52,722 bases of DNA from Candidatus Woesearchaeota archaeon (GTDB lineage: Archaea; Nanobdellota; Nanobdellia; Woesearchaeales; WJKR01). Below the pieces are notes generated by a model. That model searched no databases, was not told the origin of the DNA, and saw only the letters and a list, made by a program, of their open reading frames with translations. This document shows positions 1-52,722 of this stretch, one piece after another (positions within the stretch are counted from its first letter, which is position 1; each line of letters begins with the position of its first letter). Made by a program: the position numbers and the translations under genes. The stretch is taken from assembly GCA_016927245.1 (NCBI GenBank), contig JAFGNA010000003.1:1-52722 (forward strand), read 5' to 3'.

Positions 1-3
1 AAT

Positions 4-34
<31 letters not shown>

Positions 35-36
<2 letters not shown>

Positions 37-874
37 AATAGTTGATTATCACAACTTCATTGATTGATCCTCGGCCTTTTGCATTGCTGTTAATTGACCT
101 TCTTGCTTGGACGATGCTAATCTTGTATTCTTTGTATAATATTTTTATATATTCTGTATCGCTATTGCTTTCCATGACTAAACAGCTTTTTTTATCGAGT
201 TCAACAAAGCTTTTCTTCAGCAATTCTTGTTCCTTTTCAAGGAATTTATCTTTCAAGTATGATGTAAAACTTTTATTTCCTTTTTTACTGTTATCTAGAG
301 GGTAATAGGGCGGGTCAAAGTATACAAAATCTCTTTTTTTTACCTCTTCTACAACTTTTTGAAATGGTCGAGTATTAATGGTTACTCCTTGCAGAAGTTT
401 TGCTGCTTCTCGTAGTGTTTCCTCTTGTACTATGGTTGGGTTCTTGTAATCTCCCATGGGTACGTTGAATTCGCCTTTTCTGTTCTCTCGATATAGTCCA
501 TTAAAGCATGTTCTATTTAAGAAGATGAATCGTGCAGCTCGTTCGAGTGGTGAAAGATCTTTTGGTTGAATACTTCGAACATGGTAAAAATACTCTTTTG
601 GATTTTCAAAGTAGTTTTTTTTATGTTCTTGAAGTTTTTTGATTAGTTCTTCTACTTTATCACGGATGATAAGGTAGGTAGTAATAAGTTCTTCATTCGC
701 GTCTGAGATGAATGCTTCTTTTGGCTTGTATTTTTTCATGATAAAGAAAAAAACGGCTCCGCTGCCAACGAATGGTTCGTGATAACGAGTGATTTTTTCA
801 GGGAAAAGCGGTTCTAGTTGTTCTAGTAATTGGATCTTCCCACCTGCCCATTTGACAAACTTAGGAATTCTCAT
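35..874 (-). CDS. dam: Dam-like adenine-N6 DNA methyltransferase (GATC type, alpha class)
   Basis: About 279 residues. The N-terminus carries FVKWAGGK, the AdoMet-binding motif typical of Dam/DpnM methylases, followed by EPFVGSGA, and the catalytic motif DPPY (YFDPPYYPLD) lies near residue 195, the motif I before motif IV order of the alpha class. Family knowledge predicts methylation of adenine in GATC. The ATG at 874 is chosen because homology starts at RIPKFVKWAGGK; a longer frame upstream would overlap the preceding gene. It lies 5 nt after the gene at 880-1494, so the two are one operon. The region is AT-rich compared with the rest of the window, suggesting acquisition by transfer. Specificity is inferred from family motifs only. 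Confidence 0.88.
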
Positions 875-879
875 ATTAT

Positions 880-1494
880 TCACTCTAAATACCACAACGG
901 ATGCCTTTGTTCCTGATATTTCTTGTGTTTCTTGTTCTCTTTCTCGGTATATTGCACTTTTGGCGGTTGTCCGTTGCACACACTCATGCACATGTTGTCT
1001 ATTTCCTTCGGGCTATCAATAAATTCTCGTACCCATCCTTGGAAGAATAAGGTCTTAGGTTCAAAATTACTTTCTCTCGTGTAATTGAATTCTTGTTCGA
1101 TAAGGAATAATTGCGCGAGTTGTGCTATAATATCTAGGGAGTTAAGGTAATGTTCGAATTTTTCATCCTTGTATTTCTTTATTTCGGTTTCAGGGTCATT
1201 TCCATAGAAAATGTTATCAAAAATGTGTAATAATGGTTCTTTCAATTCTGGTCTAGATCGAACGCGCAAATTTAAATCTATCATCAAACGGAGGTGGTTG
1301 GGCCGAAACTCTCGCTTTCCTTCTTTGATCCAGATTTGAAAATTCTTCTCTAGTTCATATTTGTTTTTTAGTGATTTAGGAAGTTCTGAAGGTCGTAAGA
1401 CGAATACTTCTACGCCATCTTTAGCTCTATGAATGACTTTTTTCTGGTCAAAAGGAAGATCCTTGATGACTCGCAGCATTCTTTGATAGTCCAT
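880..1494 (-). CDS. Unrecognised protein of the methylation locus, candidate restriction endonuclease
   Basis: About 204 residues, charged and mostly helical in appearance, with a Lys/His/Gln-rich C-terminus ending HPLWYLE. I do not recognise the family and see no clear PD-(D/E)xK, HNH or GIY-YIG motif. It sits between and with two GATC-type methylases, the layout of DpnII-like three-gene systems (dpnM, dpnA, dpnB), where the third gene is the endonuclease; it does not resemble DpnII as I know it. ATG 1494 is preferred to TTG 1506 because a TATA-like element at 1521-1532 (minus strand) lies about 30 nt upstream, fitting a leaderless start. An endonuclease role is inference from position; it could also be a control protein. 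Confidence 0.6.
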   Translation of the reverse strand: MDYQRMLRVIKDLPFDQKKVIHRAKDGVEVFVLRPSELPKSLKNKYELEKNFQIWIKEGKREFRPNHLRLMIDLNLRVRSRPELKEPLLHIFDNIFYGNDPETEIKKYKDEKFEHYLNSLDIIAQLAQLFLIEQEFNYTRESNFEPKTLFFQGWVREFIDSPKEIDNMCMSVCNGQPPKVQYTEKENKKHKKYQEQRHPLWYLE

Positions 1495-1506
1495 TTCCTC
1501 TGACAA

Positions 1507-1623
1507 CGTTCGGTGGAGGTGATATATAAATCTTCGCCACTGGTCAAGCCTCGACAGAGGATTTATAAGTATCCGGATTTATCCTCAAAAAGCTCTTAAA
1601 GATTTGACAAGTGAGGTTTGAGC
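1507..1623. promoter_or_regulatory. Divergent promoter region of the methylation locus
   Basis: Two archaeal TATA-like elements face away from each other: GATTTATATATC (minus strand, 1521-1532) for the leftward operon and ATTTATAAG (plus strand, 1561-1569) for the rightward methylase. A GAGG Shine-Dalgarno-like element at 1613-1616 precedes the ATG at 1624 by 7 nt. Confidence 0.6.
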
Positions 1624-2403
1624 ATGGTAGAACCTTATTTCAAAGCACCTGATTTTTATCTGTATCACGGTGATGCTTTACAATTGCTTGATCAGATCAA
1701 GCCAGAGTCGGTTACAACTATTTTTGCTGACCCCCCATACAATTTATCGAACGGCGGCATCTCTTGCAAAGCAGGAAAGATGGTCTCTGTGAATAAGGCT
1801 GACTGGGATAAATCAAAGGGGTTTAGTGAGGACTTCAAATTCACTCTTGCCTGGATACGGAAATGTAAAAAAGTGCTCAAGCCAAATGGAACTATTTGGA
1901 TTTCTGGAACGCCACATAACATTTACCAAGTCGGCTTTGCACTACAAGGCGCAGGCTTCAAGATCCTGAATGAGATTATCTGGTACAAGCCAAATGCTCC
2001 TCCGAATTTGTCTTGTCGTTACTTTGCCCATGCTCACGAAACGATTCTATGGGCAAGAAAAGATCCAAAAGCAAAACACATATTTAATTATGATATCATG
2101 AAAGAATATGATGACAAATTCACTCCCTCAGGAAAACAGATGCGTAGTCTTTGGCATATTCCTATTACTCCTCAAACCGAGAAGACTCATGGAAAACATC
2201 CGACCCAGAAACCGTTGGAGCTACTCCGAAGGATTATTTTGGCAAGTTCAAATGAAGAAGACATTATTCTCGATCCTTTTAATGGATCTGGTACAACGGG
2301 TGTTGCTGCAAAGATGCTTGGTAGGAAGTACGTTGGTATTGACCAAGAAAAAAACTATTTAGAAATAACAAAGAAACGATTTAAATCGCAATTACTTGTT
2401 TAA
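1624..2403 (+). CDS. dpnA: Beta-class DNA adenine methyltransferase (DpnA/M2.DpnII-like)
   Basis: About 259 residues. The catalytic motif comes first (ADPPYNL, near residue 38) and the AdoMet motif last (DPFNGSGTTGVAA, near residue 218), the order that defines the beta class. THGKHPTQKPLELL before the last motif is typical of this class. In DpnII-type loci this second enzyme methylates the same site, including in single-stranded DNA, and protects incoming DNA; that role is inferred. The ATG at 1624 is preferred to the in-frame TTG at 1618 because GAGG lies 7 nt upstream. Divergent from the Dam-like operon and equally AT-rich, so probably acquired together with it. Confidence 0.85.
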   Translation: MVEPYFKAPDFYLYHGDALQLLDQIKPESVTTIFADPPYNLSNGGISCKAGKMVSVNKADWDKSKGFSEDFKFTLAWIRKCKKVLKPNGTIWISGTPHNIYQVGFALQGAGFKILNEIIWYKPNAPPNLSCRYFAHAHETILWARKDPKAKHIFNYDIMKEYDDKFTPSGKQMRSLWHIPITPQTEKTHGKHPTQKPLELLRRIILASSNEEDIILDPFNGSGTTGVAAKMLGRKYVGIDQEKNYLEITKKRFKSQLLV

Positions 2404-2801
2404 TTTTAATGTTTTTTCCCACTAGTCGCCTCTGCCCGTAACTTCTTTAAATCTTGCATTCCTCTTCAAATGCATGTCTCCTGACTCTGGCGATGAACAA
2501 TCTCTACCCATAGTGTGGCATCATGGTCACCGTGACCTCTGTTAAGAACACAACGTCTTCGTCTGCCATTTCAGCTACAATCAGCAAATCATAGGTAAGT
2601 CATTTCATTTCGTGCGTGCGTCCCTTGCTTAAAAGTAAAGGCAGGGCTCATCCAAGACTACCGCTCTTCGTTCATTCGAGTCATGAAGAGCAGGCTGCAA
2701 ACGTAGTGATGACAAGACAAGCGCTCCTCTTAGGACCGACACCTTTTTATACTCCTTTTGCGCGGAGGGTTCCATCGCTTTTTAGAGGAGGTTGTGGAAC
2801 A
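2404..2801. other. Intergenic segment, transition from AT-rich to GC-rich DNA
   Basis: No convincing gene. Frames here are short and lack a proper start. A TATA-like element (TTTTTATACT, about 2746-2755) and a strong Shine-Dalgarno (GGAGGT, 2787-2792) at the right end belong to the small gene starting at 2802. Composition shifts in this stretch, so it is a likely boundary of the imported methylation locus. Confidence 0.5.
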
Positions 2802-3080
2802 ATGGAAGATAAGACAAGCTTATTCATCGTCGCGATGGTCGGCATCGTTGGTATCATCGGACTCGTCGTCCTCGTCATGGGACTCGGAGTAAGAGCTCCC
2901 GCTGCTGATACGGGCACGCTCGCCGGGGACGCAAGGGCGTACAGGACCTTTTCTACTGGCGAGCCTGGCTGTTATTGCTGTCCGAGCGGCTCCACCGGCT
3001 CATCCTATGACTTATTGAATAGGTGCATCCATGTGAATCCTTGCGGCTGCCCTTCAGACCTCCCTGTGGTGGTGAGGTAG
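2802..3080 (+). CDS. Small membrane-anchored Cys-rich secreted protein
   Basis: A 92-residue protein with a short polar N-terminus (MEDKTS), a single transmembrane segment at about residues 7-31 and an outward, short Cys-rich tail containing CYCCPSG, RC and PCGCP. The ATG at 2802 has GGAGGT nine bases upstream and starts exactly before the membrane anchor, so longer upstream frames are rejected. It belongs to the same general type as the genes at 4903, 5219 and 10105 (N-terminal anchor plus Cys-rich domain), but its Cys spacing differs. Paired cysteines suggest disulfides or metal binding outside the cell; the function is unknown. Confidence 0.65.
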   Translation: MEDKTSLFIVAMVGIVGIIGLVVLVMGLGVRAPAADTGTLAGDARAYRTFSTGEPGCYCCPSGSTGSSYDLLNRCIHVNPCGCPSDLPVVVR

Positions 3081-3178
3081 TGCTCGCCTAGACTGTGCGT
3101 GGTGTCAGTCGTCGTGGTTCTTGCACTGGCCGCCCTTACCAAAAGCCCTATAAGCAAGCACTATCACCCGACCCTTCC

Positions 3179-4660
3179 ATGCCTGCAGCTTACAAGCCAA
3201 AATCTTTGTCCAAGACCCGGTTCATGATAGGCCTGCAGTGCCCTGTCTGGCTGTGGAAGGCGTTCAACGATCCTGACTCGTTACCAGTGGTAGACGCCGC
3301 TACCCAGGCCAAGTTTGATGTCGGCCACGAGGTCGGCGAGCTCGCCCAGCGATTATTCCCAGAAGGAGTGGTGCTCGACCCGTCTGATTATTTCAAGCAC
3401 CTAGACGACACCAAAACAGCAGTCCAGCAACGAAAGACAGTGTTCGAAGGAGGCTTCGCCGTCGAAAAACTCTATGCTAGGCCTGACATCCTCGTCCCTG
3501 TCGAGGAGGACGAGTGGGACGTGTACGAAGTCAAAAGCAGCACCGAGGTCAAAGACCAATACCTTTATGACTTGGCGTTCCAGAAGCACGTGTACGAAAA
3601 AGCAGGGCTGAAGATAAGGAACTGCCATGTCATCCACCTCAATAATGAGTACGTCAAGCAAGGACCCATCAACCCCTATGAACTGCTCTCCATCAGCGAC
3701 GAGACGCAAGCAGTAGAATCATTATTCGAAGAAATACCTGGACTCATAGCCGAGATGTGGCGGATCAAAGCGTTACCCGTCTGCCCAGAACCAGTACTAG
3801 TAGGCCAATGCGAGCCCTACTACGGCTGCCCCGTCCACGACCCATTATACGAAGCCTTGCCAGAGGGCAACGTCTTCGAGCTCTACTACGCCAAAGCCAA
3901 AGCAGCAGAGTTCTACAACGAAGGCATTCACGAGCTCTCGCAACTCCCGCCGGACGCGAGGATCAGTGCGAAGAACCAAGTACAAGTAGCAGCGGCGAGG
4001 ACGGGAAAAACACACGTAGAACCAGAAAGAATAAAGGAATGGCTTTCACGACTACAATACCCTCTTTATTACCTCGACTTCGAAACAGAACGATTCGCCA
4101 TCCCCCGACATGATGGTACCAGGCCGTACGAGCAAGTACCAGTACAATACTCGCTGCACATAGAACGAGAAGACGGCCGCGTAGAGCACCACGAATACCT
4201 CCACGACGAGCCGACAGACGCAAGACCGATAATCGCAGAACAACTAAAAACACTCCTCGGACAACAAGGCAGCATCATAGCGTACAACCAAGGATTCGAG
4301 ATACGCATACTACAATCACTAGCAACGCTCATCCCAGAACACGAACCATGGATAACACCAGCGATTAACCGGTTCGCCGACCTCAGAGAACCATTCAAGA
4401 ACTACCACTACTACTCGCCAAAACAAAGAGGCAGCTGCAGCCTCAAAGACACCATGCCAGCACTACTAGGAAAAAACCACTACGCCTGCCTAGCCATCAA
4501 CGACGGAGAGACCGCACAGATAGAATACATGAGAATAACCTACACGGACGTGCCCGAGGAAGAGAAGCAAAAGGTCAAAAAAGACCTGCTCAAATACTGC
4601 CAATTAGACACGGAAGGCATGGTGTGGATGGTGGAGAGGCTCAGGGAGTTGTTTTCTTGA
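3179..4660 (+). CDS. DUF2779-type nuclease: Cas4/RecB-like domain plus DEDD exonuclease-like domain
   Basis: About 493 residues. The N-terminal half has a PD-(D/E)xK nuclease signature of the Cas4/RecB kind: RPD near residue 102, YEVKSS near 117 and a downstream Gln/Tyr-rich helix. Cysteines LQCP near the N-terminus and GQCEPYYGCP near 220 could bind an iron-sulfur cluster as in Cas4/AddB. The C-terminal half has RNase H-fold exonuclease motifs YLDFET (about 298), AYNQGFE (about 367) and CQLDTEGM (about 480), as in the DUF2779 family. ATG 3179 is chosen since CCTATAAG at 3147-3154 lies about 28 nt upstream, implying a leaderless mRNA. No CRISPR array is nearby; a role in DNA repair or nucleic-acid defence is inference. 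Confidence 0.8.
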   Translation: MPAAYKPKSLSKTRFMIGLQCPVWLWKAFNDPDSLPVVDAATQAKFDVGHEVGELAQRLFPEGVVLDPSDYFKHLDDTKTAVQQRKTVFEGGFAVEKLYARPDILVPVEEDEWDVYEVKSSTEVKDQYLYDLAFQKHVYEKAGLKIRNCHVIHLNNEYVKQGPINPYELLSISDETQAVESLFEEIPGLIAEMWRIKALPVCPEPVLVGQCEPYYGCPVHDPLYEALPEGNVFELYYAKAKAAEFYNEGIHELSQLPPDARISAKNQVQVAAARTGKTHVEPERIKEWLSRLQYPLYYLDFETERFAIPRHDGTRPYEQVPVQYSLHIEREDGRVEHHEYLHDEPTDARPIIAEQLKTLLGQQGSIIAYNQGFEIRILQSLATLIPEHEPWITPAINRFADLREPFKNYHYYSPKQRGSCSLKDTMPALLGKNHYACLAINDGETAQIEYMRITYTDVPEEEKQKVKKDLLKYCQLDTEGMVWMVERLRELFS

Positions 4661-4808
4661 GATGCGGGAACTGGATGTTGGTGCTGATGAAATTGTCCCT
4701 CAAATAGTAGTTCTCGACTATATCGTACTCAATCTTGATTTGGTTGTACTGGCAGTCCAATCCTGCTGCCAACGATACAACCAGAATGAAAATCACTGAG
4801 TACAGCAA
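4641..4808 (-). pseudogene. Small secreted-protein reading frame lacking a normal start codon
   Basis: A 55-codon frame from a TTG at 4808 encodes a hydrophobic signal-like segment (LYSVIFILVVSLAAGLDC) followed by a polar tail ending HLKKTTP. The natural start would be two to three codons upstream, where the frame reads ATA AAG CGA, so a lost ATG (ATG to ATA) is plausible. Its 3' end overlaps the end of the DUF2779 gene by 20 nt. It is either a degenerate gene or one starting at TTG. Composition is more AT-rich than its neighbours. No family recognised. Confidence 0.4.
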
Positions 4809-4902
4809 TCGCTTTATATGAAGAGGGTATTAAAATAGGCTATTTAACCCTTTCTCGCAATGACTACTCTTAAATACCACTTCTTTCCAAGCAAGGACCA
4901 CC

Positions 4903-5160
4903 ATGCGCGCCGGCTGGCTCCTCTCCCTCATCATGGTCTTGGGCATCGTCTTCCTCTTCCTCCTCTTCTTCCACTCCCTGCCCAAGCCTGAGGGGGAATT
5001 CCTCGTGGATTGCGACCGGCTCGGCGGGGTCTGCCAGTCCTCGGACTCCGTGTGCGGGGAGGGCTATGCCAATAGGGGGAGCTGCGTGCGGGGGGGTTGG
5101 GCGCGAGGGGCGGGTATCTGCTGCGTGCCGACGGGCACTGGCCTGACAGGCGGTGCTTGA
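4903..5160 (+). CDS. Membrane-anchored Cys-rich microprotein (CC-x-P family)
   Basis: 85 residues: short basic start, one transmembrane helix at about residues 5-25, then an extracellular domain with the pattern C-x6-C-x6-C-x9-C-x11-CC-x-P (GGVC, GSC, CCVP). The same pattern occurs in the protein at 10105-10359 and, with extra cysteines, in the next gene at 5219. Even cysteine numbers suggest disulfide bonds. TTAAATA at about 4870-4876 lies some 28 nt before the ATG, so the transcript is probably leaderless. No known family was recognised; surface function unknown. Confidence 0.75.
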   Translation: MRAGWLLSLIMVLGIVFLFLLFFHSLPKPEGEFLVDCDRLGGVCQSSDSVCGEGYANRGSCVRGGWARGAGICCVPTGTGLTGGA

Positions 5161-5218
5161 CTGCGGGCCGCTCAGAAAAAGAAGTTTTTTATAGGGGTAA
5201 GGCAAGGGTTTTCTATCT

Positions 5219-5449
5219 ATGGAACGACTCATCCGCTCCGTCATCATCCTCGCCGTCTTGACTTTGTTCGTCTTTGTCCTCGTCACCTCGTTGTTCGATC
5301 GCGTCACGGGTGGCGAGTGCGGCAGGGATTGCGCGTGCAGGGGCGGCGTGTGCGTGGAGCACGGCTGCCCCGCGAACACGACTAGGGACTTCCTTGCTGC
5401 GTGCCCGGGCGAGCCGCTCGTGGTGTGTTGCGTGCCGGCGCAGGGCTAG
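5219..5449 (+). CDS. Membrane-anchored Cys-rich microprotein (CC-x-P family)
   Basis: 76 residues with one transmembrane helix at about 5-25 (SVIILAVLTLFVFVLVTSLF) and a Cys-rich tail: ECGRDCACRGGVC, HGCP, AACP and a final CCVP. It shares GGVC and CC-x-P with its upstream neighbour at 4903 and looks like a tandem, diverged copy. A TATA-like TTTTTATA at 5186-5193 is about 28 nt before the ATG, so each copy has its own promoter. Function unknown; extracellular disulfide-stabilised fold is inferred. Confidence 0.75.
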   Translation: MERLIRSVIILAVLTLFVFVLVTSLFDRVTGGECGRDCACRGGVCVEHGCPANTTRDFLAACPGEPLVVCCVPAQG

Positions 5450-5496
5450 CGCTCTCTCACAAAACCATTATAAACCCTTCTTGCTCGCGCAGGGTG

Positions 5497-5769
5497 ATGT
5501 TCGAGCCGCCCAAGCTCCGTTACGCCGTGCTCTCCTGCGTCGTCTCGGCGTTAGGCTTCTTCTTGTTGTTGTGCTGCCTCTTCCTGCCTGGGCAGTTGCC
5601 TCCTGGTCCGTGGGGCTTCTTCTCGTTCTTCTTCCTCCTGGGCGGCGGCCTTGCCGGGCTGCACGCGTTGCGGACGTTGCCGTATGATCGTGCTTGCGCG
5701 GCCGTCGGCATGGTCTTGGGCTTGGGGCCGTTCGTCGTCGGCCTCGCCTGGTTGTGGTTGCGGGCGTGA
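5497..5769 (+). CDS. Small integral membrane protein
   Basis: 90 residues with three probable transmembrane helices at about 9-30, 38-58 and 67-88 and no catalytic motif. The ATG at 5497 is supported by TTATAAAC at 5468-5475, about 25 nt upstream. The family was not recognised and the neighbours (two Cys-rich anchored proteins before, a soluble protein after) do not fix a role. Confidence 0.6.
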   Translation: MFEPPKLRYAVLSCVVSALGFFLLLCCLFLPGQLPPGPWGFFSFFFLLGGGLAGLHALRTLPYDRACAAVGMVLGLGPFVVGLAWLWLRA

Positions 5770-5846
5770 TGAGAGGCTGGTAGGCCGTGCGGGGGGTGGC
5801 CGCCGTGACCGAAGGGTTCATATATTTTTTCTCGTTCGCTTCGCGT

Positions 5847-6299
5847 ATGGTTGATGGGCTGCTCTTGTATTCGTCCGCCCAGCGGCGGTACGTCGTCCCG
5901 ACGGCTGATGTCCCTTCGTTGCTGGGGGATGTCGCGTCCTACCTCTCCTTGGTGGCTGGTGGCGATGACCGGTTCAGGCGGGGGTCTGTTGTCGTCGAGC
6001 GTGATGGCATCGTTGACTGGTTGCTCCTGCCTCGTCGGGGCGGTGGTCCTTATGGCTTCTCGCTCGAGGACGTGCTCGGCGCTGATGTCAAGGTCTTCGT
6101 GAACAAGCTTCTTGTGGAGCGCGGCCTGCCGCTCCGCGAACTCGACTTCTTTGCGCCGCCGTTCGCCGCCTTGGCGGTGCGGCCGGGCACGACGGCCGTC
6201 ACGACTAGCTATGGTGTCGGCTGGGTGCTGGACACGTTCGGCCTGGAGGCCCTCTTCGAGTCGTATGTGCCGCGGTGGCGCGGGCAGTGGAAGAATTGA
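5847..6299 (+). CDS. Hypothetical soluble protein
   Basis: About 150 residues beginning MVDGLLLYSS. No signal peptide or membrane helix; content is alternating hydrophobic and charged, like a small globular protein. I do not recognise the family. The ATG at 5847 is chosen over an upstream in-frame GTG because a TATA-like CATATATTT (about 5819-5827) lies 25 nt before it. The gene ends just before a convergent pair of zinc-ribbon genes. Confidence 0.6.
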   Translation: MVDGLLLYSSAQRRYVVPTADVPSLLGDVASYLSLVAGGDDRFRRGSVVVERDGIVDWLLLPRRGGGPYGFSLEDVLGADVKVFVNKLLVERGLPLRELDFFAPPFAALAVRPGTTAVTTSYGVGWVLDTFGLEALFESYVPRWRGQWKN

Positions 6300-6314
6300 A
6301 AAGAACAAAACGGT

Positions 6315-6464
6315 TTATTCGTCGCTGTCTGCTGCTTCTCTCGCTCGTGCTTTGTCGAGGCGTTCTTGGCACGCGGGGCAGTACCATCCTTGGTATTCGC
6401 CTTTCTTGTGCACCATGCGCTTCTTGCATGATCGGCAGTAGCTGACGACGTTGTACTCGGCCAT
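6315..6464 (-). CDS. Tiny zinc-ribbon protein
   Basis: 49 residues starting MAEYNVVSYC, with two CxxC knuckles (CRSC and CPAC) separated by a basic loop that ends GWYCPACQERLDK, and an acidic tail. This is a complete one-domain zinc ribbon. It follows the CxxC-x17-CxxC gene at 6467 with a 2-nt gap and is surely co-transcribed with it. Archaeal ribbons of this size usually bind nucleic acid or act as subunits of RNA-polymerase or ribosome factors; the exact role is unknown. Confidence 0.7.
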   Translation of the reverse strand: MAEYNVVSYCRSCKKRMVHKKGEYQGWYCPACQERLDKARAREAADSDE

Positions 6465-6466
6465 TC

Positions 6467-6667
6467 TTAGTACCTGCGAGGTGGTCGGTGCTTTTGGAAG
6501 CAGTCCTTGCAGTACACCGGCCTTCCGTCGGTCGGCTTGAACGGCACTTCGCATTCTTTCCCGCACTCGCTGCAGGTGGCCTTGTGCATCTCTCTCGGCT
6601 CGCGGTTGAACCCGCGGTCGTTATCGCGGAAGCCTCCTCTGAAGCCTCCTTGGTCGTCATATCCCAT
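6467..6667 (-). CDS. CxxC-x17-CxxC zinc-ribbon protein with RGG-like N-terminus
   Basis: 66 residues. The first 25 are rich in Gly, Arg, Phe and Asp (GGFRGGFRDNDRG), like RNA-binding RGG tails. The rest is CSEC, exactly 17 residues (GKECEVPFKPTDGRPVY), then CKDC, matching the CxxC-x17-CxxC domain described for archaea and candidate-phylum bacteria (TIGR04272). First gene of a two-gene operon with the 49-residue ribbon. AGAGGAAA precedes the ATG. A TTATAAA at 6775-6782 on this strand would give a leader of about 80 nt; nearer AT-rich elements are also possible. Nucleic-acid binding is an inference. Confidence 0.75.
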   Translation of the reverse strand: MGYDDQGGFRGGFRDNDRGFNREPREMHKATCSECGKECEVPFKPTDGRPVYCKDCFQKHRPPRRY

Positions 6668-6882
6668 TTTTCGTTTTCCTCTGTTTTCTTTACACGTCCT
6701 CTCAGAATAAGCAGCCTGTCTGGGGCTTGTTTATTGGCTGATACTAACGCCTTTGATAGGGAGAAGCACCTTTGGTTTATAAAGTGAGTGGTTTTTTCTC
6801 TTCTTCGGCGTCCTTGTCCTTTCGTTCGCCGCCACCGAGAAACGCAACATATTTAAATAGAGACACTACTCCTTAGTAGTAT

Positions 6883-7644
6883 ATGGCTCCTGCTATTGTG
6901 ACCGGCGCAGACCGACTCCTCAACCTCATCGACACGAAAGGAGAGCTGCCGCTCGCCAACGCCGCCAAGCACCTCAACATCCCCAAGGACGTGCTCGACG
7001 GCCTCTGCGACACCCTCGAGACAGAAGGCCTCATCGACACCACCTACACCCTCACCGACCGCGTCCTCATCAGCAAGGACGCCAAGCACAACACCGCACG
7101 CCACCTCAAGACGTTCAAGCGGCAGCTCAAAGCCATCACCGGCGACAAGCGCGCCGTCGCCCAAGAAGACCAGCTCAAGCGAAAAGAACAAGAGATCAAC
7201 AAGAAACTCGACGCCCTGCAAGGACAGCTCAAAGACCTCAAGCGGCACGAGCGGCGAAAAGAAGCGGCTGACGAGCAAGAACGCCACCTCAAGGAACACG
7301 AAGCAGGGCTCAAGAAGCTCGAGAAGCAGCTGGCAGAGAAAGCGGACGTCCTCGCAAAGGAACAAGCACTCCTCGCCAAGCGCCTCATCGACCTCGCCTC
7401 GCGAGAAAGCAAAATCGCAAAAGCCCGACGGCAGCTCAGGAAACGAGAAGAAGTGGCACAAGCATGGGAAGAACACCTCGCAGAAACCATCAAAAGCATC
7501 CAGGAACGGCTCGAGACCATGGAAAAGCACAAGCACGCCGTCATCAAGAAGCGCGTCAAGCTCGCCAAGGACGAGGAACAGCTCTGGAGCCTCGTCAGGA
7601 GCCTCTTCACGGAAGGCCACGCACGCGCGCACCAAAAAAAATAA
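6883..7644 (+). CDS. Winged-helix protein with long coiled coil
   Basis: 253 residues. Residues 8-60 resemble a winged helix-turn-helix (LIDTKGELPLANAAKHLNIP, then LCDTLETEGLID). Residues about 100-245 form an extended charged coiled coil rich in Lys, Glu, Arg and Leu. The architecture recalls archaeal proteins that combine an MarR/ArsR-type helix with a coiled coil; whether it binds DNA is not shown. The start is an ATG with TTTAAATAG at 6851-6859, about 28 nt upstream. It is followed by two plus-strand genes that may share its transcript. Confidence 0.7.
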   Translation: MAPAIVTGADRLLNLIDTKGELPLANAAKHLNIPKDVLDGLCDTLETEGLIDTTYTLTDRVLISKDAKHNTARHLKTFKRQLKAITGDKRAVAQEDQLKRKEQEINKKLDALQGQLKDLKRHERRKEAADEQERHLKEHEAGLKKLEKQLAEKADVLAKEQALLAKRLIDLASRESKIAKARRQLRKREEVAQAWEEHLAETIKSIQERLETMEKHKHAVIKKRVKLAKDEEQLWSLVRSLFTEGHARAHQKK

Positions 7645-7669
7645 GAACCCCTCCTCCCAGAGCAGCAGA

Positions 7670-7825
7670 ATGAGCCAGAACAAGGAGCGCCGCCCCACCA
7701 CCGACGGCAACAACCACTTCTTGAAGACGCGTGCCTACTCGCCGATAAGCAGCGCCGCCTTCTCCTTCGACGATGACCCCATCAAGCACTTCCACGACCA
7801 ACGAGTCGAGCAAGAGGAACGATGA
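7670..7825 (+). CDS. 51-residue hydrophilic protein coupled to the half-MFS gene
   Basis: A short gene reading MSQNKERRPT to HDQRVEQEER. It is polar, with no membrane segment, and has good codon usage for this genome. Its TGA (7823-7825) overlaps the ATG at 7822 of the transporter-like gene in an ATGA arrangement, so translation is probably coupled. Spacing from the upstream coiled-coil gene is 25 nt. No family recognised; a partner or regulator of the membrane protein is a guess from coupling. Confidence 0.6.
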   Translation: MSQNKERRPTTDGNNHFLKTRAYSPISSAAFSFDDDPIKHFHDQRVEQEER

Positions 7826-8376
7826 CCATGGCCGGACGACCGAGCAACTACCGCGTCCTCCTCGCCTCGACCACCGTGCTCTCCTTCTCGCTCGGATTGT
7901 TCGTCCCGTTCTGGATAGTATTCATACAAGACTTCGGCGGCAGCATCGAATCGTTCGGCATCGCCATAGGCCTCATGGCCCTCGTCCAATCCATCACCTC
8001 CTACGTCGCCGGCAAGCACTCCGACAAGCTCGGAAGGAAGCGGTTCATGATAGCCGCAGGCCTCGCCCTCGTCATCATCACCATCGCGTACACCCTGATA
8101 ACGAAGATCTGGCACCTCTACGTCCTGCAAGTCCTCATCGGCATCGCCCAAGCCGTGCAGATGACCATGGAAGCGACGATGCTCGGCGACTACACCGAGA
8201 AGGCGAGACGAGGAACGGACATCGGCAAGTACCACGCCATCACCGGCGTGCTCGGCGCCCTCGCCATGATGGGCGGCGGCTACGTCGTCGGCATACTCGG
8301 CATCACCATCATATTCTACCTCGTCGCAGGGTTCTTCCTTGCCTCCACACTCCTGCTCCTCCCCATCAAGGAATGA
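7822..8376 (+). CDS. Half-size major facilitator superfamily (MFS) protein
   Basis: 184 residues with six predicted transmembrane helices, equal to one MFS half. The loop between helices 2 and 3 is GKHSDKLGRKR, the MFS motif A (G-x3-D-x2-G-R-K/R). Full MFS transporters have twelve helices, so this protein either dimerises, partners another half, or is a truncated remnant; the frame ends cleanly with a stop and shows no nearby second half. The ATG at 7822 overlaps the previous stop; a second ATG at 7828 is possible. Substrate unknown. Confidence 0.8.
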   Translation: MTMAGRPSNYRVLLASTTVLSFSLGLFVPFWIVFIQDFGGSIESFGIAIGLMALVQSITSYVAGKHSDKLGRKRFMIAAGLALVIITIAYTLITKIWHLYVLQVLIGIAQAVQMTMEATMLGDYTEKARRGTDIGKYHAITGVLGALAMMGGGYVVGILGITIIFYLVAGFFLASTLLLLPIKE

Positions 8377-8413
8377 CCCGCCGCGACGGGAAGAGGGCTC
8401 CTCGCCAACAACA

Positions 8414-8467
8414 AAGCTTATATACCGCTGCTGGTCTAGCATCAAGGACAGAACACATTATAGGAGG
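8414..8467 (+). promoter_or_regulatory. Promoter and ribosome binding site of the secreted coiled-coil gene
   Basis: A TATA-like CTTATATA at about 8418-8425 and a strong Shine-Dalgarno GGAGG at 8463-8467 precede the ATG at 8475. Unlike most genes here, this one has a leader with a clear ribosome binding site. Confidence 0.6.
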
Positions 8468-8474
8468 GATACCC

Positions 8475-9134
8475 ATGAAGAGACTCGTGATGCTTATGCT
8501 CGGCACCGTCCTGGCATGCACGCTCGTCCTCGCAGCAGGAGAAGGGCAGGCAGGCCAGAACGGCACGCAGAACAACATCCCCAATGATAAGCCCGCGCAG
8601 GCCGACGCGCCAGTGATGACCCAGGAGCAGGTCCAGGCACGGGTGCAGAGCATCGAGCAGGAAGCGCTCCAACTACAGCAGCGGTTGCAGGCCCAACAAG
8701 CAGGAGAGGACGAGCAGACCCAAGCAATGCTCCAGCACCAGCACCAAGTGCGCGTCGCCGCGCAGACACTCGCTCACCTGGCGAACATGACCGGCGGCAT
8801 CGGCGAGAACATCTCCGGCATCGCGAGGCACTTCAACAACTCAGTCCAAGCCACCATGCAGGCGGAGGAACGCATCCAGAGCAAAGGGGGATTCGCGCGA
8901 TTCTTCACCGGCGGCGACAAGGAAGCAGGGGAAGCGCTCCAAGCCGAGGTCAACCAGAACCGCGTCCAGCTCCAGCAGCTCCAGCAATTGCACGATGATT
9001 GCGAGTGCGACGAGGCCGTGAAGACCATGCTCCAAGAGCAGCTCCAGCTCATGCAAGAAGAGCAGAACCGCTTGCAAGAGCTAGCGGAGAAGGAGCAGCG
9101 CAAGAAAGGGCTCCTCGGCTGGATATGGAAATGA
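8475..9134 (+). CDS. Secreted coiled-coil protein
   Basis: 219 residues. A signal peptide (MKRLVMLMLGTVLACTLVLAAG) is followed by a Gln- and Glu-rich protein with coiled-coil stretches at about 50-90 and 155-210, a short Gly-rich middle and a C-terminal KKGLLGWIWK. Two cysteines (CECD) lie near residue 176. A CxxC-less, Gln-rich composition does not point to an enzyme. It could be cleaved after LAAG or, less likely, lipidated at the Cys in VLAC. Own promoter and Shine-Dalgarno. Function unknown; an envelope-associated structural role is inferred. Confidence 0.7.
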   Translation: MKRLVMLMLGTVLACTLVLAAGEGQAGQNGTQNNIPNDKPAQADAPVMTQEQVQARVQSIEQEALQLQQRLQAQQAGEDEQTQAMLQHQHQVRVAAQTLAHLANMTGGIGENISGIARHFNNSVQATMQAEERIQSKGGFARFFTGGDKEAGEALQAEVNQNRVQLQQLQQLHDDCECDEAVKTMLQEQLQLMQEEQNRLQELAEKEQRKKGLLGWIWK

Positions 9135-9155
9135 GGACGAATTCCTTTTCTTTTT

Positions 9156-10097
9156 TCACCTTCCCTTCTCTACCGCCTCGACCTGCAAGAGCCCGGTCTT
9201 GAGGTTGTGCTCAAGGAACACGTCCTTGCCCATCTTCTCCATGACCAATCGGTGGCTCTCGCGGTCCACTCCCGCCATGTCGCCGCCGTGCACGTAGCCG
9301 CAGTCATCAGCGATGAGCTCGCCTCCAAAGGGCATACAGTCGCACACCTTGGTGATGTTCTCCACGAGGTTCACGTAGTACTGCTTCTTGAAGGTGCTCG
9401 CGGCCGCCCGCGCGCCGTCGGCTAATAGCTCGTCGAACGGCGCCACCTTGGGTGCCAAGTAGCCTGAGGGGCAGGTGTATGAGCAGTTGCTGCACCCGTA
9501 GCACCGCCGGATGTGCGGCCCGTCCTCCTTGACCGTGATGGCGTGCAATGGGCAGGCCTCCTCGCACGCCTTGCACCCTTCGCACGCGCCTTCTTGCTTG
9601 GGCTCGCCGCCGGCGTGGATCGCCCGCTTGCTCGTCTTGGAGAGCGCTCCCATCCCGAGGTTCTTGATGGCACCGCCGAAGCCCGTGCACGCATGCCCCT
9701 TGACGTGGCTGATGACGAGGACGCCGTCGGCGTCGCCGAGAGGCTTTCCGACCTCGTAGGTGAAGTGCTCGCCCTGCTTGGGCGTGAAGCCGCCGTCGAT
9801 GACGATGCGGCCGAGCTGCCCCCACCCCTTCGCCTTGGCCTGCGCTTTGTGCGTCGCGGGCAGGGAGCGCCCGCTCGTGTACGCGACCGAGGTGTCGTAG
9901 AGGAAGAACGAGATGCCGAGCTCCGACAAGATATTGGTGGACGGCTTGACCTGCTCTGGGGTGAGCGCCGTCTTGTTGCCTATCTCGCCGAAGTGCAGCT
10001 TGACCGCGACCTCCTTGCAGCCCGAGAACTCCTTCTTGAGCGCTGCGCGCAGAGAGGAGAGGAACGTTTGGGTCAATGCCTCGCTGTGCGCGGTCAT
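9156..10097 (-). CDS. DUF362 family iron-sulfur protein
   Basis: 313 residues. The N-terminal two thirds match the DUF362 family (VKLHFGEIGNKT, SHVKGHACTGFGGAIKNLGMG), and a ferredoxin-type insert carries two cluster motifs, CEGCKACEEACP and CYGCSNCSYTCP, near residues 188-225, consistent with two [4Fe-4S] clusters. The family is found in anaerobes with unknown electron-transfer roles. Start at 10097 (MTAHSEAL), 7 nt after the stop of the class III signal peptide gene, so the two form an operon. Several conserved Gly, Asp and Cys near the C-terminus (CDCMPFGGE, DDCGYVHGGD) complete the family signature. Confidence 0.85.
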   Translation of the reverse strand: MTAHSEALTQTFLSSLRAALKKEFSGCKEVAVKLHFGEIGNKTALTPEQVKPSTNILSELGISFFLYDTSVAYTSGRSLPATHKAQAKAKGWGQLGRIVIDGGFTPKQGEHFTYEVGKPLGDADGVLVISHVKGHACTGFGGAIKNLGMGALSKTSKRAIHAGGEPKQEGACEGCKACEEACPLHAITVKEDGPHIRRCYGCSNCSYTCPSGYLAPKVAPFDELLADGARAAASTFKKQYYVNLVENITKVCDCMPFGGELIADDCGYVHGGDMAGVDRESHRLVMEKMGKDVFLEHNLKTGLLQVEAVEKGR

Positions 10098-10104
10098 CAG
10101 GCAA

Positions 10105-10359
10105 TCAGCCGGGGACGGGCAGGCAGCAGATGCGGTCGTCCGTGCGGCCGTCGCTGTCATAGCACGAGCCGCGGTTGTACTTGGTGTAGCCGTCGCCGCA
10201 CTCGTTGTCATCGATGCACACCCCGCCGTTCACTTCGCAGTCCTGGGTGCGGAAGCGTCCAATCTCGCTGAGGAAGATAGCGGCGATGACGACGAGCACG
10301 AGGAGCGCGATGGCGGCGATGACGATGGTGTTCATGGACAATCCTTGGGCTTTCTTCAT
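10105..10359 (-). CDS. Class III signal-peptide protein with CC-x-P Cys-rich domain
   Basis: 84 residues. The start MKKAQGLSMNTIVIAAIALL is a textbook archaeal class III (prepilin/preflagellin) signal: basic residues, A-Q-G-L-S cleavage context and a hydrophobic helix. The mature part carries DC-x6-C-x5-C-x11-C-x11-CC-x-P, nearly the same spacing as the protein at 4903. GAGGTG precedes the ATG. This makes it likely that the Cys-rich domain is displayed on, or assembled by, the type IV pilus-like machinery encoded at 28-37 kb. First gene of an operon with the DUF362 protein. Confidence 0.8.
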   Translation of the reverse strand: MKKAQGLSMNTIVIAAIALLVLVVIAAIFLSEIGRFRTQDCEVNGGVCIDDNECGDGYTKYNRGSCYDSDGRTDDRICCLPVPG

Positions 10360-10406
10360 GCAAGGCACCTCTGGTGATGGTTCTTGGCTCTTTCTTGACG
10401 CTAGCC

Positions 10407-10709
10407 CTATAAAAATGTATCGTTGCTGTGGCTTGCCCGGTGCAGCACTTCCCACCCCTGCTCGTAGTTCAGGAATCGTACCTTGGCCAAGTCTTCTAGG
10501 ATGAAGTGCTCTTGCCGTTGCTCGACGAAGTAGTCGTTCGTGTTGTTGATGCGGAAGATGTTGTTCGTGCCTTCCTGCTGCTTGAGGAATGACAGGAACC
10601 ATTCTCGTTCCTCTTTTTCCGCTTTGAAGAAGAGGCGTGCCTTGATGTCATATATGTCATATCCTAGTCTCCTGAAATCGAGGAAGCACGTGTGCTCCTT
10701 GATGAGCAC
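10407..10709 (-). pseudogene. Lrp/AsnC-type regulator remnant, effector domain only
   Basis: About 100 codons resembling the C-terminal ligand-binding domain of an Lrp-type regulator (LDFRRLGYDIYDIKARLFFK, NTNDYFVEQRQ). The N-terminal helix-turn-helix is missing: Lrp-like sequence may continue a little beyond the GTG at 10709 (LLLEGAVLIK), then meets an in-frame stop. Compare the intact relatives at 20199 and 49204. The 5' end overlaps another truncated-looking gene on the other strand. It is probably a broken gene, though a short effector-only protein cannot be excluded. Confidence 0.5.
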
Positions 10710-10859
10710 AGCGCCCTCAAGCAGCAGGCTATCAATCTCGAATCAGACCTCCAGCACCTCCATGACTTCTCCCTCGAGAACCTGACCAAGTTCATCGGCG
10801 AGCACTATGTCAAGGGACTCATCGACGCGCTTCCGCGTGCCGAGCAGGACAACCTTTAA
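10692..10859 (+). pseudogene. Short coding tail, probably a gene fragment
   Basis: A 55-codon frame from a GTG at 10692, with this genome's typical codon choice, reading LLDEHSALKQQAINLESDL and ending PRAEQDNL. It looks like the C-terminal, helical part of a larger protein. No proper start is visible and the frame is closed upstream by a stop. Its stop codon overlaps the TATA element (TTTAAATA) of the phosphoglycerate mutase gene. Head-to-head with the Lrp remnant, so a recombination junction near 10700 may have removed both N-termini. Confidence 0.4.
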
Positions 10860-10885
10860 ATAACTCCTCTTCCCCAAGCGTTCCC

Positions 10886-11668
10886 ATGCCCTACCTCGTC
10901 CTCGTCAGGCATGGAGAGAGTAGGTGGAACAAGGCGAACAAGTTCACCGGCTGGGTCGACGTCCCGCTATCGGAAGTCGGCATCCACGAGGCCATGATCA
11001 CCGCGGAACGCCTCAAAGGATTGCGGTTCGACGTCGCGTTCAGCTCCCGGCTCGTCCGCGCGGAACAAACATTGCTCCTCATCCTCGCCGAGCAGGAGAA
11101 GACAGGCGTGTTCCTCCATGAATCATCGTTGCGCAAGCGCTGGAGCAAGCACAGCCACGGCGTGGAATACACCGATGACGAACTCCCCGTGTTCTGCTCG
11201 GACAAGCTGAACGAGCGTTACTACGGACAACTACAAGGCATGGACAAGGACGACGCGAGGAAGCAGTACGGCGAGCACCAAGTGTTCATCTGGCGGCGCA
11301 GCTACCGCGGCCGCCCGCCCCGCGGCGAGTCATTGGAGGACGTGTGCAAGCGCGTCCTCCCTTATTTCAAGCGGCGTATCATCCCCGAGCTGCAGAAAGG
11401 CAGGAACGTGCTCGTCAGCGCGCACGGCAACTCGCTGCGCGGCGTCATCAAATACCTCGACGGCATCAGCGACGACGACATCCCCACCCTCGAGCTCCCT
11501 TACGCCAAGCCCATCATCTATGAGCATAAGGACGGCCGGCTCGTCAAGGTCGACCATGAGCACAGCTTCGACCGGCCGCTGCACTGGCAGCACACCGAGT
11601 CGCACCATGACTACCACGACCACAAGCGCACGTCCTCCAAGAAGAAGCCCTCGAAGCAACAGTCCTAG
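10886..11668 (+). CDS. gpmA: 2,3-bisphosphoglycerate-dependent phosphoglycerate mutase with His-rich tail
   Basis: 260 residues. Catalytic histidine motif LVRHGESRWN at 6-15, the ERYYG motif near 112 and the second histidine in SAHGNSLRG near 180 identify the cofactor-dependent mutase that interconverts 3- and 2-phosphoglycerate in glycolysis. The last 25-30 residues after the core (HWQHTESHHDYHDHK, then Ser/Lys-rich) are an extension rich in His, not part of the usual enzyme, and might bind metal. TTTAAATA at 10855-10862 gives a leaderless start. The gene overlaps the convergent LysM gene by 4 nt. Most archaea use the cofactor-independent enzyme, so this copy is likely of bacterial ancestry. 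Confidence 0.9.
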   Translation: MPYLVLVRHGESRWNKANKFTGWVDVPLSEVGIHEAMITAERLKGLRFDVAFSSRLVRAEQTLLLILAEQEKTGVFLHESSLRKRWSKHSHGVEYTDDELPVFCSDKLNERYYGQLQGMDKDDARKQYGEHQVFIWRRSYRGRPPRGESLEDVCKRVLPYFKRRIIPELQKGRNVLVSAHGNSLRGVIKYLDGISDDDIPTLELPYAKPIIYEHKDGRLVKVDHEHSFDRPLHWQHTESHHDYHDHKRTSSKKKPSKQQS

Positions 11669-13695
11669 AGCGTGCGCGCCTCCTCCCTGCTCCCCACGCC
11701 CAGCGCCCGCCGAGCATGCCTGCTGATCGTTGATGAGGAGACGTGCATCCCGTACTCGCGCCCCAACTCCTCGCTGAGCCGCCGCAACGATTGCTGCCCG
11801 TGACGGTACTCGTGCACCATCCTGTTCCAGTACTCCTCGCTCACCACGCCTGCGTCGAACCGCCTGATAGGCTCGCCCCGCATCGTGCCTGCCTGCACGT
11901 ACGCCTGGTAGTCATTGAACGCCTTGCGCACCTCTCTATCATCGGTGAAGCCGTCGTGCTTCTCGCGCATCTCCTTGAGGGAGGCCCCTTCGTTCTTCAT
12001 CCGGACGAGGTCCTCCAGCACGCTGACGTAATCAACAGGCCCGGCCGCTGCTCCCCTCACCGCCGGCACCTGCGCGTATACGATGCGCAGCGGCGACGCG
12101 CGGTGACGGTACGCCAAGGCGCCGACCACGCCGGCGATGCCCGCAGCGGCGCCCGCCACGACCCCTTTCTTCTCATCATCGCTCGCCGCCTCGTCCTGCA
12201 CGACGACGTCGATGGACTGCTCCTCAGATGACTGCGCAGCCCCTCTAGGTATGAGGACGCGCTCGCCGGGATAGATGAGGTTGGGGTCCTCTTGCTTCGT
12301 CACGTCCTCCCCTCGCCCTCGCTTCTCCTGGTATTCCGGGATGGTGAGCTTGCCGTTCTTCCTGGCGATCTCGTTCGTCTTCTCGTACACCGACTTGTTC
12401 GTCTGCTCCTCGGAGAACTCCTTGGCGATGCGCCATAAGCAATCACCTGGTCGCACGACGCGCTCATAAGGGCGCTGCGCCTGCGCCGCTACCTCCTCGC
12501 CCGTTGCCAGCGACTCAGCGGCGGAGCTCTGCGCCGGTTGCGTCGCCACTGGTGCCTCTCGCTCGTGGTCCGTGCCATGGAAGCGGTGGCCGAGGTGCGC
12601 GCCCGCGCCGCCGAGCGCGATGCCTGCGATGAGCGCTCCCGCGACGTACGCGCTCCGCACGCCGCTCCTGAACTTCTCCCACCGCTCCTTGGCATCCTCT
12701 TTGAAGGAGCCATAAGCGGCCCGCGCCTTCTCCTTGCAGTCGGTGAACGCGCCGCGCATCTTGTCCGCCCAGCGCTCCCTGCCCAGCACGGCCTCGATGT
12801 CGAGCGGTACGCGTTCATAGGATGGTTTCGCCTCTCCCTTGATGAGGGTGACCCTGAGGTCTGGCTCGCTCTTGAGGTAGAACTGCTGCTTCGTCCTTCC
12901 CTTGTTGAACTGAGGATCGTACAGGTGGGTGCGCTCCTGCGTGCCGTTGCCCAGATCGTGCTTGTTCAGGAATGATTTGATGCTACGCTCGTCAGTGACG
13001 GCCCATCGTCCAAAGCCGTACTTCTCGATGATGTTCCGTCGGAGCGCTTCCTTGTCGTTCTCGCCCAGGCTTATCCGTTCGGCCGCGTTCGCCGCTGCCT
13101 GCAGCCGTTCTGCGTCGTCGCCGGTGATGGGCTGGTCCCAGAGCTTCCCGTCTTCGCGCTTCACCTCGCGCCTGACGACGAATCGTTGCGAGTCGTCCCT
13201 GCCGAACGGCGCCAATGACCCCTCACCAGGTACGTACGCTTTGAGGGCTTCGGTGAATCCTTCTTCGCTCACGGTGGTCGCCTCGCTCTCATCGGCGAGT
13301 TCCATGAGCTGGCGGCGGAACCACCTCGTCTCGTCGTCCGTGAACGGCTCCCCCGTCAGCTGATAGATCTTCTTGAGCGCCCGTGCCGTCGCGTCGGCGT
13401 CGTAGTGGTGGTGTTTGCGCTGAGAGAATCCTCTTGTTTCCTTGTTGGTGTTTTGTATCTTGGTGCGCTCGTCCTGGATGAGCCCTTTGCGCTTGTCGTA
13501 CACCGCCTGGTAGACGCTCAGCTCTTCCTCATGCTTGTCCGTGTAGAACAGGTCGCCGTGCTCGGTGACGAAGAACGTCTTCCCCGCGTACGCGCCTTCA
13601 CCCTTGAAGAGGGCGCGGAGCGTGTCGCCGTTGATGAGGCCTCGTTCTGTCAGTTGCACGTTCTCCTTTTGCAGCAGCGATTCCAATGGGTCCAT
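11665..13695 (-). CDS. Double-membrane-pass LysM protein with C-terminal HTH-like region
   Basis: 676 residues. Residues 1-340 are a charged, presumably cytoplasmic region; a Gly/Ala-rich transmembrane helix follows at about 349-370, then a LysM domain at about 410-484 (RVVRPGDCLWRIAKEF to PNLIYPGERVLIPR, interrupted by an inserted loop), a second Gly/Ala helix at 511-529, and a C-terminal part whose last 40 residues (SLRRLSEELG, SSSTISRHARRALG) look like a helix-turn-helix. LysM domains bind N-acetylglucosamine-containing polymers. With two helices, LysM would be outside and both ends inside. Last gene of the operon starting at 19929, 12 nt after the L,D-transpeptidase gene; an operator-like motif lies at 13738-13756. 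Sensing the envelope and signalling inward is inference. Confidence 0.75.
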   Translation of the reverse strand: MDPLESLLQKENVQLTERGLINGDTLRALFKGEGAYAGKTFFVTEHGDLFYTDKHEEELSVYQAVYDKRKGLIQDERTKIQNTNKETRGFSQRKHHHYDADATARALKKIYQLTGEPFTDDETRWFRRQLMELADESEATTVSEEGFTEALKAYVPGEGSLAPFGRDDSQRFVVRREVKREDGKLWDQPITGDDAERLQAAANAAERISLGENDKEALRRNIIEKYGFGRWAVTDERSIKSFLNKHDLGNGTQERTHLYDPQFNKGRTKQQFYLKSEPDLRVTLIKGEAKPSYERVPLDIEAVLGRERWADKMRGAFTDCKEKARAAYGSFKEDAKERWEKFRSGVRSAYVAGALIAGIALGGAGAHLGHRFHGTDHEREAPVATQPAQSSAAESLATGEEVAAQAQRPYERVVRPGDCLWRIAKEFSEEQTNKSVYEKTNEIARKNGKLTIPEYQEKRGRGEDVTKQEDPNLIYPGERVLIPRGAAQSSEEQSIDVVVQDEAASDDEKKGVVAGAAAGIAGVVGALAYRHRASPLRIVYAQVPAVRGAAAGPVDYVSVLEDLVRMKNEGASLKEMREKHDGFTDDREVRKAFNDYQAYVQAGTMRGEPIRRFDAGVVSEEYWNRMVHEYRHGQQSLRRLSEELGREYGMHVSSSTISRHARRALGVGSREEARTL

Positions 13696-13707
13696 GTAGT
13701 CCTCAAC

Positions 13708-14769
13708 TCATCGCTTGTTCTTATCAACTTCCACACCATTTCCGGAAATGTTTCGGAGGCGTTCGGTGCCGAGGCCGTGAGCGCTCAAGAGGAGCGCGCC
13801 TTCGTCCTCGGGGATAGTGTAGACGTAGGTGCCGGGCCGCAGGTAGCCTTGCCGTTCTGCTTCAAGGAGGAACTCGTTGTGCAATCGCGGGCATCCATGC
13901 GACCGCCGCTTCCCGAGGTGCTCCGGCTCGTTCGTGCCGTGCAGGAGGATGCTGCAATGGCCTTCAGGGTCGTACTCGCCGCTGCTGCTCCACGAGCCGA
14001 AGTTCAGCCGGAACGCCAACGGCCCGTACGCGCGCTCCCCCGCGTACGTCCACGCGTCGCTGACGTGACGCTGCTCAATCATGGCGAACCCGCTCGGCGT
14101 CCGGTTATCCCCTGCGCGCTCCTTCTCCCCACGCACGAGCCCGGTACTGACCGGGGCGTCCGCGACGAGCACGTAGTTCGCCGGCCGCCACACGTACAAT
14201 CGTTGCGCCTCCTTGTCCACGACGAGGAAGTACTTGTCATCGGGGATGGTGATGGTGTCGATCGCCTCCGGCGGCCTCTCCGGCGCGTAGCGATTGCCGC
14301 GGAGCAACGCGTCGCGCTGCTCATCCCACCGCTCTTGCTCCGCGAGCAGCTTCTCATGCTCGACGAGCAGCTGGGCATAGCTGTTCACGGCGAGCCGCCG
14401 CTCCTGCACCGCGCTGTCATACCTCGCCGCGAGCCTGGCATCCTCGCTCGCCGCGATCACCCGTTCAAGCGCGGCGTTCCTGGCCGTGAGTGAGTCGTTC
14501 TCGCGCTCGAGCAGGACGTGCTCCTGGCGGAGCGCTTCCGGCGCCGCCTGCTCCTCACCAACCCCTCCTGCGCTGTGTTGGCCGAGGAAGTACGCTGCGC
14601 CGAGCGAGAGGGCGACAGCTCCTGTCTGCGCGTATTGCCTGGCGCGGCCGAGGAATCTTTTCCCTTTCCTCTTTTTTTCTGGAGCGGGCTGTTTCTTCCT
14701 CTGCTCCTCGCTGGTATACGCGAGGTCTTGGTACTCCTCCCACGCGCTCCTGCGTTTACCGCGCATCAT
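13708..14769 (-). CDS. Membrane-anchored L,D-transpeptidase (YkuD domain) with coiled coil
   Basis: About 353 residues. Basic cytoplasmic tail, transmembrane helix near 50-66, a coiled coil at about 78-160, and a YkuD domain at about 180-320 with LLHGTN and RRSHGCPRLHN, giving the catalytic His (about 279) and Cys (about 295) of L,D-transpeptidases. Such enzymes cross-link peptidoglycan stem peptides in bacteria. The preceding gene ends inside this one; the start codon is probably ATG 14769 or 14766, after GGTGAGC. The catalytic domain is exported. Archaea outside a few methanogens lack any murein-like wall, so the substrate is unknown: a protein cross-link, or a wall of a bacterial neighbour, are possibilities. 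Confidence 0.85.
   Translation of the reverse strand: MMRGKRRSAWEEYQDLAYTSEEQRKKQPAPEKKRKGKRFLGRARQYAQTGAVALSLGAAYFLGQHSAGGVGEEQAAPEALRQEHVLLERENDSLTARNAALERVIAASEDARLAARYDSAVQERRLAVNSYAQLLVEHEKLLAEQERWDEQRDALLRGNRYAPERPPEAIDTITIPDDKYFLVVDKEAQRLYVWRPANYVLVADAPVSTGLVRGEKERAGDNRTPSGFAMIEQRHVSDAWTYAGERAYGPLAFRLNFGSWSSSGEYDPEGHCSILLHGTNEPEHLGKRRSHGCPRLHNEFLLEAERQGYLRPGTYVYTIPEDEGALLLSAHGLGTERLRNISGNGVEVDKNKR
13738..13756. promoter_or_regulatory. Operator-like motif upstream of the LysM gene
   Basis: A perfect 12-bp palindrome ATTTCCGGAAAT (13738-13749) runs into ATGTTTCGG, giving TCCGGAAATGTTTCGG at 13741-13756. It lies about 45-60 nt before the LysM start codon. The block ATGTTTC with a preceding CGG-type half is repeated at 20010-20025 and 20691-20706, next to the regulator gene. 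Candidate binding site for the Lrp-like protein at 20199. Confidence 0.4.
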
Positions 14770-16366
14770 GCTCACCCAGCGCTTCCAGCGGCCTGCGCTG
14801 ATAGTTCTCGATGACGACCTGGGCCGTGCTCCCGTCGCCGAGCATGCGGTAGAGCTCCTTGAAGTCCTTTTCGTAGTAAGCGACGCCGCAGTTCATCGCG
14901 TCCCATCCTTCCCTGATGGCCTTTTCTCTGGCGTTGTTCGCCGCTGAGCAGAGGAGGACGCCGTTCGTGCCGTCAGTGTTACGGTAGTCGATGCGGTAGA
15001 AACCGACGCCGTACACCTTGTCGCGGTGCCCGTCGCGGTTCAGGTGGGCTTTCTCGATGCGGTAGATGCCTTCAGGCGTCCGTTTCTCCCCTGCGCGCGT
15101 CTTCCTGCCGGGGTGCTGTGCGTCCGTGTGCGGCATGGTCTTCAGCACGACGCCGTACTCGTCCACGAGGTAGGACGTGTTTGATTCTTTCTCGATGTAC
15201 AGGGTGAGGATGGCGTCGTCGAGCACCGGGGCGAGCCGCCGTACTACCGACTCCTCGGTGAAGTGTTTTTTTCCTTGCGTGACGTCGGCGGTCTTCGCGG
15301 AGATGGTGGTCGTGCTCGCCGCGTATGCCGGCGAGGCGCTCATCGCCGCCTGCGCCCGCAGCCTCCTCGTTTCCAGCGAGAAGAGGTCGTCGCTCGCCCG
15401 GTCTATCTCGGAGCGCAGCGAGAGGAGCCGTGCCTCCTCTGCCTCGTAGATGGAGTCTTGCCGTCTTTGGAGGTCGCTGAGCGCCTCTTGCTCTCCGAGC
15501 TCCTCCGCCTTTCGCTCCTTGTACGCCTGTACTTGGTCCTGTATGCCTCCCGTCGCTGCCCGGATGCCGACGTAGCCGAGGTAGCCTATCGCGGCGACGC
15601 CGCCCGCGATGAGCGTGTTCTTCAGCACTCCTCGCAATCGCCGCTTGCCTTCCTTTGCTCGGCGTTGGAGCGTCTCGTCGTACCTGCTGATGATCATTCT
15701 CGCTTCTCGCTCGTGCTCCTTGCTGAACGAGCCCGACCGGCAAGCTTCTTGGAGCCTGCCGTACATCTCGCGCAGGCGCCCGTTGTTCTTGCGGTTGTCG
15801 AGCAGTCGCTCCGCCTCTTCCAGTAGTTTTTCATGCTGGGCATCCCGTTCCTGCTTCGCTTGTTGCTTGTCGATGATCTGGGTGACGCGCCTCCTGCACA
15901 GGTCGCTTATCTTCCTGATGTTCGACGCCAAGCGGTCCTCTTCGATGATGTCCGCCGCCTTCGCGTACTGCCCCAGTACTCGTTTGCTCTCTTGGAGCCC
16001 CTTGAGGTCTTCGTTCTCGAACTGTTCTTCCAATACTTCTTGGGTGTCTGTGAGGAGCTGCTCGAGTCCTTCTTGCACGTATTCTTTCTTCGTTTTGATT
16101 CGCTCGTTGAGCAGGAGGATGTTGTTCGTCGCTTCTCTGAGGGCGTTGCTCATTCTCGAACCGTCGTCGAGCACCGCTTCGAGGTAGCAGCTGATGCTGC
16201 TCTCATAGCTCTTGAGCGTGCTCCATTCCTCTGCGAGCTTGCCGTGGTCGTCGTATGGCGCTGGTGTGAGGAGGTCGTCGAGGTCGTGGTTCATTGCCTT
16301 CAGCTTGCCGGCCTTGTAGTCTTGCAGTAGTGCTTCTACGTCCTTGTTCCATCGCTTACCCATCAT
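14756..16366 (-). CDS. Membrane coiled-coil protein with degenerate YkuD (L,D-transpeptidase-like) domain
   Basis: About 536 residues. An N-terminal 245-residue helical, coiled-coil cytoplasmic region, one transmembrane helix near 252-270, a second coiled coil at about 275-340, and a C-terminal domain (about 388-525) aligning with YkuD: LYIEKESNTSYLVDEYG, RTPEGIYRIEKAH, then LLCSAANN where the active enzyme has LLHGTN and AMNCGVAYY where it has SHGCPRLHN. The catalytic Cys position seems kept but the histidine is replaced, so it may be a pseudoenzyme or use altered chemistry. Start ATG 16366 follows GGTGACC, the same arrangement as in the next gene. Both neighbours overlap it, showing translational coupling. 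Confidence 0.75.
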   Translation of the reverse strand: MMGKRWNKDVEALLQDYKAGKLKAMNHDLDDLLTPAPYDDHGKLAEEWSTLKSYESSISCYLEAVLDDGSRMSNALREATNNILLLNERIKTKKEYVQEGLEQLLTDTQEVLEEQFENEDLKGLQESKRVLGQYAKAADIIEEDRLASNIRKISDLCRRRVTQIIDKQQAKQERDAQHEKLLEEAERLLDNRKNNGRLREMYGRLQEACRSGSFSKEHEREARMIISRYDETLQRRAKEGKRRLRGVLKNTLIAGGVAAIGYLGYVGIRAATGGIQDQVQAYKERKAEELGEQEALSDLQRRQDSIYEAEEARLLSLRSEIDRASDDLFSLETRRLRAQAAMSASPAYAASTTTISAKTADVTQGKKHFTEESVVRRLAPVLDDAILTLYIEKESNTSYLVDEYGVVLKTMPHTDAQHPGRKTRAGEKRTPEGIYRIEKAHLNRDGHRDKVYGVGFYRIDYRNTDGTNGVLLCSAANNAREKAIREGWDAMNCGVAYYEKDFKELYRMLGDGSTAQVVIENYQRRPLEALGEHDAR

Positions 16367-17693
16367 GGTCACCTTGCTGGTATGCCTGTACTGCCTCTTT
16401 GAAGTCGTCTGTCAGGATGCGGTCGTGCTTGTTGCTGAACGCGTAGCGGGCGCTCGCGTCGACGATGTCCCGTACGTCTCTGAAATCCTCGGGGTTCATC
16501 AGTTCGAGGAGTTCTTCGAGTTGTTGCTCGTCGAAGCCGTCATGCCTGTACAGGCCGAGGTGGTGGGTGAGGACGCCGGCGCGCATCTCCTTCGTGAGTG
16601 GTCCGAAGTACAGCCTGTTGTCTTTCGGGAACCTTTTCAGCACGGCGTGGTCGAAGTCCTGTATCCTGTTCGTGCTGAGCAGGGTGATCACGTTGCTCCT
16701 GCGCTCGTCGCCGTCGAGTATGGTAAGCATCGCGTTGAGCACGTCGTTCTTGTACTTGTTCTCGCGGTCGCCGCGCCTCCCGCAGATGGCGTCCGCCTCG
16801 TCGATGAACATGATGGCATTGGGGTGGCGCGACGCTTCTTCGTAGGCGCTGACCAGGGCGTTCTTTCCTTCGCCGAGGAGTGGTTGGATGAAGTCCGATC
16901 CGTTGAGGAAGTAGAATGGCAGCTTGAGTTCGCCGCCGACTGCTTTGGCGAAGTACGTCTTGCCCGTTCCTGGCGGTCCGTGGAAGAGGAATTGGTAGCG
17001 GTCGATGACCTTTTCTGGTTTCTCTTTCATGCGCGCCCATCCCTCAGGGTCCTTGATGGTGTTGAAGAGCTTGACCTGGATGAATTCTTTCTGGCGTTCT
17101 AGCCCGACGACGTCGGAGAAGTCTATCGTTGGTTGGTACTTGTTTGCTCTTGCGTCGTGGATCTCGCCGGTCCCCATGTCCACGGCCGCTGCCTTCTGGT
17201 CTTCGAACAGCCTTTTCTTGAACGAGTACTTCGGCAGCCCTTCCTTGGCCGTGTTCTTCACGTTGTTGAAGTGTTCCGCGACGTAGTTGATGGCTTGTTG
17301 CTGGTTGCCTATCAGGCCTTCGTCCACGTAGCCCTTGTACTCCTTGCTGAACGATCGTACCCATTCGTCGCCGAGCACGAGGTTCTTTTCTTCCTCCGAG
17401 ATGCGGTCCAGCTTGACCGTGGTGAGTGGCGCGATGTTCCTGATGACGTCGTCCGCGACTTCGTACGCGATGATGGCGTCTTGCTTGGGGCCTTCGATGA
17501 ACTGGTCGTACCACTGCTGCAGCGTGTAGCCCCCGCCGAATCCTCTGATGAGCGAGTCGAGGACTTGGGCTACGCCTGTAGGGGTGTAGGGTTGCTTGCT
17601 GAACCGGGAGAAGTTCTCGAAGAAGCACTCCTCGTCTAGCGCCCTCCTTGCCTGCGACCTGCCTTTGTTGATGAGCTCGCCGAGCGATGCCAT
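16356..17693 (-). CDS. AAA+ ATPase of the envelope operon
   Basis: 445 residues. An N-terminal region of about 185 residues without recognised family, then an AAA module: DVVGLERQKEFI at about 194, Walker A GPPGTGKT at 239-246, Walker B IMFIDEAD at 294-301, sensor-1 STN at 340-342 and an arginine in VLKRFPKD at 354. This resembles the classical Cdc48/Vps4/FtsH-type AAA core, with a C-terminal helical lid. It probably remodels a protein partner; its location between the coiled-coil protein and the transpeptidase-like protein suggests those as substrates. The first 60 nt after the stop of the upstream gene are tight (13 nt gap). Confidence 0.85.
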   Translation of the reverse strand: MASLGELINKGRSQARRALDEECFFENFSRFSKQPYTPTGVAQVLDSLIRGFGGGYTLQQWYDQFIEGPKQDAIIAYEVADDVIRNIAPLTTVKLDRISEEEKNLVLGDEWVRSFSKEYKGYVDEGLIGNQQQAINYVAEHFNNVKNTAKEGLPKYSFKKRLFEDQKAAAVDMGTGEIHDARANKYQPTIDFSDVVGLERQKEFIQVKLFNTIKDPEGWARMKEKPEKVIDRYQFLFHGPPGTGKTYFAKAVGGELKLPFYFLNGSDFIQPLLGEGKNALVSAYEEASRHPNAIMFIDEADAICGRRGDRENKYKNDVLNAMLTILDGDERRSNVITLLSTNRIQDFDHAVLKRFPKDNRLYFGPLTKEMRAGVLTHHLGLYRHDGFDEQQLEELLELMNPEDFRDVRDIVDASARYAFSNKHDRILTDDFKEAVQAYQQGDHDG

Positions 17694-17706
17694 CTGCTCC
17701 TCCTCA

Positions 17707-18744
17707 TCATTTGAAGATGGTGTTCTTCGCCGCGTTCCTGATGGTTTGGCGGTCGTACTTTATCTTGTCCATGAGGCCGCTGACTGATTCGCCCATCCCG
17801 TTTATGACGTTGTCGTCGAGGAACTGCCTGGTCTGGTAGCCTTGCTCTCCGATGTCGTTGATGTTCTCCATGAGCCTGTTGTGGAACTTGCTCATGTATT
17901 CTGAGAGCCTGCCGCTCATCTGCTGCAGTTGGGGCAGCACCATGCTCAGCCCTGCGGTGGTGGGCATGGTCTTCACGACGAGGTCGAAGTAGCGCAGGTC
18001 GAAATCGGTCGCTCGCATCTCGCTGCGTACCCTGTTGAGGATGGTCTTGTTCGCTTTGACGATGCCGTTGAGGTTGCTGATGTGGCCGCCTAGTGCGACC
18101 ATGGTGTAGCTGACCTCGTCCGTGCGCAGCTCGATGTTCTCCTTCCTGCGGTACAAGTCGTTGAGGATGTACGTGAGCTTCTTGCGCTCTTGCAGGCTGA
18201 GCGAGTCCTCTTCCATGCGTTGCTGCACTTTCTGGATGAGGTCCTGCGCTTGCTGCTCTTTCTTCTCGAACTTGAGGTAGGCGTCGTCGTGCTTGCTCTT
18301 GACGTCTTCTATCTTCTTCAGGTAGTTCTCTTGCTTGATTACGTCTGCGTTGTACTTGTCGAGGTCTCCTTTGATTCCTTCGTACTCCTTGGTCGCTTGC
18401 TCGTAGAGTTGTTCTCCTTCGGTGATGATTCCTTGCTTCCCTTTGATGACTTCCTCCACGTTCCCGCCGAAGTACTTGATGCCGATTTTCTCGAGGAATG
18501 CTGGGATGCTTCCTTTGATTCTTTTCGTCTTGACCGTGTCCGGCTCGCCGTAGAACTCCTCCTTGAACTTGGTCGCCTTGGAGACCAGGTCGTCAACGCT
18601 CGTATTGAAATAGGATGGCGTGCTGGGCATTGTGCCGAAGACGTCGTCTAGGGTCGCCTTGTCGTTGATGAACATGTCTACGATGTCTTTCTCTTCGAGT
18701 TCTTCCTGGGCTAGCTGTTCCAGGTTCTCCTTCTGGTCTTGCAT
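17707..18744 (-). CDS. Long coiled-coil protein, possibly TelA/PspA-like
   Basis: 345 residues, soluble, acidic at the start (ENLEQLAQEELEEKD), with strong coiled-coil character at about 115-210 and helical repeats after. It ends NAAKNTIFK. No catalytic motif. The pattern of a helical bundle with an early amphipathic segment recalls TelA-type tellurite/anion-resistance proteins, often neighbours of other stress genes, but the match is weak and I would not call it. It stands between the Mrr-like nuclease and the AAA+ ATPase, making a partner of the ATPase likely. Confidence 0.65.
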   Translation of the reverse strand: MQDQKENLEQLAQEELEEKDIVDMFINDKATLDDVFGTMPSTPSYFNTSVDDLVSKATKFKEEFYGEPDTVKTKRIKGSIPAFLEKIGIKYFGGNVEEVIKGKQGIITEGEQLYEQATKEYEGIKGDLDKYNADVIKQENYLKKIEDVKSKHDDAYLKFEKKEQQAQDLIQKVQQRMEEDSLSLQERKKLTYILNDLYRRKENIELRTDEVSYTMVALGGHISNLNGIVKANKTILNRVRSEMRATDFDLRYFDLVVKTMPTTAGLSMVLPQLQQMSGRLSEYMSKFHNRLMENINDIGEQGYQTRQFLDDNVINGMGESVSGLMDKIKYDRQTIRNAAKNTIFK

Positions 18745-18771
18745 GGTGTCGTTCCCCTCCGTTCTTCTTTG

Positions 18772-19236
18772 TTATTGTGCGTAGCGCTTGATGCGTTGTT
18801 CCAGTGTGCGCTCGAACCCTTTGGGCGGCGCTTGCACCAGCGCTCTGAGCTGGTGCGTCCGTTTCCAATCGAGCTTGACGAGTTGTTCGCGGTCGATGAG
18901 CTTCACTCCCATCTTGCGGGCGTATTCCTTCGCCCGTGCGAGGTAGTCCTTGTTGGTGATCATGATGCCTTGGTCGTAGTCGATGCCGTTGATGCGGAGG
19001 ACGCCTGCGAACTTCGCTACTTCTTCGAGCGTGACGTTGTCGTTGCCGTCGTGGTACTTGCACTCGACGTAGCGCTTGTCTCGGAGGCCGTACGTCACGT
19101 CTATCTGCGATCGGGCGTCGCCGTGCCTCGTATGCTTGTTGAGCTTGACGTCTCGCTTGACGTTCAGCTTGCCGAGCTCATCGTAGAGGTCCGCGGTCCA
19201 TTTCTCGAACGCGGTACCCATCAGTGACGCGTGCAT
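18772..19236 (-). CDS. Mrr-like restriction endonuclease-fold nuclease
   Basis: 154 residues, small for Mrr. It shows the PD-(D/E)xK signature of the Mrr catalytic domain: SQID at 43-46 and YVECKYH at 56-62 (D46, E58, K60), then LEEVAKFAGVLRINGID and GIMITNKDYLARAKEYA, typical of this fold. Such nucleases cut modified or foreign DNA, or act in repair. The ATG at 19236 has GGAGGA upstream and overlaps the preceding gene by 59 nt; ATG 19221 is an alternative. No DNA methylase is in this operon, so it need not be a restriction enzyme. It could process DNA associated with the envelope. Confidence 0.75.
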   Translation of the reverse strand: MHASLMGTAFEKWTADLYDELGKLNVKRDVKLNKHTRHGDARSQIDVTYGLRDKRYVECKYHDGNDNVTLEEVAKFAGVLRINGIDYDQGIMITNKDYLARAKEYARKMGVKLIDREQLVKLDWKRTHQLRALVQAPPKGFERTLEQRIKRYAQ

Positions 19237-19393
19237 CGATGCTGTCCTCCATCATGGTTTGTTGGTAGTGGTTTTCCTGCGCTTGCGCTTCTTGTCCGAA
19301 CGCTGCGCGGTTGCACGTCCTGCCGGCGTAGTACGCTACTGCTCCGACGATGGCGAGCTTCGCTATCCTCTTCGCGCGGTGGTAGAAGCTCAT
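19178..19393 (-). CDS. Small single-pass membrane protein
   Basis: 71 residues: basic N-terminus MSFYHRAKRIAK, one transmembrane helix at about 13-27, then a Gln- and Glu-rich tail. Its ATG overlaps the stop of the preceding gene (ATGA at 19393-19390), so it is translationally coupled. It overlaps the Mrr-like gene's start by 59 nt. A Cys in GRTCNRA follows the helix. No known family. Confidence 0.65.
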   Translation of the reverse strand: MSFYHRAKRIAKLAIVGAVAYYAGRTCNRAAFGQEAQAQENHYQQTMMEDSIDARVTDGYRVREMDRGPLR

Positions 19394-19929
19394 TTTCGTT
19401 GTTGCAGGGTGTCTTGCGGCTCGTCTTTCCTGAGCCATTCCCTGATTGTGCTGTCCGTTTTGCGGTAAGTGTTCTTTGTCCATTCGCCTGCTCGTTCGAA
19501 TGCTTGCTTGACCTTGTTGACGTCTTCTTCGACTTGCCTGCCCATTTTCTGGGTGATGGTGTAGCCGACGCTCTCGTGCAGGATTGGTCCGTAGTCGATG
19601 GTGTCGGTGATGGCGCCTTCGCTGTCTCTCTTGAAGGCGTACAGGTGGCCGTGCATGGTCATGGTCTCCGGGTTGAGGATGAGTGCCGGCCGTTCGATAT
19701 CGTAGAATTTAGGGTTGACTCCTTCTTTCCACGCGTAGCCTTCCACTGCTGCGTCCCTGATGCTTTCCTTGATGCCTCGTTCGTACAGCCGGTCGTGCTT
19801 GAATTCTTGGTGCATGCCTATGCCGGTGCCTGCGGCGACGCCGATGGCTGCTCCTATGATGCATCCTAGCGCGCCTCTTCCCCTCTTGCTCGTCTCTCGG
19901 TGGACGTCTTCTTTGGGTAGTTCGCTCAT
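19390..19929 (-). CDS. Membrane-anchored protein, first gene of the eight-gene operon
   Basis: 179 residues. Residues 1-16 are charged, 17-38 a Gly/Ala-rich transmembrane helix with a glycine-zipper look (GCIIGAAIGVAAGTGIG), followed by a polar domain with several aromatic residues. Family not recognised. AAAGGTG precedes the ATG at 19929. It opens an operon whose eight genes are separated by at most 27 nt or overlap. The upstream region contains operator-like repeats. Confidence 0.65.
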   Translation of the reverse strand: MSELPKEDVHRETSKRGRGALGCIIGAAIGVAAGTGIGMHQEFKHDRLYERGIKESIRDAAVEGYAWKEGVNPKFYDIERPALILNPETMTMHGHLYAFKRDSEGAITDTIDYGPILHESVGYTITQKMGRQVEEDVNKVKQAFERAGEWTKNTYRKTDSTIREWLRKDEPQDTLQQRK

Positions 19930-19986
19930 GTGCGTATCACCTTTGTGCATCGGTGGTGTGCGCTTTTCAAATGGGTTTGCGAGAAA

Positions 19987-20025
19987 TTTCCGGAACCCTT
20001 GTGGCTTGGTCCGGAGATGTTTCAC
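19987..20025. promoter_or_regulatory. Operator-like repeats upstream of the operon
   Basis: TTTCCGGAA (19987-19995) and TCCGGAGATGTTTCAC (20010-20025) lie 58-96 nt before the start codon of the first operon gene (19929) and 175 nt downstream of the Lrp-like regulator. They match the motif at 13741-13756. Their position between regulator and operon suits a binding site. Confidence 0.45.
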
Positions 20026-20198
20026 CAACTGGTGGTGTGCGCGGCGCTGCTGGGCGTGGCGCTCCCCTAGGGATTCTTGTAGGGTCGCTCCTTGGCGATG
20101 CCGTTGCTGATGGTTGCTGCGGCGATGAGGGCTTGGTGGTGTCTTGGACGTAGAATGCCGGGCTCATGCTTTTGTTCCGGCCTTTTCCTTTGCGTTGT

Positions 20199-20624
20199 TT
20201 ATGGTGTCCATTGCTCGAGCGCGAGGGGTTCGAGCACTTTGTGTTGCTGTACGGTGCAGCCGTGTTCCTCGAGTGCTTCCTTGCAGCGTTCTTCTTCCTG
20301 GAGGCTGGGGAAGACCATGTCTGCTGCGAGCACGCCGCCGCTGAGTTGGTAGAGGTTGTTGGTGCTCTTGTGCGCTTTGAGGTACGCGATGGCTCGTTCG
20401 TCGTCCGCTTCGCAGTAGAAGAAGGTCCTGAATGGGTGGCCGAGGCGCGCGTGGTCGAGGAGGGGGACGAACCGGGTGATGATGTTGCTTTCTAGTTTCT
20501 TGACGTGGTCGAAGATCGTGCTGACCGCGACGTGTTCCTCGCGTGCGATGGCTGCTAGGGTCTTCCTGCTGTCTTGCCTGAGGTGCTTGAGCACTGCTTG
20601 GGACCGCCGCCGCTCACCTGCCAT
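20199..20624 (-). CDS. Lrp/AsnC-like transcription regulator
   Basis: 141 residues. An N-terminal helix-turn-helix (QDSRKTLAAIAREEHVAVST to VKKLESNII) and a C-terminal RAM-like domain of about 75 residues (HPFRTFFYCEADDERAIAYL). Transcribed toward the operon and 270 nt upstream of its first gene. Operator-like motifs lie on both sides of the gene (20010-20025 and 20672-20726), which suggests autoregulation and control of the downstream operon. The ATG follows a short leader; an AT-rich TATA candidate lies near 20730. Family assignment is from the fold-like pattern. Confidence 0.7.
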   Translation of the reverse strand: MAGERRRSQAVLKHLRQDSRKTLAAIAREEHVAVSTIFDHVKKLESNIITRFVPLLDHARLGHPFRTFFYCEADDERAIAYLKAHKSTNNLYQLSGGVLAADMVFPSLQEEERCKEALEEHGCTVQQHKVLEPLALEQWTP

Positions 20625-20671
20625 GGTGTCGTCGCTCGTGTCCTGCCTTCAATAATCTATCTGTTTTGGCC

Positions 20672-20726
20672 TCGGAAAGTTTCCTTTGGGGCGGCAGATG
20701 TTTCGGTTGTGGCGGTCGTTCCGAAC
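20672..20726. promoter_or_regulatory. Operator-like motif cluster upstream of the Lrp-like regulator
   Basis: Three related elements: CGGAAAGTTTCC (20673-20684), GCGGCAGATGTTTCGG (20691-20706) and GTTCCGAAC (about 20718-20726). They sit between the regulator start (20624) and an AT-rich TATA candidate near 20730, so binding would block transcription. Also upstream of the divergent small gene at 20814. Confidence 0.45.
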
Positions 20727-20813
20727 AATTAATTAATATGCTTTTTTTTTCACATAATAGAAAGACTTAAATAATAATATGAATTTCTCTTCATTTGTTA
20801 GGAGGTGGTTGAC

Positions 20814-20942
20814 ATGTTGTACAAGACCATGCACGGACGCATCATCGACGAGCAAGAGCTCAACGCCATGAGCGTCCTCGACATAGAGGAACAAGGCATC
20901 CACGCCGCGGACCACTGGCAATCCTGGCGAGAAGAGAACTGA
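20814..20942 (+). CDS. 42-residue acidic microprotein
   Basis: Starts MLYKTMHGR and ends SWREEN; contains LNAMSVLDIEE. GGAGGTG lies seven bases before the ATG, a strong Shine-Dalgarno, with a TATA-like TTAAATAATAA about 35 nt upstream. The block ML(Y/F)...E(L/V)..MS.L(D/E)IEE is shared with the 37-residue protein at 48840-48953, so the two belong to one family. A run of eight T at 21022-21029 after the gene may end the transcript. Function unknown. Confidence 0.65.
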   Translation: MLYKTMHGRIIDEQELNAMSVLDIEEQGIHAADHWQSWREEN

Positions 20943-21021
20943 GCACGCTACCGCGCGGCGAGGGAGCGGCCTCTTAGCGTATCCCCTACGATAAGGACAC
21001 ACCACTCCCCCGCCGCGCCCC

Positions 21022-21029
21022 TTTTTTTT
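21022..21029 (+). terminator. T-rich terminator
   Basis: An eight-T run about 80 nt after the stop of the microprotein gene on the coding strand, the usual archaeal terminator form. Confidence 0.45.
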
Positions 21030-21114
21030 CCCTCAAGACGCAACGAGCAGCTCCTCCCCGGCACGCCGAGGAACACCGCACAGGATTTAAAGAAAGAGCG
21101 ATTTCTCTCAACGC

Positions 21115-21672
21115 ATGAGGATAGGGCTCGACTTCGACGGCGTCATCGCGGACTCTGACATGATGAAACGACGGGTCGCCAAGGAACGCTACGGCGTGGA
21201 CATCCCGCGGTCACGGCTCGACAAGGAAGGCGCCGTCAAGAGCGGCCTGCTCACCGAGGAATCGTACAGCGACGTCCAGGAGAGAGTCTATGCCTCCAAG
21301 AAGTACGGTCGCCAGACACCCCCGGTGAAGCACATGAGACAAGCGATCACCGACCTACAAGGACGAGGACACGCCCTCGTCATCGTCACGTCAAGGAACA
21401 AGCGGAAATCGGCGATTGCCAAGGACTGGCTGGCCGCCCACGGCCTCGAAATCCCCCTCAGGAGCGTAGGCAGGAGGAAGAAGAAGACGTCGTCATGCGC
21501 CGACCTCGACGCGTTCGTCGACGACGACCTCCACCACCTCCTCCCCCTCATCGGCGAGGTGAAGCGGCTCTACCTCTTCGACCAGTACGGGAAGAACCAA
21601 GCGGTACCCGCGGGCATCACCACGGTCGCCGGTTGGGAGCAACTCCTCGCCGCCATCAAGCGCTCACGCTAA
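21115..21672 (+). CDS. HAD-type phosphatase, 5'(3')-deoxyribonucleotidase-like
   Basis: 185 residues. GLDFDGVIADSD at the start is the HAD motif with two aspartates; a later VTSRN (motif II) and a DDDLHH (motif IV) complete the active site. The short cap and this size match 5'(3')-deoxyribonucleotidase (NT5C-like) enzymes. TTTAAA at 21086-21091 gives a leaderless start. It overlaps the convergent nucleoside-kinase-like gene by 4 nt, and together they may balance deoxynucleoside monophosphates. Substrate not proven. Confidence 0.75.
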   Translation: MRIGLDFDGVIADSDMMKRRVAKERYGVDIPRSRLDKEGAVKSGLLTEESYSDVQERVYASKKYGRQTPPVKHMRQAITDLQGRGHALVIVTSRNKRKSAIAKDWLAAHGLEIPLRSVGRRKKKTSSCADLDAFVDDDLHHLLPLIGEVKRLYLFDQYGKNQAVPAGITTVAGWEQLLAAIKRSR

Positions 21673-22217
21673 CCAGCGCCGATGACCTCGCCGACCATCC
21701 TCGCCCGCTCCTCCAACGACGACGAAGCAGGGATGTACACCAACCGGTCGTAACGACCGGCCAGCGACGCGTATGACGAGAACAAGGCCTCCAGGAACTC
21801 CCCGTCCTGGCTGAAGTGCCGCTTCGGCCGCTTGATGCGCTCCAAAGATTCAGCGACCGACGTGTTGAAGACGACGGTGACGTCCCGCTTCTCGGCGTGC
21901 GGCGCCAACAACCCCGCCAAGCCGCGGTACTCCTCTCCTGAGAGGTAGCCGTACCGGTGCAGGGCGTCCGAGACCGCCAACCGGTCGATGATCCCCCTGT
22001 CGAACACGTGAATGCGCGCGCTATCAGCCCACGCCTCCTCCGCGCGCCCGACGCAGACGTCAACGTACGCCCTGTTATAGTCGAAGCTCGTCGGGTCAGG
22101 GAACGGGATCGAGGAGAACACCTCCAGGTACACCTTAAGGGAGGGGCGCTCTTCCTGGAGGCGCCTGATGACGCTCGTCTTGCCGACCCTAGGGAGGCCG
22201 GCGATCTCGACAATCAT
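21669..22217 (-). CDS. P-loop deoxynucleoside/thymidylate kinase-like protein
   Basis: 182 residues. Walker A GLPRVGKTS at about 6-14 and a DRG motif (VFDRGIIDRLAVSDAL) near 90, in the order of nucleoside kinases and dTMP kinases. A later basic helix (RIKRPKRHFS) could be the lid. The ATG at 22217 begins MIVEIAGLPR; longer upstream frames overlap the HD gene. Transcribed with the HD hydrolase, with a 78-nt gap, and convergent with the HAD nucleotidase. Confidence 0.7.
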   Translation of the reverse strand: MIVEIAGLPRVGKTSVIRRLQEERPSLKVYLEVFSSIPFPDPTSFDYNRAYVDVCVGRAEEAWADSARIHVFDRGIIDRLAVSDALHRYGYLSGEEYRGLAGLLAPHAEKRDVTVVFNTSVAESLERIKRPKRHFSQDGEFLEALFSSYASLAGRYDRLVYIPASSSLEERARMVGEVIGAG

Positions 22218-22294
22218 GTTCGGAGCGCAACAACAACTCTTGATAACGATTGCTGTCTGGGAACCGCGATTCTTCCGGCGCCCCCGCGTTCCCC

Positions 22295-22855
22295 TCAAGG
22301 AAATACGTCCCGGAACGCTCGCTCGTAGAGCCGGTACAGCCGGCGGTGCCCGAGGCGTTCCCTGAACGCTTCGCCCAAGGAATGATAGTACCATGCTTGG
22401 TCCTCCTTGGGCGCGTTGAGGTGCTCCCAGACGTCCACGCCGAGCGCGAGGTCGTCGCGCAGCGATGACAGGTTGGCCAGGGCGTCCGCGAGCTTGAGGA
22501 GGAGCTCGTCCTCCTGCGCCTCCTCGCAGGCATGGATGGCGTGCTCCTTGCGCTCATTCCACGTCGCGATCATCTGCTCGTCCGGCAGCCCTGGCTCATT
22601 CCCTGGCTCGGTGCAGAAATCCACGAGGCGGAGCACGCCAGGCCCGAACCGCTCCACCGATTCCCTGGGATGAAGGGTGTCCTCGAGCACGTCATGCAGG
22701 AGCGCCGCCACGACCACGTGCTCCTCAGCCCCCTCTGCGATGAGGTACTCCGCGACGCGGAGCGGGTGCACGATGAACGGCACGCCCGAGGCCTTGCGCC
22801 GCTGGTCCGCGTGCGCCTCGAAGGCGACGGCGAGCGCTTCCTGGAGAGGAGTCAT
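22295..22855 (-). CDS. HD-domain hydrolase, (p)ppGpp-hydrolase/SpoT-like
   Basis: 186 residues. The HD signature is H in FIVHPLRVAEYL, HD in ALLHDVLEDT and D in KLADALANL, the pattern of SpoT/MESH1-type (p)ppGpp pyrophosphohydrolases. The protein is the HD domain alone, without the synthetase, TGS or ACT domains. TATA-like TATTAAATAT about 22879-22888 lies 25-30 nt before the ATG, inside the 3' end of the next gene. Real substrate could be another nucleotide. Confidence 0.75.
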   Translation of the reverse strand: MTPLQEALAVAFEAHADQRRKASGVPFIVHPLRVAEYLIAEGAEEHVVVAALLHDVLEDTLHPRESVERFGPGVLRLVDFCTEPGNEPGLPDEQMIATWNERKEHAIHACEEAQEDELLLKLADALANLSSLRDDLALGVDVWEHLNAPKEDQAWYYHSLGEAFRERLGHRRLYRLYERAFRDVFP

Positions 22856-22888
22856 GCTGCTGAGTAGGCGCGCCGCGATATTTAATAC

Positions 22889-23716
22889 TTATCGTATCCG
22901 CTCGATACTCTCCAGATCAGCCAACCGCTTCTCAGCCCCTATCCCCGTCCTGAACAGGTGCCAGAACACCTTCTGCGTCCAGGTCACCCATTCCTCATCC
23001 ATCAGCTCATAGAATATGTAGTCGTCGCGCCCGCGCTGCTGCTTGCGCTGCTTGAAACGGACGAAACGATTGTCCACGACGAACGCCCGCAACGGTTGCT
23101 GCGCGTGCCGCACCTCGATCAGCTCTGACTTGTGCTTGTGGTTCAAGGACAGCGCCTTCTCGATGTTCTCTACTGATTCCATGTCCACGTTGCACAGTAT
23201 CTTGATAGGTACTTTGCGCACGACCAGTTCCTCCAACAAGGAGAGCAAGGTCACCTCGCCCTGACGAGCGACTGCCCAGGACAAGTCGCCTGCGAAGATG
23301 AGGACTTGCTGGTTCGCCTGCCGCAGCGCGTTGACCAGGTTCTGCTTCTCCGTGATGTTGTACACGGTCTGCTTCTCCAGGAAAGCCCGCCGCTTCGCTT
23401 CCTCGACGTACTGGTAGATGTCGAACGGGTTGAAATCATCCTTCTCGCGGCCGGCGAGTATCTTGGAGAACAAGCGCTCCTGCGACGCGCTGGCATGGAA
23501 TCGCTCGCCCTCGTTCCAATACGCTATCTTGAGCGCGCCACGAGTGCCGCCGCGGAACGTCCTGGTAGCGATCGTTCCCTGCTCAGCAACGATTCTCTCC
23601 ACGTAACTATCGGCGGTGCGCCAATTACGACCGAGCAAGTGAGCCACCTCCTGGATCGTCCTAGGACGAGCCCTGACGAACTCCTCAATCTTCTTCACAT
23701 CAGCACGAGACAACAC
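22889..23716 (-). CDS. HTH transcription regulator with TrmB/phospholipase D-like C-terminal domain
   Basis: About 275 residues. Residues 1-60 resemble a helix-turn-helix (SRADVKKIEEFV, IQEVAHLLGRNWRTADSYVE), and the C-terminal region (from about 130) has the alpha/beta pattern of TrmB and phospholipase D-like sensor domains (KQNLVNALRQANQQVLIFAGDLSW). The GTG at 23716 is used because the upstream extension of the frame runs into sequence without coding character. Family level is uncertain; ligand unknown. Confidence 0.65.
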   Translation of the reverse strand: MLSRADVKKIEEFVRARPRTIQEVAHLLGRNWRTADSYVERIVAEQGTIATRTFRGGTRGALKIAYWNEGERFHASASQERLFSKILAGREKDDFNPFDIYQYVEEAKRRAFLEKQTVYNITEKQNLVNALRQANQQVLIFAGDLSWAVARQGEVTLLSLLEELVVRKVPIKILCNVDMESVENIEKALSLNHKHKSELIEVRHAQQPLRAFVVDNRFVRFKQRKQQRGRDDYIFYELMDEEWVTWTQKVFWHLFRTGIGAEKRLADLESIERIR

Positions 23717-23799
23717 CAAAACTACAACACCCCACAAAAAAACACGACAGAAACAACGAAATAAACTACAACTATAAGTAAGTATCGGTGAAACAAGCA

Positions 23800-23877
23800 A
23801 TGAACCCGTACAACCCGGCTGACGAGACCTACTGGTGGCTCGACGACCAACCAAGCCAAGAAGAGATGAGAACATGA
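23800..23877 (+). CDS. 25-residue micro-ORF
   Basis: MNPYNPADETYWWLDDQ and seven more residues. TATA-like ACTATAAG at 23771-23778 is about 25 nt before the ATG, so it is probably leaderless and starts the compact cluster. Its TGA overlaps the ATG of the next micro-ORF (ATGA). Rich in Tyr, Trp, Asp and Glu. Confidence 0.5.
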   Translation: MNPYNPADETYWWLDDQPSQEEMRT

Positions 23878-23924
23878 AAGACTACTGGACAGAAGCGGAA
23901 TACGAAGGATGGGACGAAGAATAG
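23874..23924 (+). CDS. 16-residue micro-ORF
   Basis: MKDYWTEAEYEGWDEE, starting in the overlap ATGA with the previous frame. Similar aromatic/acidic composition. Too short to judge by homology; kept because the overlaps continue through five genes. Confidence 0.35.
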   Translation: MKDYWTEAEYEGWDEE

Positions 23925-23944
23925 CATCAAGCGAGGCAGGACGA

Positions 23945-24253
23945 ATGACATCGATAATCTGCGACCATTTCAACATCAGTGAAGAACGAACTTACGCGTT
24001 CACCCACGAAGGAAAGGACTACCAAGCGCAGCTCACGCCCCGACTCATCACCCTCCCAGGAGTAGGTGAGTACGACGGGCACGTCAACCACCTGCAGAAC
24101 ACCACAAGGCATCGCTGCGGGCTCTCAGGATTCGGCTACTCGCCCGACGACCGATGCCTCGGATGCGAAGAATTACACGGCAACAGCAAGGCGATGGAAA
24201 AGCTCAAGGAAGAACTGCGCCAGGAAGGAATGCTCATGATGTACAGGACGTGA
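23945..24253 (+). CDS. Small hypothetical protein with Cys-rich C-terminal half
   Basis: 102 residues starting MTSIICDHFNI. A cluster HRCGLSGFGY and RCLGCEEL near residues 60-80 may bind zinc. Family not recognised. It starts 20 nt after the previous stop. Its TGA overlaps the GTG of the next frame. Confidence 0.55.
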   Translation: MTSIICDHFNISEERTYAFTHEGKDYQAQLTPRLITLPGVGEYDGHVNHLQNTTRHRCGLSGFGYSPDDRCLGCEELHGNSKAMEKLKEELRQEGMLMMYRT

Positions 24254-24342
24254 CAGCAAGCAGCACTCCGCCATCCTCGAGAAGCGACGACGAGAGCGCC
24301 ACACAAGACTCCTCATCCACGAAACAAGAAGGTGAACAATGA
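24250..24342 (+). CDS. 30-residue Ser/Thr-rich micro-ORF
   Basis: From a GTG that overlaps the previous TGA (GTGA), reading TASSTPPSSRSDDESATQD and ending KQEGEQ. Its TGA overlaps the start of the next gene. Low complexity, and no known family. It may be a linker remnant of a split gene. Confidence 0.35.
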   Translation: MTASSTPPSSRSDDESATQDSSSTKQEGEQ

Positions 24343-24788
24343 TGAACCACGACGAATTCCAACACAAGATACTCGACAAGCCAGAAGCACAACAGAAGAA
24401 GACCTACCGCGTGCACGCAGACACCCACTACGGCGTCGTGTGCGGCATGATGCCCGCGGACTACAACGAGCGGCGAAGCGACACGCACCCCGTAAGCGCG
24501 AGCAGCCTCGAAGAAGCCTGTATCAACGGCTACGAGCGAGCGATAAGCTTCGGCGTGGGCTGGCTGCCCCAAACAGAAGGACACATCGGCATCGTCATCA
24601 CCGGCCTCGACGACGGCAAGACCATCATCGACCTCGAGGAGATGGCACGCATACTGGAGCCCAAAGCCAGACAAACGACCAACGTGCAGGAGTACAAGAG
24701 CAGCAAGGGCATACTGTACAGGCACGACCTCCTCCAAGAATTCATGCGAAGAGAGAAAGGGCTCAGACGAGCGATATGGAACGACTAA
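24339..24788 (+). CDS. Hypothetical soluble protein
   Basis: 149 residues with no signal peptide. Contains VHADTHYGVVCGMM and EEACINGYERAISFGVGWLP; no known motif. ATGATG start at 24339 or 24342 overlaps the previous TGA. Its end overlaps the convergent lipoprotein gene by 4 nt. Last gene of the micro-ORF cascade. Confidence 0.6.
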   Translation: MMNHDEFQHKILDKPEAQQKKTYRVHADTHYGVVCGMMPADYNERRSDTHPVSASSLEEACINGYERAISFGVGWLPQTEGHIGIVITGLDDGKTIIDLEEMARILEPKARQTTNVQEYKSSKGILYRHDLLQEFMRREKGLRRAIWND

Positions 24789-25126
24789 TACCCCTCCCAG
24801 CCCTCAGGACGAGGATAGCAGCACACGTGCAAGCTGAGGAAACCAGCCACCTCGCCGATCACTTCCTGCTCATCAGAGCACCGCTCGCCGCCACCGTAAT
24901 CGATGACGCCGCCGCCTTCCGCGTCGCAATCATTCACCGTCATGAGCTTGACATGCTCGCCCTCCTCGGGGCAGTATGACTCCCACGGGTCAAGGCAGCT
25001 CCCCAAGGACGGGCACCACTCCTCACGAGGCCCGCAACGCTCATCGACAGCCCTGCTCGTCAAGGCATCGCCGCACCCGGCCAAGAGCAAGGACGAGCAC
25101 AGCATGATGGCGATGGCGTAGCGCAT
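24785..25126 (-). CDS. Cys-rich lipoprotein
   Basis: 113 residues. A short basic start and hydrophobic core end with the lipobox LLLAGC (Cys 18), so the mature protein should be lipid-anchored. The mature part has cysteines in RCGPREEWCPSLGSC, YCPE, NDC, GERC and a final CCYP, echoing the CC-x-P motif of the microproteins at 4903, 5219 and 10105. Presence of an LspA gene at 52497 supports lipoprotein processing. Function unknown. Confidence 0.7.
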   Translation of the reverse strand: MRYAIAIMLCSSLLLAGCGDALTSRAVDERCGPREEWCPSLGSCLDPWESYCPEEGEHVKLMTVNDCDAEGGGVIDYGGGERCSDEQEVIGEVAGFLSLHVCCYPRPEGWEGY

Positions 25127-25180
25127 GGAACCATTCCCTCAGCGTTGAGGAGGGAAGCACTCCTATATAATTGTTTTTCT

Positions 25181-25651
25181 TCAGGGCGCCGAGCCCAACC
25201 AGCGACCAACGACGCGTGTCAGGACCACGACGACCGCCGCGATGAGCACGTGCTCGGCCACCACGCGCCACGGGCGCTCCTCCTGCACCCGGGCGATCCA
25301 CCAGCTCAGCAAGGACAGCAGCAAGGCGCCCCAGCACAAGCACACGACCCATGCCACCCCTAAGGGGAAGAGGAGCACGGGCACGGAGAAGGAGAGGGCG
25401 AGGAGGAACTTGGACATGAACGTGACCCCTGCCGCGTCCCAGACGCGGCGCAGGCTCCGTTGGCTCGACTCCTCTGAGAGGTGCATGCCCAACGCGTCTG
25501 ACAACGAGTCAGCGATGGCGATGGTGACGATGCCGCCCAAGACCACGGCGCGGCTGCCCGTCCCGGCCTCGAGGCCGGTCATCAAGCCCAGGGTGGTGAT
25601 GATGCCGGACGTTACCCCGAAGCTGAGCCCCTTGCGAAAGGTCTGGCGCAT
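25181..25651 (-). CDS. VIT1/CCC1-like membrane transporter family protein
   Basis: About 156 residues with five hydrophobic segments and, in the first part, LSFGVTSGIITTLGLMTG and TIAIADSLSDALGMHLSEES, which match the core of VIT/CCC1 iron or manganese transporters and DUF125. The start at 25651 (MRQTFRKG) is preceded by TTTATAAG some 27 nt upstream. Shorter than typical eukaryotic members but usual for archaeal ones. Metal transport is inferred from family. Confidence 0.65.
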   Translation of the reverse strand: MRQTFRKGLSFGVTSGIITTLGLMTGLEAGTGSRAVVLGGIVTIAIADSLSDALGMHLSEESSQRSLRRVWDAAGVTFMSKFLLALSFSVPVLLFPLGVAWVVCLCWGALLLSLLSWWIARVQEERPWRVVAEHVLIAAVVVVLTRVVGRWLGSAP

Positions 25652-25829
25652 ACCCCTCCCCCGAGCAAGAGATGGTTTATAAGAGTATTGGTCTCTTCTA
25701 CCCTTCCGCAAAGCATAAAAGGACGCCGCTGTTCGTGTGCCCCTACACCCATCGGCGCACGAGTGGAATGTAACGAATTCCTCCTCTTGTCGACGGAGAA
25801 GCAACCACGGGATGTTTTCACTGGAAAAG

Positions 25830-25920
25830 AGAAAAATTTATATACTACTGCGGGAACATGACTTCTCAGAAAAGGGGTGGGCTGGAAGGATTCAGGAAAC
25901 AAGCACAAAAGGTGGTAGGA
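25830..25920 (+). promoter_or_regulatory. Promoter of the lipoprotein operon
   Basis: TTTATATAC at about 25836-25844 is followed by an 80-nt leader and a GGTGGT Shine-Dalgarno-like stretch before the ATG at 25923. Confidence 0.5.
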
Positions 25921-25922
25921 CA

Positions 25923-27122
25923 ATGAAACGCTATGCTCTAGTCAGCCTCGTCATCCTGATAGTCGCGCTCGGCGGCTGCCAGTTCCTCGGCATCGGAGGG
26001 AACGAGTCCAACGCTACAGGTAACATCATCCTTGACGACGATGATTTCATCTTCCTCGACGAGAACGAAACGCGAGGCGACAACGAGACGGACGAGCCTG
26101 ACGAGCCCGTCAGTATAGATGAGGACGCCGTCGCGTACACGGTCACCGTGACGGAAGGAGATCTCGTCAGGCTCGACCTCAAAGCAATGGACCCTGACGG
26201 CGACCCGCTCGAGTACGAGTTCACCGAGCCGCTCAACGCCCAAGGAAGGTGGCAGACCAAGATAGGCGACGAGGGCAAGTACCTCGTCACGGTCACCGTC
26301 AGCGACGGCAAGCTCAGCACGAGCGAGGATATCCTCATCATCGTGAGACGCGCCAACCGCGCCCCGATCATCGAATGCCCCGAGACCATTACCATCAAGG
26401 AGGGCGAGCTCCTCGCCATCGAATGCAACATCTACGACGAGGAAGGCGACAGCATCCTAGTCAGCTATGAAGGGTGGACCACGAGCAACATCAAGCAGAC
26501 CACGTATGACGACGCTGGCGAGTACACCGTGCAGGTCCGAGCAACGGACAGCAGCACCATGAACACCGAGAGGATCATCGTCATCGTGGAGAACGTGAAC
26601 CGCGAGCCCGTGCTGGAGCCCATCGACGACCTCACCATCATGGAGACCACCACGGTGAGGATCAGGCCTGAGGCCTCCGACCCGGACGGTGATGAACTGG
26701 ACATCAGCTTCAGCAAGCCCCTCGATGACGACGGCGAGTGGCAGACCACCGACGGCGATGCCGGCACCTACGAGGTGGCCGTCGTCGCCAGCGACGGCAC
26801 CGCTTCGACGACGGAGACGTTCACCATCACCGTGACGCAGATCAACACCGCGCCGGTGCTGAAGCCCATCGCGGACATCACCGTGGAGGAAGGAGACCTC
26901 ATCAAGCTGCCCATCAACGCGTACGACCCTGAAGGGGATGAGCTCACCGTGAGCTTCAGCGGCTTCATGGATGCCGAGGAGTACCAGACCACGTATGACG
27001 ACGCTGGCGAGTACGAGCAGACCGTCACCGTCAGTGACGGCGTCCTGCAGACGAGCGAGACGTTCACCATCACCATCAAGGACAAGAACAGGCCTCCTGT
27101 GTTCGTCATCCCAGGTGAGTGA
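25923..27122 (+). CDS. Lipoprotein with four Ig/cadherin-like repeats
   Basis: 399 residues. Lipobox ALGGC (Cys 19) then an Asp/Asn-rich acidic linker and four tandem beta-sandwich repeats of about 80-90 residues, each with the pattern DP(D/E)GD, (W/Y)QT, D(D/A)G(E/T)Y and VSDG, like cadherin/Ig-type adhesion domains with calcium-binding acidic loops. The repeats are well conserved, suggesting internal duplication. A surface-adhesion or structural role is inferred. The next lipoprotein gene overlaps or nearly overlaps its stop. Confidence 0.85.
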   Translation: MKRYALVSLVILIVALGGCQFLGIGGNESNATGNIILDDDDFIFLDENETRGDNETDEPDEPVSIDEDAVAYTVTVTEGDLVRLDLKAMDPDGDPLEYEFTEPLNAQGRWQTKIGDEGKYLVTVTVSDGKLSTSEDILIIVRRANRAPIIECPETITIKEGELLAIECNIYDEEGDSILVSYEGWTTSNIKQTTYDDAGEYTVQVRATDSSTMNTERIIVIVENVNREPVLEPIDDLTIMETTTVRIRPEASDPDGDELDISFSKPLDDDGEWQTTDGDAGTYEVAVVASDGTASTTETFTITVTQINTAPVLKPIADITVEEGDLIKLPINAYDPEGDELTVSFSGFMDAEEYQTTYDDAGEYEQTVTVSDGVLQTSETFTITIKDKNRPPVFVIPGE

Positions 27123-27124
27123 GC

Positions 27125-27517
27125 ATGAGGACCGCAACGATCATCATAGCGGTGTCAGTGCTGATGTTGCTCCTCGTCGCGTGCTCACCTGAGGAGCAGC
27201 GCGTCACGGGCGAGGCCGTCCCGCTCACCTCACCGAGCACGACCGTCACGGAGCAAGGGGCCGCCGCCGTGAGGGACTACGAGGTCCGCCTCACGGACGA
27301 CGGCTTCTTCCCCGCCACGTTCCACGCGGAGCCCGGCGAGACCCTCAGGCTCGTCTTCCTCCTTGACGAGCCGCGGTTCATCAGCATCGACGGCCTCGGC
27401 GTGGCGGAGCACGTGCAGGCCGGCGTGGTGGAGGCGGTGGCGAAGGAGCAGGGGGAGTACTCCCTGCTCTGCCTCGACTGCGACGACGCGCACGAAGCCC
27501 TCATCGTGATCGCTTGA
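27125..27517 (+). CDS. Small lipoprotein with cupredoxin-like domain
   Basis: About 130 residues. Lipobox LLVAC (Cys 20), a Ser/Thr-rich linker and a 90-residue beta-rich domain (VRLTDDGFFPATFHAEPGE) of the cupredoxin fold. The copper ligands are not clear: a CLDCDDAHEA segment could provide Cys and His, but no canonical H...C-x-x-x-H-M set is seen. An overlapping GTG at 27119 is another possible start. Co-transcribed with the Ig-repeat lipoprotein. A T-rich stretch follows at 27532. Confidence 0.7.
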   Translation: MRTATIIIAVSVLMLLLVACSPEEQRVTGEAVPLTSPSTTVTEQGAAAVRDYEVRLTDDGFFPATFHAEPGETLRLVFLLDEPRFISIDGLGVAEHVQAGVVEAVAKEQGEYSLLCLDCDDAHEALIVIA

Positions 27518-27531
27518 AGCGCTCTTTCCCT

Positions 27532-27539
27532 CTTTTTTT
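27532..27539 (+). terminator. T-rich terminator after the lipoprotein operon
   Basis: A run of seven T inside a C/T-rich stretch just after the stop codon at 27517. Confidence 0.4.
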
Positions 27540-27554
27540 CCCTCTTCTTCTAGC

Positions 27555-27680
27555 TTATGAGAAGAAGCAGTCCCGCGGCCCTTTCTGCGACTGCTTGGCC
27601 TCCTCGTTCTTCCTTGAGGACTTGGCCAGCTTTCCCTGGTCCGTCCACTCGAACCTCGAGCCGTCCGTACTCGCCGTCAA
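27555..27680 (-). CDS. Small basic hydrophilic protein
   Basis: About 41 residues from a TTG at 27680, reading TASTDGSRFEWTDQGKLAKS and ending GPRDCFFS, with the codon use of real genes here. A TATTTATGG element (27704-27713 on this strand) lies about 25 nt upstream and may be shared with the divergent membrane gene at 27736. The start codon is uncertain. No known family. Confidence 0.4.
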   Translation of the reverse strand: MTASTDGSRFEWTDQGKLAKSSRKNEEAKQSQKGPRDCFFS

Positions 27681-27735
27681 AACAGGGTTCTGACGACCCG
27701 TAAACCATAAATACCGGGGCTTCCTTCCCGCGGCC

Positions 27736-28059
27736 ATGGCACTGACGAACCTCCTCCTCATCCTCGCGGCGTTCCTCATCTCCGCGCTTCCCCTCTACTT
27801 CAGCGTCCAGCTCCTCGGTGGCAAGGCCGGGCTCTTCAAAGTAGTCCTCATCAACCTCCTCGTCGCGTTCGTCGCCATCCTCGTCAGGTTCTTCTTCGAC
27901 AGCTGGGGAGGCCTGGTGGCGTTCATCGTCATGATATGGATATACAAGGACTTCTTCGAGTTGAGCTGGCTGCGCGCGCTGCTCGCCTGGCTGCTCCAGT
28001 TCGTGTTCGCCGTCATCATCATCGTGCTCGCCGTGCTGCTCTTCGGCGTCGCGCTCTGA
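27736..28059 (+). CDS. Small four-helix membrane protein
   Basis: 107 residues with about four transmembrane helices, no soluble domain and a C-terminal helix (FAVIIIVLAVLLFG). Its layout resembles the 109-residue protein at 46839-47168 (both: amphipathic SWL/WLKAL segment between helices 3 and 4), so they may be paralogues. TATA-like AAATA at 27707-27712 suggests a leaderless start. Family unnamed. Confidence 0.65.
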   Translation: MALTNLLLILAAFLISALPLYFSVQLLGGKAGLFKVVLINLLVAFVAILVRFFFDSWGGLVAFIVMIWIYKDFFELSWLRALLAWLLQFVFAVIIIVLAVLLFGVAL

Positions 28060-28067
28060 ACATAACA

Positions 28068-28075
28068 TTTATATA
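28068..28075 (+). promoter_or_regulatory. TATA box of the pilin operon
   Basis: TTTATATA about 45 nt before the GTG of the first pilin-like gene, with GGGGTG (28107-28112) as the ribosome binding site. Confidence 0.55.
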
Positions 28076-28118
28076 GTACGGGTCCTCGTGTCCGGTGATA
28101 CCGTAAAGGGGTGAGCGC

Positions 28119-28559
28119 GTGGGCAGAGCGCAATTCGCTATGGAGTACTTGTTGGTCGTCGGCTTCTCACTAGCCATCATCATCCCCGTCACCGCCCTGC
28201 TGTATGGCGAGTACCAGGAGAGCAAGACCGAGCTCGACCTCGAGCACCTCACTGAGGTGGCACGGGAGCTCGTGTTCCAAGCGGAGAAGCTGTACTACCA
28301 GGGCGCGCCGTCCTCGACCACGGTCGAGGCCTCGTTCCCGAACGGCGTCACCAGGGCGGCGGTCGTGCGCGACCTCGATTCGGGCGTCTCTTCCGTCGAG
28401 TTCGAGATCAGCCGCTCGGACGTCGTGGTATACGCTGACAGCAAGGTGCCGCTCCAACCGACCGAGTTCGGCACCTACCCCGGACCGCACCGCATCAGCC
28501 TCGTCGTGGATGACAAGATGGGGTCTGATGGCGACGTGGTGGTGCTCACGGACCGCTAG
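28119..28559 (+). CDS. Type IV pilin-like protein
   Basis: 146 residues from a GTG. The N-terminus GRAQFAMEYLLVVGFSLAII is a class III prepilin signal: a short basic leader, A/Q-F cleavage area, then a 20-residue hydrophobic helix beginning A-M-E-Y-L with the conserved Glu. The rest is a beta-rich globular domain. First gene of the pilus locus that runs to 37019. It is probably a pilin subunit of the fibre. Confidence 0.8.
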   Translation: MGRAQFAMEYLLVVGFSLAIIIPVTALLYGEYQESKTELDLEHLTEVARELVFQAEKLYYQGAPSSTTVEASFPNGVTRAAVVRDLDSGVSSVEFEISRSDVVVYADSKVPLQPTEFGTYPGPHRISLVVDDKMGSDGDVVVLTDR

Positions 28560-28579
28560 AAGAGAGGTGAAACAGGATC

Positions 28580-29005
28580 TTGAAGCAGCGAGCCGGCCAG
28601 ATAGCCTATGAGTTCCTCCTCATGATATTCTTCTTCACCGCCACGTTCACGGTGTGGATCGTGCTCTCCGCCGCCGCGCAGGAAGACTTGCGCTGGCAGC
28701 ACGAGGAGCGCGTCATCGAGGACCTCGCGCTCCAATTGCAGGATGACCTCTACCTCTCAGCACAACTCCCTGAAGGCTACCGAAGGAATATCTCGTTGCC
28801 CGGCGCCGTCGTGGGCAAGGACTACGACCTCATCCTCTACGACCCTGTCAGCGGCGCACCTTACTTCACTATCGCCTGCGAGGACCACCTCGTCGAGAAG
28901 GACCTCCCTGAAATCTCTTTGCCCGGCGACGAACAGGCCTATACCGCTGACAGGCTGCTCATCATCACTAACCATGCCGGCTCCTTGGAGGTGGGGTCAC
29001 CATGA
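28580..29005 (+). CDS. Type IV pilin-like protein, minor subunit
   Basis: 141 residues from a TTG with GAGGTG eleven bases upstream. Class III-like N-terminus KQRAGQIAYEFLLMIFFFTA (conserved Glu in Y-E-F-L), then a globular domain with a charged helix and beta strands. Its end overlaps the next ATG (ATGA). Confidence 0.75.
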   Translation: MKQRAGQIAYEFLLMIFFFTATFTVWIVLSAAAQEDLRWQHEERVIEDLALQLQDDLYLSAQLPEGYRRNISLPGAVVGKDYDLILYDPVSGAPYFTIACEDHLVEKDLPEISLPGDEQAYTADRLLIITNHAGSLEVGSP

Positions 29006-29514
29006 GCAGGAGGGGGCAGCACATCGTCTTCGGCAGCATCTTCCTCCTCTTCATATTCTTCCTCGTCATCACCATCTTCTTCGATGACCTCTTCTACGGC
29101 AAGGAGCTGCAGTCAGCCACGCACGACGTCCTCCTGCGAGAAGCGGCCAGGGCAACGGACAGCCTCGCCAGGGAAGGCTACCCTGTTGACTGGGACCAAA
29201 CCGCCGTGCGACGCGTCGGGCTCACCACGGATGGCGTCTTCGACCAGTATAAGTTCTCCAACCTCCAAGGGCTCTTCACTAGCGTCGGCTATGAACAGCT
29301 CAAGCCCCTCCTCGGCGTCCAGCACGACTACTTCCTCATGATAGACCTGCCCGGGGGAGACCCCTCCGCGGCGGAGGCCGTGTACGGCGACGGCTTCGCC
29401 GACGAGCAGGAACTCATCGATGCCGAGCCGACACACCTCGCTACGCAGACCAGGCACCTCCACGACAAGGAAGGAAATCCCGTCACCATCACCCTCCACC
29501 TCTACATCCCCTGA
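29002..29514 (+). CDS. Membrane-anchored pilus locus protein
   Basis: 170 residues. N-terminal SRRGQHIVFGSIFLLFIFFLV is a prepilin-like or uncleaved anchor (the expected Glu is absent, replaced by Gly-Ser), followed by a soluble domain ending HLYIP. It overlaps the previous gene by 4 nt and precedes the VWA gene by 9 nt. Minor pilin or assembly factor by context. Confidence 0.7.
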   Translation: MSRRGQHIVFGSIFLLFIFFLVITIFFDDLFYGKELQSATHDVLLREAARATDSLAREGYPVDWDQTAVRRVGLTTDGVFDQYKFSNLQGLFTSVGYEQLKPLLGVQHDYFLMIDLPGGDPSAAEAVYGDGFADEQELIDAEPTHLATQTRHLHDKEGNPVTITLHLYIP

Positions 29515-29523
29515 TGAATTAAG

Positions 29524-32253
29524 ATGCAACGAAAATCCCAGCTCATGGAACTCGACCTCATCGTCGCCATTGCCATACTCATAGCAGGGCTCATAGCCCT
29601 CAAGACGATGTACATCCACTCCTATGACTCACCGCAGCTCCAGACGAGCGCCCAGGACGCCGTGCGCTCGCTCCAGGCAAGGACGGTCGGCACGCTTGAC
29701 CAAAGCCTGATAGAAGGCCTCCAAGCAACGCTCGGCCCTGACGCGCTGGAACTCGACGAGACCATCGCGCGGCAACTGCTCATCCTCTACATCAACGGCC
29801 ACCACGAAGAGGCGTCCTTGCTCGCAAAGTACGCCCTCAACGACCTCCTCCCCGGTATGCACTACAACGTCACCGTGCTGAGCAAGTCAGAAACCATTCC
29901 TGAACAGGACGAGCGCTACTCCCTGGTCGCGGACCACGAACCGGTGGAGCAAGCGGCCACCCAGTCGCGCATCATGCTCTCAGGGCTCCAAGTGGCGAAG
30001 CCGGTGTACGGCTACACCGCCACGGCCTACCTCACCAGCGGCCGGGCCGAGCGGGCCAGCCACGCCCGTTTCGGCGGCTTCGTCGGCCAGGGGGACATCA
30101 CCGTCCGCCTCGACCTCCCCAGCGACGTCACGCTGCCGGGCGACCTCCGATCGTTCATCCTCGAAGGCGACATCCACGCTGACTTCGACGTCAACGTCAA
30201 TGGCGATTACTGCTTCCAAGTCCTCGACATCGACTCGTCGCCTGGCGAGGTAGACGTGCGGCGGTGGGACCTCCTGCTCCCCTGTGGCAACTTTCTCGAG
30301 CCAGGGACCAACGAGGTCACCGTCGAGTTCACCACGTCCGACACCGACAACCATTACATCGGCGGCGGCTACCTCAAGGCGACCTACGCCGACGACGCCG
30401 TCTACGGCGTCTCGCCCACGGTGAAGGAACGGCACTACCTCCCCGGCATCGCCGGCGTGTTCAACCTGTACGACGCAGTCTACATCCCTGGCGAGCTCCT
30501 CAGCATGGACATCCGACTCCACTACGACTCCGACCACACCAACACCAACAACACCGTGTTCTTCACCTTGGGGAGCGAGCTCCTCTACATGGACAACACC
30601 AGCACCGCCGTCGTCGATCACACCATCAGCGACAGCGAGATCAGCGCCGCGCTGGACTATGGCGACTTCGAGAACCAGACCGTGCCGTTCAGGATGGGCT
30701 TCGACAACGGCTCGCTCGAACTGCTCGCGTCCAACATCATCGACGCCGTGCTCGTCACCGACGTGAGCGGGAGCATGGACTGGCGGTTCGACATCAACTC
30801 GGCAACCAACAGTTACGACCGCGGTTGCTACGACCCCGACCTGTACGACAACTCCACGAAGAGGCTCTCAGTGGCGAAGTGCGCGAGCAAGAACTTCACC
30901 AGCCTCATCCTCAATGATGACAACCAGTTCCTGGAGCCGAACAGGATAGGGCTGGTGAGCTATAACGGCGCGCTCAGGGAGTCGTTCGACCTCTCCTCCT
31001 CAGAATCCGATGTCGTCGCTGAGATAGATGGTTACAGCGCTGGCGGCAGCACTTGCATCTGCTGCGGCATCCTAGAGGCCGCTCGCATGATTGAGGATGA
31101 CTATCACGGGACTGATTGGGAGAACGTCACCCGAGCGATGGTCATCATGACGGACGGCGTCGCGAACGTCAACTGTCCCCTCCTCAATAATTGGGAGCCT
31201 TACGCCGCGGTGAGCGGCGTGGGCGACCTGGATAACAACGGCTACGTCAACCAAGGCGGCGATTACGCCGTCGCGGCCGCGAATTACTCGTTCCACGAGT
31301 ACAACATCAGCATCTACACCGTCGGCATCGGCACGCTGGACCGCATCGACAACAAAACCCTGTATTACATGGCAGCGGTGGACAACAAGAGCCACTACAA
31401 GCGCGCCACCAGCCCCGAGGCCCTCATCGACATCTACAATGACATCGCCCGCGACATCATCCGTATCGCTGACTACAATGCCCAGGTCATCTCGTTCGAG
31501 GTCGATGTTGAGGACTCCGAGCTTTTTCATGACTCCTACATCGAGTACGAGTACCGGCCGTACGCCCTGCCAGCCTTGAATGGGAAGCTGCTCATCGACG
31601 GCGAACGTTCACCATTCTCGAGTTCAGGGGCTTGCGAGGCAGACGTCGGCTTCCCCGACGCGGTCCTCCCTGTCGAGGGCGTCATCACGAGCTATTCCGG
31701 CAATCACTGGACTGATTACTTGGGCGTCAACGACGAGGATATCTTCGACCTCTCAGACTACCTCAACGACTACGAATCGTTGGGCGACCCGTTCACCATC
31801 GGCATCCCGCCAGGCGTCATGAGCCGGGGACTGAACACGTTCACCTTGCGCACCGCTGATGACCCGGGAGATCCTAAGGGGTGCTCCCCTGATGACAAGC
31901 TCCTCTACACCGCGGCCATCAACAACACGTTCGTCCTCGGCGGCGTTTACGAGGAAGCAGAGGGATGCCTCTGGGACGTGCTCATGCTCGGCGACCTGGT
32001 CGAGGACATTCGCATACCCTCTGATTACGCGGGCGATGAACATTGTACCTACACCGGCGGCGGCCCCGGTTCGGGAGAGGATGACGTCTGGCGGGCGCTC
32101 GCGCTCGACGTGTTCAGCTCGTTCGACCTCGACAATGACGGCGACCTCGAGGTCAGCTTCGACGAGGAGGAGCTCGAGTTCAACGCCGTTGAGCAGGAGG
32201 ACATCCCGTACCTGTGGGGCCCTGCTTTGCTGGAGGTGACCGTATGGCGCTGA
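29524..32253 (+). CDS. Giant von Willebrand factor A-domain surface protein of the pilus locus
   Basis: 909 residues. One N-terminal transmembrane helix near 12-30, 370 residues of beta-rich extracellular sequence, then a VWA domain at about 405-640 with the MIDAS motif DVSGSM near 412 and a later TDG near 541 (metal-dependent adhesion site). A CICCGILE cluster lies inside the VWA domain, an unusual insertion. After it come beta-rich domains with several Cys. Probably the pilus tip or adhesin, by analogy to VWA-containing tip proteins. It overlaps the next gene by 10 nt. Confidence 0.8.
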   Translation: MQRKSQLMELDLIVAIAILIAGLIALKTMYIHSYDSPQLQTSAQDAVRSLQARTVGTLDQSLIEGLQATLGPDALELDETIARQLLILYINGHHEEASLLAKYALNDLLPGMHYNVTVLSKSETIPEQDERYSLVADHEPVEQAATQSRIMLSGLQVAKPVYGYTATAYLTSGRAERASHARFGGFVGQGDITVRLDLPSDVTLPGDLRSFILEGDIHADFDVNVNGDYCFQVLDIDSSPGEVDVRRWDLLLPCGNFLEPGTNEVTVEFTTSDTDNHYIGGGYLKATYADDAVYGVSPTVKERHYLPGIAGVFNLYDAVYIPGELLSMDIRLHYDSDHTNTNNTVFFTLGSELLYMDNTSTAVVDHTISDSEISAALDYGDFENQTVPFRMGFDNGSLELLASNIIDAVLVTDVSGSMDWRFDINSATNSYDRGCYDPDLYDNSTKRLSVAKCASKNFTSLILNDDNQFLEPNRIGLVSYNGALRESFDLSSSESDVVAEIDGYSAGGSTCICCGILEAARMIEDDYHGTDWENVTRAMVIMTDGVANVNCPLLNNWEPYAAVSGVGDLDNNGYVNQGGDYAVAAANYSFHEYNISIYTVGIGTLDRIDNKTLYYMAAVDNKSHYKRATSPEALIDIYNDIARDIIRIADYNAQVISFEVDVEDSELFHDSYIEYEYRPYALPALNGKLLIDGERSPFSSSGACEADVGFPDAVLPVEGVITSYSGNHWTDYLGVNDEDIFDLSDYLNDYESLGDPFTIGIPPGVMSRGLNTFTLRTADDPGDPKGCSPDDKLLYTAAINNTFVLGGVYEEAEGCLWDVLMLGDLVEDIRIPSDYAGDEHCTYTGGGPGSGEDDVWRALALDVFSSFDLDNDGDLEVSFDEEELEFNAVEQEDIPYLWGPALLEVTVWR

Positions 32254-33194
32254 CCAAGAAGGCGTACTTCTTCAGCCTCGCCGTGCTCCTCTTCCTCGCG
32301 GTCCTGACCGTCTTCCTCTCCTCGCGCGCCGACCCCGGCTTCACCCGGCAATCAGCGGTGCACGCGCAGCGCATCGCAGAGGTGCAATCGTTCCTCGACG
32401 CGGTCGAGCGCGACGCGGACACGGCGCTGTACGTCGCTTCTTATCGCTCATTCCTCGTCCTCGATCAGGAAGTGCTGTATAAGGAAGACAAGTGGGTGAA
32501 CGAGGATGATTGGTCGGCTAGTTTTGATGACGCGTACGAGGAGCTCGTCCTCTATGGCACGCTCGTCGGCGAACCGATAGCGCTCACCGACGGGTACGAC
32601 ATCGAGCAGTGGCTGGAGAACCTCGACTCCCTCACGCAACACTTGCGGCTCGACCTCGCCATCACCGGCCTCGAGGTGCGCGCACGGCAGGACGACCCCT
32701 GGCATGTCAAGACGAGCCTCACCGGCCAGTTGCGCCTCCACGACGCGTTCACCGATTCGGTCTGGGACTACGCGTTCGCGGCTGAGACCGACGTGCCCGT
32801 CACCCTGCTCAACGACCCAGTATACACGAAGGGGACGGGTCAGCGCTACGCCCAGCGCATCACGATGAGCCCGCACGCCCCTGAAGGGCCAGTTCCTGTG
32901 TCTGCGATGCAGGATCACATCGAGGAGCCTTGGTACGTGGCGACCGGGGAGGGGGTGGGCTTCCTCGACCGGCTGCAAGGCCGCTTCACGCCTTCCGCTA
33001 ATGGCATCGAGAGCCTGGTCGACGTCCGCCTTATGCAGGCGATTGGCGTCCTGCGGGAAGAAGCTGCTTCCATCGTCGACTGGCAGTACCTAGTCTTACC
33101 AGAAACCGCTGATTGCGTCCTCGAGGGCGTCCCGGAACCATGGGCTTTGGTGCCCGCCAGTAGGAGTGATGACTATGCGTGTAGCCAGCCATAA
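32244..33194 (+). CDS. Membrane-anchored extracellular protein of the pilus locus
   Basis: 316 residues starting MALTKKAYFFS with a transmembrane helix at about 8-24, then a soluble domain of about 290 residues with an early helical part (QSAVHAQRIAEVQSFLDAVE) and a beta-rich remainder with Cys near the end. Overlaps the VWA gene, so translationally coupled. It may be a minor pilin with a large head; family not recognised. Confidence 0.65.
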   Translation: MALTKKAYFFSLAVLLFLAVLTVFLSSRADPGFTRQSAVHAQRIAEVQSFLDAVERDADTALYVASYRSFLVLDQEVLYKEDKWVNEDDWSASFDDAYEELVLYGTLVGEPIALTDGYDIEQWLENLDSLTQHLRLDLAITGLEVRARQDDPWHVKTSLTGQLRLHDAFTDSVWDYAFAAETDVPVTLLNDPVYTKGTGQRYAQRITMSPHAPEGPVPVSAMQDHIEEPWYVATGEGVGFLDRLQGRFTPSANGIESLVDVRLMQAIGVLREEAASIVDWQYLVLPETADCVLEGVPEPWALVPASRSDDYACSQP

Positions 33195-33200
33195 CAGAAA

Positions 33201-33240
33201 GATATATAAACTATCAGGCGAGAGGACTGCTATAAAAAGG
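33201..33240 (+). promoter_or_regulatory. Two TATA-like elements before the pilus ATPase gene
   Basis: GATATATAAA at 33201-33210 and TATAAAAAGG at 33231-33240, the first giving a transcript start near 33235 and a short leader with GAGGAG at 33245-33250. This gives the assembly genes (33253-37019) an independent promoter from the pilin genes. Confidence 0.6.
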
Positions 33241-33252
33241 GGTTGAGGAGTC

Positions 33253-34779
33253 ATGGGAGAGGAACAACCGACTACATCTTCGGTGCCCGCAGCCAAGCAA
33301 CGGGCGCCGGCTGCTGAGGGGCCGAAAATCCTTGAGCAGTACAGCACCCAGGTCAGGAACATCCAGGTCAATGTGGTCATCGAGGCTAAGCCTGACTCGT
33401 ACACGTCCACGTACGGCGTGAGCATCAGCGGCATCAGCAAGACCACGGAGATAATCCTTGAGGAGATTCGTGAGGAGCTTATCAGGAAGATGGAGCTCGA
33501 GGATCTCTCAGTAGACGAGTCGACCGGCGAGGTCGACCGGCAGTTCGACGCGGAGCTCAACCGCCAGATCAACCTGTACTTCGCGTACGAGGCCGACGAG
33601 ACCAAGAACGTGCTGCGCAGTTACATACTCTCTAGGAGCCTCGGCATGGGCTACGTCGACTTCTTGCTCCATGACGTGCACCTCGAGGAGATCGCCATCG
33701 ACAACGCGCACGACCCTATTTGGGTGTACCATCGCAAGTGGGGATGGTTGCAGACCAATATCTACATGAGTAGCGAGGACCAGATACAACAGGCCGCTTC
33801 TCGCATCGGCCGGAACGTTGGCAGGCAGATCAACACGCTTAACCCGTTGCTCGACGCGTTCCTCTCCTCAGGCGAGCGCGTCAACGCGACCATTAGTCCT
33901 ATCACGCCGAGGGGTAACACTATCACCTTGAGAAAGTTCTCAGATGACCCGTGGACCATCACTAAGTTCGTGCAGAACAAGACGATCAGCTCCGAGGTCG
34001 CCGCGATGCTCTGGCAGGCCATCCAGTTCGAGATGAGCATCCTCGTCGTCGGCGGCACCGCCTCTGGCAAGACGAGTACGCTGAACGCCCTCGCCAACTT
34101 CATCCCACCGAACCAGCGCATCATCAGCATCGAGGACACGCGCGAGCTGCGGCTCGCCAGCTACTTGTACTGGGTGCCCATGATGACGAGGTTGCCTAAC
34201 GCTGAGGGCAAGGGCGCCGTGAGCATGGAAGACCTCCTCGTCAACTCTTTGCGCATGCGCCCGGACCGCATCCTCGTCGGCGAGGTGCGCCGCAAGGCAG
34301 AGGCTGAGACCTTGTTCGAGGCCATCCACACCGGCCACAGTTGCTACGGCACGTTCCACGCGAACGACGCCCGCGAGGCCGTCGCTAGGCTCACGAACGA
34401 TCCGGTGAACGTGCCTAAGGCGCTCCTCCCGGCCATCAACCTCTTGCTCGTCCAGTTCCGCAACCGCCGGACGGGCAAGCGCTGCACCTTCCAGGTGGCG
34501 GAGGTCACGGACAAGTGCGAGCATAACGTCCTGTACCAGTATGATGTCAAGCGTGATGCGCTCGTCAGGCAGAACAAGTCTTCTCGCTTCGTCCAGGAGC
34601 TCAGCCTGTTCACAGGTCTCTCCGAGGCGGAGTTGCAGGCGGATCTCAAGGAGAAGCAGTTCATCATCGAGTCGTTGGTGCGGGGGAAGGTGTTCAATAT
34701 CGAGCGGGTGGGCAAGACCATGGCTGATTATTACGCTGACAAGGAGTCGCTGCTCAAGCGGCTGAAAGGGAAGAACTGA
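33253..34779 (+). CDS. Type IV pilus/archaellum-type secretion ATPase (TadA/FlaI/GspE family)
   Basis: 508 residues. Walker A GGTASGKTST near 267, a following Asp box (SIEDTREL near 295) and Walker B DRILVGEVR near 338, then His box HTGHSCYGTFHAND. The N-terminal domain (about 30-230) is family-typical. It should power assembly of the fibre from pilin subunits in the membrane. Followed by the two platform genes. Confidence 0.9.
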   Translation: MGEEQPTTSSVPAAKQRAPAAEGPKILEQYSTQVRNIQVNVVIEAKPDSYTSTYGVSISGISKTTEIILEEIREELIRKMELEDLSVDESTGEVDRQFDAELNRQINLYFAYEADETKNVLRSYILSRSLGMGYVDFLLHDVHLEEIAIDNAHDPIWVYHRKWGWLQTNIYMSSEDQIQQAASRIGRNVGRQINTLNPLLDAFLSSGERVNATISPITPRGNTITLRKFSDDPWTITKFVQNKTISSEVAAMLWQAIQFEMSILVVGGTASGKTSTLNALANFIPPNQRIISIEDTRELRLASYLYWVPMMTRLPNAEGKGAVSMEDLLVNSLRMRPDRILVGEVRRKAEAETLFEAIHTGHSCYGTFHANDAREAVARLTNDPVNVPKALLPAINLLLVQFRNRRTGKRCTFQVAEVTDKCEHNVLYQYDVKRDALVRQNKSSRFVQELSLFTGLSEAELQADLKEKQFIIESLVRGKVFNIERVGKTMADYYADKESLLKRLKGKN

Positions 34780-34802
34780 TGGGGTGAACTGATATAGCGC
34801 GC

Positions 34803-35612
34803 ATGCTTTTCCACAAGCTCGCCACGTACTTCCCATTGCTGGGACAGCATCTCCGCGTGGCGCGCATTGACAAGAGTTCTGAGCGGTTCCTCAAGGAGGC
34901 GGTGTTCTCCTCGTTGGTGTTCTCCCTCGCTTTCTTCTTCGTGTTCCTCATCATCAGCCTGATGCTCTCGTTCAGTCCTGCCATCGCGTTCGTTGCGTTC
35001 TTCATCATCCTCTTCTTCACCTTCTACGCGTTCATCAACAGGCCGCAGTACAACGCGCTCAAGGCCGAGCAGGTCGTCGAGTCAGAGATAGTCTCCGCCG
35101 TGCGCTTCCTCATCCTCGAGCTGCGCTCAGAGAGGAGCCTGTACGGCGCCATCACGAACGTGAGCAGGAACTTCTCTCTCATCGGCATCTACTTTGATGA
35201 GATCATCGACAAGGTTAAGATGGGCAAGACGCTTGAGCAGGCATTGAACGAGGCCGTCGAGTTGTGCCCTTCTCCGCATCTCAGGAACGTGTACTGGCAG
35301 CTCCTCAACAGCCTCCAGACAGGCGCTGACATTACCTCTGCGTTGCAGGTGCTCCTGGATGACATCATCGAGTCCCAGAAGATCCATATCCAGGAGTACG
35401 GCCGCGAGCTCAACGCGCTCAGCCTGTTCTACATGATGGTCAGCATCATCATCCCTACTGTCGGGTTCACCATCATCACCGCGGTGCTCACGTTCATCGG
35501 ATTCCCTATCGGCATCGGCCTGCTCATCGGCGTATGGGTCCTCCTCTCTATCGTGCAGTACTTCTTTCTCATGATAGCGGCCCATAGGCGGCCGACGGTG
35601 GAGGCGTACTAG
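34803..35612 (+). CDS. Pilus assembly platform protein, TadB/C/FlaJ-like, first
   Basis: 269 residues with three to four transmembrane helices and a cytoplasmic T2SF-like domain: paired helices at about 40-80 (VFSLAFFFVFLIISLML and another), a helical loop, and two helices at the end (SIIIPTVGFTIITAVLTFIG). Half of the platform that binds the ATPase. Spaced 23 nt from the ATPase gene and followed without a gap by the second platform gene. Confidence 0.85.
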   Translation: MLFHKLATYFPLLGQHLRVARIDKSSERFLKEAVFSSLVFSLAFFFVFLIISLMLSFSPAIAFVAFFIILFFTFYAFINRPQYNALKAEQVVESEIVSAVRFLILELRSERSLYGAITNVSRNFSLIGIYFDEIIDKVKMGKTLEQALNEAVELCPSPHLRNVYWQLLNSLQTGADITSALQVLLDDIIESQKIHIQEYGRELNALSLFYMMVSIIIPTVGFTIITAVLTFIGFPIGIGLLIGVWVLLSIVQYFFLMIAAHRRPTVEAY

Positions 35613-35613
35613 C

Positions 35614-36798
35614 ATGGCATCGCGGGAACGGCTGAAGGAATCACAAGCTCCTCCTCCTAAGTTTCCTGTCCGCCGAGAGCGTTTGCGCAGGCTGCAGGAG
35701 CCCGAGACGACCATCGATGACTTCTTCCTCAAGGACCGCGCCATCCAGTTCGAGAAGCGTCGCGTCCGCAAGTCGCTCGGAATGTCCGTCTCCGCTACGC
35801 CGATTAAGAAACGGTCGTATTACGACCGGCTCAAGGTGGACTTGTACCGTGCCGGCGTGGACGCCGAGCCTTCCCGCGTCATCAAGCTGATACTCTACCT
35901 GGCCATCGTGGCGCTCGTCGTTGGCGCTGCTGTCATCGGCGGCGTCGCCCTGTACCACTTGTTCCCGTTCGGCACCATCGTCTTGTACCTCTTGGTGTGG
36001 TCAGTGCTCGGCTTCGTCGCGTTGTACTCGTTGGCCGTGCTGCTCCTCAAGGTCTACCTTTCCTACAGGGTGTTCAGGCGGAAGATGGAGGTGGAGCAGG
36101 TCTTGCCGGAGTTCCTCAGGCTCGTCGCGACGAATTATCGGAGCGGGATGCCGCTCGACGAGGCGTTGATCAAGAGCAACCGGCCTCGGTTCGGCATCTT
36201 CTCCAAGGAGATTGAGCTCGTCGCCAAGACGACGAAGGTGAAGGGCGATCTTGCTAAGTCGCTGGAGATATTCAGCAAGAAGTTCGATTCGAAGATTTTG
36301 CAGCGTGCGATGAACAATATCGTGATGAGCGTGAGGAGCGGGTCCAACATTTCCGAGCTTCTCGAGGAGATCGCGAACAACATCACGAAGATGCGCAATA
36401 TGCGCGTCAGCATGGCGGCGAACGTGAAGAACTACATCATCTTCATCATCGTCGCGGGCGTCATCATCGCCCCCTTGATGTTCAGCATGAGCTATACCAT
36501 GAACACTACCATTGCGGGGGTGAAGGCCGGCATGGACGTCTCGTCCATGTCGACGGCGGGGCAGGGATTGCTCAACGTGCAATCAGAGGGCGGCGTCGAC
36601 CCTGGTGATTTCAACGTGTTCGCGTTGCTCATGCTCATCACGAACAGCTTCGTGTCGGCGTTCGTCATCAGCATGCTGAGGTATGGCAACTTCCAGCAGG
36701 GCATCAAGCGCATCCCGGTCTTCCTGGCCATCAGCGTCGCCCTGTATTTCCTGGGCAAGTGGGTGTTGTCCTTGCTCTTGATGAGCACATTCGCGTGA
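35614..36798 (+). CDS. Pilus assembly platform protein, TadB/C/FlaJ-like, second
   Basis: 394 residues. A charged cytoplasmic N-terminus of about 90 residues, two transmembrane helices near 95-145, a T2SF-type cytoplasmic domain (EFLRLVATNYRSGMPLDEAL, NIVMSVRSGSNISELLEEIA) and three or more helices at the end. Pairs with the preceding gene as a heterodimeric platform, the Tad type of arrangement. The start ATG is 1 nt after the previous stop. Confidence 0.85.
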   Translation: MASRERLKESQAPPPKFPVRRERLRRLQEPETTIDDFFLKDRAIQFEKRRVRKSLGMSVSATPIKKRSYYDRLKVDLYRAGVDAEPSRVIKLILYLAIVALVVGAAVIGGVALYHLFPFGTIVLYLLVWSVLGFVALYSLAVLLLKVYLSYRVFRRKMEVEQVLPEFLRLVATNYRSGMPLDEALIKSNRPRFGIFSKEIELVAKTTKVKGDLAKSLEIFSKKFDSKILQRAMNNIVMSVRSGSNISELLEEIANNITKMRNMRVSMAANVKNYIIFIIVAGVIIAPLMFSMSYTMNTTIAGVKAGMDVSSMSTAGQGLLNVQSEGGVDPGDFNVFALLMLITNSFVSAFVISMLRYGNFQQGIKRIPVFLAISVALYFLGKWVLSLLLMSTFA

Positions 36799-36815
36799 AG
36801 AGGTGGTGTTGAACA

Positions 36816-37019
36816 ATGGCTATTTTGGAGACGAAGGCGGACCAGCTCATGGCGGTCATCGATAGGAACAAGTCCTTGACGTCGAAGCAGGCGGCGAAGG
36901 AGCTCGGCGTCACTGAGGATTATGTGCGCCGGTTGGCGGAGACGTTGCAGAAGAACGGTCTCATCGACCTCAAGGCGTCCGCGTTCACCCTCACGTTGCT
37001 GGCCAAGCAGGGATCATGA
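36816..37019 (+). CDS. Small winged-helix protein at the end of the pilus operon
   Basis: 67 residues: KADQLMAVIDRNKSLTSKQA, GVTEDYVRRLAETLQKNGLI, a complete helix-turn-helix followed by a beta hairpin. AGAGGTGG (36798-36805) precedes the start. It may be a transcription regulator of the locus or an adaptor. Its 3' end overlaps the convergent gene by 6 nt. Confidence 0.7.
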   Translation: MAILETKADQLMAVIDRNKSLTSKQAAKELGVTEDYVRRLAETLQKNGLIDLKASAFTLTLLAKQGS

Positions 37020-38462
37020 CTGCACGATCTTGGTCTCGTCGAGGAAGCTCTCTATCTGCCTCTCGTGCTTCTCGCACACGTACTTCGTGACTTTGTGCGT
37101 CCTGCTCTCGTCCCACATCTCTATCTTCTTCATGTGGTTGATGGGGAAGAGCTTGTCGCACACGACGCACCTGCGGTGGATGATGCGGGGGAGGAGGAGG
37201 TACTTGTTGCGGTGCTCGACGAGGAGCGGCTTGGTCGGGTCTTCGTAATGGGCTGTGGTGATGTTCTTCCCTTCTCGGCCGTTGATGATGCTCATGTCGT
37301 CCTCTGCGTAGTAGTAGGTGTAGTCGTCTTCCATGTGCAGCTCGCCGTTGTGCTTCTGGAAGTCTGAGATGCTGACTCGCTTGTACTGCTGGGTGAGCTT
37401 CTTCCAGAGGTCCTTGTCGTCCCGGAGTAGGATGATGTGGCTGTTGATCATCTCGCTGCGTTCCTTGAGCGCGTCTCCGCCGTCGATGTTGAACGATTCC
37501 TGGAGCCGTTTCTTCACCGCTTCGAGCTGCTTCTGCTTGATGGCGTCGTTGATGTCGATCTCTTTCCATCCCATCTCGAGGAGGAATCGCTTCACTCGTT
37601 CCTCGTTGTCCTCTGAGAACTCCTCGAGGTAGGAGAGGATCCTCTGCAGCGAGTTGTCAGGTGTGTTGATGCCGTAGATGACGCTGTCGATGATGTATTC
37701 TTTCCAGCCGAGCTTGATGAGGTCTCGCTTGACGTCCTGCACGTTCCTGTTCTTGTCCTTGACTTGGTGGATGATGAAGTGGGAGAGCTTCTTGATGTTG
37801 GGGTGCGGCTTGAAGATGTCGTAGAAGATGAAATCCACTATCTCCTCATGCCATCCCTGCCGTGCGAGGAATGACTTGATGTCGTTGAACGAGCTCCCTT
37901 TGGCGATGGCGTCTATGATGCTCTTCTTGACCTGTTCGAGGATGTGGTGGAACCGGTCGATGTCCTCGATGTGGTGGATGCTCGCGTACTCCCGGTACGG
38001 GTTGTTCTTGCCGACGAGGACGAGGTCGACGGTCTTCTCTTCCCACCCCTTCCTGAGGAGGATGCTCTTCACGTGCTCCTCGCTGTTGCCTTCTCTGAGC
38101 TGCTTCTCGATGTACTCCTCGAGGGTTTGCAGGTCATTGGAAGGGAGGTGTGCCCCGTAGCGCTCGAGCTCTTGCTGCTCCAGCTCGAGGAGGTGCGATT
38201 CCACGGTGTCGGCCATCCTGTTCTTGTCTTGCTCATCGGTGATGCTGTCCGCGAGGGTCTCGTCGCCGAACACTTCCTTGATCCAGGTGGCGAAGTCGTT
38301 CCGCTCCTCGTTGACGTGGTGTTGGAAGGTGCTCTGCTCCATCATGCGCAGCTGCAGCACGAGGTCCCGTAGGCTCGTGATGTCCAGCCCGTTCTGGAGG
38401 TGGAAGAGCTCTCGCTGGCCTGCTCGTTGCAGCGCATTGAAAGAATCGTGCTCCTCACCCAT
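37014..38462 (-). CDS. Protein with four Gly-Trp helical repeats and a C-terminal zinc-binding region
   Basis: 482 residues. An N-terminal part contains FQHHVNEERNDFATWIKEVF (46-65), a motif seen in DUF5752-type proteins. Four repeats of about 50 residues follow, each ending in GW plus a hydrophobic helix (GW at 139, 203, 252 and 298; e.g. KSFLARQGWHEEIVDFIF), similar to UBA/TPR-like helical pairs. The C-terminus carries CVVC and later CEKH, a likely zinc site. Cytoplasmic, no membrane helix. Convergent with the pilus locus; a scaffold role is inference. Confidence 0.6.
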   Translation of the reverse strand: MGEEHDSFNALQRAGQRELFHLQNGLDITSLRDLVLQLRMMEQSTFQHHVNEERNDFATWIKEVFGDETLADSITDEQDKNRMADTVESHLLELEQQELERYGAHLPSNDLQTLEEYIEKQLREGNSEEHVKSILLRKGWEEKTVDLVLVGKNNPYREYASIHHIEDIDRFHHILEQVKKSIIDAIAKGSSFNDIKSFLARQGWHEEIVDFIFYDIFKPHPNIKKLSHFIIHQVKDKNRNVQDVKRDLIKLGWKEYIIDSVIYGINTPDNSLQRILSYLEEFSEDNEERVKRFLLEMGWKEIDINDAIKQKQLEAVKKRLQESFNIDGGDALKERSEMINSHIILLRDDKDLWKKLTQQYKRVSISDFQKHNGELHMEDDYTYYYAEDDMSIINGREGKNITTAHYEDPTKPLLVEHRNKYLLLPRIIHRRCVVCDKLFPINHMKKIEMWDESRTHKVTKYVCEKHERQIESFLDETKIVQS

Positions 38463-38520
38463 CTTTTTTCGGTGTTCTCTCGCGCTGAGGCTATAAAAAT
38501 GTTTCTTTTTTTCTCTTCTG

Positions 38521-38865
38521 TCACCAGTTCTTGATGGCGCTCGTCACGTTCCGGTGCCACTCGTTGACGATGCTGCTGAGCCGTTGCTTGATGTCGTCCT
38601 TGTCCGTGGTGGCGTACAAGTAGCGGTACCCGCCGCCTGCGATGTTGAGCTGTCGTCGTTCAACGAGTTCTTTGCTGAGCAGCCGGGCGACTGCTTTCTG
38701 CACCGTGCTCCGTTCCGATCCTCGCAGCGTTGCTATCTCGTTGACGGACAGCGCTTTTTCCTGTGCGAGGAGGAAGAGGAGGAGCTCGTATTCAGTCTTG
38801 TTCAGCTCGAAGCTGCACGTGATGATGTCCTGGAGGTTGATGGTGGTGCAGGCGAAGTTGATCAT
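38521..38865 (-). CDS. TrmB/MarR-like HTH regulator linked to gdhA
   Basis: 114 residues. Winged helix pattern NKTEYELLLFLLAQEKALSV, NEIATLRGSERSTVQKAVAR and LLSKELVERRQLNIAGGGYR, like TrmB or MarR family proteins without a ligand-binding domain. Its ATG at 38865 overlaps the gdhA TGA (ATGA), so it is translated with glutamate dehydrogenase and may control it or its own operon. Confidence 0.7.
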   Translation of the reverse strand: MINFACTTINLQDIITCSFELNKTEYELLLFLLAQEKALSVNEIATLRGSERSTVQKAVARLLSKELVERRQLNIAGGGYRYLYATTDKDDIKQRLSSIVNEWHRNVTSAIKNW

Positions 38866-40094
38866 CGTGCGCCCCTCGCTGCTGCCGCGTCCATGAGGCG
38901 CCTGGCGGCGAGGATGTAGGCCGCTTCGCGGTAGGTGACGTCGAGCTCCTTGACCAATGCGTGGACGTCCTTGAATCCTCTTGTCATGACTTGTTCCAGC
39001 TTGTCGAGGACTTCTTGTTCTTCCCAGTAGTAGCCCTGGTTGTTCTGCACCCATTCGAAGTAGGAGACCGCGACGCCGCCGGCGTTCGCGAGGACGTCTG
39101 GTATGAGGGTGATGCCGTTGCGTGCGAGGATGGCGTCCGCTTCTGGCGTGGTGGGCCCGTTCGCGAGCTCTACTATGGCTGTCGCCTTGATGTCTTTCGC
39201 GTTGGTCTTGGTGATCTGGTTCTCCAGGGCTGCGGGTATGAGGATGTCTGCTTTGAGGGTGAGGAGTTCCTCGTTCGTGATCTCTTTGCCGCCGAGTCCT
39301 CGCAGCGTCCCTTTCTCTTGCTTGTGCTTGGCCGCCCGCTCGATGTCGATGCCTTTCTCTTGGTATATGCCGGTCGTGGAGTCGCTGATGGCGATGACCT
39401 TGTAGCCCCATCTTGAGAGGATGCGCGCCATGTGCATGCCTGCGTTGCCGAATCCTTGGACTGCCACGGTGGCTTTCAGCGGGTCGATGTCGAGCAGTTC
39501 CGCCGCTTCTTTGAGGACGTACGCGCCGCCCATCGCTGTGCTGTACGCGCGTCCTTGGCTGCCTCCCAATGAGATGGGCTTGCCCGTGATGGTTCCTGGG
39601 AGGTGCTCGCCCGTGATGGCTTCGTACTCGTCGAGCATCCATGCCATGACTTGTTGGTCTGTGTAGACGTCTGGTGCGGGTATGTCTTTGGTGGGGCCGA
39701 TGAGCTCGTGGATGGCCTTGATGAACCCCCTGCTGACTCGTTCCAGCTCTGCTCTTGAGTGTTGCTTCGGGTTGATGGCGACGCCTCCCTTGCCGCCGCC
39801 GTACGGGATGCCGATGACCGCGTTCTTGATGGTCATCCAGAATGAGAGCGCTTTGACCTCTGCGAGGTCTACTTTGGGGTGGAATCGTATACCGCCTTTT
39901 GCTGGTCCGCGCACGTCGTTGTATTGGATGCGGTAGCCTTTGAAGTGCTTGATCTTGCCGTCGTCCATCCTGACGGGGTAGTTGACCTCGATGGTGCGTT
40001 TTGGTTCTCTGAGGAACGAGAGTTCTTCTGGCGGTATCCCTCCTGCTTTCGCCGCCGTTTCTAGTTGTGTCATCGCGTTGCTGAATGAGTCCAT
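38862..40094 (-). CDS. gdhA: Glutamate dehydrogenase
   Basis: 410 residues, the normal size. GGGKGGVAINPK near 110 holds the catalytic Lys, PAPDVYTDQQVMAWM near 146 the family signature and VQGFGNAGMHMA near 213 the Rossmann coenzyme site. It interconverts glutamate and 2-oxoglutarate plus ammonia with NAD(P). Second gene of an operon trx-gdhA-regulator, with 7 nt after the thioredoxin stop. Confidence 0.95.
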   Translation of the reverse strand: MDSFSNAMTQLETAAKAGGIPPEELSFLREPKRTIEVNYPVRMDDGKIKHFKGYRIQYNDVRGPAKGGIRFHPKVDLAEVKALSFWMTIKNAVIGIPYGGGKGGVAINPKQHSRAELERVSRGFIKAIHELIGPTKDIPAPDVYTDQQVMAWMLDEYEAITGEHLPGTITGKPISLGGSQGRAYSTAMGGAYVLKEAAELLDIDPLKATVAVQGFGNAGMHMARILSRWGYKVIAISDSTTGIYQEKGIDIERAAKHKQEKGTLRGLGGKEITNEELLTLKADILIPAALENQITKTNAKDIKATAIVELANGPTTPEADAILARNGITLIPDVLANAGGVAVSYFEWVQNNQGYYWEEQEVLDKLEQVMTRGFKDVHALVKELDVTYREAAYILAARRLMDAAAARGAR

Positions 40095-40101
40095 GTGGTG
40101 T

Positions 40102-40443
40102 TCACCTCGCTTTTTTGATGGCGGCGTCTATCTTCTCTTTGAGCAGGTCTTTGGGCGCGAAGCCGACGATGCGTTCTATCTCTTTTCCTTTGTGGAAGAC
40201 GCCGAGCGTGGGGATGCCTCGGATGCCGTGCTGTTGTGCTATTCCTGGTTCTTCTTCGGTGCTGAGCTTGCACAGCTTGGCCGTGCCTGCTTCGTGGTAT
40301 TCGCCCGCGAACTCTTCGAAGACTGGTGCCATCATCATGCACGGGGCGCACCAGGATGCCCAGAAGTCGATGATGACGGGGACGTCTGCTTGGTTCACTT
40401 CCTTGTCGTAGTTCTCTGCCGTGAGGTGTATTGCGTTTGCCAT
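40102..40443 (-). CDS. trxA: Thioredoxin
   Basis: 113 residues with the active-site WCAPC near 32 in the usual context (DFWASWCAPCMMMAPVFEEF) and the cis-Pro GIPTLGVF near 75. Reduces protein disulfides in the cytoplasm. The start MANAIHLTAENY is preceded by an A-rich stretch; TATA-like TTTAAATAA-type sequence lies near 40500. First gene of the gdhA operon. Confidence 0.9.
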   Translation of the reverse strand: MANAIHLTAENYDKEVNQADVPVIIDFWASWCAPCMMMAPVFEEFAGEYHEAGTAKLCKLSTEEEPGIAQQHGIRGIPTLGVFHKGKEIERIVGFAPKDLLKEKIDAAIKKAR

Positions 40444-40590
40444 TTTTTTTCTTTCTCTTGTTGCTGTTCTTTTTGGTTGCGGGGGGAGAGACCGCGCCTC
40501 TTTAAATAAGCTGTGAAAGTGTGCGTCACAACCACTCACTTTTGCACACCTCCGTAGCGCTTAAGAACAACCCTTCACCCACCACCGCAC

Positions 40591-40941
40591 ATGGCACGAG
40601 CGACCATGTACGTCTTCACCTCACCGACCTGTCCGCACTGCCCGCAGGCCAAGGAGATCGCGATGGGGGTTGCCAAGGAACGCGACGACGTCGCGCTCAA
40701 GCAGGTCGTGTCAGGGATGGGCGGGAGCAACGCCTTGTTCAAGAAGTTCGACGTGATGAGCGTGCCTACGATCATCATCAAAGGTCCTGGCTATTCCCGC
40801 AACATCGGACTGCGAGGGACGCAGCCAGCGGCGACGCTGCACAAATACCTTGACAAAGCCCTCGGCCTCGAGACGAGAGAGGAAGAGGCCTCTGCGAAGA
40901 AGGGATTCTTCTCACGCCTGTTCGCCGCGTTCGAGGAATAA
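40591..40941 (+). CDS. Glutaredoxin-like protein
   Basis: 116 residues. MYVFTSPTCPHCPQAKEIA holds the CPHC redox motif at 14-17, followed by a thioredoxin-fold with cis-Pro VPTIII. The last 25 residues are an Ala/Glu-Lys-rich extension. Leaderless start (CTTAAG near 40560). Related to archaeal thioredoxin-like glutaredoxins. Its 3' end overlaps the 3' part of a decayed membrane gene on the other strand. Confidence 0.8.
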   Translation: MARATMYVFTSPTCPHCPQAKEIAMGVAKERDDVALKQVVSGMGGSNALFKKFDVMSVPTIIIKGPGYSRNIGLRGTQPAATLHKYLDKALGLETREEEASAKKGFFSRLFAAFEE

Positions 40942-41172
40942 AACCATCACTTGCCCATCCTCCCGCGACCGGCACACACCACTCACCACGACCGTTGCGA
41001 AGAGCGCGCCGAGCAGCAGGAACCACGGCCACGAGACGCTCATCACCGCCTTGGCGAACCACTACCATGCCGAGACTAGGAGTAAGGTGAAGCAGGACAC
41101 GGACAGCTTCAACAAGCCTACGTCGAACCATTCCATCTTCTTCACCAATGGTTCCGTCCATTGCACGCGCAT
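40912..41172 (-). pseudogene. Two-helix membrane protein frame interrupted by an in-frame TAG
   Basis: A single frame reads MEWFDVGLLKLSVSCFTLLL (ATG 41136) up to VSAW, meets TAG at 41064-41062, and continues in the same frame WFAKAVMSVSWPWFLLLGAL with a second hydrophobic helix and a basic end. Both halves look like one small two-helix protein, so the stop is either a nonsense mutation, a sequencing error, or a recoded amber codon. The 3' end overlaps the glutaredoxin-like gene by 30 nt. Confidence 0.5.
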
Positions 41173-41227
41173 GAGCGCATCACCGCTTGCTTTTGAGGAG
41201 AAAGAATATCTAATAATGGTTTTTTGC

Positions 41228-42487
41228 TCATTCCTTGATCTCGCCGTAGCCGATGAGCCGGAACCTCGTCCCGATGCGCCGTGAGATGGTGACCTTGCTC
41301 CCGGCGGCGGCGCACACGGGCAGCTTGAGCTTGCACACGATCGCGTTCTTGCTGATGTCAGAGACGATGCCCACGGTCGCGGCCGCGTTCACGTTGAGCA
41401 TGAGCACCTCGCCCTTCTTGATAGGCTCCACGTCCAGGTCTGTCTGGCTACCTACGACGCGGTCCAGGAGATTGGTCTTGAGGGTGAAGTTGTACCGCAC
41501 CGGCGGCAGCTTGTCTTCCAGGCCGACGACGTTCCCTGAGAGCTGGTCTGACTTCACGATCGCGGGGTCCAATGAGGTCATGAGCGCGATGCTCCCGCCG
41601 GGCTTGGCGGACGTGACGGCCTCGCCGCCGGTCATGATGCCCGTGACGAGGGCCTTGATGGGCTTGGCCACTTGCTGGTTGTGCTCCTCGACCACGCGTC
41701 CAGGCACGATCTCTATCTCGTCCCCGACGCTGAGCTTGCCTTGGATGATAGCGCCGCCGAGCACGCCGCCCACGATCTTCTCGGGCTTGATACCGGGCTT
41801 GTTGATGTCGAAGCTACGCGCGACGAGCATCAGGGGCTCCGCCTTGTCATCCCGAGCAGGGGTGGGGACGTACTCCTCGATGGCCCCTATGAGGGCTGAG
41901 ATGTTCGCGCCGTGCTGCGCGCTGAGCGGGATGATGGGCGCGTCCGCGTACGGCGTGCCCTCGAGGAATGACTTGATCTGCTCGTAGTTCTTCACCGCCC
42001 GTTCCTCGGAGACGAGGTCTACCTTGTTCTGCACCACGATGACCCGTTCGATGCCGGCCATCTGCAACGCCATGAGGTGCTCCCTGGTCTGGGGTTGCGG
42101 GCACGGCTCGTTCGCCGCTATCAGGAGGAGCGCGCCGTCCATGATCGTGGCGCCTGAGAGCATGGTTGCCATGAGCGACTCGTGACCGGGCGCGTCGACG
42201 AAGGAGACCTTCCTGATGAACGACGCCTCTTCGCCGCACTCGGGGCAGCGCGGCTTGGCGAGGTAGACGCCGCACTTCTTGCACGTGTAGAAGCAGGCGT
42301 CCGCGTACCCGAGGCGGATGGTGATGCCGCGCTTGATCTCTTCGGAGTGCGTGTCGGTCCACTTCCCTGACAAGCGCTCGGTGAGCGTGGTCTTGCCGTG
42401 GTCGACGTGGCCTACGAGCCCGATGTTGACCGCTGGCTGGCCCTTGCCTGTTTTCGCCTTCTTGGTCGTGGTTTTCTTCTCGGCCAT
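41228..42487 (-). CDS. eif2g: Translation initiation factor aIF2, gamma subunit
   Basis: 419 residues. G-domain motifs GHVDHGKTT, DAPGHESLMATM and NKVD, plus the zinc knuckle CKKCGVYLAKPRCPEC near 75-90 that distinguishes e/aIF2-gamma from EF-Tu. It delivers initiator Met-tRNA to the ribosome. Start MAEKKTTTKK at 42487, with TTTTATAAATGG on the coding strand about 27 nt upstream, so leaderless. Divergent from uS7. Confidence 0.95.
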   Translation of the reverse strand: MAEKKTTTKKAKTGKGQPAVNIGLVGHVDHGKTTLTERLSGKWTDTHSEEIKRGITIRLGYADACFYTCKKCGVYLAKPRCPECGEEASFIRKVSFVDAPGHESLMATMLSGATIMDGALLLIAANEPCPQPQTREHLMALQMAGIERVIVVQNKVDLVSEERAVKNYEQIKSFLEGTPYADAPIIPLSAQHGANISALIGAIEEYVPTPARDDKAEPLMLVARSFDINKPGIKPEKIVGGVLGGAIIQGKLSVGDEIEIVPGRVVEEHNQQVAKPIKALVTGIMTGGEAVTSAKPGGSIALMTSLDPAIVKSDQLSGNVVGLEDKLPPVRYNFTLKTNLLDRVVGSQTDLDVEPIKKGEVLMLNVNAAATVGIVSDISKNAIVCKLKLPVCAAAGSKVTISRRIGTRFRLIGYGEIKE

Positions 42488-42579
42488 GCGTGGTACGCGG
42501 AATGGGCGGCCATTTATAAAACTATCCTCGTGGGACGACCATAACGTTTTTAAAGAGCGTGGCGTTCCATGCCCTTGCA
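42488..42579. promoter_or_regulatory. Divergent promoter between aIF2-gamma and uS7
   Basis: A TATA-like TTTATAAAT (minus strand, about 42512-42522) and GTTTTTAAAG (plus strand, 42546-42555) lie 25-30 nt before the two starts; both mRNAs appear leaderless. Confidence 0.65.
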
Positions 42580-43188
42580 ATGGCAGTGACGGCGAGCATC
42601 AAGGCCTTCGACCAGTGGTCTGTGGACGGCATCAAGGTGGACGACCCAGGTCTGGAGAAGTATATCTCCCTCAAGCCGGTCATCGTCCCCAAGACTGGGG
42701 CTCGGTACGCCGGTTACCGTTTCTACAAGAGCAAGGTGTTCATCGTCGAGCGCCTCATCAACAAGCTCATGATCACCGGCCATAAGGGCAAGAAGCACTT
42801 CATCAGCTCAGGCCACAACACGGGCAAGGCGGCCAACGCTTACGCCGTGGTCAAGGAGGCGTTCTCCATCCTCGAGCAGAGGACGAAGAAGAATCCCATC
42901 GAGGTCTTCGTCAAGGCGTTGGAGAACGCCGCGCCCAGGGAGGAGATACTCACTATCGAGTACGGCGGCGCCCGCTATCCCAAGGCGGTGGAGTGCGCTC
43001 CTCAGCGCCGCGTCGACGTCGTCCTGCGCCTGTTCACCCAGGGCGCTTACCAGAAAGCGTTCAACAAGAAGCGGCCGATCGAGGTCTCGTTGGCCGACGA
43101 GATTCTCGCCGCGTACCAGCTGAGCCAGAACAGCGTGGCCATCAGCAAGAAGCTCGAGGTCGAGCGCCAGGCGGACAGCTCACGCTGA
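42580..43188 (+). CDS. rps7: Small ribosomal subunit protein uS7
   Basis: 202 residues, the archaeal length. GKKHFISSGHNTGKAANAY and RYPKAVECAPQRRVDVVLR are strong uS7 signatures. Binds 16S rRNA in the head of the small subunit. Start at 42580 chosen by the leaderless TATA at 42546-42555. Overlaps the next convergent gene by 9 nt. Confidence 0.93.
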   Translation: MAVTASIKAFDQWSVDGIKVDDPGLEKYISLKPVIVPKTGARYAGYRFYKSKVFIVERLINKLMITGHKGKKHFISSGHNTGKAANAYAVVKEAFSILEQRTKKNPIEVFVKALENAAPREEILTIEYGGARYPKAVECAPQRRVDVVLRLFTQGAYQKAFNKKRPIEVSLADEILAAYQLSQNSVAISKKLEVERQADSSR

Positions 43189-43602
43189 GGCCGCGTAATC
43201 ATCATCCTTCTCCTGCATGACCCGTCGTTCCAAGATGGTGTGCGTCCTGCTAGAATAGGTGTGCATGATGTCGATGAACCCGCCGAACGGCACGCCCGTC
43301 GCGAAGACCTCTTTCGGCACCCAGAAGTAGAACGCGTCGAAATCCTTTGTCTGACGGTAGTACCGGTACATGAACGGCATTTTGAGGAGTGCGAGTTCTG
43401 CGATGCCTATGCCTATCCCGACGCCTTGCCAGAGCGGGCTGCCGTACAGCTCGAGGAGGCTGCCTGCGGGGCCGAGGACGCGGTCGACGAGGTCGATGGT
43501 GCGCGCGTGGCGGAGCAGCCTTCTCTCCCGGTCGTCCAGGTGCCGCTCCACCAATGATCGCTCTTTGCCGTTCACCCAGGAGAGCTTGTCGAGCAGGCTC
43601 AT
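43180..43602 (-). CDS. Conserved-looking membrane-associated protein of unknown function
   Basis: About 140 residues from MSLLDKLSWVNGK. A single hydrophobic helix near 55-80 (GSPLWQGVGIGIGIAELALL) is followed by an aromatic, charged region (MYRYYRQTKDFDAFYFWVP). Conserved in appearance, family not recognised. Start could also be 43623. Confidence 0.55.
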   Translation of the reverse strand: MSLLDKLSWVNGKERSLVERHLDDRERRLLRHARTIDLVDRVLGPAGSLLELYGSPLWQGVGIGIGIAELALLKMPFMYRYYRQTKDFDAFYFWVPKEVFATGVPFGGFIDIMHTYSSRTHTILERRVMQEKDDDYAASA

Positions 43603-43719
43603 AGTCCCGCATGTTTTCCTCATGGTTTTGAAAACCGTTTTCCTGTCGTGACCGGATGTGCTACGGCTGCTCTGAGCGGTCATGGCGTGCGACGCGGAAA
43701 CCAGCGGAACCAATTTTCC

Positions 43720-44445
43720 TTATTTCTTTCCCGGCGTGCCAACCGCTAATAGTTGTTTCTTGTAGAACGACGCTGAGACGTCCTCTAGGTTGACGACTGG
43801 CCTGGGCAGCTTCAACGCGTCGTCGAACGGTATCCTGGGGCAGGCGGTGTTCACGAAGACGTCGCAGAACGGGAAGTCTTCCAGCCCTTGAAAGTCGACG
43901 TTGTAATCCACCAGGTTGATGAACGTCTTGTCAGGGTACAGCCGGGGGAGTTCTAAAGCCCATTTGAGATAGGTCTGGCCGCCCGCCTTGTGCGGGATGA
44001 GCACGCCGATGACTTCTGCTATTTGGAATGCTGAGATCGCTGCTCGGTACTTCTTCTTCGCCCGCTCGACGTCCTCGGCTGACGCCTCATACTCCTCCTT
44101 GGCGTACGGGTCGTACATGAATGAGGGGGCGTCGTTCTTCCACCGCAACGCCAAGGGGTGGAACTGCCCGTCACCGATGTAGAGGCACGCGTCGAACTCC
44201 TCCTCAGCGTAATCCTTGAACGGTTGCAGGTTGCATCCGAGGAGCTGTCCGGGCTCGCGGGTGTGCGGGGTCTTGATGCGGATGACCGTTTTCCCCGCGG
44301 CTTTCAGCTGCGATGCGAGCTTCTCGTACTTTGACAAGAGTTGCGCGGTGGTGAACAACGCCACCTTTCCAGGGATCTTTGCGAGCAGCGATGCGGGCAG
44401 CGTGACGTCCGCATCGGCGTCCACGCGGAGGTGGGTGACCTTCAT
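43720..44445 (-). CDS. dph2: Dph2-like diphthamide synthesis enzyme lacking the first domain
   Basis: 241 residues against about 340 in typical archaeal Dph2. It has the second and third domains: GQLLGCNL (second cluster Cys), LYIGDGQFHPLALRW and VFVNTACPRIPFDD (third Cys). The first domain and its cysteine, which usually sits before these, are absent, and the start is fixed by a TATA-like TTAAAAAAC about 27 nt upstream. With only two of three [4Fe-4S] ligands, the radical-chemistry step that starts diphthamide on aEF2 may be lost or supplied by another protein. Confidence 0.8.
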   Translation of the reverse strand: MKVTHLRVDADADVTLPASLLAKIPGKVALFTTAQLLSKYEKLASQLKAAGKTVIRIKTPHTREPGQLLGCNLQPFKDYAEEEFDACLYIGDGQFHPLALRWKNDAPSFMYDPYAKEEYEASAEDVERAKKKYRAAISAFQIAEVIGVLIPHKAGGQTYLKWALELPRLYPDKTFINLVDYNVDFQGLEDFPFCDVFVNTACPRIPFDDALKLPRPVVNLEDVSASFYKKQLLAVGTPGKK

Positions 44446-44548
44446 GGGGGCGTAGGAGGATGATAGTGTTTTTTAAGGTATCGGGTGTTCTTCCTCACTC
44501 CTTAATGAACAGAAGCTTTTTTAAACAAACCTTGCCTTGGGAACGTGC

Positions 44549-46471
44549 ATGGCTGAGTTGGAGCGTAACGCTGGCTACGGGCTCGTCATAGCCCTCTCCA
44601 TCACCGCCATGATCGGCACGGGCATGTTCTTCGGGCCGGCCATCGCCGCGTCCTATGCCGGCAATGCCTCCCTTATAGCCTGGGCGGTGCTCGCCGTCAT
44701 CACCATCTACATCGGCTACTGCTTCGCGGAGCTCGCGGGCATGTTCCCCGACGCGGGGGGCGTGTACGAGTTCGCCAAGCAGGCGTACGGGCGGTTCTCG
44801 AGCTTCATCGTCGGGTGGATTGCCTGGCTTGTCGGCAGCATCACCCCCGCAGTCCTCATCGTCGCGACCATCAAGTATCTCGGGAACCTCGTGCCCGGGC
44901 TCACCCCTACTTATAGCATCGTCCTCGCAGTCTCGCTCGTCATCCTCATGAACTACGTCGCTTACCGCGGCATCGAGGCCAGCACCGCGGTCCTCCTCTT
45001 CTTCGCCGTCGTCGTCGTCCTCGTCCTCGTCATCATCGTCGCTTTCGGGGCGCCGCATGTGGCCGTCGAGAACTACACCCCTGTCTTCGACGGAGGAGCG
45101 ACCCCGCTCGTCATCTTCGTCGCCCTCTTCTTCATCATGGAAACGTTCTTCGGATGGGAGTCGGCGACCTTCATGGGCAGCGAGACCAGGAACCCTTCGG
45201 TCATCATCCCGCGGAGCATCATCATCACCACGTACATCGTTGCCGTGCTCGGCGTCTCCTTCGCCGTCGTCATCCTCGGCGTCATCCCGTGGCAGACACT
45301 CGTCACCTACGAGACCCCTATCAGCGACGTCGCCCTGCACCTCTTTGGGCCTACAGGGGCGTTCGTCGCGAACATCGCGATCATCCTCGCCCTCATAGGA
45401 TCAGCCGCGGGGGGTATCGTCTCCGCCCCTCGGCTCCTCATGGCCATGGCAAAGGACCGGCTCTTCATCGAGCAGCTCGCGGCCATCCATCCGCGCAGGA
45501 AGACGCCTTATAAGGCTATTATTTTCCAGGCCGTCGCCTCGGTCATCGTCATCATCGCGGCCTTCGGCGACTACGCATCGCTCCTCTCCATGCTCATTCC
45601 TCTCGCCCTGTTCATGTACATCAGCGTCATCATAGCGGTTCCTGTCACCAGGAGGAAGTACCCGGGTGCTAAACGCACCGTCAAGGCCCCTTTCGGGCGG
45701 GTGCTCCCCTATGCTGCCGTGCTCTTCTACCTCAGCGTCATCGTCGCTTGGCTCTTCCTCGAGCCGCAAGCGTTTTCGCTCTTCAAGAAGATACTCAGCT
45801 TCCTCCTCTTCGGCGTCCCTATCTACTTGCTCCTCAACCTCTACTATAACCCTGACCTGCTCTTGCGCATGATGAACAGCTTCGCATTCCTCAACCGCTT
45901 CGTCGAGCGGTTCACCTTGCCTAAGGGCATCCGCCAGGACGTCCTGGACATCTTTAGCACTTTGAAGGGCAAGACCGTGCTCGAGTTCGGCAGCGGCGTC
46001 GGCAGCTTCACCATGCCTTTGGCGGACGCAGTGGGGGATACCGGCAGGATTTACGCGGTCGATCTCTCGCCGAAGAACGTCGAGATTCTCAACAAACGCT
46101 TGGAGAAGCGCGGGCACAAGCACGTCAGCGTCGTCCATGACGAGCACTTCATCAGCAGGGTGCACCCTGACATCCCTTCGGTGGACATGGTTTTCTCCGT
46201 CGGTAACTTGTCCTACGTGCAGGATGTTGAGCGCGTCCTCAAGGACATGCACAACTTGTTGCCGGAGAACGGTCAGATATGCCTGGTCGAGTACATCGAC
46301 TACTTCTGGGGTATCATCCCCAACCATGCATGGCTGGACGACCTGAAGGAGCTGGAGAAGCTGTTCCGGAAGATTGGTTTCAGCATCAGGATCAAGAAGC
46401 GGCGGGGATTGTTCTGGCGGTACCTGTACATCTACGGGATAAAGTCCGAGTACGACGTGCCGGTCATTTGA
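44549..46471 (+). CDS. Amino-acid permease fused to a class I methyltransferase
   Basis: 640 residues. The first about 445 form an APC-superfamily permease with around twelve transmembrane helices; GYGLVIALSITAMIGTGMF near the start is the family motif of the first helix. The C-terminal 170 form a Rossmann methyltransferase: TVLEFGSGVGSFTMP near 484 (AdoMet binding), YAVDLS near 508 and a FSVGNLSYVQD segment near 560, like UbiE/Met11-type enzymes. The permease part is well formed, so the methylase is an addition on the cytoplasmic side. Leaderless start (CTTTTTTAAA near 44517-44526). Substrates unknown. Confidence 0.85.
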   Translation: MAELERNAGYGLVIALSITAMIGTGMFFGPAIAASYAGNASLIAWAVLAVITIYIGYCFAELAGMFPDAGGVYEFAKQAYGRFSSFIVGWIAWLVGSITPAVLIVATIKYLGNLVPGLTPTYSIVLAVSLVILMNYVAYRGIEASTAVLLFFAVVVVLVLVIIVAFGAPHVAVENYTPVFDGGATPLVIFVALFFIMETFFGWESATFMGSETRNPSVIIPRSIIITTYIVAVLGVSFAVVILGVIPWQTLVTYETPISDVALHLFGPTGAFVANIAIILALIGSAAGGIVSAPRLLMAMAKDRLFIEQLAAIHPRRKTPYKAIIFQAVASVIVIIAAFGDYASLLSMLIPLALFMYISVIIAVPVTRRKYPGAKRTVKAPFGRVLPYAAVLFYLSVIVAWLFLEPQAFSLFKKILSFLLFGVPIYLLLNLYYNPDLLLRMMNSFAFLNRFVERFTLPKGIRQDVLDIFSTLKGKTVLEFGSGVGSFTMPLADAVGDTGRIYAVDLSPKNVEILNKRLEKRGHKHVSVVHDEHFISRVHPDIPSVDMVFSVGNLSYVQDVERVLKDMHNLLPENGQICLVEYIDYFWGIIPNHAWLDDLKELEKLFRKIGFSIRIKKRRGLFWRYLYIYGIKSEYDVPVI

Positions 46472-46721
46472 GGATTCGAGGATTCGATTTAACATCTGAA
46501 TTCTTGTTCGTTTGTTTTTGATGTGTCTTGGTTTGTTTCTTTCATTTCTTTATCATCTCATTTTAGTCATTGAGAGTCGGATTTATCATATCTCCGATAT
46601 CGCCTATTATGTTTTGATGCCCTTTCTAGCTATGCGATATTTTCATTTGGCAAAGACCCTCTCGCTTTTGTCAAGCGCTAGTAGTGAACTCTTTGTTGTT
46701 CACGGATTCACATGTTCAGAT

Positions 46722-46820
46722 TCAAAAATATCTGAAGAACAACACGACAATAATCGCTATTACAATTACTCCTCCAATAATCGAGAGCAATCCTCCTTTC
46801 TTATTAAAATTTTTTTCCAT
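46722..46820 (-). CDS. 32-residue single-helix membrane protein
   Basis: Starts MEKNFNKKGGLLS and has one hydrophobic helix (IIGGVIVIAIIVVLFF) ending RYF. It follows the gene at 46839 by 18 nt on the same strand. Codons are AT-rich like the surrounding island. Confidence 0.5.
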   Translation of the reverse strand: MEKNFNKKGGLLSIIGGVIVIAIIVVLFFRYF

Positions 46821-46838
46821 GTTTTTCACACTGTTTGT

Positions 46839-47168
46839 TTAAAATAATTGTGTGATGTTAGGCAATACCCAACTTACAATGGTTGCAAAAACCCATATGA
46901 CGATAGCTATGCCCAAAGATTTTAGCCAGCCGACATTGTATAAGCTACCAAGCGCAACAAGCCATGCTATCCCGCCGATGATTGCGGCAAGCCAACCTAT
47001 TCCTATGAAATAAGACGCTAGTGCAAATATTATGGCGCCGACAAGCGCAGCCAACATTGCTGTGCCAAATCCCTCCTCCTCCCCGAACAATTTTGTAGCA
47101 AGGTAGATAATGACTCCTGATACGGCCAGACTTATCAAAAACCCTATTAATACCCCTAAAAATGCCAT
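46839..47168 (-). CDS. Small four-helix membrane protein
   Basis: 109 residues of hydrophobic sequence with four helices and the loop LYNVGWLKSLG between helices 3 and 4. Similar in plan to the protein at 27736-28059. Gly-rich helices. AT-rich codon use. Family not recognised. Confidence 0.65.
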   Translation of the reverse strand: MAFLGVLIGFLISLAVSGVIIYLATKLFGEEEGFGTAMLAALVGAIIFALASYFIGIGWLAAIIGGIAWLVALGSLYNVGWLKSLGIAIVIWVFATIVSWVLPNITQLF

Positions 47169-47418
47169 ATTAAGTGCCTCTTTCCTGTTTGATTTTGTGT
47201 CTTTTCCCTGATGGGAAAATGTTCAACAATAAATCTTCTTGTTGACACATTTATGTCCTCATAATTTTTTTCCCGATAGGCCTGTTCTTCACCATGCCTT
47301 TTCCGCCCGGACTTTTTGCAGCTCTTTTCTTTGCTGCGGTCATTCTTCCTCCTCTGCTGACTTTTGCCATTTTGTTTTCCTCCGTTAGGTCATTTTACCT
47401 TTACTACTTACCTTTCAT

Positions 47419-48291
47419 TCAAGTAAAACACTCAATCACTGACCGCTCGGCATCATCAAATGCTTCTGCTTTATTTGTGGCGTCGATCATTGCTGCATTC
47501 CAGCCGGTCTTTGATTTTGCATCATCTGTGATTATATCATTAGTGATCTCGTCGCACACGTTCTTAGTCTGAACATAGAGCTTTTCATCCGCTAGCTTGC
47601 TAAGCTCCATAGCTGAACGCATAGCCTCTATCTTGGCTTCACATCCTGGCTTGTCTGCGAGAACAGCAATCTGCTCGTAATAAACAATCTCTTTCTCGGC
47701 AAACCTGTACAACGCATGATTAATGCTATTCTCCCTTTCTGCAAAACCAGAACATAGCTGGTACATGTCCGAGTAAATTAGTTCATAATCTTCCAAAGCA
47801 GTAACTTCTTTCTTAACATCATAGGCTAATACTGCAAAATCCTTATAGAGTTGAACTTGCTTAGCCTCATCGCTCAACTGAACATTATCATAATCGACTA
47901 TCCCTACGGTTGCTAACTGCCGGTTAAGGGAATCTATCTTTTCTTCTTGATTTTTCAAGGCCATATATCCTCCGACGAAGCCGATCACTAGAATAATCAG
48001 TATGCCCGCGATGATTATTGCCAATATGTTGTCTGTGGCATCACGTCCCCTTTTGACCCTTTTCGCCCTCGCCGTACTTCTTTCAATCTCGGCATCCATC
48101 AGCTCGCCATCCTTTCTGCCTCTTTTAGCAACCCGAGCATCTGCTTTCAAGCCTTCAGTCCTACCCTTCTCAGCAACCCTTGCGTCTGCCCTCTTAGTGG
48201 CTGCTTCTTTCCTATCAGCAACCCTTTTTCTCTCAGCCACTCTTTCTCCAGGATAGTCATTCCGCTTATGATACTCATATTTGTCCGTCAT
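47419..48291 (-). CDS. Membrane protein with basic/acidic N-terminal repeats
   Basis: About 290 residues. The first 80 are strongly charged and contain repeats of the type ARVAEKGRTEGLKADARVA. A transmembrane helix at about 90-110 (ILAIIIAGILIILVIGFVGG) is followed by an extracytoplasmic coiled-coil-like domain with four cysteines (LCSGF, GCEA, VCDEI, IECFT). GAGGTGG precedes ATG 48291; a GTG nine bases upstream is also possible. Function unknown. Confidence 0.6.
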   Translation of the reverse strand: MTDKYEYHKRNDYPGERVAERKRVADRKEAATKRADARVAEKGRTEGLKADARVAKRGRKDGELMDAEIERSTARAKRVKRGRDATDNILAIIIAGILIILVIGFVGGYMALKNQEEKIDSLNRQLATVGIVDYDNVQLSDEAKQVQLYKDFAVLAYDVKKEVTALEDYELIYSDMYQLCSGFAERENSINHALYRFAEKEIVYYEQIAVLADKPGCEAKIEAMRSAMELSKLADEKLYVQTKNVCDEITNDIITDDAKSKTGWNAAMIDATNKAEAFDDAERSVIECFT

Positions 48292-48364
48292 GAATTCCAC
48301 CTCGTCGGCCTAGTGTTCATTTTTATTCAAAATAATTCTTTTTATAGTGATCATCCCATAAAAC

Positions 48365-48526
48365 TCATTCATGAGGATCATGATGATATTGGCCATTGAC
48401 TGATTTTTTACAATAAGGGCATACGAGTGTCAAACCAACCAATGCGGGACTTGTTATCTTTTTATGGCAATGATTGCATATGATCGTGTCCATATCGTTT
48501 TTCAGTATTTTTTTTGATTTTACCAT
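48365..48526 (-). CDS. Tiny two-knuckle zinc-ribbon protein
   Basis: 53 residues, MVKSKKILKNDMDT then CNHC and CPYC separated by 19 residues, with a His-rich tail (YHHDPHE). Complete one-domain zinc ribbon. The stop of the frame to its right (48528) is one base before its ATG. AT-rich. Confidence 0.55.
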   Translation of the reverse strand: MVKSKKILKNDMDTIICNHCHKKITSPALVGLTLVCPYCKKSVNGQYHHDPHE

Positions 48527-48527
48527 T

Positions 48528-48722
48528 TTAACGTATGCTCATTATCTTTCTCTGAACGTAATGCTCCTCTTGCAGGGAACTACGCAAATGAATTAGCAGA
48601 CACTTGATATTATCTACGCGCTCCGGCCGCTCCTCTGGCTGCTCTCTGTCTCTATAGGGCTTTCGAGCTTTCCTAAGACTTGCTGCCACTTGCCGCCAGT
48701 AGCCTATCCTTTTTTTTATCAA
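48528..48722 (-). CDS. Small basic hypothetical protein, doubtful
   Basis: 64 codons from a TTG, reading KKRIGYWRQVAASLRKARKP and ending VQRKIMSIR. Its stop abuts the zinc-ribbon gene start, which favours a real operon, but the TTG start and odd composition are weak support. The stretch 48723-48839 to its right holds nothing recognisable. Confidence 0.3.
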   Translation of the reverse strand: MIKKRIGYWRQVAASLRKARKPYRDREQPEERPERVDNIKCLLIHLRSSLQEEHYVQRKIMSIR

Positions 48723-48839
48723 ATCTTATCTTGTCTGAAATTTTTCACTTAAACTTAATCTTAATCTTCTCTCAAACTCTAAATTGCAGGTAATCAAATA
48801 ATCAAAATAAGAAAAAATTCATAAAAAATTCATGCTAAT

Positions 48840-48953
48840 TCATGCTTCTTCATCTTCATAAACATGCAAATCGTACTCTTCTATCTCCAAGGCGGACATA
48901 AGGTCGACTTCCTCAGAGGTGTATACCTTAGACTTGCTGTCTTCAAAAAGCAT
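48840..48953 (-). CDS. 37-residue acidic microprotein, relative of the one at 20814
   Basis: MLFEDSKSKVYTSEEVDLMS, then ALEIEEYDLHVYEDEEA. It shares ML(Y/F), (E/Q)E(V/L), MS-x-L-(D/E)-I-E-E and a following His with the 42-residue protein at 20814-20942. GGTGGTG precedes the ATG. Two copies in one window make a conserved family likely. Confidence 0.6.
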   Translation of the reverse strand: MLFEDSKSKVYTSEEVDLMSALEIEEYDLHVYEDEEA

Positions 48954-49203
48954 CTCTACACCACCCCCATTCTATCATTTACTCAGGCAATATTCACTAG
49001 CTTCGGCAGTCCTCAAACAATCAGTGTCGAAACAACCCGCACGCCGCATCAGACCTTTCGGTTTCTGCCGGAACATCACCCTTTTCCCTCTATTAACTAT
49101 ATTGTTGATGTTATTGTATCCTTCGTAGATATTTTAAAGATGTTATTAGAAATTAGTTGACGATATTAACCGTTAATAAGCAAAAAGTATTGTCATGTGC
49201 AAT

Positions 49204-49767
49204 TTACTTATGGGCGTGATTTAAGAATAGATCCTTTGGAGAAAATTCTTTTCTATCAATTATTTCATGCAAGAGCCCGAGCGGACTATGCGAGATGATC
49301 TTATCCACGGAAAAAGTGAATATCCCATTAATCTGAACCTCTTCAGCAAACTTTGTCTGAATCTCTGAGATATACCTCTCCTTCTGGGCCGTGTCCCTAA
49401 AAGCCAGCAAGATGATATGTGAAGCCTTTTCATCAGTGACCCTATACGCATCAATCACATAAGGCGCTTTAGAGATCCTTTCTGAGATTTTATCGTCTGA
49501 AAAAGATTTCCACATGCTCGGGGAAAGGCGGAGAATAACAAGTGTCATGACAGTAATCCCTAATTTCTTGAAATCAATGATAGGCATATACCCTTTGATA
49601 ATGCCGCAGTCTTCCAATTTACCTCTTATCTTGAATATTGCCTGTGGAGAAAGTTTCATAGATTTGGCAATATCGCTGTCCGGGATACGCTTAGTGTCGA
49701 GTATTTTCTTAAGAACTGATAAATCGTTTTTTGTCAGCCGAGGCAAATCAGGATTCCTTTTTTCCAT
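49204..49767 (-). CDS. Lrp/AsnC-family transcription regulator
   Basis: 187 residues. N-terminal helix-turn-helix (LTKNDLSVLKKILDTKRIPD, IAKSMKLSPQAIFKIRGKLE) and a C-terminal domain of the Lrp effector type (FKKLGITVMTLVILRLSP), slightly longer than usual. AT-rich, unlike the regulator at 20199. It could control genes of the island. Confidence 0.75.
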   Translation of the reverse strand: MEKRNPDLPRLTKNDLSVLKKILDTKRIPDSDIAKSMKLSPQAIFKIRGKLEDCGIIKGYMPIIDFKKLGITVMTLVILRLSPSMWKSFSDDKISERISKAPYVIDAYRVTDEKASHIILLAFRDTAQKERYISEIQTKFAEEVQINGIFTFSVDKIISHSPLGLLHEIIDRKEFSPKDLFLNHAHK

Positions 49768-49846
49768 ACTTGCAACACACCACCTAACTATATCGCCATC
49801 AGTAAAACACTAAAACTATATTAATTTATGGTTTCAAAGCCTGAGA

Positions 49847-50271
49847 TTGCCTTATAAGGCCTGTTTTGTGAAGAACATTGGCTGGGTGCGCGGCGGTAAA
49901 GGGGATAAGGACCTGCTGTTCATCACCCCTGCTTCTTCGCGAGAGGAGCTCAACCAACGCTGTGAGCAAGAGCGGCATTGGTCGTTTCCTGGTCGCAAGG
50001 GCCTGCCCGCCGTCAAATCTTCGCAGGTCATCGTCGTGCTTGCCGGGAAGAAGCGGATATTGAGAAACGGGTGCATCCGCACGTCTTCCGTCACTCGTTC
50101 ACGACCCGCCTGCTTGAGTCAGGCCTGGACGTCTCCTCCGTCCAATCACTCCTCGGCCACGCGATGCCTGAAACCGCCTCGCATTGCTCGCACGTGGCGA
50201 GGCCGAGGGATTATCGGCGTCGTGAGAGCCCTCTTGGCACGATGATGGCCTGTCATAACCGCTCCAGGTAG
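49847..50271 (+). pseudogene. Decayed tyrosine recombinase (XerA/XerD-like integrase)
   Basis: The catalytic-domain sequence is split over two frames. Frame 1 has the GGKGDKDLLFIT strand and FPGRKGLPAVKSSQ; after a one-base shift near 50050, frame 2 has HPHVFRHSFTTRLLESGLDV, SLLGHAMPE and SHVARPRDY. The Arg-His (RH) and Leu-Gly-His (LGH) active-site elements are present, but the expected IYTHV reads HCSHV, so the catalytic Tyr appears to be Cys. The N-terminal domain is missing. It cannot be active. It marks an old insertion or a chromosomal recombinase copy at the right edge of the AT-rich island. Confidence 0.7.
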
Positions 50272-50504
50272 TTCAAGAACTTGAAGTGCTCCTTCGCGCA
50301 CTGCTTGCAGTACGTGTTATTAGGCAGGCCGCGCATGCAGTACGCTGCTTCCTTCCCGCACACGATGCATGTCTTGCCAGAACCAGCGGCCTCCTCGGCC
50401 TCCGCCGCGGCCTCGCGCACCTCCTCCTTGATGCGCTCGCGGTCCTCCTCCTCGAGCTCCGGTACGACGACGGCGTCCTCGCTGACCGCTTGCTCGTCCT
50501 TCAT
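50253..50504 (-). CDS. Zinc-ribbon protein with acidic N-terminus
   Basis: 83 residues. A Glu-rich helical N-terminal half (ELEEEDRERIKEEVREAAAE) and a C-terminal zinc site with CIVC and CKQC spaced 17 residues. Its ATG lies within the stop of SppA in an overlapping ATGA (50504-50501), so it is co-translated with the protease. Overlaps the integrase remnant by 19 nt. Unknown function. Confidence 0.65.
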   Translation of the reverse strand: MKDEQAVSEDAVVVPELEEEDRERIKEEVREAAAEAEEAAGSGKTCIVCGKEAAYCMRGLPNNTYCKQCAKEHFKFLNYLERL

Positions 50505-51436
50505 GTCCTCACCATGACGTCCTGGCGCCGCAAACCCTCCGCCAGTCCTGTTCCTAATGAGTGGCCGTGCTGGTCGATGACGCCGTAGAGCACGTCCACG
50601 AACGACGCTCGTTCGCGCAGGTACGCGAGCGTCACGGTCCCGTTCAGCTCCCGCTCCAGGTAGGCCTGCACTTCTTCCTTGCCGCCGAGCTCGTCCACCA
50701 AGCCCGCTTCGTACGCCTCTATGCCCAGGAGGAACGAGCCGTCAGCCACTATGGCCACCTCATCGTACGTCATGTTCCGGTACTCGGCGACGGAGGAGAT
50801 GAAGTAGTCATGCATGCGGTCAAGCTTTGCCTGCAACAACACCTCCTCTGGAAGGGTGAGCTCCTTGAACGGCGAGCCGACGTCCTTGTACTCGCCTGAC
50901 ACGAGCCGCTGGTACGTCGCGTTATACCTGGTAAGGGTGCCTGACCATTCCAGGTAGCTGCCGTACACCCCGATGCTCCCCGTCGTGCTCAAAGGATGCG
51001 CGACGACGTGGTCGGCGGCGGCGGCGACCCAGTACGCCCCGCTCGCCCCCGAGTCCCGTATCCACGCCACGGTCGGCTTGTCCAACTCCCTGACCGCCGC
51101 CGCTATCTCCGCGCTCCCCACCGGCGTGCCGCCGCCGCTGTTGATGTCCAGCACCACGGCGTCGATGGCGGGGTCATCGTCCGCCTCTGCGAGCAGCCTT
51201 GTAATCCTCGTCGCGGACGCGCCTCCGCCGAGCAGCGAGGCCGCGTCGTCGCCCGTGATCGTGCCCTTCACCTCCACCACGGCCACGTTGCCTTCCTCTA
51301 ATGGCTCGGCGAACAGCATGGCGACGCCGACGAGCATGATGAACAGGGTGGTGATGAGGAATACGCCGACGCACGCCGCGATGACGATGAGGACGATGCG
51401 CCCCGCGTTGTTGTCCCGCGTCGTTTTCTGCGCCAT
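50501..51436 (-). CDS. sppA: Signal peptide peptidase SppA (S49 family)
   Basis: 311 residues. N-terminal transmembrane helix near 14-38 (IVLIVIAACVGVFLITTLFI), then the S49 protease domain: DINSGGGTPVGSAEI near 98, the nucleophile Ser in SGASGAYWVAAAADHVV near 130 and the general-base Lys in GEYKDVGSPFKE near 178. It degrades released signal peptides in the membrane. TTATAAGG at 51458-51465 lies about 25 nt before the ATG. Complements LspA at the window end. Confidence 0.9.
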   Translation of the reverse strand: MAQKTTRDNNAGRIVLIVIAACVGVFLITTLFIMLVGVAMLFAEPLEEGNVAVVEVKGTITGDDAASLLGGGASATRITRLLAEADDDPAIDAVVLDINSGGGTPVGSAEIAAAVRELDKPTVAWIRDSGASGAYWVAAAADHVVAHPLSTTGSIGVYGSYLEWSGTLTRYNATYQRLVSGEYKDVGSPFKELTLPEEVLLQAKLDRMHDYFISSVAEYRNMTYDEVAIVADGSFLLGIEAYEAGLVDELGGKEEVQAYLERELNGTVTLAYLRERASFVDVLYGVIDQHGHSLGTGLAEGLRRQDVMVRT

Positions 51437-51526
51437 GTCTCCTGACTAGTGCTCCTGCCTTATAAGCTTTGCTTGTCCGCACCAGCAAAAGCCTTATAAA
51501 CAACGCCTGGTTCTGCTCATGACCAG

Positions 51527-51886
51527 ATGCCACCACCAAGGAGACCAGCGAAGAAGAGGCCGTCGCGAGGCGCCCCGCCCGCAGAGGGAGACGTGCTGCG
51601 CGTCCGCACCCCGCGAGAGGGCGAGGTGCTCGGCGTCCTGGAATCGCGTTTGGGAGCGAGCAGGTGCCGCATCCGGTGCTTTGATGGCATGACGAGGAAC
51701 TGCCGTATCCCGGGCAGGCTTAAGCGCCGCCTCTGGGTCAGGGAGGGTGACATCGTCCTGGTCGAGCCGTGGGAGTTCGGCGGTGATGACAAGGGCGACA
51801 TCATTTACAAGTACCGCCCCAACCAAGTGGCCTGGCTGCGCAACAGGGGGTATCTCTCCGGCCTGGACGACCTGGATGACTTCTGA
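51527..51886 (+). CDS. eif1a: Translation initiation factor aIF1A
   Basis: 119 residues. Basic N-terminus ([11 protein letters not shown]), then an OB fold ([40 protein letters not shown]) and an acidic end (SGLDDLDDF), the normal aIF1A layout. Binds the 30S A site during initiation. TTATAAAC at 51494-51501 gives a leaderless start. Divergent from SppA. Confidence 0.93.
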
Positions 51887-51946
51887 TCCCGCAACCCGAA
51901 TTATTATAGAAAAATATTTATATCACCCCTGTCCAGTGCTACCATT

Positions 51947-52489
51947 ATGGGGGGAAAAACGTTCGTTACCATTCTCTGGTTGCTCCTCGCGCAAGCGCTC
52001 GCAGCCATCCTGATGGGCATGCTCACCGGGCTCGTCGCCGTGGAGTACGCGGTCTCGTTCGTTTTCATCCTCGCCGCTGCGGCCTACCTCGCCACGAGGA
52101 GGCCTCGCCGCACGCTCGTCCCCTTGCTCGCGTTCGCGTTCGGCTTCCTTCACGTCGTCTACCTCTCGTTCCACGCCGTCACGCTGTGGCTCGTCGTCAT
52201 CCTGTGCCTTGATGCCGTTGGCTTCATCCTCGCCATCGACCAGCTCGGGCCTCGGCGCCCGCGCAGGCCGCACCCGGTGCACGCGCGCAAGGAGATTCTC
52301 GAGCGCGAGTTGCCGCGGCGAGAGCCTGTCAAGGTCACCGTGTACGAGCAGGAACAGCCGAAAAAGCCGAAGAAGAAGGCTGCTAAGAAGAAGACCGCTG
52401 CTCCTAAGAAGGCCTCGAGGAGGAAGGCTGCCGGGAAGCGCATGCCCAAGAAGAAGCTCACGAGAAGGAAAGCCGTTAAGAAGCAGTAA
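51947..52489 (+). CDS. Membrane protein with histone H1-like Lys/Ala-rich tail
   Basis: 180 residues. Four transmembrane helices at about 8-115, then a 60-residue cytoplasmic tail rich in Lys, Ala, Pro and Arg (KKPKKKAAKKKTAAPKKASR, KKKLTRRKAVKK), like eukaryotic H1 or Chlamydia-type nucleoid tails. ATTTATATC near 51915-51923 gives a leaderless start. The tail could tie DNA or RNA to the membrane; this is inference from composition. Confidence 0.65.
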   Translation: MGGKTFVTILWLLLAQALAAILMGMLTGLVAVEYAVSFVFILAAAAYLATRRPRRTLVPLLAFAFGFLHVVYLSFHAVTLWLVVILCLDAVGFILAIDQLGPRRPRRPHPVHARKEILERELPRREPVKVTVYEQEQPKKPKKKAAKKKTAAPKKASRRKAAGKRMPKKKLTRRKAVKKQ

Positions 52490-52496
52490 CCGCTCG

Positions 52497-52721
52497 TCAC
52501 TTCTTCCTTACTCCCCGCCGCTTCTCATTCCTCGCCTCTCGTTCCTGCTCTCGGTCCTCCCGCACCAAGGTCCACGCGAGGAGGAGGATGCCTGCTACTA
52601 TCAAGGCGTCCGCGAGGTTGAACACCGGCCACCACCCTAGGTCGAGGTAGTCCACCACGCCGCCCCGGGCCACGCGGTCGACGAGGTTGCTGATCACGCC
52701 AGCGCCCGCTAGCACTCCCCA
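52497..52721 (-). CDS. lspA: Lipoprotein signal peptidase LspA, C-terminal part
   Basis: About 74 codons, open at the right edge of the window. [19 protein letters not shown] and [18 protein letters not shown] carry the two catalytic Asp (DR region and FNLAD) of signal peptidase II. The N-terminal half lies outside the window. It should cleave the lipoproteins at 24785, 25923 and 27125. The tail is a charged cytoplasmic end ([15 protein letters not shown]). Confidence 0.85.
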
Positions 52722-52722
52722 T

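What the first reader, a model, noticed from the sequence alone, without database searches (positions are those of the whole stretch)
4903..5449. Family of anchored CC-x-P microproteins, with members scattered in the window
Genes at 4903, 5219 and 10105 share C-x6-C, GGVC and a final CC-x-P after an N-terminal helix; the one at 10105 has a class III signal peptide, and the lipoprotein at 24785 ends with CCYP. So one extracellular Cys-rich module is anchored in three ways: helix, pilin-type signal and lipid.
Basis: partly seen in the sequence, partly recalled or inferred. Interest (0 to 1): 0.6.

Follow-up and report, generated by a model that had tools for sequence, protein, structure and literature searches.

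The report
Archaeal pilin-like proteins with defensin-like heads
Three small genes in this archaeal (Woesearchaeota) contig belong to a large, apparently undescribed family in which a pilin-type membrane helix carries a six-cysteine head predicted to fold like an animal beta-defensin, a fold so far reported as restricted to animals.

Summary
Window 4903-5160(+), 5219-5449(+) and 10105-10359(-) are one family: an N-terminal helix (pilin-type signal in 10105 only), then C-x6-C with GGVC, and a final CC-x-P. A profile built without window sequences finds all three (E 8e-9 to 7e-5). The lipoprotein at 24785 is not a member (E 250); a relative of it carries DUF333. A head-only profile against the whole PDB returns 13 hits, all beta-defensin-fold peptides (best E 2e-4). 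AlphaFold models (pLDDT 84 and 91) put defensins first in Foldseek, with non-significant E-values. Pfam's animal Defensin_beta model exceeds its curated cut-off in 4 of 99 related genomes, at members of this family, and in 0 of 14 controls. The family is near-universal in the order (93 of 99 genomes), multi-copy, and often lies in a conserved pilin-like gene cluster; the genome has pilus ATPases, platform proteins and a prepilin peptidase. Heads are mostly acidic (mean net charge -2.3), so I favour a structural or adhesive pilin head over an antimicrobial. Disulfides, filament incorporation and homology to animal defensins are untested.

The parts
4903..5160 (+). 85-aa family member: plain N-terminal helix without prepilin motif, then six-Cys head (C37 to CC, CC-V-P)
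   Evidence: ORF; leave-window-out head-only profile E = 2.4e-5; protein search from 10105 E = 2.0e-7
4999..5139 (+). six-Cys head of the 4903 protein, spacing 6-6-9-12-0, net charge +1
   Evidence: alignment A6; charge
5219..5449 (+). 76-aa family member: plain N-terminal helix, then head with two cysteines more than the usual six (C-x3-C-x-C at its start)
   Evidence: ORF; leave-window-out head-only profile E = 7.4e-5
5315..5446 (+). Cys-rich head of the 5219 protein, net charge -1
   Evidence: alignment A6; charge
10105..10359 (-). 84-aa family member: prepilin-type signal and helix MKKAQGLSMNTIVIAAIALLVLVVI, then six-Cys head
   Evidence: sequence; leave-window-out head-only profile E = 8e-9; AlphaFold model pLDDT 84, helix 5-36 then four short strands
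10108..10251 (-). six-Cys head of the 10105 protein, spacing 6-5-11-11-0, net charge -5
   Evidence: alignment A6; charge; Foldseek ranks 1-3 are beta-defensins, E 0.7-3.6
28119..36798 (+). context: type IV pilus locus of the same contig: pilin-like genes, 909-aa VWA protein, T2SSE ATPase (33253-34779) and two T2SSF platform proteins (34803-35612, 35614-36798)
   Evidence: Pfam T2SSE E = 3e-34, T2SSF E = 7e-11 and 1.4e-15, VWA E = 2.3e-10; gene calls

Best explanation
These are members of a large family of small surface proteins of Woesearchaeota. Most members have an archaeal prepilin-type signal and hydrophobic helix, followed by an extracellular head of about 40 residues with six cysteines. 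The head is predicted to adopt the three-stranded, three-disulfide beta-defensin (trans-defensin) fold. Inferred mechanism: the prepilin peptidase trims the signal, the type IV pilus machine packs the helix into a filament or pilus-like surface complex, DsbA-like proteins oxidise the head, and the compact, mostly acidic knot forms the filament surface or a tip module, giving stability and diversified contact surfaces. The window's 4903 and 5219 genes are derived copies that lost the prepilin motif and stay as membrane-anchored heads. Shown here: the family, its spread, its six-Cys conservation and its clustering with pilin-like genes. Predicted: the fold. Inferred: processing, oxidation, filament incorporation and function.
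For: Family: 93 of 99 genomes of the order, several copies each, often tandem; leave-window-out profile. Six Cys: 30 of 32 homologues have exactly six after the match start. Fold: head-only profile against all PDB sequences gives 13 hits at E <= 10, all of the beta-defensin fold, best 2.1e-4; AlphaFold pLDDT 84 and 91; Foldseek ranks 1-3 and 1-14 are defensin-type peptides; Pfam Defensin_beta over its curated cut-off in 4 of 99 related genomes, 0 of 14 controls, at family members. Pilin link: prepilin-type N-termini; ordered pilin-like genes B-C-D upstream in 16 of 32 loci, homologous to genes beside the genome's C21 copies; pilus ATPases, platform proteins and prepilin peptidase in the genome and in 48 of 50 genomes searched. 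DsbA-like family in 45 of 50. Acidic heads, mean -2.3 over 87.
Against: All Foldseek E-values are above 0.1. AlphaFold may recall defensins from six cysteines. The window proteins themselves do not reach Defensin_beta (no match in this genome). The genome has no VKOR. The three window genes do not lie in the pilin-like cluster and two of them lack the prepilin motif; no Pfam class III signal match. No ATPase homologous to the window's was found in the relatives' clusters.
Confidence: 0.55

Rival explanations
1. Anchored surface heads that never enter a filament: the prepilin-signal proteins form a membrane-bound binding or initiation complex (minor-pilin or bindosome-like), with the head as a ligand-binding knob.
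For: Two window copies lack the prepilin motif; large proteins with the same helix-plus-head start follow the small ones in many loci; giant extracellular protein next to the C21 copies.
Against: Most members keep a prepilin-type N-terminus and the genome keeps a full pilus machine.
Confidence: 0.22
2. Anchored or released antimicrobial peptides used against neighbours or hosts, as animal defensins are.
For: Predicted beta-defensin fold; diversified tandem paralogues.
Against: Heads are mostly acidic: mean net charge -2.3, only 4 of 87 at +2 or more, whereas animal beta-defensins are typically cationic (general knowledge). They sit among pilin-like genes.
Confidence: 0.08
3. A cysteine-rich module whose similarity to beta-defensins is only a shared cysteine spacing; the true fold, or the use of the cysteines (for example metal binding), is different.
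For: Cysteines dominate the profile: six invariant columns. Foldseek E-values are not significant. One member weakly matches a rubredoxin-like model, E = 0.0015.
Against: Five PDB beta-defensin-fold segments score 15.7-22.5 bits against means of 1.5-4.2 for shuffles that hold every Cys in place, reached by 0-2 of 300 shuffles (these five were picked as top hits, so the figure leans upwards). Defensin_beta itself exceeds its curated cut-off at family members.
Confidence: 0.12

Closest known systems
Animal beta-defensins and other trans-defensin-fold peptides (PF00711; beta-defensins 1-3, AvBD11, platypus DLP, crotamine, tick carboxypeptidase inhibitor)
   Same: Six cysteines in the same order with adjacent final pair, often C-x3-GG-x-C, predicted short helix plus three strands; mutual profile matches.
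   Different: Archaeal, on a pilin-type membrane helix, mostly acidic, some longer loops (C4-C5 up to 17); disulfide pairing unknown; the window's own copies do not match PF00711.
Big defensins (oyster, horseshoe crab, amphioxus)
   Same: Hydrophobic N-terminal part followed by a beta-defensin-like domain; 2rng and 8bgk are among the profile hits.
   Different: Here the N-terminal part is predicted as one long helix with, in most members, a prepilin motif; big defensins are soluble immune peptides (PMC7203481).
Archaeal type IV pilins (class III signal peptides)
   Same: KKAQG/KKGQG-type N-terminus and hydrophobic helix, clustering with other pilin-like genes, pilus machine in the genome.
   Different: The head is only about 40 residues and cysteine-locked; the pilus census PMC4858521 describes multi-Cys pilus components in Thermoproteales but no such head in the passages read.
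DUF333 lipoproteins (for the 24785 gene)
   Same: A relative of 24785 has DUF333 after the shared D-x-HGC..WE-x-x-C block.
   Different: 24785 itself has no significant Pfam match.

Membership tests
Beta-defensin / trans-defensin (PF00711) | Six cysteines in order C-C-C-C-CC with short loops | tested here: met
   87 of 87 pattern-selected heads have exactly six Cys; 30 of 32 in the less selected set. 5219 has extra cysteines and 10105 a longer C4-C5 loop.
Beta-defensin / trans-defensin (PF00711) | Score over the curated Pfam cut-off | tested here: not met
   Window genome: no match even at E <= 1. Four related genomes are over the cut-off at family members.
Beta-defensin / trans-defensin (PF00711) | Three-stranded antiparallel sheet fold | tested here: inconclusive
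   Predicted: models pLDDT 84 and 91, Foldseek top hits defensins, E not significant.
Beta-defensin / trans-defensin (PF00711) | Disulfides 1-5, 2-4, 3-6 | not testable with these tools
Beta-defensin / trans-defensin (PF00711) | Cationic antimicrobial character | tested here: not met
   Mean net charge -2.3 over 87 heads; window copies -5, +1, -1. Activity not testable.
Big defensin | Globular hydrophobic N-terminal domain before the beta-defensin domain | tested here: not met
   The model shows one long helix 5-36.
Archaeal type IV pilin (class III signal peptide) | Prepilin-type signal and hydrophobic helix at the N-terminus | tested here: inconclusive
   10105 and most relatives have it by eye; 4903 and 5219 do not; no Pfam class III signal match.
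Archaeal type IV pilin (class III signal peptide) | Prepilin peptidase and assembly machine in the genome | tested here: met
   Peptidase_A24 at G000:C17; T2SSE; T2SSF in the window.
Archaeal type IV pilin (class III signal peptide) | Incorporation into a filament | not testable with these tools
   Needs biochemistry or cryo-EM.
Six-Cys family, lipoprotein 24785 as member | Profile match to the six-Cys head | tested here: not met
   Head-only E = 250 whole, 1.1 C-terminal half, inside shuffles; marginal 0.036 with the full-length profile.

The most novel reading that the evidence does not exclude
The beta-defensin (trans-defensin) fold of these archaeal pilin-like heads shares a common ancestor with the animal fold, so the fold has a prokaryotic reservoir and did not arise in animals.
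Probability: 0.2. Interest if true: 0.9.

Novelty: new variant of a known kind. Interest (0 to 1): 0.72.

Why it matters
A review of big defensins states that trans-defensins arose and evolved exclusively in animals (PMC7203481). An order-wide archaeal family with the same predicted fold would either push the fold's origin outside animals or be a clean case of convergence. It also supplies candidate pilin subunits for a group of uncultivated archaea: the archaeal pilus census (PMC4858521) noted a nanoarchaeal pilus ATPase clade without identified pilins. The heads are short enough to be synthesised and solved directly, so the claim is easy to test.

Tried and rejected
Lipoprotein 24785 as a fourth member: rejected, although its C-terminal half scored marginally (E = 0.036) with the full-length profile. 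Cys-rich ORF 2616-3080: not related by profile. Chance cysteine spacing: rejected. Viral origin: one viral-contig scan found no relative. Alignment A3 was too diverse for a collection scan. NCBIfam and PHROGs give no convincing name. A search outside the phylum was not done, so absence elsewhere is not shown. Paper searches for DPANN with defensin, type IV pili or cysteine-rich proteins found no description of this family; subscription journals are not covered.

Full report
Observation. The three ORFs at 4903-5160(+), 5219-5449(+) and 10105-10359(-) are as described. All share C-x6-C containing GGVC and end the cysteine module with CC-x-P. A profile made only from other genomes ranks them first among all six-frame ORFs of the window: head-only E = 8e-9 (10105), 2.4e-5 (4903) and 7.4e-5 (5219). 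The fourth proposed member, the lipoprotein at 24785, fails with the head-only profile (E = 250 whole, 1.1 for the C-terminal half, inside the range of its own shuffles); with the full-length profile its C-terminal half reached E = 0.036, just above the best of its 500 shuffles. Its relatives share a different block, and one carries DUF333 at E = 1.3e-20. So the anchors shown are a plain helix and a pilin-type signal, not a lipid.

Family. The window is a whole contig of a 1.11-Mb genome. The genome has three more tandem copies on contig C21. A profile of the six copies hits 93 of 99 genomes of the same order, in 89 of 94 genera, usually several per genome and often in tandem. Named relatives are labelled Woesearchaeota, or Nanoarchaeota, Nanoarchaeia, DPANN or just archaeon. 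The head alone is found at E <= 0.01 in 61 of 234 genomes drawn from the class. Outside the order it mostly lies in large proteins; L096 carries several copies in a row before a C-terminal membrane helix. Among 32 homologues collected through helix patterns plus tblastn, 30 have exactly six cysteines after the match start; the tblastn step included the head, so this set is less selected, not unselected. In 87 pattern-selected heads the C1-C2 spacing is 6 in 70, GGxC occurs in 57, and the mean net charge is -2.3.

Fold. A head-only profile searched against every PDB sequence returned 13 hits at E <= 10, all with the beta-defensin fold: tick carboxypeptidase inhibitor (2.1e-4), platypus defensin-like peptide (8.9e-4), beta-defensins, big defensins, crotamine. 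The full-length profile gives the same picture with some helix-driven and other hits. AlphaFold models reach pLDDT 84 (full-length 10105) and 91 (head of the L036 relative). Foldseek ranks 1-3 for the first and 1-14 for the second are defensin-type peptides, with rmsd down to 1.4 A but non-significant E-values. In the reverse direction, Pfam's Defensin_beta model is over its curated cut-off in 4 of 99 related genomes and 0 of 14 controls, and family members lie at those places; at looser E-values the model also rings in most controls, so only the over-cut-off hits count, and this genome itself has none. Five PDB segments score about 13-21 bits above the mean of shuffles that hold the cysteines fixed, with the caveat that they were chosen as top hits. 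I put the fold assignment at about 0.8; disulfide pairing is untested.

Setting. In 16 of 32 loci an ordered run of pilin-like genes (B-C-D) lies upstream of the six-Cys position; these genes are homologous to those next to the genome's own C21 copies. Large proteins with the same helix-plus-head start often follow. The three window genes are not inside such a cluster. The window does hold a type IV pilus locus with pilin-like genes, a VWA protein, an ATPase and two platform proteins. The genome has a prepilin peptidase and DsbA-like proteins but no VKOR.

Mechanism. I favour pilin-like subunits with a disulfide-knot head, mostly acidic and therefore more likely structural or adhesive than lytic. 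Whether they are filament subunits or a tip or binding complex is open. 4903 and 5219 look like derived anchored copies.

Novelty. Paper searches (open-access full text only) found no description of this family. PMC7203481 states that trans-defensins evolved exclusively in animals. The finding is a new variant joining two known kinds, a defensin-like fold and a pilin-type anchor. Homology versus convergence cannot be decided here: the sequences are short and no intermediate family was searched for outside the phylum.

Noticed in passing
28119-36798: Type IV pilus locus with three small pilin-like genes, a 909-aa VWA protein with a pilin-type start, a T2SSE ATPase and two T2SSF platform proteins.
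   Followed up: partly
L068 1999-2865 (G000 contig C21): A 288-aa protein with an N-terminal pilin-like helix and an Amidase_2 domain (E = 8.7e-14), in the same large pilin-like gene cluster as the six-Cys copies.
   Followed up: no
L068 12782-19432 (G000 contig C21): A 2216-aa predicted surface protein with weak Ig-like/PKD matches beside the six-Cys copies; relatives recur in many of the 32 loci.
   Followed up: partly
L096 1153-3045: A 631-aa protein from another order of the class with at least three six-Cys modules in a row before a C-terminal membrane helix; no Pfam match.
   Followed up: partly
24785-25126: Lipoprotein with a D-x-HGC..WC..C..WE-x-x-C block; a more distant relative carries DUF333.
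   Followed up: yes
2616-3080: Another anchored Cys-rich small protein (CYCC..C..C.C), not related to the family by profile.
   Followed up: partly
35-991 and 1618-2403: Two ORFs that look like DNA methyltransferases at the contig's left end (by eye, no profile run).
   Followed up: no
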